Assembly (NCBI GenBank): GCA_017881315.1
Contig: JADGRB010000017.1
Location: 1 to 38,839, forward strand
Length of the DNA: 38,839 bases
Source of the DNA: Pseudomonadota bacterium
Lineage (GTDB): Bacteria; Myxococcota_A; Polyangia; Fen-1088
Direction: 5' to 3'
In this document: in pieces, positions 1 to 38,839 of the stretch
Layout: the number at the start of each line of letters is the position of its first letter
Numbering within the stretch: the stretch's first letter is position 1
Made by a program: the position numbers and the translations under genes
The notes under the pieces: generated by a model
The model's database searches: none
What the model was told of the DNA's origin: nothing
The model's input: the letters and a program-made list of their open reading frames with translations, nothing else

Positions 1-761
1 CCGTCCCGCTCGACGTCGCGCGCCGCCTCGGCCGCGCGTGCCTCGAGCGCTCGCAGAAGATCGAGCGCCTCACCGTCCGCGAGCGTGCCGCTCGAAAGGC
101 CGCGCACCGCCCGCTCGAAATCCGCAGCGAGCGCCGCCAGCCTCGCGTCGCTCCGTTTGCCGGCCTCGGCCAGCGCCGCACGCGCCTCTTCGCGCTCGAC
201 GTCGAGCGCGCCGCCGCCCGGCGGCGGGCGTCGCTCGACCGACGCGAGCGGGCGCGGCGTGCGCGCGGCGCGCGACGAAACCGGGAACAGAACCGCGCCG
301 CAGAGCGCGAGCCCCGCCAGCCCCAGCGCGGGCAGTCCCTTCGGGCGCCGCGCCGGCACCACGCGGCCGGGCGCGAGGCGCGAGGCGGTCCCGAGCGCAT
401 CGGCGACCAGCGCCGCCACCAGCGGTGACGGCGCCTGCTGCGCCAGGCTCCAGGCCGAAAGCACCCGGTCCTGCCCGTCGAGCGCGGCGTCCGCGATGCG
501 CGCGCAGCGGGCAAGCGGGATCCGCTTCCCCGCCCGCAGAGCGGCGCCGATGAGGACCCCCGCCAGACCCAGCAGGATCGGCAACGGCGAGGCCCCCAGC
601 GCCGGCGCGCCGTGGTGCCGCCGAACGATCGCGATGCCCGCGGCCAGGGCCAGGCCCACGACGGCGCCACCCGAGATCCCGCCTTCGATCGCCGCGAAGA
701 AGCGCACGCGCCGCCGGATTCGCCGCAAGAGGGGGAGCAGAGGACTGCCCTTCACCACCAC
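1..761 (-). CDS. Two-helix membrane protein, C-terminus beyond left edge (partial)
   Basis: This frame is missing from the ORF track because it starts with GTG and runs off the window, but it stays open for about 253 codons with strongly GC-rich third positions. Three GTG codons in a row follow an in-frame TAA four codons upstream, so the start is one of them. The N-terminus is Arg-rich (LLRRIRRRVRFF). Hydrophobic segments lie near residues 25-42 and 58-72, another near 145-160, and then a charged, helical, probably coiled-coil region begins. The stretch DRVLSAWSLAQQ followed by SPLVAALVADA resembles the N-terminal region of large membrane proteins (DUF4175-like) that often sit beside MoxR/BatA-type genes. 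That match is from memory and is tentative. It lies 39 bases downstream of the Tat-exported protein gene on the same strand, so the two are probably co-transcribed. I assign no function. Confidence 0.72.
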   Translation of the reverse strand, partial: MVVKGSPLLPLLRRIRRRVRFFAAIEGGISGGAVVGLALAAGIAIVRRHHGAPALGASPLPILLGLAGVLIGAALRAGKRIPLARCARIADAALDGQDRVLSAWSLAQQAPSPLVAALVADALGTASRLAPGRVVPARRPKGLPALGLAGLALCGAVLFPVSSRAARTPRPLASVERRPPPGGGALDVEREEARAALAEAGKRSDARLAALAADFERAVRGLSSGTLADGEALDLLRALEARAAEAARDVERD

Positions 762-800
762 GAAAGCTTAACAGACGAAAGCCCGACAGCTGAAGCTGGC

Positions 801-3224
801 CTAACGGTCGCCGGCCATCGGGGGCATCGCGACCTCGATCGTCGCGCCTGGCGGCACGATCGCGGTCGGCGCCGCCAGGATCGCGCCCGGGCGGATGGGC
901 TCGGCGGCCTCGGCGGACGTTTCGGAGAAGAGCCGCACTTTGGCCTCGATCGCGGTGGGGTTGCGCAGGGCCACGATCAGCCGGCCCGCCAGCCGTTCCT
1001 TCAACCGCGCCTCGACGTGGTCGAACGCAAAGACGAAACCGGTGTTGGTCTGCCCGTAGACGCCGGGCACCTCGGTGTAGGCCAGCAGACCGATGGCATC
1101 GAACAGGCCAGCCACCGGAACGACGCCGTTTTTTGCGTCGAGCCAGGTGGCGGTGTCGACGCGGGGACCGTCGGGCTCGGCGCCGGGCTCGGCGCGGGCG
1201 TCGCTCTCGGGAGCTCCGGCCGGCGGCGTCTCGGCGTGCCTCAGGTACTGGCCCAGGTTGTGGGTGGTATCGCGCAGCAGCTCGAGCCAGGCGACCTCGC
1301 CCGTCGCGCGGTAGAGCCGAAAGAGAGCGTCCCCCGACGAGAGCACATACCCGGGCATTCCCGTCCGGCTCTGCGCGTTCGATAGAACCGCGCCGGCGGT
1401 GTGCGTCCTCTCCGCAGGCGGGTCGCGTCCGCTCGGGATCGCGTCGTACGAGATCACCCAGCTCGCCAGCAGATGCGCCGCGGCCCGCGCCCGATCGATC
1501 CAGATCCGCTCCCGCGTCGCCTCGAAGAGCGTCACGAACGATTCCAGCAGCGCCGCCGCAGATTCGCTGTCCGGGCACTGGAGCGCGTCGCCCGGACCGC
1601 CGCAGGTCAGCCCGATCTGGACGTAGCGCTCGAAATAGTGCTCGGCGGCGGCCTTGGCGATCTGGAGGTAACGCGGCTCTTTGAAGTAGTCGGCGGCCAG
1701 CGCCAAGCCGGCCGGCGCCAGTCCGGCCGAAGTGGAGCCGCCCACGATCAGGTCGCCACTGCCGATGTCGACGAACTGCCCGAGCTGACGGTTACGCTCC
1801 CACAGCCGCGCCAGCGCGTCGGCGCAGAGCCGGGCCGCCTTGCTCCAGCCCGGGTCGACGGCGGCCGCCGGCGCGGCGGCCGGGGTGCCGGCCGAGTGTC
1901 GGTCGAGCATCGCCAGTTGCTTGACGAGAAAGGTGAGCGTGTCGGCGCTGCGCCGGACCAGGTGCCAGCGCGGGTGGTTGTAGGGCGGCGCCCGCGGCGG
2001 CCAGGCGTTGGCGACAGGCGGGAGTCGCGCGGAAAATCCGTCGTCGTACCAGGTCTTGCCGTCGGAGAGGCCGTGGAAGAAACCCGATGGGGCCTGGCCA
2101 CCGTCGAGCGCGAAGGCGATCGTGCGCAGCGCCCGCGCGCGCGACTGTGCGCCGCCGGCGCCGAGCAGCGGCAGCGTTTGCGCCAGACCCCCGCACCACC
2201 CGGTCTGCCAGGTCGTGTAGGCGCTCTCGCGCCCGCCGGCGGCAAAATATCCGGGGGCCTCGACCCAGCGCCGGTTGACCCGCTCCTCGTGCTCGGCGAA
2301 CGCCGCCGAAAACGGGAGCGTGTGCGCACGCGCCGTCGGGCCAGAGAGGCTCTTGCGCACGGCGAACAGCCGTTCACAAAGCTGGCCCACGTCCCGACAA
2401 TCGAAGGCGAAGATCCGCGCGCGCAACGTGATCGGCTCGCCCGCGCGGGTGGGTGAGGGCGCGGCTCGCCGCGCGGGGACGGGGCCGTTCGGTGACCGTT
2501 TGCTCTCCGGGGTGAAGGGCGCGCGGACGCCGATGCTGGCGCGCGCGCGATCGTCGCTCTCTGAGACGGTCAGGCCGGTTCGCCCGATCGACGTCCGCGG
2601 ATCGACCAGCAAGATGACACCCAGCTGCGCGGCGGGCAGAAAGACCGCCGCGGCCGGCGTCGCCAGATCGGCCGCCAGGATCTCGAGGCTCGAAGGCCCC
2701 GCGTGCAGGTTGAGGCGGGGGATGTCCGAAACGATCGGTGGCACGTGGGGGCCGATATCGGCGGGCTCGGTGAGCAGCGGCGGATATCCGACGAAGCGCG
2801 ACGCGAAGCGGTTCCCGGCATAACAGCCGCCGGGGAGCAGCACATAGTTGTCGTGCGACCAGACGCCGAACTCGAGTCCCAGGCCCGCACCCGGATCGGA
2901 CGTGCCTTTCTTGGGCGCGAACGTCGCGAAGAGATCGACGGCGTCTCGGGCTCCCGCCACCGGCGCGGCGCGCAAGCGAAGGGCGCCGCCGCGCAGATCG
3001 CGGCGCGCCTGCAGACCATCTTCGAGCACCAGATCGCCCTTGCCGGGCTCGCCGGCGTCGACCGGCGTCGCGTGCGCCGTGACCGCGATCTGCGCCGCCC
3101 GGAGCCGCTCGAGGGTGGCGACGCGCGCCGCGCCCGCCGGTCTGGTGAACGCCGCGCTCAGCGCCAGGCCGCCCGCCGTCCCGACCCCCAGCCCGACCCC
3201 TCGCAAAAACGCGCGTCTTCTCAT
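801..3224 (-). CDS. Tat-exported helical-barrel (six-hairpin-like) protein
   Basis: The 807-residue protein opens with a twin-arginine signal (RRRAFLRG, then a Gly/Ala-rich hydrophobic stretch ending near AAFTRPAGA), so it should be exported folded. Residues 50-270 look like a beta-rich domain. From about 310 to 720 there are repeated amphipathic helices with aromatic motifs such as TTWQTGWCGG and GSTSAGLAPAGLALAADYF, as in (alpha/alpha)6-barrel glycosidases and lyases. The C-terminus (LIVALRNPTAIEAKVRLF) looks like a small beta domain. I cannot identify a catalytic pair, so a carbohydrate substrate is only an inference. It heads a minus-strand unit with the two-helix membrane protein and diverges from the M16 lipoprotein gene across 51 bases. 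Long plus-strand ORFs over this region are shadows of it. Confidence 0.8.
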   Translation of the reverse strand: MRRRAFLRGVGLGVGTAGGLALSAAFTRPAGAARVATLERLRAAQIAVTAHATPVDAGEPGKGDLVLEDGLQARRDLRGGALRLRAAPVAGARDAVDLFATFAPKKGTSDPGAGLGLEFGVWSHDNYVLLPGGCYAGNRFASRFVGYPPLLTEPADIGPHVPPIVSDIPRLNLHAGPSSLEILAADLATPAAAVFLPAAQLGVILLVDPRTSIGRTGLTVSESDDRARASIGVRAPFTPESKRSPNGPVPARRAAPSPTRAGEPITLRARIFAFDCRDVGQLCERLFAVRKSLSGPTARAHTLPFSAAFAEHEERVNRRWVEAPGYFAAGGRESAYTTWQTGWCGGLAQTLPLLGAGGAQSRARALRTIAFALDGGQAPSGFFHGLSDGKTWYDDGFSARLPPVANAWPPRAPPYNHPRWHLVRRSADTLTFLVKQLAMLDRHSAGTPAAAPAAAVDPGWSKAARLCADALARLWERNRQLGQFVDIGSGDLIVGGSTSAGLAPAGLALAADYFKEPRYLQIAKAAAEHYFERYVQIGLTCGGPGDALQCPDSESAAALLESFVTLFEATRERIWIDRARAAAHLLASWVISYDAIPSGRDPPAERTHTAGAVLSNAQSRTGMPGYVLSSGDALFRLYRATGEVAWLELLRDTTHNLGQYLRHAETPPAGAPESDARAEPGAEPDGPRVDTATWLDAKNGVVPVAGLFDAIGLLAYTEVPGVYGQTNTGFVFAFDHVEARLKERLAGRLIVALRNPTAIEAKVRLFSETSAEAAEPIRPGAILAAPTAIVPPGATIEVAMPPMAGDR

Positions 3225-3275
3225 CCGGGAGCCCGAAGACTACAACGCCCCGCCGCCGTCTACTCTGATAACCTC

Positions 3276-6065
3276 ATGCGGCTCGTGAGATCCGTGTCGT
3301 TCGCTCGCGTGGCGCTTGGCTTTGCGTCGCTCGTCTTTGTTGTTTCTCTCGGCGGCTGCCGGACGGTTGGAAGAGCCGCCGGCAGTCGGGCGAACCCGGT
3401 CGTGCCGGTCGCGATGGGGGGCACCAAGACCCGCGCCGAATCGCGCCTCGACAACGACGTCGCGGTCGTGATCGAGGAGAATCACTCCGCCCCCGTGGTT
3501 GCGATCCAGGTCTGGGTGGCCGCGGGCGCGGCCGACGATCCGCCGGCGCTGGAGGGCGCGGCCCACCTCTTCGAGCACCTGGTTTTTCGCGGAACGCGGC
3601 GCCGGGCGCCGGGGGCCGCCGCGCGCGAAATCGAGGCGGCCGGCGGGACGATCGGCGCCTGGACCGGCCTCGACGAGACCGTCTATCACGTCGCCCTCGC
3701 GGCGCCGTTCCTCGATCTCGGCCTCGACGTGCTGGCGGACGCGCTGACCGGTCCCACCTTCGATCCGGCCGAGGTGGAGCGGGAACGCAAGCTGGTGGTG
3801 GACGAGATCGGGCGCGACGCGACTTCGCCGGCGCGGGCCGCGATCGACGCGTTGCGTGCCACCGCGTTCGCCGGCGAGGGCGAGGGTCGACCATTGCTCG
3901 GTACGGCCGCCGCCGCCTCAGCCCGCACGCCCGCCGAGCTGGCCGCGCGCTTCGCGGAGACCTACGTCGGCGCGAATCTGACCGTCGTGGTGGTGGGCGA
4001 CGTCGAGGCGGGCGCGGCGCGCGCGGCGGTCGCGCGCGCATTCGGCGCCGTCCCGCGCGGGCGGCCGGCGCGCCGGCCGCCGCCGTCCACGCGGGTGCCC
4101 ACCTCGACGGTCGGGCACGTGGTCCTGACGACCGGCCCGGCGGTCGTTCCCGAGGTGATGATCGGCTTTCGCCTGCCGGTGGAGGGCGCGGAGCAGGCCG
4201 CGGCGCTCGATCTTCTGGCGGCGCTGCTGGCCCGGGGCGACGGCGCGCGTCTGCCGCGCGAGCTGATTCAGAACCGAGCGGTCGCCGACTCGGTCCGTGC
4301 GCTCACCCTCCGGGCGCGCGGTGGCGCGTTGCTGGCGTTGATCCTCTCTCCCGCGCCCCGGCGCCTCGAGGCGGCGGCAGAGGGTGCGGTCGACGAAGTG
4401 TTGCGCCTGGGGCGCGAAGAGATTTCGGCGGAGGAGTTGGCGCGCGCGCGCACCGCGGTCGCAGGCGATCTCGCGCGCGGCGAGGCGGGCGTGGAAGGGC
4501 ACGCCCGGCGGCTCGGCTTCGGGGCGGCGATCGCGGGCGATCTGGATTACGGCGCGCGCTACCGGGAGCGGCTCGACGGGATCTCGGCGCCGGAGCTTCG
4601 CGCGGCGGCGTCCAAGCTCCTGCGCGCCGACGCGGTCACCCTGTCGGTGCGCGGACCAGCCGGCGGGTCCGGCTCGGCGGACGCCGGCACCAAGGCCCGA
4701 CTCGAGTCGATGCTCGCGGGCGCGGAGGCCCGCGTCGATCGGCAGCGGCTCGCTCAGGCGCCGGCGCCGTCCGACACCGGCACCGAGCTCCTCGGCGACG
4801 TGGTGCGGGTGGTGGCGCCGTCGGGCCTGCGAATCCTGGTGCTGCGCGACACCACCGCGCCGCTCGTCACCGTCGAGGCCGCCTGGCCGGGCGGCTCGCG
4901 CCTGGAGGACACCGGCTCGAACGGCGCCGCGACCTTCATCGCGGCGCTCCTCGATCGGGGGACGCGTACCCGCTCCGCCGCCGCGATCGCCTCCGAGCTC
5001 CAGGCGATCGGCGGCTCATTTTCCGGCTTCGCCGATGGCAACCACCTCGCGCTGCAGACCCAGTTCCTGCCCCGCGACTGGGCGCGCGGGCTGGATCTGG
5101 TCGCCGACTGTCTCTTGCACCCGAGCTTTCCCGCCGAGGCGGTCGACGCCCAGCGCCGCGTCCTGCTCGACCGGGTTCGTCTGGCCGGCGATGATCCGGC
5201 GCGCGCCGCCCGGCAGCTGTTTCGCGAGGCGCTCTGGCCCCAGCATCCCTTTCGCCTGGATCCCCTCGGCAGCGCGGAGGCCCTGGCGACGCTGGGCCGG
5301 ATTCGCCTGCTCGATCACTACCGCCGTCGCTATCCCGTCTCACAGCTGGTGCTGACCGTCGTGGGCGACGTCGATCCGGGTCGCATCGTGGCGACGTTGA
5401 CCGCCCTGTTTTCCGATGCGGCTTCGCCCGCGCCATCCGCCGAGTTGCCGCCAGAGCCGGCGCACGCCGAGCCAGTCGCGGTCTTCCGCACGGCGGGGAG
5501 GGACGTCGCGGAGGTGATGCTCGGCTATCCCGGCGCGCCCGCGCGCGATCCCGACCGCCTGGCCGCGGAGGTGCTCGCCGAGATCCTGTCGGCGGAGGGC
5601 GGCCGCCTCAAGAGCGCCCTCGGCGGCGCGTCGCCGCTCGCGTACCGGGTGGAGGCCTTCGCCGCGCGGGGCGTCGATCCCGGCTTTGTCGCGGTCTCGA
5701 TGGCCTGTCCGCCGGCCCGGGTCGATGCCGCCGTGGCGGCGGTGCGCACGGCGCTCGCGCGGGTCGCCACCGCCGGCGTCACGGCCGACGAGGTGAGCCG
5801 CGCGACCCGCCGGCGCGCCGGAGAGCAGGCGCTCGGTCTGCGCGGTCGGGCGGCGATCGCCGATGCGCTCGCGCTCGACGAGGCGTACGGTCTTGGCCTC
5901 ATGAGCTACCGCCAGGTTCCGGCCACGCTGGCGCGGATCACCGCCGACGACGTCGCGCGTGCCGCGCGCCGCTTCCTCGACCCGAGACGCGAGGTCATCG
6001 CCGTGGTGCGGCCCCCGAGCGCGCCGGCCGCGCCGGTGGTCCGCAAATCCGCAGGAGGGCGGTAG
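3276..6065 (+). CDS. M16 family metallopeptidase lipoprotein, two fused M16 units
   Basis: This 929-residue protein begins at the first ATG that gives a lipoprotein signal: basic MRLVR, a hydrophobic core and lipobox LGGC with Cys28. The longer frame in the track runs back through the divergent gene and is not coding. The first M16 half has the inverted zinc motif HLFEH (His97, Glu100, His101) and a probable third ligand Glu177 in KLVVDEIG. The second half starts near residue 500. It keeps the M16 fold pattern but has NGAATFIAALL where the zinc motif should be, so it is a non-catalytic partner domain. This matches active/inactive M16 pairing, here in one chain. The expected location is the periplasmic side of a membrane, cutting peptides or misfolded fragments. 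A strong GGAGG lies at its end and serves the kinase gene two bases downstream. Confidence 0.93.
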   Translation: MRLVRSVSFARVALGFASLVFVVSLGGCRTVGRAAGSRANPVVPVAMGGTKTRAESRLDNDVAVVIEENHSAPVVAIQVWVAAGAADDPPALEGAAHLFEHLVFRGTRRRAPGAAAREIEAAGGTIGAWTGLDETVYHVALAAPFLDLGLDVLADALTGPTFDPAEVERERKLVVDEIGRDATSPARAAIDALRATAFAGEGEGRPLLGTAAAASARTPAELAARFAETYVGANLTVVVVGDVEAGAARAAVARAFGAVPRGRPARRPPPSTRVPTSTVGHVVLTTGPAVVPEVMIGFRLPVEGAEQAAALDLLAALLARGDGARLPRELIQNRAVADSVRALTLRARGGALLALILSPAPRRLEAAAEGAVDEVLRLGREEISAEELARARTAVAGDLARGEAGVEGHARRLGFGAAIAGDLDYGARYRERLDGISAPELRAAASKLLRADAVTLSVRGPAGGSGSADAGTKARLESMLAGAEARVDRQRLAQAPAPSDTGTELLGDVVRVVAPSGLRILVLRDTTAPLVTVEAAWPGGSRLEDTGSNGAATFIAALLDRGTRTRSAAAIASELQAIGGSFSGFADGNHLALQTQFLPRDWARGLDLVADCLLHPSFPAEAVDAQRRVLLDRVRLAGDDPARAARQLFREALWPQHPFRLDPLGSAEALATLGRIRLLDHYRRRYPVSQLVLTVVGDVDPGRIVATLTALFSDAASPAPSAELPPEPAHAEPVAVFRTAGRDVAEVMLGYPGAPARDPDRLAAEVLAEILSAEGGRLKSALGGASPLAYRVEAFAARGVDPGFVAVSMACPPARVDAAVAAVRTALARVATAGVTADEVSRATRRRAGEQALGLRGRAAIADALALDEAYGLGLMSYRQVPATLARITADDVARAARRFLDPRREVIAVVRPPSAPAAPVVRKSAGGR

Positions 6066-6067
6066 CG

Positions 6068-7891
6068 GTGTCGAGCTGCACGGGATGCGCCGCGGCCGTC
6101 CAGCTCGAGGACACGTTTTGTGCACGCTGCGGCGCCCCGGTCACCGATCCCTTCATCGGCGCTGTGGTGGGCGAGCGCTACCGGATCGTGAGCCGCATCG
6201 GCGTCGGTGGGATGGGGGCGGTCTACCGCGCCGAGCACACCATGATGCGGCGCGATCTGGCCATCAAGGTCCTGCTGCCGGAGCTGTCGGGCAAGGAGGA
6301 GTTCGCGCGGCGCTTCGAACGCGAGGCCGAATCGGCGAGCCGCCTCGATCACCCCAACATCATCACGGTCACCGACTTCGGCCGCACCGCCGAGGGGTCG
6401 CTGTTCCTGGCCATGGAGTTTCTGGCGGGGACCTCGCTGTCGGCGGCCATCTCGGGCGGGCCGATGCCGGTCCCGCGGGCGCTCGCCATCATCCGGCAGA
6501 TCCTGCGCGCGCTCGACCACGCCCACGCCGCCGGCGTGGTGCACCGGGATCTCAAGCCCGAAAACATCATGCTGGTCGAGCGCGACGGCAACCGCGAGGT
6601 GGTGAAGATCCTCGATTTCGGCATCGCCAAGGTCACCGAGCCCCAAAGTGGGACGCCGGGGCGCGAGGCCCTCACCCAGGCCGGCGTCATCTTCGGGACG
6701 CCCGAGTATCTGTCGCCCGAGCAGGCGCTGGGCGAGCCGGTCGACGCGCGCGCCGACATCTACGCGGCGGGCGTGATCCTGTTCGAGATGCTGGCGGGAC
6801 GGCGCCCGTTCGAATCGGAAGACAAGGTGAAGATCATCTCGATGCACCTGGCGCACGCGCCGCCGCGCATCCGGGAGGTCAATCCCGCCGTCGAGGTGCC
6901 GATCCCGATCGAGCAGGCGGTGTTGCAAGCGATGGAGAAGTCGCGCGACAACCGCTTCTCCTCGGCGGTCGCATTTCTGCAGGCCCTCGAAGACGCCGAG
7001 GTCCCGCTCGATCCGGCGCCGGAGATCGACGAGAACCTTCCCGCGATCGGGCTCGGTCGCCGCGGGGGACGGGGCCCGGCGCTCGGGCTGGCCGCGACCG
7101 CGTTTCTCGTGCTGGTCGGGGCGATGGCCCTCAAGAGGCACCGCGCCGGGCGTCACCCCGCGCTCGTCGCGACCGCCACCAGGCCGGCGCCACCGCCCCC
7201 CGATCTCGCCGAGCAGATCCGGAAGGTCGAGGCCTGGCTGGAGGACGGGGACACCGTCGCTGCGCGGCGGGTGCTCGAGAGCGCGCTGTCGGCGCGTCCC
7301 AAGGACGCCCGCGTGCGCTATATGTTGGGGCGCGTGGCCTATGCCGAGGATCGACGTGCCGAAGCCCTCGACGACTACCGCGAGGCGATCGCGCTCGATC
7401 CTGGGTTTCGCGGCGATCCGGTGTTGCTCGGCCACCTCGACGCGATGCTGGCGGATCCCAAGGAGGACGACGCGGCGCTCGATTTGCTGATCGACCACAT
7501 CGGGGCGCCGGCCGCCGACCTGCTCGCCAAGGTCGCCAACGAGGGGAGCGACCTGCCTCGGCGGCGCCGCGCCGCGACCGCGCTGGCGGACATCGATCAG
7601 GGCAAGCGCGTCGACCGCGTCTCGATGGACATGCTCGAGCTCAAGAAGGCGCCAACCTGCGAGGAGAAGAAGGACTGGGTGGGCAAGCTCAGCGATCTCG
7701 GCGACCCGCGGGCCTTGCCGGCGCTGCGGGGATTGCGCGCTCGGCGGATGGGTCCCATCAGCTGGGGCGGCACCGACGTCGGCTGCATGAAGAAGGAGCT
7801 GGCCGACGCCATCGCCGCGCTCGACAAGAAAGCGGGAACGCCCGAGAAGAAAGCGGGAACGCCCGAGCGCCGAAGGCGCCGCGGCCGATGA
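6068..7891 (+). CDS. Zinc-ribbon transmembrane Ser/Thr protein kinase with C-terminal TPR-like domain
   Basis: The 607-residue protein starts at GTG, with GGAGGG seven bases upstream inside the end of the M16 gene. A four-Cys zinc ribbon occupies residues 4-21 (CTGC...CARC). The Hanks-type kinase domain covers about 39-310 and has all key residues: glycine loop GVGGMG, Lys67 (AIKVL), HRDLKPEN with Asp161, DFG at 183-185, and an activation segment ending GTPEYLSPEQ. One membrane helix follows at about 345-362 (LAATAFLVLVGAMAL). A Pro-rich linker and a region with TPR-like helices come next, so the C-terminal part is probably outside the membrane. The last residues contain a perfect two-copy repeat (KKAGTPE). 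It should phosphorylate Ser/Thr targets, and FHA-domain proteins encoded further along are natural readers. It is co-transcribed with the M16 lipoprotein and the CPBP protease. Confidence 0.95.
   Translation: MSSCTGCAAAVQLEDTFCARCGAPVTDPFIGAVVGERYRIVSRIGVGGMGAVYRAEHTMMRRDLAIKVLLPELSGKEEFARRFEREAESASRLDHPNIITVTDFGRTAEGSLFLAMEFLAGTSLSAAISGGPMPVPRALAIIRQILRALDHAHAAGVVHRDLKPENIMLVERDGNREVVKILDFGIAKVTEPQSGTPGREALTQAGVIFGTPEYLSPEQALGEPVDARADIYAAGVILFEMLAGRRPFESEDKVKIISMHLAHAPPRIREVNPAVEVPIPIEQAVLQAMEKSRDNRFSSAVAFLQALEDAEVPLDPAPEIDENLPAIGLGRRGGRGPALGLAATAFLVLVGAMALKRHRAGRHPALVATATRPAPPPPDLAEQIRKVEAWLEDGDTVAARRVLESALSARPKDARVRYMLGRVAYAEDRRAEALDDYREAIALDPGFRGDPVLLGHLDAMLADPKEDDAALDLLIDHIGAPAADLLAKVANEGSDLPRRRRAATALADIDQGKRVDRVSMDMLELKKAPTCEEKKDWVGKLSDLGDPRALPALRGLRARRMGPISWGGTDVGCMKKELADAIAALDKKAGTPEKKAGTPERRRRRGR
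7826..7867 (+). repeat. Two perfect 21-bp tandem copies in the kinase C-terminus
   Basis: The unit AAGAAAGCGGGAACGCCCGA+G occurs twice back to back with no mismatch and adds two KKAGTPE heptads to the kinase tail. Because 21 is a multiple of three, copy-number changes would keep the frame open. It looks like a recent duplication. Confidence 0.95.
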
Positions 7892-7898
7892 GCCTCCG

Positions 7899-8624
7899 AT
7901 GAGAAACAAGACCGTCAAGCACGACCCGCGCAACCTCCTCACCAGTCTGGTGCTGGTGTTTCCGCTGTTCCTCATCTACCAGGTCGGCGTCTTGTTCACG
8001 CTCCCGGTGCTCAACGGCGCGGACTTCCTGACCGTGTTTCTGTTCCGCAATCTGGGACTTTCGACCGGGTCCTATCTGGCCTACACCTTCGCGGTCGCGA
8101 CCGGCTTCGCGATCGCGGTCGCGGTCTTGCGGCACCGGCAGAAATTCGATCCGAGGCTGATCGTCCCCGTGTTCATCGAGAGCTCGATCTACGCGCTCAC
8201 CATGGGGTCGCTCATCTTGTTCGTGATGACCCGCGGTCTGGGAATTTCGCCCCGTCTGGCCGGCGGCGATGGCGGCTTCATCGCGCAGCAGGGGTTCGGG
8301 GCGCGCCTCGTGATGTCCCTTGGCGCCGGCGTCTACGAGGAGACAGTGTTCCGCCTCGGGATCATGGCCGGTGTCGCGGCGCTGCTCGAGAAGGTGGTGG
8401 GCCTGAGGCGCGTCATTGCCGCGACCGTCGCCCTCCTGCTGTCGGCGCTGCTCTTTTCAGCCATGCACCACATTCCACCCTACGGTGACCCCTTGCACCT
8501 CGGGGTATTTCTCTTCCGCGTGCTGGCCGGCATCTGCTTCGGCCTTCTGTTCTGGTTTCGCGGCTTCGCGATCGCGGTCTACACCCACGCCCTCTACGAT
8601 ATCTACGTCTTGATCGTCAGATAG
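7899..8624 (+). CDS. CPBP family intramembrane metalloprotease
   Basis: The 241-residue protein is largely hydrophobic with about seven to eight membrane helices. It carries the CPBP/Abi signature: motif 1 is EETVFR (Glu147, Glu148, Arg152), motif 2 is the FLFRVLAGICFG segment, and motif 3 is HALYD near the C-terminus, with SAMHH as another conserved His cluster. Members of this family (Rce1-like) are membrane-embedded proteases that cut prenylated proteins or peptides, or have roles in bacteriocin immunity. The actual substrate here is unknown. It starts seven bases after the kinase stop and ends the M16-kinase-CPBP operon. It converges with the zinc-ribbon/H1-tail gene across only 21 bases. 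Confidence 0.9.
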   Translation: MRNKTVKHDPRNLLTSLVLVFPLFLIYQVGVLFTLPVLNGADFLTVFLFRNLGLSTGSYLAYTFAVATGFAIAVAVLRHRQKFDPRLIVPVFIESSIYALTMGSLILFVMTRGLGISPRLAGGDGGFIAQQGFGARLVMSLGAGVYEETVFRLGIMAGVAALLEKVVGLRRVIAATVALLLSALLFSAMHHIPPYGDPLHLGVFLFRVLAGICFGLLFWFRGFAIAVYTHALYDIYVLIVR

Positions 8625-8645
8625 CCGGGCGCGCTTCCTGCGGGT

Positions 8646-9401
8646 CTACTTCTTGCGCTTGGCGGCCTTGGCAGGCCCTTTGGACTTGCCGGCGGGTGCC
8701 CGCTTTGCGGCCGCGGCGCGCACAGGCTTGGTCGCGGCCTTGCCGGCCTTGCCAGACTTGCTGGCCTTGGCCGCGGGCGAGATCGTCGCCGGCACCTTCG
8801 CCGGTACCTTGGTGGGGGCCGCCGGCTTCGCCGCTGGCTTGACCGGGGCGGGCTTGGTGGCCTTGGCGTTCGGAACCGCCTTCACCTTGCCGGTCACTTT
8901 TCCCGTCTTCGAGACCTTGGAGTTGGAGGGGTGGCCATCGCCTTCCGCAGCGAGCGGCAGCCCCGGCATGTCCTTGCGGTTGTGGACCAGCACGCGCCGC
9001 GAGTCCTTGAAGGTGATCTCCGCCTTGCTGTCCGAGAGAATCTCGGACACGAACCCCTTGCCGAACTTGGGGTGGGTCACGATCACGTTCTCGTGATAGT
9101 GCTCGCGAAACTCGTAGGGCTTGGCGTTCTTGTCGCTGTGCTTGGCGAAGAACTCCTCGAAGGTCTGCTTCTTCATCATCGCCCGCTTCTTGGCGGCGAT
9201 CGGCTCGGGGACATCTTCTTCCACGTCGCCGCGAGGCTTGCGGAACGAGTGGACGTCACCGCACGGGTTGCACTGTACGCGACGGATCTCGTCTTCGTAT
9301 TTTGAGATGACGACGTGAGTGGTATCGCCCTTGCACTTGGGGCAATATGCCTCGACGTCGGAGCCGACCTCATCGACCTCGTCTTCGAACATGAAGTCCA
9401 T
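8646..9401 (-). CDS. Zinc-ribbon protein with SH3-like middle domain and histone H1-like tail
   Basis: The 251-residue protein has three parts. Residues 1-60 hold an acidic start and a four-Cys zinc ribbon (CPKC...CNPC). Residues 95-140 contain VTHPKFGKGFVSEILSDSK, the pattern of small barrel domains with an HPxFGxGxV turn, as at the end of UvrD/PcrA helicases or in CarD/RID-like transcription factors. From about residue 150 to the end the chain is almost only Lys, Ala, Pro, Ser and Thr with KPAAKPAAP-like repeats, like bacterial H1-type DNA-binding tails. The expected location is the nucleoid, with contacts to DNA and perhaps RNA polymerase, but no named family can be assigned with certainty. 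It diverges from pyrK across 74 bases. Confidence 0.85.
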   Translation of the reverse strand: MDFMFEDEVDEVGSDVEAYCPKCKGDTTHVVISKYEDEIRRVQCNPCGDVHSFRKPRGDVEEDVPEPIAAKKRAMMKKQTFEEFFAKHSDKNAKPYEFREHYHENVIVTHPKFGKGFVSEILSDSKAEITFKDSRRVLVHNRKDMPGLPLAAEGDGHPSNSKVSKTGKVTGKVKAVPNAKATKPAPVKPAAKPAAPTKVPAKVPATISPAAKASKSGKAGKAATKPVRAAAAKRAPAGKSKGPAKAAKRKK

Positions 9402-9475
9402 ACGCTTCGAGCCTTTAGAGTCCGGCTAGTAACACAGGTCCAGTAGCCCTGCAAGAATAAGAGGGAAAATCGGGC

Positions 9476-10336
9476 GTGTTCGCGGTAGAAAACCCTCTCG
9501 GCTCGACCATGCGCTACTTCCAAGCGAAAATCTCGGAAAACCGGGTGCTTGGCGGCGGCTATTTCGTTTTGCGCCTGTCGGGCTGCGGGTCGCTAGCGGC
9601 GGCAAATCCCGGACAATTCGTAATGATTCGAGGTGATTGGGGGCGCGATCCGCTCCTGCCTCGGGCCTTCTCCCTTTTGGCGGTTGGGCCGGGGGGAACG
9701 GCCGATATTCTGGCCAAGACGGTCGGACGGGGTACGGCGCTGCTCGAACGATCGCTTCCCGGAGCCGAGATCGACGTGCTGGGGCCACTCGGATCCAGTT
9801 TCCCGGAACCACAGGGCGACACGACGGACCTCCTCGTCGCGGGTGGGGTGGGTCTGCCCCCTCTCTATATGCAAGCGGCACTGGCCGCCGACCGCCGCCA
9901 GGTCGCCCGGTCGGAGATGATCTACGGCGGACGGGGCGGGGACGATCTGGTTCTGCTCCACGAGATGCGGGCCCTCGGTCTCAATCTGTTTCTCACCACC
10001 GAAAATGGCGCGGTCGGGACCAAGGGGTTGGTGACCCGAGCCCTCGAGGCGCGCCTCGAGCACCATCGCGGCACGCCGCTGCGGGTTATGGCCTGTGGGC
10101 CGAACGCGATGCTGTGGGCCGTCGCCCGGATCGCGCGCGACAAGGGCGTTCCCTGCTTCATCTCGCTGGAAGAGCAGATGGCTTGCGGGATCGGCGTCTG
10201 CCTGGGCTGCGCCATTCCGGCGCGCTCGCGGCCCTACCGCTACGTCTGCAGCAACGGGCCGGTGTTCGACGCAGCCGACGTGCTGGATGTCGACGGCCAG
10301 CCCGGGCCAGCCGTCCCGGCGGCTTGCCCGGCATGA
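9476..10336 (+). CDS. pyrK: Dihydroorotate dehydrogenase B electron transfer subunit
   Basis: PyrK carries electrons from the PyrD flavin to NAD through FAD and a [2Fe-2S] cluster. The 286-residue ORF has the FAD-binding RAFSL motif (about residue 64), the NAD-pocket GGVGLPPL (about 123) and a C-terminal Cys cluster, CGIGVCLGC followed by a later Cys in YVCSNGPVF, which are the four cluster ligands. The GTG start used here has GAGGG ten bases upstream. An ATG 33 bases further in (MRYFQAK) fits family length better but has no visible ribosome site. The stop overlaps the pyrD start as ATGA, so translation is coupled. With pyrD it makes the heterotetrameric class 1B enzyme of pyrimidine synthesis. 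Confidence 0.95.
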   Translation: MFAVENPLGSTMRYFQAKISENRVLGGGYFVLRLSGCGSLAAANPGQFVMIRGDWGRDPLLPRAFSLLAVGPGGTADILAKTVGRGTALLERSLPGAEIDVLGPLGSSFPEPQGDTTDLLVAGGVGLPPLYMQAALAADRRQVARSEMIYGGRGGDDLVLLHEMRALGLNLFLTTENGAVGTKGLVTRALEARLEHHRGTPLRVMACGPNAMLWAVARIARDKGVPCFISLEEQMACGIGVCLGCAIPARSRPYRYVCSNGPVFDAADVLDVDGQPGPAVPAACPA

Positions 10337-11259
10337 GCGCCGCCGTCAACCTCGCCATAGAGACCGGCGGGATTGCCTTTCGCAATCCGATCCTCACGGC
10401 CTCGGGCACCTTCGGTTACGGCAAGGAGTTCGAAGGGCTGACCGACCTCCGCGCGATTGGCGGCCTGGTGACCAAGGGGATCTCCCCCAAGCCGAGGTTT
10501 GGCAACGCCACGCCGCGCATCTGCGAGACGGCGTCGGGCATGCTGAATTCGATCGGTCTAGAAAATGTCGGGGTCGAGGGGTTCGAGCGCGACAAGCTCC
10601 CCTTTCTGCGGGAGTGCGGAACGCGGGTGCTGGTCAATTTCTTCGGCGCCACCTTCGACGAGTACGTCGACTGCGGGGCGCGTCTCGACGCCCTCGACGG
10701 CGTCGACGGCCTCGAGATGAACGTCTCTTGTCCCAACATCAAGGCGGGCGGAATCGAGTTTGGCACCGACCCGCGGGTCTTGCGCGATCTGGTCCGGGCC
10801 TGCCGCGCCGTCGTGAAGAAGCCGCTCTGGGTCAAGCTGACCCCGAACACCTCCGACATCGTCGCGCTCGCCGTCGCTTGCGCCGAGGGGGGCGCGGACG
10901 GTCTCTCGATCATCAACACCATCACGGGAATGGCCATCGATGCCCGGACCCGGCGGCCCAAGATCGCCACCATCTTCGGAGGCCTCTCGGGACCCGCCAT
11001 CAAACCGATCGCGTTGCGGATGGTCTATCAAGTCCGGCGGGCGGGTGTTTCGTTGCCGATCTCAGGCATCGGCGGCATCCAAGATGCGACCGACGCCATC
11101 GAGTTCTTCCTGGCCGGCGCGAGCACGGTCCAGATCGGCACGCAGAGCTTCGTCGATCCCGACGCGTCGGGCCGGATCGTGCGCGATCTGGAGGCGCGGC
11201 TGGCCGCGGACGGCATCCGCGATGTCCGCGAGCTGGTCGGCGCCCTGTCGGTCGGTTGA
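10333..11259 (+). CDS. pyrD: Dihydroorotate dehydrogenase B catalytic subunit
   Basis: The 308-residue protein oxidises dihydroorotate to orotate with FMN in the cytoplasm, the fourth step of UMP synthesis. Family landmarks are the N-terminal NPILTASGTFGYG, GMLNSIGLENVGVE, the active-site Cys in NVSCPNIK (class 1 enzymes use Cys as base), WVKLTPN, and the phosphate-binding SGIGGIQDATDAIEF with GASTVQIGT. Together with the neighbouring PyrK it is class 1B, the NAD-linked type. The start is fixed by the ATGA overlap with pyrK. A perfect hairpin starts three bases after the stop. Confidence 0.97.
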   Translation: MSAAVNLAIETGGIAFRNPILTASGTFGYGKEFEGLTDLRAIGGLVTKGISPKPRFGNATPRICETASGMLNSIGLENVGVEGFERDKLPFLRECGTRVLVNFFGATFDEYVDCGARLDALDGVDGLEMNVSCPNIKAGGIEFGTDPRVLRDLVRACRAVVKKPLWVKLTPNTSDIVALAVACAEGGADGLSIINTITGMAIDARTRRPKIATIFGGLSGPAIKPIALRMVYQVRRAGVSLPISGIGGIQDATDAIEFFLAGASTVQIGTQSFVDPDASGRIVRDLEARLAADGIRDVRELVGALSVG

Positions 11260-11261
11260 CC

Positions 11262-11284
11262 GTGGGACCCTGGGAGGGTCCCAC
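11262..11284 (+). terminator. Hairpin directly after pyrD
   Basis: A perfect 10-bp stem (GTGGGACCCT / AGGGTCCCAC) with a 3-base GGG loop begins three bases after the pyrD stop. It is followed by a run of C rather than T, so it is either an RNA-end stabilising hairpin or a terminator lacking a U tract. Confidence 0.6.
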
Positions 11285-11310
11285 CCCCCCCGCGACGCGT
11301 TCAATAGTGC

Positions 11311-11339
11311 TTGACGGTACTGGGTTACGACGATTTAAC
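11311..11339 (+). promoter_or_regulatory. Predicted sigma-70 promoter of glnBA
   Basis: TTGACG (five of six) and TTTAAC (four of six) are separated by exactly 17 bases, with transcription expected about 40 bases before glnB. I looked for a sigma-54 GG-N10-GC element, common for glnBA in other proteobacteria, and did not find a good one. Confidence 0.5.
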
Positions 11340-11374
11340 TGCTGGGAAACTGCCTCGAAACATTGCAGCGCTAG

Positions 11375-11725
<351 letters not shown>

Positions 11726-11778
11726 GAAGACTCGGTAACTTCGGCGACACCACAAACACAACGCACAGGGGAACGTAC

Positions 11779-13191
11779 ATGACTCCATCTGAGGCCCTCA
11801 AACTCGCAGAGAAGAACGGCGCGCGAATGGTCGACTTCAAGTTCGTCGACTTGCTCGGTATCTGGCAGCACACGACGATGCCGATCTCGAAGCTGAGCGT
11901 CGACGTCTTCAAGGACGGCTATTTCTTCGACGGCAGCTCCATCCGCGGCTGGCAGCCGATCCACGCCTCCGACATGATCTTCATCCCGGACCCGGGCTCG
12001 GCGATCATGGACCCCTTCTACGCGCTGCCCACCCTGTCGCTCACCTGTGACATCGTCGACGCGATCACCAAGCAGCCCTATTCGCGCGACCCGCGCACCA
12101 TCGCCGCCAAGGCCGAGGCGTACCTCAAGTCCACGGGCATCGGCGACACCTCGTACTTCGGCCCCGAGCCGGAGTTCTTCGTGTTCGACGAGGTTCGCTA
12201 CTCGGAGGGCCCGAACCGCTCCAGCTACCTGGTCGACTCGATCGAAGGCCGCTGGAACACCGACCGCGCCGAGGGGCCGAACCTGGGCTACAAGCCGCCG
12301 CACAAGGGCGGATATTTCCCGGTGCCGCCCACCGATACGCTCGGCGATCTGCGCGCCGAGATGGCCGTGACGCTCGAAGCGGTCGGCATCCCGGTGGAGG
12401 TGTTCCACCACGAGGTCGCCACCGGCGGACAGTGCGAGCTGTCGATGAAGTTCAACAGCCTCAAGCTGATGGCCGACTGGACCATGTGGTACAAGTACGT
12501 CGTCAAGAACGTCGCCCGCAAGAACGGCCGCACGGCGACCTTCATGCCGAAGCCCATCTTCGGTGACAACGGCTCGGGCATGCACTGCCACCAGTCGATC
12601 TGGAAGGATGAGAAGAACCTGTTCGCCGGCGACAAGTACGCCGGCCTCTCGGACATGGCGCTGCACTACATCGGCGGCATCCTGAAACACGCGCCGGCGC
12701 TCTGCGCCTTCACCAACCCGGGGACGAACAGCTACAAGCGCCTGGTGCCGGGCTACGAGGCGCCGGTCAACCTGGCCTACTCGTCGCGCAACCGGTCGGC
12801 TTCGGTCCGCATCCCCATCGGCGGAAGCTCGCCGAAGGCCAAGCGGCTCGAGTTCCGCTGTCCCGACCCGACCGCGAACCCGTACATCGCGTTCTCGGCC
12901 ATGCTGATGGCGGGGCTCGACGGCATCCAGAACAAGCTCGATCCGGGCAAGCCGCTCGACAAGGACATCTACGCGCTGTCGCCCGAGGAGTCGAAGGACG
13001 TCCCGAAGGCGCCCGGCTCGCTCGACGACGCGCTCAGGGCGCTCGAAAAGGACCACGCCTTCCTGCTCAAGGGGGACGTGTTCACCCCGGACGTGATCTC
13101 CACCTGGCTCGACTACAAGCGGGAAAACGAGGTCGACGCGATCCGGCTCCGCCCGCACCCGTACGAGTTCGCCCTCTACTTCGACAATTAG
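11779..13191 (+). CDS. glnA: Type I glutamine synthetase
   Basis: The 470-residue protein matches the GSI length. It makes glutamine from glutamate, ammonia and ATP as a cytoplasmic dodecamer. Visible landmarks are [10 protein letters not shown], the metal-binding [12 protein letters not shown], the glutamate site [12 protein letters not shown], the ATP-binding [17 protein letters not shown], and the substrate loop [29 protein letters not shown]. Tyr398 in [11 protein letters not shown] corresponds to the adenylylated Tyr397 of the enteric enzyme, so this is the GSI-beta type regulated by covalent adenylylation. A ribosome site (CAGGGG) precedes the ATG by about seven bases. The long minus-strand ORF opposite it is a shadow. 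Confidence 0.98.
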
Positions 13192-13218
13192 TACGTTTCG
13201 GTAGGTCACCGACGGGAA

Positions 13219-13250
13219 AAGGGGTCATCCTCGAATGAGGGTGGCCCCTT
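13219..13250 (+). terminator. Terminator hairpin after glnA
   Basis: A 14-bp stem starting AAGGGG and ending CCCCTT closes around a GAAT loop 27 bases after the glnA stop. Two of the pairs are G-U in RNA. It separates the glnBA unit from psd. Confidence 0.75.
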
Positions 13251-13324
13251 AGCCTTTGACGGGGCGGGTGAGCTGACCTAAGATTCCAGGTTCGCGGAAC
13301 GCCCGCGACGCTCCGAAAAATCCA

Positions 13325-14212
13325 ATGAGTGGGCTCTCTTTCAGCGACCGGGCTCGGCGCTCGATGTGGCGAATCGTTCCCAAGCGCGCCGTGTCCGGAG
13401 CGATAGGGTGGGGGGGAAGCCGAGGCATCCCCACCCGCCTGCGCAGCCTCATGCTGTCGCGGTTTGCGCGCGTCTACGGCATCAACGTCGACGAAGCCGA
13501 GAAGCCGCTCGACGATTACGCCGGGTTCGACGAGTTCTTCACACGGCGTCTGCGGGCCGGCTTGCGCCCGATCGCCGATGGTTCCGGGCAGGTGGTGTCA
13601 CCCGCCGACGGGACGGTGGTGGAATGCGGGCTGGCCACCGCGGGGAAGCTGATCCAGGCGAAGGGAGACTTCTTCCAGCTCGGCGAGCTCCTCGGCGACG
13701 AGGCGAACGCCTCACGCCTGGAAGGTGGCGCCTACCTCATCACCTATCTGTCGCCCAAGGACTACCATCGGGTCCACGCACCGGTCGGTGGGCGGGTCCT
13801 GGGATGGCGCCACATTCCCGGCACGCTGTTCTCGGTCGGGGCCAAGAGTGTGCTTTCGGAACCAGGTCTCTTCATCCGGAACGAGCGCTTCGTGACGTTC
13901 ATCGAGATGGAGGGGGGGGGACTGTGCGCGGTGGTGATGGTGGCGGCAATTGGCGTCGGCCACGTCACGGTGTCGTATGATCCGGAGGTGGCGACGCATC
14001 GACCCCAGTTCCTGCGCGCCGCCGTTCGCAACCGCAGCTACGATCAGCCAAAGCCGATCCGGCGCGGCGAAGAGCTGGGGATTTTCCACCTGGGGTCGAC
14101 CACCATCGTGGTGTTCGAGCCGGGGCGGGTCGACCTCGAGGGCCTCTCGGCCGGTGACTCCGTGAAGATGGGAGTCGGCATCGGCCGACATACATCGTCG
14201 AATGGCGCCTAA
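13325..14212 (+). CDS. psd: Phosphatidylserine decarboxylase
   Basis: The 295-residue proenzyme makes phosphatidylethanolamine from phosphatidylserine at the inner membrane. The self-cleavage motif LGST lies near residue 258 (FHLGSTTIVVFEP), where the Ser becomes the pyruvoyl group of the alpha chain. Other family motifs are FDEFFTRRLR, SPADGTV (with the Asp of the catalytic triad) and the DYHRVHAPVGG His pair. Length and motif order are those of proteobacterial Psd. No strong ribosome site is visible before the ATG. Its last 11 bases overlap the start of the methyltransferase gene, so the two are translated from one message. Confidence 0.96.
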   Translation: MSGLSFSDRARRSMWRIVPKRAVSGAIGWGGSRGIPTRLRSLMLSRFARVYGINVDEAEKPLDDYAGFDEFFTRRLRAGLRPIADGSGQVVSPADGTVVECGLATAGKLIQAKGDFFQLGELLGDEANASRLEGGAYLITYLSPKDYHRVHAPVGGRVLGWRHIPGTLFSVGAKSVLSEPGLFIRNERFVTFIEMEGGGLCAVVMVAAIGVGHVTVSYDPEVATHRPQFLRAAVRNRSYDQPKPIRRGEELGIFHLGSTTIVVFEPGRVDLEGLSAGDSVKMGVGIGRHTSSNGA

Positions 14213-16097
14213 GAGCCACGACGAATCGTCTCGCCGGACGGAGGCGCAGGCCGCCGAGGTTGGGGTGACGCCTGGGGCCGAGATCGTTTCGACCGACGAT
14301 GGCCAAGCTGCCAAACGGCGCGAGGCAGCCGGAGGCCGCCGGGTGCGCTCGAGCCTTTCGCGTGAGCGCAGCGGTCCAATTGGCATCGCGAGCGGCGACT
14401 TCGCGACGCCCTCGGTGCGACGGCGGACGACCACACAGCCGCGCGGCACGCCGATCGCCGGTGTACCCCTGGATCTCGATCCACCCTTGTCTTCCCCGGT
14501 TGCGCCGTTGGCGGCCCCCGAACCCCTCCCGGTTGGTGCCCTCCCGGTTGGTGCCACCCCGGTCGATCTCGTCGACGCGCGCGCTTCCGGCCGAACGCCC
14601 GCTCCACCGCCGGTGCCGTCGGACGGCCCCTTTGGCGCGATGGACGGGACCGGCGGAGACCTCGACAACGAAGCCGCCGTGCTCGCGGCGGAAGCGGCCG
14701 CCGTGCGCGCGCTGGACTCCGGGCCGATGACGCCGCCCCCCGAGGTCGCCCCGGTCGCGCCAACGCCGCCCCCCGAGGTCGCCCCGGTCGCGCCAACACC
14801 CCCACCCGAGGTCGCCGCCGCGCCGTCCCCCAGCATTATCGACGTCGAGGTGGAGGTGACTCCACCGCCCGAGCCCCGTGGAAAGGCTGCTCCGCCCGAG
14901 GGGTCCGCGCCGCCTGACGCGCCAGCGCTCGATATCACCGGGGCGCTGCCGGTGCGCCCCATGGGCAGCGACGGCAGCGCGGCGTCAGCCGATCTGCCGA
15001 CCGCCATGGTCGCCGCCACCCCGCCGCCCGCCGCGGTCGCCCAGACCGAGAGCGACGTACCGGTCGACGAGATCGAGGTCCTGGAGGCCAAAGACGGTGC
15101 TGGCGGGAGCATCTCCGACGCGCTCACACCGGCGCCCGAGCTGACGTCGCAACCGGTTGCCGCCTCGCCGTCGACGCCACGACCGACACCACCGCCGATT
15201 CCGGGCAGCTATCTCAAGACGCCCGGTCCAGAGCTGCGGATGGCCCTCCCGGCGGTGGTCGAAGAAGTGCGCGCGCCTCTGTTGCCGGCGCTTCCCATTC
15301 TCCCCGAAGCGCTCTCGCTGCGGCCGCGTCGCCCGAAACGCTCCAAGCCGTGGTTCGAGGAGGTCTTCGATGAAGACTATCTCCGCACCTTGCCCTTCAT
15401 GCGGGCGGATCAGACGCTGCGCGAGGTCGAGTTCATCTCCAACGCGCTTCAGACCGATCCCGGCGCCGAGATCTTGGATGTGGGATGCGGCTACGGTCGG
15501 CACGCGATCGAGCTCGTCCAGCGCGGATTCAACGTCACCGGGCTGGACCTCTCGCTGCCGCTGCTGATCCGCGCGGCCGACGAGGCGCAGCGGCGAGCGC
15601 TGTCGGTCAATTTCGTCCACGCCGACATGCGCGAGATGTCGTTCGAAAACCAGTTCGACGGCGCTTACTCGATGCTGACGTCCTTCGGCTACTTCGACGA
15701 AGAGACCAACCTTCGGGTGGCCGAGCGGATCGCGCACGCGCTCAAGCCCGGGCGCCGCTTTCTTCTCGACGTCATCAATCGCGACTACGTCGTGGCCGAC
15801 TTGCCGGTTCGTGTCTGGTGGGAAGGGACCGGTTGCGTGGTTCTCGAAGAGGTTGATTTCAATTTCCACACCAGCCGGATCAACACCCACCGGTCCATCG
15901 TCTTCGAGGATGGCCGGCAGCTGGAGCAGGAGCTGTCGGTTCGCGCATACAGCCTGCACGAAATCGGCCGTCTCCTTCGTCAGGCCGGGTTCCGTGTGAT
16001 CGACGTCTCAGGTGGCCTCGCGCTCAAGGGTCAGTTCTTTGGCGGGTCGTCGCGAAGTCTGCTCATCGTCGCGGAAAAACGCGACGAAGACGCCTGA
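14202..16097 (+). CDS. SAM-dependent methyltransferase with long Pro/Ala-rich N-terminus
   Basis: The 631-residue protein has two very different halves. Residues 1 to about 375 are low in complexity, rich in Pro, Ala, Val and Glu, and surely disordered, with PPPEVAPVAPT repeats and a basic patch (RPRRPKRSK) at the end. Residues 385-631 form a class I methyltransferase: AEILDVGCGYGRH (SAM-binding loop near 423-433), GLDLSLPLL (acidic end of strand 2), VHADMREM and the later LKPGRRFLLDVINRD. The substrate is unknown. Because the start lies inside psd, a lipid target such as phosphatidylethanolamine is possible but unproven. Codon use continues smoothly across both halves, so the fusion looks old. 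Confidence 0.88.
   Translation: MAPKSHDESSRRTEAQAAEVGVTPGAEIVSTDDGQAAKRREAAGGRRVRSSLSRERSGPIGIASGDFATPSVRRRTTTQPRGTPIAGVPLDLDPPLSSPVAPLAAPEPLPVGALPVGATPVDLVDARASGRTPAPPPVPSDGPFGAMDGTGGDLDNEAAVLAAEAAAVRALDSGPMTPPPEVAPVAPTPPPEVAPVAPTPPPEVAAAPSPSIIDVEVEVTPPPEPRGKAAPPEGSAPPDAPALDITGALPVRPMGSDGSAASADLPTAMVAATPPPAAVAQTESDVPVDEIEVLEAKDGAGGSISDALTPAPELTSQPVAASPSTPRPTPPPIPGSYLKTPGPELRMALPAVVEEVRAPLLPALPILPEALSLRPRRPKRSKPWFEEVFDEDYLRTLPFMRADQTLREVEFISNALQTDPGAEILDVGCGYGRHAIELVQRGFNVTGLDLSLPLLIRAADEAQRRALSVNFVHADMREMSFENQFDGAYSMLTSFGYFDEETNLRVAERIAHALKPGRRFLLDVINRDYVVADLPVRVWWEGTGCVVLEEVDFNFHTSRINTHRSIVFEDGRQLEQELSVRAYSLHEIGRLLRQAGFRVIDVSGGLALKGQFFGGSSRSLLIVAEKRDEDA
14730..14815 (+). repeat. 33-bp tandem repeat in the methyltransferase N-terminus
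   Basis: Two exact 33-bp copies and a decayed third encode the 11-residue unit TPPPEVAPVAP. A shorter duplication (CCCGGTTGGTGCC twice) lies about 200 bases upstream. All keep frame, consistent with slippage-driven growth of a disordered linker. Confidence 0.9.
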
Positions 16098-16283
16098 CCG
16101 ACCCGAGCCGCAGAGCCAACTGACGCGTCGCGCTAGGACGGTCGCCGAAATCGGTTGCGCGGCCATTGCGCTCGTGTCAGCGGACCCCATCTTGCCCGGG
16201 TACGTCCCGTGCAACCAAACAGGTCGGACAAGCATCGAAGTCTACGAGGCGTGACGCGGTTCAACCCGGAATATTTAGTTGGC

Positions 16284-16299
16284 GAGATACGTATATCTC
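16284..16299. promoter_or_regulatory. Palindrome in the AT-rich leader of the sigma factor gene
   Basis: GAGATA and TATCTC flank a CGTA centre about 55 bases before the sigma factor start, in a locally AT-rich stretch that also holds AATATTTAG. It could be an operator or a leader-RNA hairpin. No matching second site was seen in the window. Confidence 0.35.
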
Positions 16300-16352
16300 T
16301 GGACGGTCCAGAGGTGTCTGGCTCGCGACGCGGCTCGATGGAGATAACCAAG

Positions 16353-17993
<1,641 letters not shown>

Positions 17994-18062
17994 GGTTCCA
18001 GTCCTCTCTCGACCAAAGCGCGATTTTCCCGAAGCGGAGCGCCCCGGCATCCCAAATATTGC

Positions 18063-18088
18063 CGGACGGTCAATCCTTGACCGGTCCG
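18063..18088 (+). terminator. Imperfect hairpin between sigma factor and lipoprotein genes
   Basis: CGGACGGTCAA pairs with TTGACCGGTCCG around a TCC loop with one bulged G. No T run follows. The right arm contains the -35 box of the next promoter, so its role may be regulatory instead. Confidence 0.35.
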
Positions 18089-18105
18089 TCGACGAGGGCT
18101 ATGGT
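18077..18105 (+). promoter_or_regulatory. Predicted sigma-70 promoter of the IPT/TIG lipoprotein gene
   Basis: TTGACC (five of six) and TATGGT (four of six) are 17 bases apart. A GGAGG ribosome site follows, eight bases before the ATG. It is one of the best-formed promoters in the window. Confidence 0.6.
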
Positions 18106-18135
18106 CGGCGCTTCCTTTTCGCGGAGGCGAACACG

Positions 18136-18561
18136 ATGAAACGTGTCCTCGGTCTTGCCCTTTCCATGGCTGCGTTCGTGACGATTGCCGCTTGCACGCA
18201 AAGCGGCGGACCGGTCAAGGTTGAATCAATCGAACCGCCGCAGGGGACCACCGCGGGGGGCGAGGAGATCTCCATCCTTGGCGGCGGCTTTCAGCCTGGT
18301 AAGACCCAGGCCGAGGTCCGCTTCGGGCGCAAGAAGTGCGAGAGCGTCCAGATCGCTTCGCCCACCAAGATCCGGGTGGTGACGCCGGCAAACGACAAGG
18401 GCCCCATCGACGTCACCGTGATGTTCGACGACGGCAGCACCTTCAAGATTCCCGGCGCTTTCCGGTACGTCGAGCCCGCCGAGGGTGGCAACACGCGACA
18501 GGCATTCTTCGGTGGCCAAAAGAGCGCCGGCGGTGCCAAGATCGAAGTCGAGAAGAAGTAG
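18136..18561 (+). CDS. Small IPT/TIG-domain lipoprotein
   Basis: The 141-residue protein has a basic start (MKR), a hydrophobic core and lipobox IAAC with Cys20, so it is lipid-anchored in the cell envelope. Residues 27-113 form one immunoglobulin-like IPT/TIG domain: VESIEPPQGTTAGGEEISILGGGF, then VRFGRKKCESVQIASPTKIRVVTP, and a closing VTVMFDDGSTFKIPGAFRYV. A Gly/Lys-rich tail follows. Such domains mostly mediate binding to proteins or sugars, and the partner is not evident. The gene stands alone with its own promoter and ends at a strong hairpin shared with the convergent FHA gene. Confidence 0.9.
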   Translation: MKRVLGLALSMAAFVTIAACTQSGGPVKVESIEPPQGTTAGGEEISILGGGFQPGKTQAEVRFGRKKCESVQIASPTKIRVVTPANDKGPIDVTVMFDDGSTFKIPGAFRYVEPAEGGNTRQAFFGGQKSAGGAKIEVEKK

Positions 18562-18581
18562 GAGACCGGAAGATATCGGAA

Positions 18582-18610
18582 AGATATCAGCTGACCCCCA
18601 GCTGATATCT
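18582..18610. terminator. Perfect 12-bp hairpin between convergent genes
   Basis: AGATATCAGCTG and CAGCTGATATCT flank a 5-base ACCCC loop, without mismatch. It lies between the stops of the lipoprotein gene and the FHA gene and could end transcripts from both sides. An extra AGATATC copy stands just before the left arm. Confidence 0.75.
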
Positions 18611-18667
18611 GCCGACGACCTGCTTGGTCTCAGTTGACGTCAGCGGGCCAGCCCACGGGCCCACCTT

Positions 18668-19891
18668 CTAGCGAAACTCGAGCCGGAAGAGCTGCTGGCC
18701 CATCAGCATGAAGGCGCCACTTGGAACGGTGCGTTCCTGGCGGAGCCGCAAGAACGTCCCGTTCGAGGAGCCGAGGTCGCTCAGAAACACCTGATCGTCG
18801 CGGAGCGCGATTCGCGTGTGGGTCCCCGAGACGTAGCCGTCCTCCGGGAAAAGGATGTCACCTCGCTCGCGCCCGAGCACGATGGATTCACCAAAAAGCG
18901 GGAAGGCCGAGCCGTCCACGTCGCGGCCCACGATGACCGAAAGCCGTCCCCAGAAGCCCGGATTGGGCGTCCCCATGACGTCGGTGCCGTCTTCCAGGGG
19001 CTGGGGAGGCGAGATCACCTCGAACCGCAACAGCTCCTGTCCGATGCGGAAGATGTCGCCCGATTCGAGCGCCTCTTCGTCGCCAATCTTCAGGAAGATT
19101 CCGTTCAGGCTCTGAAGGTCGCGGATCGTCACGCCATTCGGGCCGACGGAGAGCTCGGCGTGCCGGGGAGACAGGTAGGCATCGGCATCGAACAACGGAG
19201 CCTGCCCGCGCCCGATGAGGTTCTCGCCATCGTGCAAGGGATGAGCTCCCCCTTCGGTGCCGTCCGGCCGAATCAGGATCAAGCGCCCGCGCGGCACGGC
19301 GGCCGGTGCGGCGGCGGTCGAGCCGGCCATGAACATCGTTCGTGGCGGGCCGCCGACGGCCGCTGACGCGCCCGAGGGCTGCTTGGCCATGCGTGTCCCG
19401 CAGCCACCGCAGAAGGCGAATCCGATCTGGACCATCTTGCCGCAGGTCGGGCAGGGGATCTGACCCTCCGGAGCCGGTGCGGCGCCCCCGGTCACCCGCA
19501 GAGGTCCTGGCGTCCCACCGAGGGCGCCGACCGCGCTGGCGCCACCGGAGGTCGAGCGCGGAGCGCCGGCGGGTCCCGCCAGCGGATTGGGCGGAAGCTG
19601 AAAGGCGATGGCGGAAGGCATCTTGGGCGAGTCGCCCCAGGGAATTCCACCGCGAACCTTGGGCACGGCCGGCGAGGAGCTCCGCAGCTCGCCGGCCACC
19701 GTGGCCGCCATCGGGGCGGGAGGGAGCACCGTCCGCGCGGTCTCGAGCGAGGAGTCGATGGCCGGCGCAGGGGCCGGTTTTACGAGCTCACTGCCGCAGC
19801 CAAGGCAAAACTTGTAGTGGTCCTGGTTTTCTTTGCCGCAGCGGTTACAGGTAATCAAAGGGACCCCCGGTAAGCCTATCGCAACTAGCAC
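18668..19891 (-). CDS. Double zinc-ribbon, double FHA-domain protein
   Basis: The ORF of 407 residues begins at GTG. A TTG 33 bases further in gives the more typical start (M)ITCNRCGKENQDHYKFC. Two four-Cys zinc ribbons lie at about 15-34 and 147-165 (CPTCGK...CGGCG), separated by a Pro/Ala-rich linker. Two FHA domains follow, near 205-290 (LIGRGQ, SPRHAEL, SLNGIFLK) and 320-405 (VLGRERG, SGTHTRIAL, SSNGTFLRL). The Arg, Ser-His and Asn-Gly residues that bind phosphothreonine are present in both, with LNG in the first. It should act as a cytoplasmic reader of Ser/Thr phosphorylation. It forms a minus-strand pair with the shorter paralogue upstream. Confidence 0.93.
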   Translation of the reverse strand: MLVAIGLPGVPLITCNRCGKENQDHYKFCLGCGSELVKPAPAPAIDSSLETARTVLPPAPMAATVAGELRSSSPAVPKVRGGIPWGDSPKMPSAIAFQLPPNPLAGPAGAPRSTSGGASAVGALGGTPGPLRVTGGAAPAPEGQIPCPTCGKMVQIGFAFCGGCGTRMAKQPSGASAAVGGPPRTMFMAGSTAAAPAAVPRGRLILIRPDGTEGGAHPLHDGENLIGRGQAPLFDADAYLSPRHAELSVGPNGVTIRDLQSLNGIFLKIGDEEALESGDIFRIGQELLRFEVISPPQPLEDGTDVMGTPNPGFWGRLSVIVGRDVDGSAFPLFGESIVLGRERGDILFPEDGYVSGTHTRIALRDDQVFLSDLGSSNGTFLRLRQERTVPSGAFMLMGQQLFRLEFR

Positions 19892-19970
19892 GACGGGCGG
19901 TCAGCGTCAATTCACTCCGACGAGATCGTTCGGTTTTCCGACACGCCCGACACTCGAGACAGGTCGCTTC

Positions 19971-20753
19971 CTAGGTGACCTCCACCCGGAGAAGCTGCTG
20001 CCCGAGGAAGACGTGATCGCCATGTTCGAGCGCGAGATCGTCGTTGATGCGGACGAAGGTTCCGTTCTTCGAGCCGAGATCGGTGAGGGTGATCTGACCC
20101 TCGCCGTTCATGGTGATCTGGGCATGCCGTCCGGAGATGAAGGGGTCGTCCAGAAAGTTCACGTCGTTTCCTTCACGACCGATCGAAATCGTGTCACTGC
20201 GCGATCGGTAGATCATGCCGATCTCGCCGCCGCGCAGACGCTGGATCAGCTTCATCTTCGAGGGCCGTTTGGGGCTGGCGTAGAAATACGTCCCCTCCGC
20301 GTCCGGTTGCGGGCCGAGATCGGGCGGCGAGGGTTCGATCTGCAGGAGCTGCTCGCCGATCAGAAACAGCGCCCCCGGCGCGAGGGCCACGGGCACCTTG
20401 ATCCGGATGAAGACGCCGTTGACCGAGCCCTCGTCGACGACATGCAGCTTGCCATCGCGATAGACGAAATTCGCGTGTCGGGGCGAGAGCAGCGGATCGT
20501 CGGGAAACATGATCGCGCCTTCGTTCCGGCCGGCCAGGTGCTCGGTAGCGTTGAGCAGGTAGGTCACCCCGTCGACCCCCTCTCCCTTGATCACGGTCAG
20601 CTTGGCGCGGCCGGGTGGCTGCTGATTCGCTCCGAAGAACATGGTCTTGGCCGCGGGAGCCGCGGGGAGGTCGATCTTGTTGCCACAGCTACCGCAGAAA
20701 CGGTTGTCCGTGGGGACTTCGGCGCCGCAGTTCGGACAGAGCTTGCCGGACAT
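19971..20753 (-). CDS. Zinc-ribbon double FHA-domain protein
   Basis: The 260-residue protein starts at MSGKLCPNCG, where GGAGG lies about 11 bases upstream. The longer ORF adds an unlikely Arg/Cys-rich leader. One zinc ribbon covers residues 5-24 (CPNCG...CGSCG). FHA domain 1 (about 50-140) has LAGRNEG, SPRHANF and SVNGVFIR. FHA domain 2 (about 170-258) has SIGREGNDV, SGRHAQI and SKNGTFVR, with a full phosphothreonine-binding set. It is a shorter paralogue of the next gene, missing the second ribbon and the linker, and the two probably arose by duplication. Partners are likely phosphorylated by Ser/Thr kinases such as the zinc-ribbon kinase encoded earlier in this window. Confidence 0.93.
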   Translation of the reverse strand: MSGKLCPNCGAEVPTDNRFCGSCGNKIDLPAAPAAKTMFFGANQQPPGRAKLTVIKGEGVDGVTYLLNATEHLAGRNEGAIMFPDDPLLSPRHANFVYRDGKLHVVDEGSVNGVFIRIKVPVALAPGALFLIGEQLLQIEPSPPDLGPQPDAEGTYFYASPKRPSKMKLIQRLRGGEIGMIYRSRSDTISIGREGNDVNFLDDPFISGRHAQITMNGEGQITLTDLGSKNGTFVRINDDLALEHGDHVFLGQQLLRVEVT

Positions 20754-20839
20754 GTTCGTCTTGACCTCCGCACGGCATTTTGTCCGCCGGCTCGAGCATT
20801 GTCGACCGTGCGGCGAGCAAGTCAAGCGGGCCGGCGATC

Positions 20840-20880
20840 TTCCGCCTTCCGCCTTCCGCCTTCTGCCTTCCGTTTCCGCC
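20840..20880. repeat. 7-bp tandem repeat in the gap between FHA and TPR/HEAT genes
   Basis: TCCGCCT is repeated three times exactly and about twice more with changes, in the 134-base space downstream of the TPR/HEAT gene. It is a simple slippage-type repeat with no coding role. Confidence 0.85.
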
Positions 20881-20887
20881 GTCCGTG

Positions 20888-23800
20888 CTAGCGGACCCGA
20901 TCCGATCGGGCGAGCGCCTCCCGCGCGGCCTGGCGGACGAGCGGGTGTCGATCGGTGGTGGCGGGCCAGAGGTAGGCCCGGCCCGATGGGCCAAGCGCCG
21001 CCAGGACCCCGACCGCCGCGAATCGTCGACGCCAGGCGCCGGGCGAGCCGTTGTCGGAGAGCAGCGGCGCCACCGCGCCGGCGATCGCCGGGCCGAGGAG
21101 CGGCCGTACCCTCGCCACTCCGTGCGCCGCCAGAATGGCCGCTCCGGCGAGCGCAGCCGACCCGTCGCGGACCGCGTCCGCGAGGCGTGCCGGGGTCACG
21201 CGCTCGTCGTCGATCTTGGCCAGCACCCGTAACGCCGCCGCGCGGATGTCCACTGCCGGATCGTCGAGCAGAGCCGCCACGCGATCGGCCAGCGGGAGCG
21301 CGATCTCGCGAAGTGCCAGGGCTGTGTCGGGGCCTGCCGCGACATCGCCCTCGGGCGCCAGCGCGCCCAGTCCGGGCCCGTCGGTTCGGCTGTCGAGGGC
21401 GGCCAGGGCCGCGCGGCGCCGGTCACCCGGGTGACCGAGTGATTCCGCCAGGAGGTCCTCCAGCGCGCGGGTGTGGTCTCGCCACAGCGGTGCCAGGTCG
21501 CCGGGCGGAGGCGCCTCGGTGAAGGCCGCCAGCGCATCCCCGAGATCGAGCCCGTTGCCGGTGACGAACCGACCTTCATCGGGTGGGGGAGCCGCGGTCA
21601 GCCAGGCGCCGAGCGCCGCGATGGGCGCGGCCGCATCGACGAGCGCGAATCGTTCCGGCAGCAACGCGCGGGTGAGCAGCACCGGCAAGGCGCGTGGATC
21701 GCGCGCGCGGGCCAGCGCAAAGGCGGCCGCGCGCGACAGGTCGACGTCGCCGGCATCCAGCAGGTCGATCAGTGTGGGGGTGCCGGCCGACAGACCGGCG
21801 CGACCCAGCCCCGCGATTGCCGCGCTCCGAACCAGCAGCGGTCGGGCGGGATCGGCCGCCACCCGTGCCAGGAGCTGGGCCGGTGCGGCTCCCCGATCCC
21901 GACTTTCTCGACCTTCCCGGTCTTCTCGACCGTGCCAATCTGGGGCGCGCCGACCGAGACCGAGACAGGCCGCAGCCTGGATTTCCGGGCGCCGATCCTC
22001 GAGCGCCCGCTCCAGAAAGGGCGTCACGCGCGGGTCGGGGATCCGGCCAAGGCTCCAGACGGCGGCGGTCCGGGTGGCGGTGCTGCTGGCGCCGACGGCG
22101 TGTTCGAGGGCCGATCGCCCCCGCGGATCGGCGAGGCGTCCGAGGGCGACGATCGCCGCGAGTTGGGCTTCCGTCGCCCCGCTGGCGGCGGGGCTTCGCG
22201 GATTGCCCTCGGCCAACCGCGCGGCGATTCGCGCCAGCGCCGGCGCCGCGTCCGTGTTGCCCAGCATTCCGAGGAGCTCGATCGCAGCGGGGTCCGGGGC
22301 CTGATCGGCGTCGGTGACCAGATCCAGCAGCGGCCGCAGCCATCGTCGGCCGAGGCGCGCGCGTGTGGCGTCGGCGGTGGGATCCCGGTAAAGCGGTGGC
22401 AACATCCTTTTCAGCACGCCGACCAGGGCTCTCCGCCGGGCGGCTGTCGCTTGTTCGTCGGGCATGGTGGACGAAAGCGTCTGCGCGAGCTCCGACAACC
22501 GGCCCAGGGACTCGTCGAGCGTCAGCGCCCGTCGCGCGGCATCTGTCACCGATGCGTCGTCGTGCGAGGTCCGCAGCAGCGTCTCGATCGTCGTGGCTGC
22601 GCCGACGCCGTCGCCCTGCCGCACCTGGATCTTGGCCAGGGACAGGCCCGCTCCCGGGGGGGCGTCTCCTCGCAGAGCCTTCCGGTACGTCGCGGCGGCC
22701 AGCGTGTCTGAGCCCGCGCGCTCTCGGAGCTCGGCAATCCTAACCAAGGTGGCGGGATCGGCGCCGACCTCGGCATCCGCGGCACGCGCGAGGGCGCCCG
22801 CGGTGTCGTAGCGCCCGAGCGCGATGGCGGCCATCTGAAGCTGGGCTTCGCGCGCCCGGCCGGGCGCCAGGCGACCGAGCTCGTCCAGGCGCAGGGTGGC
22901 CTCGTCGAGCTGACCGGTTCGTTGAAGAAGACGGGCTAGCGCAAACCCCGCCTCGATCGCCGCGGCGCGCGCGTCGCCGGATCCGCCACCCGCCGCGGCG
23001 CGCGCGTCGCCAGATCCGTCACCCACCGCGGCACCGCGCGCGAGGATCGCGCGCAGCGTGGTCATCGCCCCTGCGCCGTCGCCGAGCCGTTGCTGGGCCT
23101 CCGCCAGAAACAGCCACGTCTCGGCATCATCCGGATGTGCCTCGGCTTCGCTCCGCAGGCGGTGAACCTCGGCGTCCAGCCGTCCCCGTCCCTGACGCGC
23201 AAGCAACGCCAGGCTGTGCGTGCGGGCCTCGCGCCGGCGCCCGGCATCTCCGCCATCCGAGCCCGCGGGGCCCGCGATCCGCAGGACCAGATTCCACTCT
23301 TCGAGCGCGGCGTCCGGTTTGCGCTGCCGTTCGTAGATCTGCGCGAGCAAGCGGTGGGGTGCGGCGCTCTTGGCGTCGAGCGCCAGCGCGCTCCGCGCCT
23401 CCTCGATCGCGCCCGTGAAGAGATCGTGATCGAGCAGCACCTCGCCGAGCCGCAGGTGTCCGGCCACCGCCGAACCCGCTCGGGTGCGCAGGGCCGACCA
23501 GGTCCGGCGCGCGTCGTCCTTCTGACCGGATTGAAACTGCGCTTCGCCGAGGGCGACGATCGCGCTCTCGCTGGTGGGATCGAGCTTGTGAATGCGTTCC
23601 CGGATCGCCAGCGCCCGCCGGTCGTCGCCCGCGCGCGCGGCGCTCTCCGCCAGCTCCCGGAGCGCGGCCGCTTGGTGGGCGAAATGGATCGTGGCGCGAT
23701 CGATCGTCGCCGCCGCGGCCGCGCGGTCGCCGCCGCGCAGCTGGCGGTTGGCGAGCTCGGTGGAAAAGCCGACCTCGGAAGGAAGCCGACGCGCCAGCTC

Positions 23801-24856
23801 GGCGGTGGTCGCGGTCGCTTCTTCGTCCCGACCCATTCGCTCCTGCAGCGCGATCAGCCGGCGCCCGATCGCCGCGTCGCGCGGCGCACGCGCCAGGGCC
23901 GTCCGGGTCGCCGTCAGCGCTCCCTCGAGATCGCCGAGCTCGTCACGGACCTGGCCGAGGATTTCCCATTCGACGGGGCCGGGCGCGCGTTCGAGCTCGT
24001 CGGCCAGGGCGCCGAGGGTTCCACGGCTTCGCGCCAGGTCGCGGGCGCAGGTCCAGACCGCGCGGCGACTCTCGCTCGCCGCCAGGGGCAGCTGCCGGAT
24101 GAGCGCGTCCAGTCCCGCGGCGGCTCGGGCGGCGTCGCCCGGATCGCCGCCGGCCAGGCGCAGGCGTGCCGCGCGCAGGGCCAGCGCCAGTTTGCCCGCG
24201 GCGCGATCGGACGGCAGGCGCCGTTCCAGGATCTGCGCCGCTTCGATGGGCCGGCCCACCGATTCCAGCAGGTCGGCGAGTCGCTCGGCCTCGACATCGC
24301 CATCGGGTACCAGGGCCACCAGCTCACGGCGGAGGGCGAGACGGTGTTCGAGGTCGCCGCCGGGCTCGCGCGCCAAGAGTGCCAGCTCCGCCTCGATCAA
24401 TCGTCGACGGAGGGGCGGACGCTTCTCGTGTCCCAGCGCCTGGTCGTACGCCGCGACCGCCTCCGCGACGGCCCCTGTCGCGGCCAGTGCCCGGGCTCGA
24501 CCAGCCAGCGCCGCCCCCGAATCGGGGACGATCTTCAACGCCTCGCCGAAGGTTTGGGCGGCTTCGGCCGCGTCGCCCAGCGCGAACAGAAGCTGCGCGT
24601 AGGCGGCGAGCGGCGCGTAACCCGTCGCCCCGACAGCCCAGGCGCGAAAGCGCGCCCGCAACGCGGCGGCGCCAGGTCGTCCGGCCAGCTGGACCACCCG
24701 CCGGGCCAGCGTTTCGTCGTCTGGGTTGTCGCGCAGCGCCCGTTCGCCGCGCTCGAGAACGACGCTCGAGCCGCCGCGGTGGACCTGCCAATCCGCCGGC
24801 GCCGGCCGGGGGGCCGCCATGACCAAGACCGCCGCAAGTACCAGCCGGCGCGCCAC
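20888..24856 (-). CDS. Large exported TPR / HEAT-repeat protein
   Basis: The 1322-residue protein starts at GTG with an export signal (MARRLVLAAVLVMAAPRPAPA). Residues 25 to about 800 are helical TPR units, with repeated patterns such as ALFALGDAAEAAQTFGEAL, AEAVAAYDQALG, RIHKLDPTSESAIVALGEAQF and RLLAQIYERQRKPDAALEEW. From about 850 to the end the pattern becomes HEAT/PBS-like (LGMLGNTDAAPALARIA, AIVALGRLADPRGRSALEHAV, RSAAIAGLGRAG). A charged insert (HGREDREGRESRDRG) interrupts the HEAT part. No catalytic motif is visible. It is probably a periplasmic or envelope scaffold. The plus-strand ORFs of 614 and 412 residues opposite it are shadows. Confidence 0.88.
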   Translation of the reverse strand: MARRLVLAAVLVMAAPRPAPADWQVHRGGSSVVLERGERALRDNPDDETLARRVVQLAGRPGAAALRARFRAWAVGATGYAPLAAYAQLLFALGDAAEAAQTFGEALKIVPDSGAALAGRARALAATGAVAEAVAAYDQALGHEKRPPLRRRLIEAELALLAREPGGDLEHRLALRRELVALVPDGDVEAERLADLLESVGRPIEAAQILERRLPSDRAAGKLALALRAARLRLAGGDPGDAARAAAGLDALIRQLPLAASESRRAVWTCARDLARSRGTLGALADELERAPGPVEWEILGQVRDELGDLEGALTATRTALARAPRDAAIGRRLIALQERMGRDEEATATTAELARRLPSEVGFSTELANRQLRGGDRAAAAATIDRATIHFAHQAAALRELAESAARAGDDRRALAIRERIHKLDPTSESAIVALGEAQFQSGQKDDARRTWSALRTRAGSAVAGHLRLGEVLLDHDLFTGAIEEARSALALDAKSAAPHRLLAQIYERQRKPDAALEEWNLVLRIAGPAGSDGGDAGRRREARTHSLALLARQGRGRLDAEVHRLRSEAEAHPDDAETWLFLAEAQQRLGDGAGAMTTLRAILARGAAVGDGSGDARAAAGGGSGDARAAAIEAGFALARLLQRTGQLDEATLRLDELGRLAPGRAREAQLQMAAIALGRYDTAGALARAADAEVGADPATLVRIAELRERAGSDTLAAATYRKALRGDAPPGAGLSLAKIQVRQGDGVGAATTIETLLRTSHDDASVTDAARRALTLDESLGRLSELAQTLSSTMPDEQATAARRRALVGVLKRMLPPLYRDPTADATRARLGRRWLRPLLDLVTDADQAPDPAAIELLGMLGNTDAAPALARIAARLAEGNPRSPAASGATEAQLAAIVALGRLADPRGRSALEHAVGASSTATRTAAVWSLGRIPDPRVTPFLERALEDRRPEIQAAACLGLGRRAPDWHGREDREGRESRDRGAAPAQLLARVAADPARPLLVRSAAIAGLGRAGLSAGTPTLIDLLDAGDVDLSRAAAFALARARDPRALPVLLTRALLPERFALVDAAAPIAALGAWLTAAPPPDEGRFVTGNGLDLGDALAAFTEAPPPGDLAPLWRDHTRALEDLLAESLGHPGDRRRAALAALDSRTDGPGLGALAPEGDVAAGPDTALALREIALPLADRVAALLDDPAVDIRAAALRVLAKIDDERVTPARLADAVRDGSAALAGAAILAAHGVARVRPLLGPAIAGAVAPLLSDNGSPGAWRRRFAAVGVLAALGPSGRAYLWPATTDRHPLVRQAAREALARSDRVR
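22958..23023. repeat. Two 33-bp copies inside the TPR/HEAT gene
   Basis: Two 33-bp copies with two differences encode a GDARAAAGGGS-type linker between TPR units. The unit keeps the reading frame and has the same length as the repeat in the methyltransferase gene, but not its sequence. Confidence 0.85.
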
Positions 24857-24880
24857 ATCCCAAGCCTAGCACCGCCAACG

Positions 24881-24924
24881 AAAAAACGGCCCCCGGCGCC
24901 GCACCATTGCGGAACCGAGGGCCG
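24881..24924 (-). terminator. Intrinsic terminator of the PilZ gene
   Basis: On the minus strand, CGGCCCTCGG pairs with CCGGGGGCCG (one G-U) around a loop that holds a smaller CCGCA/TGCGG hairpin, and six T follow. It starts 20 bases after the PilZ stop and is the only classic U-tract terminator I found. Confidence 0.85.
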
Positions 24925-24944
24925 ACCGAGGTGATTGGACGAAG

Positions 24945-25346
24945 CTAGGCGAACCGACTGATAGGACGAGACGTCGGATAGAAGAGACGCAGGAGGCGCT
25001 CGCGCCGCTCGCGCAGGTAGTCGCGAATCAGCCGCTCGTGCTTGCGCGCCATGGAGACGAAGCGCAGCCCAGAGACGTGCACGTTGCGGCCGACGTCGTC
25101 GAACTTGGGCTCGGCGCTCGCCCAGATGGTCTCGTTGGTCCCGGGCAATACGACCTCGAGCGCGACCATCTTCGCGAACGGCACCGCGGCCTCGGTCACC
25201 TTTTGAATGGCGACCCCGGCTTCACTGACGTCCATCGCCAGCGCGCGATAGGGGCGATCCCAGACGTATTCGTTCAGGACGACCTGAAGACGGAGCCGGG
25301 GGTTCAGGCGGCGATTGTCGGGGTGCGGTGAGAGAATGTCGTACAT
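24945..25346 (-). CDS. PilZ-domain protein (predicted c-di-GMP receptor)
   Basis: The 133-residue protein is mostly one PilZ domain. It has the Arg-rich switch RRLNPRLRLQ at residues 12-21 and the DVSEAGVAI motif near 39-47, matching RxxxR and D/NxSxxG, the two c-di-GMP contacts. The C-terminal end is Arg-rich (RDYLRERRERLLRLF). It should bind c-di-GMP in the cytoplasm and adjust motility, secretion or polysaccharide output. No ribosome site precedes the ATG. The predicted -10 box lies only seven bases upstream, so the message may be leaderless. It is bounded by its own promoter and terminator. Confidence 0.9.
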   Translation of the reverse strand: MYDILSPHPDNRRLNPRLRLQVVLNEYVWDRPYRALAMDVSEAGVAIQKVTEAAVPFAKMVALEVVLPGTNETIWASAEPKFDDVGRNVHVSGLRFVSMARKHERLIRDYLRERRERLLRLFYPTSRPISRFA

Positions 25347-25353
25347 GTAGGAT

Positions 25354-25381
25354 AGAGTAGTTTAAAAACATACCATGTCAA
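25354..25381 (-). promoter_or_regulatory. Predicted promoter of the PilZ gene
   Basis: On the minus strand a perfect TTGACA is followed after 16 bases by TACTCT (three of six). Transcription would start about at the ATG. The AT-rich block between contrasts sharply with the GC-rich minisatellite just upstream. Confidence 0.5.
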
Positions 25382-25400
25382 AAAAAGCTGTGTTTCGAGG

Positions 25401-25556
25401 TTCGCTCGCTGCGACGCCCTACTCGCTGCGGCGGGCCCTCGCTGCGGTGCGCTACTCGCTGCGCGCGCTACTCGCTGCGGCGCGCTACTCGCTGCGGCGC
25501 GCTGCTCGCTGCGGCGGGCGCTGCTCGCTGCGGCGCGCTACTCGCTGCGGCGCGAC
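25401..25556. repeat. 17-bp minisatellite, about nine copies
   Basis: The unit CTACTCGCTGCGGCGCG is repeated about nine times with small changes. It fills most of the 191-base gap upstream of the PilZ gene and extends into the last codons and stop of the anti-sigma-like gene, whose stop codon is within a repeat unit. There are no unique spacers, so it is not a CRISPR array. Confidence 0.92.
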
Positions 25557-25771
25557 TGAAGGAAGCTGCGTACGGACTCGCGGACCGACGCTGGGATCTG
25601 GGTCGCCAGGGCCTCACGAGACAGCTCAGGCGTTATTCGGTACGTCTCGAAGAACGTCACGCAATCCGGGCACTGCGAGAGGTGCCGCCGGAACCCGACC
25701 TGTTCCTCGTCGGGCAAGACGCCTTCTACGTAATCCAAACAAAACTCGATGAGCTGCTGGCAACTAATCAT
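25538..25771 (-). CDS. Small zinc-finger anti-sigma-like protein
   Basis: The 77-residue protein has the anti-sigma zinc-finger pattern (zf-HC2/ZAS): His30, Cys34 and Cys37 in HLSQCPDC, with Cys4 or Cys11 as a likely fourth ligand, and the typical lead-in EFCLDYVEGVLPDEEQVGFRRHL. It has no membrane helix and ends shortly after the domain, so it would be a soluble regulator. Such proteins usually bind an ECF sigma factor encoded next door, but none is present on either side: upstream lies the divergent sctP-like gene. Its last few codons (SRRSE) are made by the first units of the minisatellite, suggesting that repeat growth has redefined its C-terminus. Confidence 0.78.
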   Translation of the reverse strand: MISCQQLIEFCLDYVEGVLPDEEQVGFRRHLSQCPDCVTFFETYRITPELSREALATQIPASVRESVRSFLQSRRSE

Positions 25772-25870
25772 GACCCTGGTCTCGTCATGCAGTTTCGGCG
25801 CCTTCCATCATTCGATGGCCCCCGCGGCCCACGGTTTCGAAGAATCATACCTCAGGAGGTCACGGCACGC

Positions 25871-25897
25871 ATGAGAACCCTGCGCCGGTCCCGTTGA
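25871..25897 (+). CDS. Possible 8-codon leader peptide before the sctP-like gene
   Basis: AGGAGGT, the best ribosome site in this part of the window, lies ten bases before an ATG that opens an 8-residue frame (MRTLRRSR). Its TGA overlaps the TTG start of the next ORF as TTGA. This would allow coupled translation of the downstream gene. The alternative is that the ATG is the true gene start and a frameshift, natural or from sequencing, separates it from the main frame. Confidence 0.4.
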   Translation: MRTLRRSR

Positions 25898-26526
25898 GCT
25901 CTAGCAACTGCGGGGGCGCATCGGTCGAAAACGGAGCCGTGCAGGTCAATGACGCGACGGTCGCTCCGGTCGTTCGAAAGGATGATCCTTCCGTCGGTGG
26001 TGCGGCGGACGCAACTCGGCGGGCAGCCCGCTCCAGCCCGCGTTTCCGCGACACGCTTGCGCGCGGCGGTTCCGTTGGTGCAACCGGGGTAGGGACGGAG
26101 ACGGCCATGGCGGCGGCGCTGGCGGGGTGGTTTCGTGGCGAGCCGGCGCCTCGGTCGCCGGCACCGCCTCCCATCGCGCCAGCCCCGCCGCCGGCGCCCC
26201 CGTCGAAGATCGATCGAATCTTGGTCGGGGACGTTGGCGGTGAGGTCCAGGCGCGCATCCGGATCGGGTCGGGCGAGCTGGCCGGGGCCGAGATACGACT
26301 GACTTCGGCGCCCGGATCACGCGCCGTGGCCGCTGAGCTCTTGACACGAACCGAGGGTTCGCGGCAGACGCTTTCAGTGGCGATGAACGAGCTCCGACTT
26401 CGGCTGCGAAGCAAAGGGATCGCGCTGGCGGCGACGGCGACGCGCCCGCGCCATCCGGACGGCCATGGCGCGGGCGGGTCGAACGACGGCGGCGGGTCCG
26501 AGTCCGGCGGCGGGACCGATCGGTGA
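25894..26526 (+). CDS. Type III secretion needle-length / FliK-like protein (SctP-like)
   Basis: The 210-residue ORF begins at TTG. An in-frame GTG 45 bases later is another option. The first ~100 residues are Pro/Ala-rich and disordered (PAPPPIAPAPPPAPPSK). Residues 105-180 fit the C-terminal domain of FliK/YscP/HpaP proteins: GDVGGEVQARIRIGSGELAGAEIRL, then VAAELLTRTEG and SVAMNELRLRLRSKGIAL. Those proteins measure needle or hook length and switch export specificity. The match is by pattern, and the position directly before sctQ (GTGA overlap) strongly supports it. No other secretion genes adjoin. The tail is Gly/Ser-rich. Confidence 0.6.
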   Translation: MSSSNCGGASVENGAVQVNDATVAPVVRKDDPSVGGAADATRRAARSSPRFRDTLARGGSVGATGVGTETAMAAALAGWFRGEPAPRSPAPPPIAPAPPPAPPSKIDRILVGDVGGEVQARIRIGSGELAGAEIRLTSAPGSRAVAAELLTRTEGSRQTLSVAMNELRLRLRSKGIALAATATRPRHPDGHGAGGSNDGGGSESGGGTDR

Positions 26527-27605
26527 ACGTCGAACCATTCGATCTCGGCAAGTGCCCCTCGGTTCGGGCCGCGGACGCGGCGGCGAGCCGCGCGGCGCTT
26601 CGCGTCCTGTCGATGCTTCCGCCGCGCTGGCGGGTCGATCTGCCGGTGCTCGATTCGGTGATCGTGACGGTGGTGGGGCCCGATTTCGAGATCCGCCCAT
26701 CCGATCTGCCGGATCCGACGGATTCGATCGCCCTCCAGATCGCGCGTGCGACGGAGGTCGGACGTCTCACCTTGACGTCGTCGTTCGCGGTGCGGCTCAT
26801 CGATGCCGCGCTGGGGGCGCGGGGTGCGTTTTCGGCGGCGCGAGCCCTGGGTCCGGCCGAGCGCGGTGTTCTGGTCGCGCTCGTCGCCCCGGTCCTCGAC
26901 ATCCTCGGTTGGTCGTTGAGACTCGGATCCCCGTCGCCAAGCACCGGCGCTCGCCTGCGCCTGGCGCTGCGAATCGAGGGGTCAATTGGCGCGGGCGTTC
27001 TCGGGCTCGACTTATCGCGTGGCGCGTCGGTGTCGGGCGACCACTGGCGCGCACGCGCCGGCGAGCTTCCGGTGATCGCGCGGGTGGAGATAGCGGCGAC
27101 CGAGCTACGCGCGGCGAGCCTGGTCGGCCTCGCGCCGGGCGACGCGCTGGTGTTCGATGGCCCGCGCGCCGCGAGCTACCTGGGCGAGGGTGCCCGCGAT
27201 CGCTGGGAGGGGCGGCTGGCCATCGGGGCGTATGTCGCCCCGCTTCATATCGAGCCCGACGGCAGCCTGGAGCTGGCGGGAGACTTTCAACTGACCGGAA
27301 CGCCGCTGGAGCGGACAGTCGCCATCAAGAGGGAGGAAGCCATGGACGTTTCAGGACCAACCGAGAAAGCCACTGCAGCGCTCGCAGGGGCGCCCATCGA
27401 GGTGCTCGCCGAGCTGGCGCGGATCACGCTCCGCGGGGACGAGGTGCTCGGGCTCGCGCCGGGGGTGGTGCTGACGGTTGCGGCCGACCGGCGGCACGCG
27501 ATCGCACTCCGGGTCGGCGGCGAGATCTGGGCGGAAGGCGAGCTGGTCGACGTCGACGGTCAGCTCGGCGTTCGCGTCACGCGGATGCTCAAGACGGGCC
27601 GCTGA
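26523..27605 (+). CDS. sctQ: Type III secretion cytoplasmic ring protein SctQ (YscQ/HrcQ/FliM-N-like)
   Basis: The 360-residue protein starts at a GTG overlapping the sctP-like stop. It builds the cytosolic sorting platform of a type III secretion system. Residues 20-140 match the variable SctQ N-terminal part. A first SPOA domain covers about 180-255 (VIARVEIAATELRAASLVGLAPGDALVF). A second SPOA domain lies at about 288-357 (PIEVLAELARITLRGDEVLGLAPGVVL, ending VDVDGQLGVRVTRML), like FliN and YscQ-C. Two SPOA domains in one chain is the non-flagellar arrangement. An internal ribosome site and ATG precede the second domain. The gene ends 63 bases from the convergent glycogen-synthase-like gene. 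Confidence 0.85.
   Translation: MNVEPFDLGKCPSVRAADAAASRAALRVLSMLPPRWRVDLPVLDSVIVTVVGPDFEIRPSDLPDPTDSIALQIARATEVGRLTLTSSFAVRLIDAALGARGAFSAARALGPAERGVLVALVAPVLDILGWSLRLGSPSPSTGARLRLALRIEGSIGAGVLGLDLSRGASVSGDHWRARAGELPVIARVEIAATELRAASLVGLAPGDALVFDGPRAASYLGEGARDRWEGRLAIGAYVAPLHIEPDGSLELAGDFQLTGTPLERTVAIKREEAMDVSGPTEKATAALAGAPIEVLAELARITLRGDEVLGLAPGVVLTVAADRRHAIALRVGGEIWAEGELVDVDGQLGVRVTRMLKTGR
27342..27605 (+). CDS. Predicted internal translation product SctQ-C
   Basis: Within sctQ, GGGAGG stands five bases before an in-frame ATG at codon 274. The product would be 87 residues (MDVSGPTEK...MLKTGR) and covers precisely the second SPOA domain. In Yersinia YscQ, Salmonella SpaO and Shigella Spa33 an internally translated C-terminal fragment of nearly this size is made and helps build or stabilise the sorting platform. 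The position, size and strength of the ribosome site make the same device likely here. Confidence 0.65.
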   Translation: MDVSGPTEKATAALAGAPIEVLAELARITLRGDEVLGLAPGVVLTVAADRRHAIALRVGGEIWAEGELVDVDGQLGVRVTRMLKTGR

Positions 27606-27668
27606 GGGGCCCCGGAGGCGCTGGCCGGTGCACCAGCGTGGGAAACGTCGGAATCGGGAGCGAGAGTC

Positions 27669-29021
27669 TCAGAGTCCGACGCTGACGAGGCTGCCCACCA
27701 TCTCGACCAGCGCGGTGGCGGTGGCCGTCCATCGGGGCGCGCTGCCGATCAAGGTCGTCACCAGCGGCGCCCAGATGTCGCCATCGGCGCGCAAGGTGAG
27801 CGCGCGCCGCACGGCGCTCTCGATCTCGAAAGGGGTAGCGGCGCTGTAGAGGATGGCGTGGCCGGTCCGTGAGGCGGGATCGTAGTCGACCAGATAGTCC
27901 CGGTTGGTCCCGACGTCCGGGGTGATGGGAAGCGTTCCGTAGAGCAGAGCCAGGCCGGCGGACCGTCCGATTCGATCGTGGTCGTCGCCGAGCAGGATGG
28001 CGTCCGCGGCGCCGCGCGCCAGCCGCTCGTCCGTCGGTTCGGCACCGGGGAAAATCGCGATGCGCCCCGGCTGCCGCAACGCCAGCTGCCTCGCCCGCTC
28101 GATCGACTGCTGGTCTCCGCGCGGCACGATGATGGTGGCGACGTCGAACGGGGCCAGCCGCTCGATGCCGGCCAGGAGCGCGTCGGCGTCGGCCTCCTGG
28201 TGGAGGGGGCCGGTCGTCAAGAGTAGCGTGCGCGGGCCGAGCGCCAGGGAACAGCGGCGGGCGATCGCGCGCCGGCATTCGGCTTTTCCCGACAGCGCGG
28301 CCGCGCTGAAATTGGCCGGCAGCGCCGGGTCGGTGGCGGGATCGTTGGGCGGCTCGTCACAGCCGAAGCGCAGGCTCACGAAGGGCTCGTCGGAGGCGCG
28401 CGAGGCGAGACCGGGATCCGACTCGCTGGCCCGGGCGGCACTGGGGCTGGGGGCGACGATCGCATTCGCGCCCAGGCATCCGAGAGCGACCAGCGAGTGC
28501 GAGGCCGAGTCGTCACCGAGCAGCAGCGGGCCCAGGAGCTGGGATTCTTCGGGGGCGAGCGGCGCGCCCGTCTGTCCGGTCGGCAGCACGAACAGCCTCA
28601 CCGACGCCGAGCTGGCTGACAGGGCGGCAGCCGAGGATTCACCCCAGCCGATCGCCACCTCGGGCGAAACCAGCTTGTCGGCTGAGAGGGATCGAACAGC
28701 GCCAGCCAGCAGAGCCGTCGCTTCGGCGCGCGTCGGGGCGTCGGCGCCGAGCACCAGCAGCTGGGCATCGCTCAACACCGCGCGACCTTCGTAGAGCGTC
28801 AGCTCGTGCGTCCGTGCGCCGACCGTCGCGGAGACAGTGCGCAGCCGGCGGGCCAGACCCGGCACGCGGCCCGCTGCTTCCGTGCTGGCGAGCGCCAGAA
28901 CCGTTGCCCGGTTCCCGAGGGCCGCCAGGGCTCGACTGAGCCCATTCGCGCCGATCGCGGCGACCCCCTCACCGAGCGGCGCAACCGCTTCGGTTATGAT
29001 CAGAAAATCGCGTCCGGCCAA
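27669..29021 (-). CDS. Degenerate glycogen/starch synthase-like (GT5-type) protein
   Basis: The 450-residue protein follows the two-domain GT-B layout of GlgA. The stretch NDPATDPALPANFSAAALSGKAECRRAI matches the GlgA hinge (normally NPATDPxLPxxY...GKxxCK). ALLYGTLPITPDVGTNRDYLVDY matches the C-terminal nucleotide-sugar region. The catalytic signatures are missing: the N-terminal KxGGLGDV is replaced by GEGVAAIGANGLS, and the C-terminal EPCGLxQ by a DRIGRSAGLA segment. I therefore expect it to be inactive as a glycogen synthase, or strongly changed in function. The length is slightly under the usual 470-500. Its ATG is one base after the stop of the RHH gene, so the two form an operon. Confidence 0.75.
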   Translation of the reverse strand: MAGRDFLIITEAVAPLGEGVAAIGANGLSRALAALGNRATVLALASTEAAGRVPGLARRLRTVSATVGARTHELTLYEGRAVLSDAQLLVLGADAPTRAEATALLAGAVRSLSADKLVSPEVAIGWGESSAAALSASSASVRLFVLPTGQTGAPLAPEESQLLGPLLLGDDSASHSLVALGCLGANAIVAPSPSAARASESDPGLASRASDEPFVSLRFGCDEPPNDPATDPALPANFSAAALSGKAECRRAIARRCSLALGPRTLLLTTGPLHQEADADALLAGIERLAPFDVATIIVPRGDQQSIERARQLALRQPGRIAIFPGAEPTDERLARGAADAILLGDDHDRIGRSAGLALLYGTLPITPDVGTNRDYLVDYDPASRTGHAILYSAATPFEIESAVRRALTLRADGDIWAPLVTTLIGSAPRWTATATALVEMVGSLVSVGL

Positions 29022-29022
29022 G

Positions 29023-29226
29023 CTACTCGGTGGCGCCCCGCTCGTCCTCTTCGCCCGGGAATTCGTTCACCGAGGGGTACTTCATGATCTCCTTGCGCGA
29101 GATCTTCCAGGCCTTTTGGACGATCCAGGACAGCGATCGGTCCTGCCGAGTCGCTTCATCTTGGATCTCCTTCAGCATTTCCTCGGGGAAATACAGGCTT
29201 TGCTTGCGCTTATCGGAACCACCCAT
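29023..29226 (-). CDS. Small ribbon-helix-helix-like protein
   Basis: I choose the start at MGGSDKRKQS, giving 67 residues. The longer ORF would start with TTG inside the predicted -35 box, and GGAGG lies 12 bases before this ATG. The core KQSLYFPEEMLKEIQDEATRQDRSLSWIVQKAW fits a ribbon-helix-helix fold: one beta strand, then two helices with the conserved Ser-rich turn. I recall this as a small family common in myxobacteria (TIGR04563-like), which is a memory-based match. Such proteins usually bind DNA as dimers and often act on their own promoter. A palindrome covering its promoter lies just upstream. It is co-transcribed with the GlgA-like gene. Confidence 0.72.
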   Translation of the reverse strand: MGGSDKRKQSLYFPEEMLKEIQDEATRQDRSLSWIVQKAWKISRKEIMKYPSVNEFPGEEDERGATE

Positions 29227-29262
29227 ATAAAGACGAAGCCTCCGCGTGTGGTCGAGTGGGTG

Positions 29263-29335
29263 AGTGTAAGTGGGCGTATCATCTCGTGTCAAGGTCGTGT
29301 CCGACCTTGACGGATCACTCCTGGCGATTTACTCT
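29263..29335. promoter_or_regulatory. Divergent promoters with both -35 boxes inside one palindrome
   Basis: The perfect palindrome GTCAAGGTCG / CGACCTTGAC (29288-29311, TGTC centre) puts a TTGACA (minus) and a TTGACG (plus) back to back. Toward the RHH gene, TACACT follows after 18 bases. Toward the DksA-type gene, TACTCT follows after 17. One protein bound here could block or set both promoters. Confidence 0.6.
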
Positions 29336-29387
29336 ACCCCGCTATTTCACCGCTCATCTGATGCGCCTTTGGGGCGCGGGGACGTTC

Positions 29388-29765
29388 ATGGACGGGACCG
29401 GGCTGAAGAAGAAGGATCTCAAGCGGTTTAGCGACATTCTGCTCGCCAAAAAGAAAGAGATTCTCAGAAACGCGCAGCGGACGCTCAACGAGGACATGAC
29501 GCTGGATTCGGACGACCTGCCCGACGAAATGGATCTGGCATCGTCCGAATACCTGCATTCGTTCACGTTCCGCCTGCGGGGGCGCGAGAAGGTCTTCCTG
29601 CAGAAGATCGATCACGCGCTGGAGAAGATCAAAGAGGGGACGTTCGGCGTCTGCGAGCAGTGCGGCGAGCCGATCTCGATGAAGCGCCTGGAGGCGCGGC
29701 TCGAGACCACGCTGTGCATCCGGTGCAAGGAAGACCAGGAACGGATCGAAAAGGCATATGGGTAG
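29388..29765 (+). CDS. DksA/TraR family zinc-finger transcription factor
   Basis: The preferred start (MDGTGLKKKDLKRF) gives 125 residues. ATG at 29361 is an alternative, and neither has a strong ribosome site. A long helical hairpin covers residues 5-75, with acidic DEMDLASSEYLHSF at its tip, where DksA inserts acidic residues into the RNA polymerase channel. The zinc finger has four Cys (CEQCGEPI...CIRC) near residues 90-115, followed by a helix ending KAYG. It should bind RNA polymerase and, with ppGpp, adjust transcription at stress or starvation. Its promoter shares a palindrome with the divergent RHH gene. The MepA gene follows almost at once. Confidence 0.9.
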   Translation: MDGTGLKKKDLKRFSDILLAKKKEILRNAQRTLNEDMTLDSDDLPDEMDLASSEYLHSFTFRLRGREKVFLQKIDHALEKIKEGTFGVCEQCGEPISMKRLEARLETTLCIRCKEDQERIEKAYG

Positions 29766-29773
29766 CCGCTAGC

Positions 29774-30685
29774 TTGGCCTGGTCCGGGCGACTGGCGCCC
29801 GTGCTGGTTGGGCTGGTCCTCGCGGGGTGCGCGGGGCCGATGGCGGTGGAGTTTGGGAGCGCGTCGGTCGGGACGAGCGGGGAGGGTACGCTCCGCCATC
29901 CGGCGCTGTTGCCGTTCGAGGGCGATGGCTACGCGGTGCCGGCACCCTGGCGGACGCGGCACGCCAACTACGGGACCGAGGAGCTGGTCGGCGCGGTGGT
30001 CCGGGCGTCGCGGGCGGTGGCGGCGGAGGCGCCGGGCGGCGTGGCCGCCGTCGGCGACCTCTCGCATCGCTCCGGCGGTGAGTCGGTTCAGCACCGGTCG
30101 CACCAGAGCGGCCGCGACGTGGACGTCTTTTACTACGCCATCGACGGGAGCGGTCGTCCGGTTCGGCTGGCCGATGCGATGTTGCACTTCGCTCCCGACG
30201 GGCGGGCCCTGCGCTGGTCGCCGCCGCAGGGGACCCGGTCCCCCGCGCGTCCGGTACCGGCCTATCGCTTCGACGCGCGCCGAAACTGGGCGTTCGTGCG
30301 GGCGCTCCTGAACGATCCGGACGTCGAGGTCCAGTGGATCTTCATGCAGCGGAACTTGGCGGCGGCGTTGCTCCGGGAGGCGACGGTCGCCGGTGACGAT
30401 CCGGCGCTGCTGGCGCGGGCGGCCTTCGTGATTCACGAGCCGTCCGATTCAGAGCCCCACGACGATCACATGCATGTGCGGCTCTTCTGCGATTCGGGCG
30501 ATCGGCGGCTCGGCTGCGCCGACCGAGGGCCGATCCGCTGGTGGAAGAAGCTGTGGAAGTACATGGACGCGCCGTATGGCCGCCCGCCCGCGGACGCCCT
30601 GGGCCCGGACGGCATCGCGGCGCTCGGGCGCCTCTTCCGCGAGGAGCTGCCGCTGGTGCTCACGGCGGGGAAACAGACCAGCTAG
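29774..30685 (+). CDS. MepA-like penicillin-insensitive murein endopeptidase, lipoprotein
   Basis: The track ORF starts inside the DksA-type gene. TTG eight bases after that gene's stop is the sensible start and gives 303 residues with a lipoprotein signal (LVLAGC). The MepA (M74, LAS-type) zinc site is clear: the QHRSHQSGRDVDVFY motif with His and Asp ligands near residue 110, and DDHMHVR with the last His near 230. The loop GDLSHRSGGES and the YGTEELVGAV lead-in also match. MepA cuts D-Ala-mDAP cross-links in peptidoglycan and is untouched by penicillin. As a lipoprotein it would face the periplasm. Co-transcription with the DksA-type gene suggests expression under growth or stress control. 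Confidence 0.88.
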   Translation: MAWSGRLAPVLVGLVLAGCAGPMAVEFGSASVGTSGEGTLRHPALLPFEGDGYAVPAPWRTRHANYGTEELVGAVVRASRAVAAEAPGGVAAVGDLSHRSGGESVQHRSHQSGRDVDVFYYAIDGSGRPVRLADAMLHFAPDGRALRWSPPQGTRSPARPVPAYRFDARRNWAFVRALLNDPDVEVQWIFMQRNLAAALLREATVAGDDPALLARAAFVIHEPSDSEPHDDHMHVRLFCDSGDRRLGCADRGPIRWWKKLWKYMDAPYGRPPADALGPDGIAALGRLFREELPLVLTAGKQTS

Positions 30686-30705
30686 ATCGCGTCGAGCCTA
30701 GACGC

Positions 30706-31287
30706 CTATATCCCGCCGTCGGGTTTTTCGGATTTGTCGTCGGGGCGAACCGGCGCGCGGAGGTCGAGGTGCGCGATCACCCAGTCGAGGGCCGAGCTCG
30801 CGGCCGCGAGCTGCTCGCGGGTCGTGGTCAGGGTCAGGATGACGGCCTGGCGTGGATCGGGCCCGACGGTGAGATCGCGGACGAGGTAGAGTTGCCGGAG
30901 AGATTGATCGCGGTGCGGCGCGCGCGCGTCCACCAGGAGGCCGCCCAGCGGGCCGGAGGAGACGCGATCGATGGTCAGGCCTTGTGCGACCAGACCGGGC
31001 CGGTTCTCGTCGACGAGCGCCGCCGAGTCCTTGGCGGTGGCGCGGTCGACGGCCACCGAGATCCGGCTGCCGCCTGGGTGAATCAGGATGCAGAGGACGT
31101 TGGGGTAGCCGGTGTGCTGGGAGAGGCTCCAGCCGGGCGGCGTCTCCAGGCCCACGCCAGCGCGCGTGCTCAGAAACCGTCCGCTCTGGCCGGTGGAGGC
31201 GCGCGTCGTATCGGCGGGCGCGGGGGACGAGATCGCCATCAGCGCGGCGGCGATGGCACATCCGGCGAGCGCCCGGGCGGTTGTCAT
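30706..31287 (-). CDS. Exported protein of unknown function
   Basis: The ATG at MTTARALAGC gives 193 residues and a clean signal peptide (cleavage after SSPAPA). The track's longer start adds an Arg/Cys-rich leader unlikely to be coding. The mature part has SGRFLSTRAGVGLETPPGWSLSQHTGYPNVLCILIHPGGSRISVAV and later DARAPHRDQSLRQLYLVRDL, a beta-rich pattern like small periplasmic or lipid-binding PsbP/LolA-type domains with a PPGW turn. The family is not identified. The tail is charged (KSEKPDGGI). It converges with mepA across 20 bases, and its promoter region faces that of the MerR-like gene. Confidence 0.75.
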   Translation of the reverse strand: MTTARALAGCAIAAALMAISSPAPADTTRASTGQSGRFLSTRAGVGLETPPGWSLSQHTGYPNVLCILIHPGGSRISVAVDRATAKDSAALVDENRPGLVAQGLTIDRVSSGPLGGLLVDARAPHRDQSLRQLYLVRDLTVGPDPRQAVILTLTTTREQLAAASSALDWVIAHLDLRAPVRPDDKSEKPDGGI

Positions 31288-31422
31288 GGTCCGCACAGTA
31301 TAGAGCGAGACAGGGTCTAAGAGACGGTCGCGCCCTCGACAGCAGACCCACTGGCGGCGCTTCGCTGGCCGCCGATTCGCTGAGGGACTGAACAGACTCA
31401 CAGTCATTTTTCTATTGAGGAG

Positions 31423-31439
31423 AATCTATTGAATAGATT
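31423..31439. promoter_or_regulatory. Palindrome and direct repeats before the MerR-like gene
   Basis: AATCTAT and ATAGATT flank a TGA centre, and TCTATTGA appears twice, 14 bases apart. The block is AT-rich in a GC-rich genome and ends 17 bases before the start codon. It is a plausible operator for the adjacent MerR-like protein. Confidence 0.5.
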
Positions 31440-31456
31440 AGTTTGAAAATCCGACA

Positions 31457-32038
31457 ATGAAGAGAGCTCTGAACTCGATGGCAGCCCCGGCGCGGGGGTT
31501 ACTCGATGAGCGGGAGATCGAGGAGATCGAGCGGACCTGGCCCAATGGCCTCACCTCGCGTCAGATCGTCGACGTCTTCGAGACGCGCGGAATCCGCTTC
31601 TCGGAGGCGACGCTGCGCAAGTACGTCCAGCTGGGTCTCTTGCCCCGGTCGGTGCGGGTGGGGCGCAAGGGGAAGCACCGCGGATCGTGCGGGCTCTATC
31701 CGGCGCACGTCATCCGGCGCGTGAACGTCGTCAAGGGGATGATGGCCGCCGATCGGACCATCGAGGAGATTCAGCGATCGTTCTTGCGGTTCAAGGACGA
31801 GATCACCACCGTCGAGAACGACCTGCGCGATCTGATCGCCGGCTTCGAGCGCGAGGCGAAAGCGCCCGCCGCGAATCCGGACGGTCGCCGCGAGATCGAA
31901 CGCGAGATTACCGAGGCCAAACGTGCCGCCGGCGAGCTGGTCCGGCGCATCAGCAACCTCGAGCGTCGAATTTCGGCCCAAACCGCGGAGCCGCCATCCG
32001 GCGGTTCGGCGGCGGGAGCCGGGAACGACCTCTACTGA
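31457..32038 (+). CDS. MerR-like HTH transcription regulator with coiled-coil tail
   Basis: The 193-residue protein has a winged-helix MerR-type DNA-binding part at about 15-100: [33 protein letters not shown], then a wing with [28 protein letters not shown]. Residues 100-180 form helices and a coiled coil ([41 protein letters not shown]), giving a dimer interface. No metal-binding Cys loop is seen, so the signal is not a classic metal. It opens the five-gene run, with an AT-rich palindrome directly upstream that it may bind. No strong ribosome site precedes the ATG. Confidence 0.8.
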
Positions 32039-32072
32039 CTCGTGGCCATGCCGACCGACCGAGGAGGAGCCC

Positions 32073-32600
32073 ATGGACGACCGAGAAGAGAGCGACGACC
32101 CAACTGACTTCAGCAGCGGAGGCGTGGAGGATGAGGACGCGCCGCAGCCAGAAGTCGCGCGCATCCGCCGCAAGGTGCACTCGGCTGGCCGCGACGGACG
32201 GGTGCGTTCGAAGACCATCGCGCCCAAGCGTTTGACGCGCGACGAGCGTCGCCTGTCGGAGCTCTTGGTCTATCCGCCGGACGTCGATCGACCGGGAACC
32301 CGCGACGCCTGCACGGGGATGCCGCGTCCCTGCCCCTTCGTCTCCTGCTCGCATCACCTCTACCTCGACGTCAATCCGGAGACCGGCGCCATCAAGCTCA
32401 ACTTTCCGCACCTCGAGGTCTGGGAGATGGCGGAGACCTGCTCGCTGGACGTCGCGGATCGGGGCGGCATCACCCTCGAAGAGGTGGGCGCCATCTTGAA
32501 CCTCACCCGCGAGCGGATCCGGCAGGTCGAGGTGCGCGGTCTTTCGAAGATCAAGGACGACACCGGCGGCGAGCTCGGCATCCCGCCCGAGAGATACTAG
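32073..32600 (+). CDS. Sigma region 4-like protein with Cys-rich segment
   Basis: The 175-residue protein starts at an ATG preceded by a very strong GAGGAGGAG. Residues 1-65 are acidic then basic and disordered. Residues 82-100 contain [21 protein letters not shown], a Cys/His cluster that could bind zinc or an Fe-S cluster. Residues 130-165 ([31 protein letters not shown]) are a sigma-70 region 4 HTH. There is no region 2, so it cannot be a full sigma factor. It may contact -35 elements or polymerase as a co-regulator. I have seen CPFVSC-region-4 proteins in phages and delta-proteobacteria, which is recollection rather than a search result. Confidence 0.82.
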
Positions 32601-32647
32601 TCCCCTCGATCGGGCGCGCATAAGGCGCAATACTGGGGCGCCGATTC

Positions 32648-33267
32648 ATGGAGTTGCGCGCCCTCACCTTCATCGACGTCCTGCAGCCCCAGCTGGCGGG
32701 GTTCTTACAGACGGTCGCGCAGGGATTCTTGCCGCTCGACGGTCAAGCGTCGCTGCTGGTCGAGATCGCGCCGGGGATCGCCATCAACGCGCTCACCGAC
32801 GTGGCGCTCAAGCAGGCGCGCGTCGTGCCGGGGATGCAGATCGTGGAGCGCGCCTACGGCCTCCTCGAGCTGCACGCCTTCGATCAGGGGGAGGTGCGCG
32901 CGGCGGCGGCCGCCATCCTGGGCAAGCTCGGGCTCGCGGAGACCGATCGCCTCGCGCCCCGCACGCTGGCGCGCGAAATCATAACTGGCATTGATGGCCA
33001 CCAGTCGGCCATCATCAACAGGATGCGCCATGGTCAGATGCTGGAGAGCGGGCAGACGCTCTACACCTTGGAAGTGCAGCCCGCGGGCTACGCGGCCCTG
33101 GCCGCCAACGAGGCGGAGAAGCGAGCGGAGGTGCGCTTGCTCGAGGTGGTGACCTTCGGCGCCGTCGGGCGGGTCTGGCTGGGCGGGCGCGAAGAGGAGA
33201 TCGGGCAGGCGGCGGCCGCCATCGACGAGACCCTGGCCGGCCTGCCGGGCCGCGCGGCAGCGCCGCG

Positions 33268-33271
<4 letters not shown>
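32648..33271 (+). CDS. Tandem BMC-domain (microcompartment shell-like) protein
   Basis: The 207-residue protein seems to contain two BMC folds. Residues 1-100 end with PGIAINALTDVALKQARVVPGMQIVERAYGLLELHAFDQGEVRAAAAAIL, where ALK and the VxAA helix fit the BMC pattern. Residues 135-202 (LYTLEVQPAGYAALAANEAEKRAEVRLLEVVTFGAVGRVWLGGREEEIGQAAAAI) fit BMC closely, with the AAN-AEK-A core. Tandem BMC proteins form trimers that look like shell hexamers. No microcompartment enzymes or other shell genes are in the window. Its stop overlaps the tldD start (ATGA). It could instead be a BMC-fold regulator. I am fairly sure of the fold, not of the job. Confidence 0.7.
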
Positions 33272-34740
<1,469 letters not shown>

Positions 34741-34795
34741 CGATCCCCATGACCGTGGCCGCGCACAGCCGAGCGATCGGCCGAGCGCCGACCCG

Positions 34796-36211
34796 ATGAG
34801 CGGCGCGACGTTCGACAAGATGACACCGGGGCCGGTGGCCGCCACGGGGCGCCGGCTTCCCGATCCGAAGCAGTGCCAGCGCTTCGCCGAGCAGATGCTG
34901 CGGCTGGCGCTCAAGGCGGGCGCCGACGGGGCCGAGGTGCTGGTCCGCGACGGCAACGAGCTGGAGGTCAAGGTGCGGCTCGGCGAGACCGAGCTCATCA
35001 AGGAGGCGGGCAGCCGCGCGCTCGGGCTGCGCGTGATCAAGCAGCAGCGCGCGGCCGTCACCTACACCTCGGATTTCTCGCCGGCGGGCCTGGAGCGCTT
35101 CGCGCGCGACAGCGTCGATCTGGCCGCGCTGGCCGAGCCCGATCCGGAGGGGGCGCTGCCGGCGCGCGAGGAGATGGCGCGCACCGTCGCCGACCTCGAC
35201 CTGTGGGACGAGGCGGTGCTCTCGATCGACGTGGCCGAAGGGCTGCGCCGCGCGCGCGTCGGCGAGGCGGCGGCGCTCAAGCTCGACAAGCGGGTGACCA
35301 ACTCCGACGGCGCGGTGTTCGGGCGGACGGTGGGCGCCTCGGCGTTCGCGACCTCGGCCGGCTTCTCGGGCGCCGTGCGCGGGACGCACGTGTCGTTCGC
35401 GGTCGAGCCGATCTGCGACGACGCCGACGGCAAGAAGCGCAACGGCGTCTACTGGACCGCGTCGCGCTTCGCGAGCGGCCTCGCCGATCCGGAGGCGGTC
35501 GGCCTCGAGGCGGCGCGGCGCACCCTGGCCAAGCTGGGCTCGCGGAAGATCCCGACCGGCGCCGCGCCGATCGTATTTTCGCCCGACGCCGGCCGCAGCC
35601 TGGTCGGCCAGCTCGCCGGCGTGATGTCTGGCGGCGCGCTCTGGCGGCGCAGCACCTACCTGGCGGGCCGCGAAGGGACGCTCGTCGCGTCGCCGCTCTG
35701 CGAGCTCCTCGACGATCCGCTGATCCCGCGCGGCCCGGGCTCGCGCGCCTTCGACGGCGAGGGCCTGCCGAGCCGCACCAACGTCCTGGTCTCGGGCGGG
35801 ATCCTGCGCACCTTCCTGTGTGACGTCTACGCCGCGCGCAAGCTCGGGCGTCGGTCGACGGGCTCGGCGGCGCGCGCCGTGGGCGGCGGGCCGCACGTCG
35901 GTTTCTCCAACTTGATCCTGCGCCCCGGCCGCACGCCGGCCGCCGAGCTGGAGCGCCTCGATCGCGGCCTCTACGTCACCGACCTGATGGGGTTCGGCTT
36001 CAACGGCGTGAGCGGCGACTACTCCCAGGGCGCCGCCGGTTTCTGGATCGAAGGGGGCGAGCGCGCCTTCCCGGTCGGCGAGATCACCGTCTCCGCCAGC
36101 TTCGACGATCTGTGGAAGCGGGTGGACGCCGTGGGTGACGATCTCGACACGCGCTCGTCGGTGCAGTGCCCGACCTTCCGCGTCTCCGAGATGATGATCG
36201 CCGGCACCTGA
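34796..36211 (+). CDS. pmbA: TldE/PmbA metalloprotease partner subunit
   Basis: The 471-residue protein is the non-catalytic partner of TldD. It shares the fold (ADGAEVLVRDGNELEVKVRLGE at the start, NLILRPGRTPAAELERLDRGLYVTDLMGFGFNGVSGDYSQGAAGFWIEGGERAFPVGEITVS at the end) but has no HExxxH zinc motif, as expected. The region with TSAGFSGAVRGTHVSFAVEPICDD is typical of PmbA. It closes the plus-strand run of five genes (MerR-like, region-4-like, BMC, TldD, TldE). A hairpin follows right after its stop. Confidence 0.95.
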   Translation: MSGATFDKMTPGPVAATGRRLPDPKQCQRFAEQMLRLALKAGADGAEVLVRDGNELEVKVRLGETELIKEAGSRALGLRVIKQQRAAVTYTSDFSPAGLERFARDSVDLAALAEPDPEGALPAREEMARTVADLDLWDEAVLSIDVAEGLRRARVGEAAALKLDKRVTNSDGAVFGRTVGASAFATSAGFSGAVRGTHVSFAVEPICDDADGKKRNGVYWTASRFASGLADPEAVGLEAARRTLAKLGSRKIPTGAAPIVFSPDAGRSLVGQLAGVMSGGALWRRSTYLAGREGTLVASPLCELLDDPLIPRGPGSRAFDGEGLPSRTNVLVSGGILRTFLCDVYAARKLGRRSTGSAARAVGGGPHVGFSNLILRPGRTPAAELERLDRGLYVTDLMGFGFNGVSGDYSQGAAGFWIEGGERAFPVGEITVSASFDDLWKRVDAVGDDLDTRSSVQCPTFRVSEMMIAGT

Positions 36212-36255
36212 CCGACCGGCGCCAGGTCGCGCCCTCGGGATCGACCGCCGGTCGG
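36212..36255. terminator. Inverted repeat between convergent pmbA and CysQ-like genes
   Basis: CCGACCGGCG directly after the pmbA stop pairs perfectly with CGCCGGTCGG, leaving a 24-base loop. It sits between the ends of two convergent genes and may end transcripts from both. There is no T run. Confidence 0.5.
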
Positions 36256-36259
36256 CGGC

Positions 36260-37084
36260 TCAGTCCGTGTGGTCGACCAGCGGCGCGAGGGTCTTGATCA
36301 CGAAGGGATGCAGCGGTCCGTTCGAGGCCACGATGCCGCGCCGGTTGTAGAGATCCTGTCGATCGTAGATGAGGGGCTCGCCGTCCACGTCGGTCATCCG
36401 GCCGCCCGCGCCGAGCAAGATCGCCTCCGGCCCGCAAGTGTCCCAGATCTTGGTGCGCCCGCCCGTGTAGACGTACAGATCGCGCTCGGCCCGCGACACG
36501 AGGCCGATCTTGAGCCCCACGCTGCCCACGTTGATCTCGTCTTGGATCTGCAGCGCGCGTTTGATCTTGTCGATGCGCGAGGTGCGGTGGGTCTTCGACG
36601 CCACCAGCCGGATGCCGGGTGGCGCGTCGATCGTCGACGTCCGCAGGGGCGCGCGCACGCCGTCGGCCTCTTCGACCCACGCCCCCACGCCGACGATCCC
36701 GCCGTAGACCTTCTCGGAGAGCGGATGCGCCACCGCCCCCACCATCGGCCGCCCCTCGACGGCGAGGCCGATCATGACCACGAAGCCGACCTCGCCCAGG
36801 ATGAAGTCGCTGGTGCCGTCGATCGGATCGACCATCCAGACCCGCCGTTTTCCGAGCCGCGCGCCGCTGTCCGGGATCTCTTCCGACAGGATCACGTCCT
36901 TGGGAAACGCGGCGTGCAGGCGGTCCACGATCAGCGCGCTGGCGGCTCGGTCGGCCTCGGTCACCGGCTCGCCACCGGCCTTGCTCTCGATGACCATCCG
37001 CTTGCCGTGGTAGCCGCGCACCAGCACCGCCGCCTCGCGCGCGATCCGGGCCGCCGCCTCCAGCTCGGGCGCGTAGTCGCTCAT
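36260..37084 (-). CDS. Inositol monophosphatase / CysQ family phosphatase
   Basis: The 274-residue protein starts at an ATG that overlaps the MFS stop (ATGA). The track's 531-residue ORF is a read-through of another frame upstream. It has the family's metal sites: SEEIPDS (about 70), DPIDGTSDFILG (about 94) and the C-terminal WDTCGPEAILLGAGG with TD. The WDTCGPEA form is nearer to CysQ-type 3'(2'),5'-bisphosphate nucleotidases than to SuhB, so it may recycle adenosine 3',5'-bisphosphate from sulfate assimilation, but inositol phosphate cannot be excluded. It is cytoplasmic, magnesium-dependent and inhibited by lithium as a family rule. It is translated with the MFS gene. Confidence 0.88.
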   Translation of the reverse strand: MSDYAPELEAAARIAREAAVLVRGYHGKRMVIESKAGGEPVTEADRAASALIVDRLHAAFPKDVILSEEIPDSGARLGKRRVWMVDPIDGTSDFILGEVGFVVMIGLAVEGRPMVGAVAHPLSEKVYGGIVGVGAWVEEADGVRAPLRTSTIDAPPGIRLVASKTHRTSRIDKIKRALQIQDEINVGSVGLKIGLVSRAERDLYVYTGGRTKIWDTCGPEAILLGAGGRMTDVDGEPLIYDRQDLYNRRGIVASNGPLHPFVIKTLAPLVDHTD

Positions 37085-38343
37085 GTCGCCGCCGACTGCG
37101 CGCCGGCTCGCGCGGCGCGGAGGTCGCGCGCCAGCGACTTTCGCGCCGCGAGCAGCACCAGCCCCGCCAGGATGGGCAGCGACGCCGTCATCAGCACGGG
37201 CAGCTGCAGGCCGGTGCGATCGGAGATGAACCCGATCACGTAAGGCGAGGCGGCGTCGCCGAACAGGTGAATCGCCGTGGTGTTGATCGCGAACCCCCAA
37301 CCGCGCAGGGCCGCCGGCAGCACGTTCGCCATGGCGGCATTGAGCGGCCCGGTATTGAGGAAGAGCAACGTCAGCGCCACGAACATCGCGGGCCAGAAGA
37401 TAGCAGGTGAGGGCGCCAGGACCCCGATCACCGCGAACGGCAGCGACAACACCAGCGACATCCCGGCCAGCAGGAAGTGGCCGGCGGGAAAGCGCTCGGC
37501 CAGACGATCGCCGAGCTTGCCGCCGATCAAGGTCCCGACCAGGCCGGCCCCCGCCAGCACGCCACCGAAGGTCATGTCCGCCGACGCCAGCGGCAGGTGG
37601 CGGACCCGCACGAAGTAGGTCGGCATCCAGGTGGCGAGCCCCCCCACCACGAAGGTGTAGATGATCTGCGCGACCGTGTTGTAGACGAAGCTCCGGTAGC
37701 GCCCCAGCGCGGCCAGCGATTCGCGCAGCGAGGGCAGAGGCGCGCCGGCGTCCGCTGCCCCGCCCGGGTCGAGCCCGCCGCGCGGCGGATCCCTCAAGAA
37801 CAGCAGGAGCGCCGCCAGCGCCGCGCCCGGAATGCCGGCCAGGAAGAATGCCCACCGCCAGCCGAAGCGCGCGTTGATCGCCCCCCCCAGCACGTAGCCC
37901 AGCGCCGAGCCGACCGGGATCGCGGCGTAGAAGATCGCGAGCGCGCGGCCCCGACGGGCGGGCGGGTAGAAATCGGACAGCAGCGACGGCGTCACGACGG
38001 TGTAGCTCGCCTCGCCGACGCCGGTGAGCGCCCGCGCCAGCGCCAGCGCTGCGAAGGTCGGGGCCAGCCCCGAGCCGAAGGTGGCCGCGCTCCAGATGAA
38101 GACGCCGATCGCCGCCAGCTGAAAGCGCGGCCGCCGATCGCCGAGGCGCCCGGCGATGGGCGAGACGAACGAATAGCTCAGGATGAACAGCGTCGACAGC
38201 GAGCCCGCCTGCGAGTCGCGCAGGTGCAACGACGCGATGATCGACGGCATCACGGCGGCCGGCACGAACCGGTCGACGTAGTTGAGAAAGTTGAGCCCGG
38301 TCAGCGTCGCGAGCGCAGCGCGAGGTGAAGGCAGCCGAGCCAT
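37081..38343 (-). CDS. MFS transporter (spinster-like group)
   Basis: The 420-residue membrane protein has twelve predicted helices and MFS signatures: LNYVDRFVPAAVMPSI in helix 1, the loop 2-3 motif GRLGDRRPR, ALTGVGEASYTVVTPSLLSDFYPPARRGRALAIFYAAIPVGSALGYVLGG in helices 4-5, and GGKLGDRLAERFP in the second half. The FGEASY/IPxGSALG pattern places it in the spinster-like group, whose bacterial members move varied small molecules or lipids. The substrate is unknown. It is the first gene of a two-gene minus unit with the CysQ-like phosphatase and diverges from the last gene across 47 bases. Confidence 0.93.
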   Translation of the reverse strand: MARLPSPRAALATLTGLNFLNYVDRFVPAAVMPSIIASLHLRDSQAGSLSTLFILSYSFVSPIAGRLGDRRPRFQLAAIGVFIWSAATFGSGLAPTFAALALARALTGVGEASYTVVTPSLLSDFYPPARRGRALAIFYAAIPVGSALGYVLGGAINARFGWRWAFFLAGIPGAALAALLLFLRDPPRGGLDPGGAADAGAPLPSLRESLAALGRYRSFVYNTVAQIIYTFVVGGLATWMPTYFVRVRHLPLASADMTFGGVLAGAGLVGTLIGGKLGDRLAERFPAGHFLLAGMSLVLSLPFAVIGVLAPSPAIFWPAMFVALTLLFLNTGPLNAAMANVLPAALRGWGFAINTTAIHLFGDAASPYVIGFISDRTGLQLPVLMTASLPILAGLVLLAARKSLARDLRAARAGAQSAAT

Positions 38344-38390
38344 TCGCCCATCCGTATCACGCCGCCGTCGGGTGGTGTAGATTCCCCGCC

Positions 38391-38839
38391 ATGTCGAACC
38401 TGAGCGAGATCTTACTGGTGCCGGGCAACCGCCCGAAGGTGATCGCCGACTGCGGCAAGCTGGTCGAAGAAGAGGTGGATTCCAAGGGCGGGCTCACCGG
38501 CCTGGCGGTCAAGGCCGCCTTCGCCGTGGTCAAGGCGGTCAAGCCGGGCTTCGTCCCCGAGGCGATCGACCACATGCTCGACGATTTCGTTTCGCGCCTG
38601 GAGCCGTTCTGGACCGACGCGCAGGCGCGCAACGAGCCGGTGGGCGCGCTCATGAACGCGCGCGCCGGGCAGGTGGCCGACGCGCTCCTGGCCATCAGCG
38701 ACGAGCGCGCCTCCCGAGCCAAGAACGCCACGCTGCGCAAGGCCTACGACAAGCTGCGCCCGACGGGCAAGAAGCACGTCGAAGCGGCGGTGCCGCGCAT
38801 CGGGCGCCTCATCGCGAAGTACGCGAGCGCGGCGCCGGC
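38391..38839 (+). CDS. Conserved hypothetical protein, C-terminus beyond right edge (partial)
   Basis: This gene is not in the ORF track because it has no stop inside the window. It is open for 149 codons from the ATG (MSNLSEILLVPGNRPKVIADC). The chain is helical, with LVEEEVDSKGGLTGLAVKAAFAVVKAVKPGFVPEAIDHMLDDFVSRLEPFW and a basic second half (RASRAKNATLRKAYDKLRPTGKKHV). It has no signal or membrane helix. I recall similar uncharacterised proteins of about 140-150 residues in actinobacteria (a DUF family whose number I am not sure of), so little of it should be missing. No function can be given. Confidence 0.78.
   Translation, partial: MSNLSEILLVPGNRPKVIADCGKLVEEEVDSKGGLTGLAVKAAFAVVKAVKPGFVPEAIDHMLDDFVSRLEPFWTDAQARNEPVGALMNARAGQVADALLAISDERASRAKNATLRKAYDKLRPTGKKHVEAAVPRIGRLIAKYASAAP

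Follow-up and report, generated by a model that had tools for sequence, protein, structure and literature searches.

Back-to-back promoters of a conserved cdbA-dksA gene pair and the palindrome between them, probably a lineage-specific by-product

The window, which is the whole stretch of 38,839 nucleotides analysed here and comes from an uncultured myxobacterium, contains two gene units that point away from each other on either side of a 161-bp intergenic region (Table 1). The leftward unit starts with a gene for a small ribbon-helix-helix (RHH) protein, which is followed by a gene for a GlgA-like protein. The rightward unit starts with a dksA gene, which is followed by a gene resembling penicillin-insensitive murein endopeptidases. 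The GlgA-like gene adjoins a gene for an SctQ/FliM-FliN-like protein (26523-27605, plus strand), whose match to TIGR02551 (E=1.6e-22) lies under the cut-off and whose match to PF01052 lies above it, which suggests a switch gene of a type III secretion or flagellar-type system.

Table 1. Genes, promoter elements and repeats around the intergenic region, in window coordinates
Feature	Position	Strand	Basis or remark
GlgA-like (glycogen-synthase C-terminal-like) protein, downstream of cdbA	27669..29021	-	TIGR02095 79.9 bits, far under the 328-bit cut-off
cdbA ortholog, 67 aa, TIGR04563, ribbon-helix-helix	29023..29226	-	TIGR04563 E=1.4e-34; PDB 6SBW E=3e-27
-10 box TACACT, cdbA (RHH) promoter	29263..29268	-	promoter scan; identical in G001, G002
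Perfect 7-bp direct repeat GACACGA-CCTT-GACACGA, overlaps cdbA -35 box	29284..29301	-	4-bp spacer as in the geometry of CdbA sites (PMC7156744)
-35 box TTGACA, cdbA (RHH) promoter	29287..29292	-	promoter scan; same spacing in G001, G002
Perfect inverted repeat GTCAAGGTCG-TGTC-CGACCTTGAC	29288..29311	none	not conserved in relatives
-35 box TTGACG, dksA promoter	29307..29312	+	TTGACG/TTGACT, 17-bp spacing likewise in G001, G002, G006
-10 box TACTCT, dksA promoter	29330..29335	+	TACTCT/TATTCT/TATCCT in relatives
dksA, 125 aa, C4 zinc finger, PDEMDLA (DxxDxA) tip	29388..29765	+	Pfam DksA_N and zf-dskA_traR above cut-off
Penicillin-insensitive murein endopeptidase-like (peptidase M74), downstream of dksA	29774..30685	+	PF03411 E=1.2e-15; start codon uncertain

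Profile and sequence comparisons identify the RHH protein as an ortholog of Myxococcus xanthus CdbA. It passes the TIGR04563 cut-off with 117.7 bits against 65, and the only solved relative found by phmmer is M. xanthus CdbA itself (PDB 6SBW), which aligns without gaps over residues 1-62. The protein shares with M. xanthus CdbA (MXAN_4361; 6SBW/6SBX; TIGR04563) its length of 67 amino acids and the residues K8, S10, Y12, R27, R30 and W34, and differs from it in having Tyr for Phe at position 50. The alignment to 6SBW thus places in the window protein all four of the residues K8, S10, R27 and R30, paired substitutions of which abolish the binding of both c-di-GMP and DNA by M. xanthus CdbA (PMC7156744). 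The surroundings of the two genes differ: the window gene is followed by the GlgA-like gene and is divergent from dksA, whereas M. xanthus cdbA is followed by cdbB. TIGR04563 was named in no paper found in the literature search.

The M. xanthus protein, the only one for which c-di-GMP and DNA binding have been demonstrated (PMC7156744), is a tetrameric, c-di-GMP-binding nucleoid-associated protein that occupies 569 sites and whose depletion has little effect on transcription (PMC7156744; PMC10313047). Its motif is a direct repeat with a separation of four base pairs, it binds upstream of its own gene with a Kd of 0.9 uM, c-di-GMP competes with DNA for it, and its gene is essential (PMC7156744). 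The genome of the window (G000) encodes two further TIGR04563-like proteins, 75% and 49% identical to that of the window (G000:C277:2123-2314 and G000:C380:16550-16702), and these are possibly CdbB-like paralogs. In several of the TIGR04563 matches in G336, G065, G093 and G059, one TGA lies inside the matched open stretch; these may be pseudogenes, overruns of the true stop, or frame errors.

The product of the first rightward gene has both domains of DksA, the DksA_N coiled coil and the C4 zinc finger (PF21157 and PF01258, both above cut-off), together with the four zinc-finger cysteines and the DxxDxA tip. Its score falls slightly under the equivalog cut-off of TIGR02420, the family of the RNA polymerase-binding protein DksA (E=7.7e-31, 106.8 bits against 115.5), so that DksA-type protein is the safe name. 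The genome holds three other zf-dskA_traR proteins. In M. xanthus, dksA is reportedly essential, according to the title of Garcia-Moreno 2009, which PMC7156744 cites.

The two units are served by two predicted promoters of the sigma-70 type, placed back to back. Both strands carry a pair of hexamers separated by 16-18 bp, and both pairs are kept in relatives. The cdbA promoter, TTGACA-18-TACACT, is the sole promoter-like match of the scan in the region (1 found, 0.1 expected), and the same sequence is present in G001 and G002, two genomes of the same genus as the window. The dksA promoter, TTGACG-17-TACTCT, is weaker, with 8/12 matches, and lies under the threshold of the scan tool. It is supported by the retention of TTGACN-17-TAYTCT in G001 and G002, where it reads TTGACG-17-TACTCT or TTGACT-17-TATTCT; both promoters are also retained in G006. 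If transcription begins 7 bp past each -10 box, the two starts would be about 86 bp apart.

Between these promoters lies a perfect inverted repeat, with 10-bp arms that are complementary at 10/10 positions and a 4-bp loop. The -35 boxes of the two promoters make up the outer parts of this repeat. The original prediction had described divergent promoters around one palindrome that holds both -35 boxes in its arms; the sequence and the promoters of the relatives confirm this arrangement, and the span from -10 box to -10 box, 29263-29335, was given correctly. The palindrome was also considered as a terminator or transcript hairpin, and this was rejected: there is no terminator-like site in the region, and the repeat stands upstream of both predicted starts. 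The evidence for the palindrome comes from a single assembly, a fragmented one of 541 contigs.

When the intergenic region was shuffled, 21 of 20,000 shuffles gave a perfect repeat with arms of at least 10 bp and a loop of at most 10 bp. Counted over the 38.8-kb window, several such perfect repeats are present, and about 2 would be expected. Examples are AGATATCAGCTG at 18582-18610 (12-bp arms, 5-bp loop) and GTGGGACCCT at 11262-11284 (10-bp arms, 3-bp loop). Much of the symmetry of the intergenic repeat arises because two -35 boxes stand head to head and so supply GTCAA...TTGAC. Given GTCAA-N14-TTGAC, the chance that the remaining five pairs match is 0.001; given CCTTGAC in both arms, the chance for the remaining three pairs is 0.016. 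The surplus symmetry beyond CCTTGAC is weak, and it was singled out post hoc.

The relatives found are Myxococcota/Deltaproteobacteria assemblies, and their comparison separates what is conserved at this locus from what is not. In G001 and G002 the RHH protein is 100% identical to that of the window, the DksA protein is 100% and 93% identical, and the GlgA-like protein 91% and 73%, respectively. The palindrome is absent from both genomes, despite the identical RHH protein and the two retained promoters; in G002 only six bases of the arms match, GTCAAG/CTTGAC. An alignment of the window with G001 shows almost unchanged flanks (the leader and the -10 sequences); between the -10 boxes, only GTCAAGG and CCTTGAC, the two -35 boxes, have escaped divergence. 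CCTTGAC is found at the dksA box in G002 as well, and in relatives it is often present on the cdbA side too; in 24 of the 28 regions that could be measured, a C precedes the TTGAC of the cdbA box. A gap of 14 bp separates the -35 boxes in the window; it is 60 bp in G001, 13 bp in G002 and 73 bp in G006, and over the 28 regions it ranges from 13 to 231 bp. Among 50 cdbA-dksA intergenic regions, that of the window is the only one with the palindrome. One other region (L050) has a different 9-bp repeat that involves the cdbA box, and another (L092) has a G+C-rich repeat elsewhere in the region.

The gene pair itself is widespread within the class. The upstream DNA was long enough for an assessment at 76 loci; dksA lies divergent from cdbA within 400 bp at 45 of these and within about 2 kb at a further 14, some of the latter seemingly with a gene between. 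Several families of one class have the pair; the examples come from the family of the window, from Kofleriaceae and from relatives of Nannocystis, and the identity of DksA at the paired loci goes down to 48-65%. Paraliomyxa miuraensis (L113) is a cultured relative with the divergent pair. The pairing is not a feature of the whole phylum: the 18 loci examined in other families or classes all lack dksA within about 2-3 kb. Both promoters stand out as clearly conserved blocks in Kofleriaceae. The spacer of the cdbA promoter is strongly conserved there (L066-L102), with CTTGACAC-N2-TGTAGG...CGAAACT, and the same loci have a C-TACA element some 20 bp ahead of the -35 box of cdbA; the sigma-70 consensus accounts for neither, and each may be a regulatory site. 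The CdbA literature searched contains no mention of the pairing, and dksA appears in it only in a reference list.

By comparison of these genomes, the conserved object at the locus is the divergent gene pair with its two promoters, and not the palindrome. The original prediction linked the two units as wholes. This link stands for the genes of the RHH protein and DksA, which form a conserved pair; it does not extend to the M74 hydrolase and GlgA-like genes, which are found beside the pair in no family but that of the window and are passengers outside the conserved core.

The promoters are kept, the gap between them varies, and the spacer has diverged outside the -35 boxes; the palindrome is therefore best regarded as an accidental or lineage-specific juxtaposition. 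The explanation that we consider quite probable is that ordinary sigma-70-type promoters stand back to back, and that the palindrome is a by-product of their placement in this lineage rather than a conserved operator. Each promoter would need a -35 box of the form (C)CTTGACN. The 14-bp head-to-head spacing of these boxes in the window species would yield most of the inverted repeat, and a few extra matching bases would complete it. This explanation leaves the three base pairs beyond CCTTGAC to chance alone, at about 1.6%, which is a point against it. The palindrome itself is probably ordinary.

From standard polymerase geometry, two RNA polymerases with starts so close to each other would have adjacent sigma region-4 footprints. 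The alpha-CTDs of each might contact the -35 region of its partner, leading to competition for the upstream DNA and to mild mutual interference. Such interference is plausible in the window species and in G002, and less so where the gap is at least 60 bp. The similar gaps of the window and G002 might mean that compact packing has been selected in part of the genus. Any binding of CdbA here would be of the moderate-affinity, direct-repeat type known from M. xanthus, would be relieved by c-di-GMP, and would have a modest effect on transcription at most.

A direct repeat of this kind does overlap the cdbA -35 box, and GACACGA-N4-GACACGA is a fair candidate for a CdbA site. It is possible to imagine that a CdbA tetramer binds it and represses its own promoter, and that c-di-GMP lifts the repression. 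The repeat and its 4-bp spacer fit the reported site in geometry, and M. xanthus CdbA binds ahead of its own gene, with c-di-GMP competing against the DNA (PMC7156744). However, G002 lacks the repeat, and across 86 regions upstream of cdbA a period of 11 occurs no more often than others, for which reason a CdbA-type direct repeat was rejected as a conserved autoregulatory site. Autoregulation through this repeat thus seems rather unlikely. G001 has another period-11 direct repeat, GCATGCACCTCGCATGCACC, which falls between its -35 boxes some 100 bp ahead of cdbA (L046).

Another dimeric regulator might have recruited the palindrome as its operator in the window species only. Perfect 10-bp arms are as rare in such a region as the shuffles indicate, and arms that span both -35 boxes occupy the typical position of a repressor. 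Against this, the 5.47-Mb genome contains the 20-bp core only once even when one mismatch is allowed, no exact copy outside the window genome was among the matches listed for 290 genomes of the class, and there is no candidate regulator. Such an operator is very unlikely. A wider role as the operator of a regulon was rejected after the same searches of the genome and of the 290 class genomes, in which hits with two mismatches are scattered and for the most part resemble GTCGAGGTCGAC.

The proposed switch, in which a dimer of the RHH protein itself sits on the palindrome over both -35 boxes and selects one unit or the other, is highly improbable: RHH proteins can bind inverted repeats (PMC7156744), M. 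xanthus CdbA does bind in front of its own gene (PMC7156744), and cdbA and dksA are conserved divergent neighbors, but the operator of an unchanged protein should persist wherever a sister species retains both promoters, and it is absent from G001, G002 and altogether 49 of the 50 intergenic regions, the genome search called for by the original prediction gave no near-copy of the core, and CdbA recognizes a direct repeat and barely alters transcription when depleted (PMC7156744). The locus resembles known back-to-back divergent promoters that have the gene of a DNA-binding protein on one side, and the -35 boxes are central here as well. Unlike in such known pairs, the characterized ortholog of the DNA-binding protein is nucleoid-associated and not a classical repressor, and the palindrome between the promoters is not conserved.

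A divergent gene pair that is conserved and includes a DNA-binding protein often reflects a functional link, and the cdbA-dksA pair is therefore a lead to a connection between c-di-GMP and the stringent response. From the arrangement we infer that cdbA and dksA may be co-regulated. One might go further and suppose that the region is a control point for two messengers, at which CdbA, released by c-di-GMP, and DksA, assisted by (p)ppGpp, adjust each other's expression across the divergent promoters; this supposition is speculative and unlikely as it stands. If it were true, chromosome organization and the stringent response would be tuned together in a branch of the myxobacteria. The divergent pair, a testable lead to such a link, is a more useful outcome of the check than the palindrome itself.
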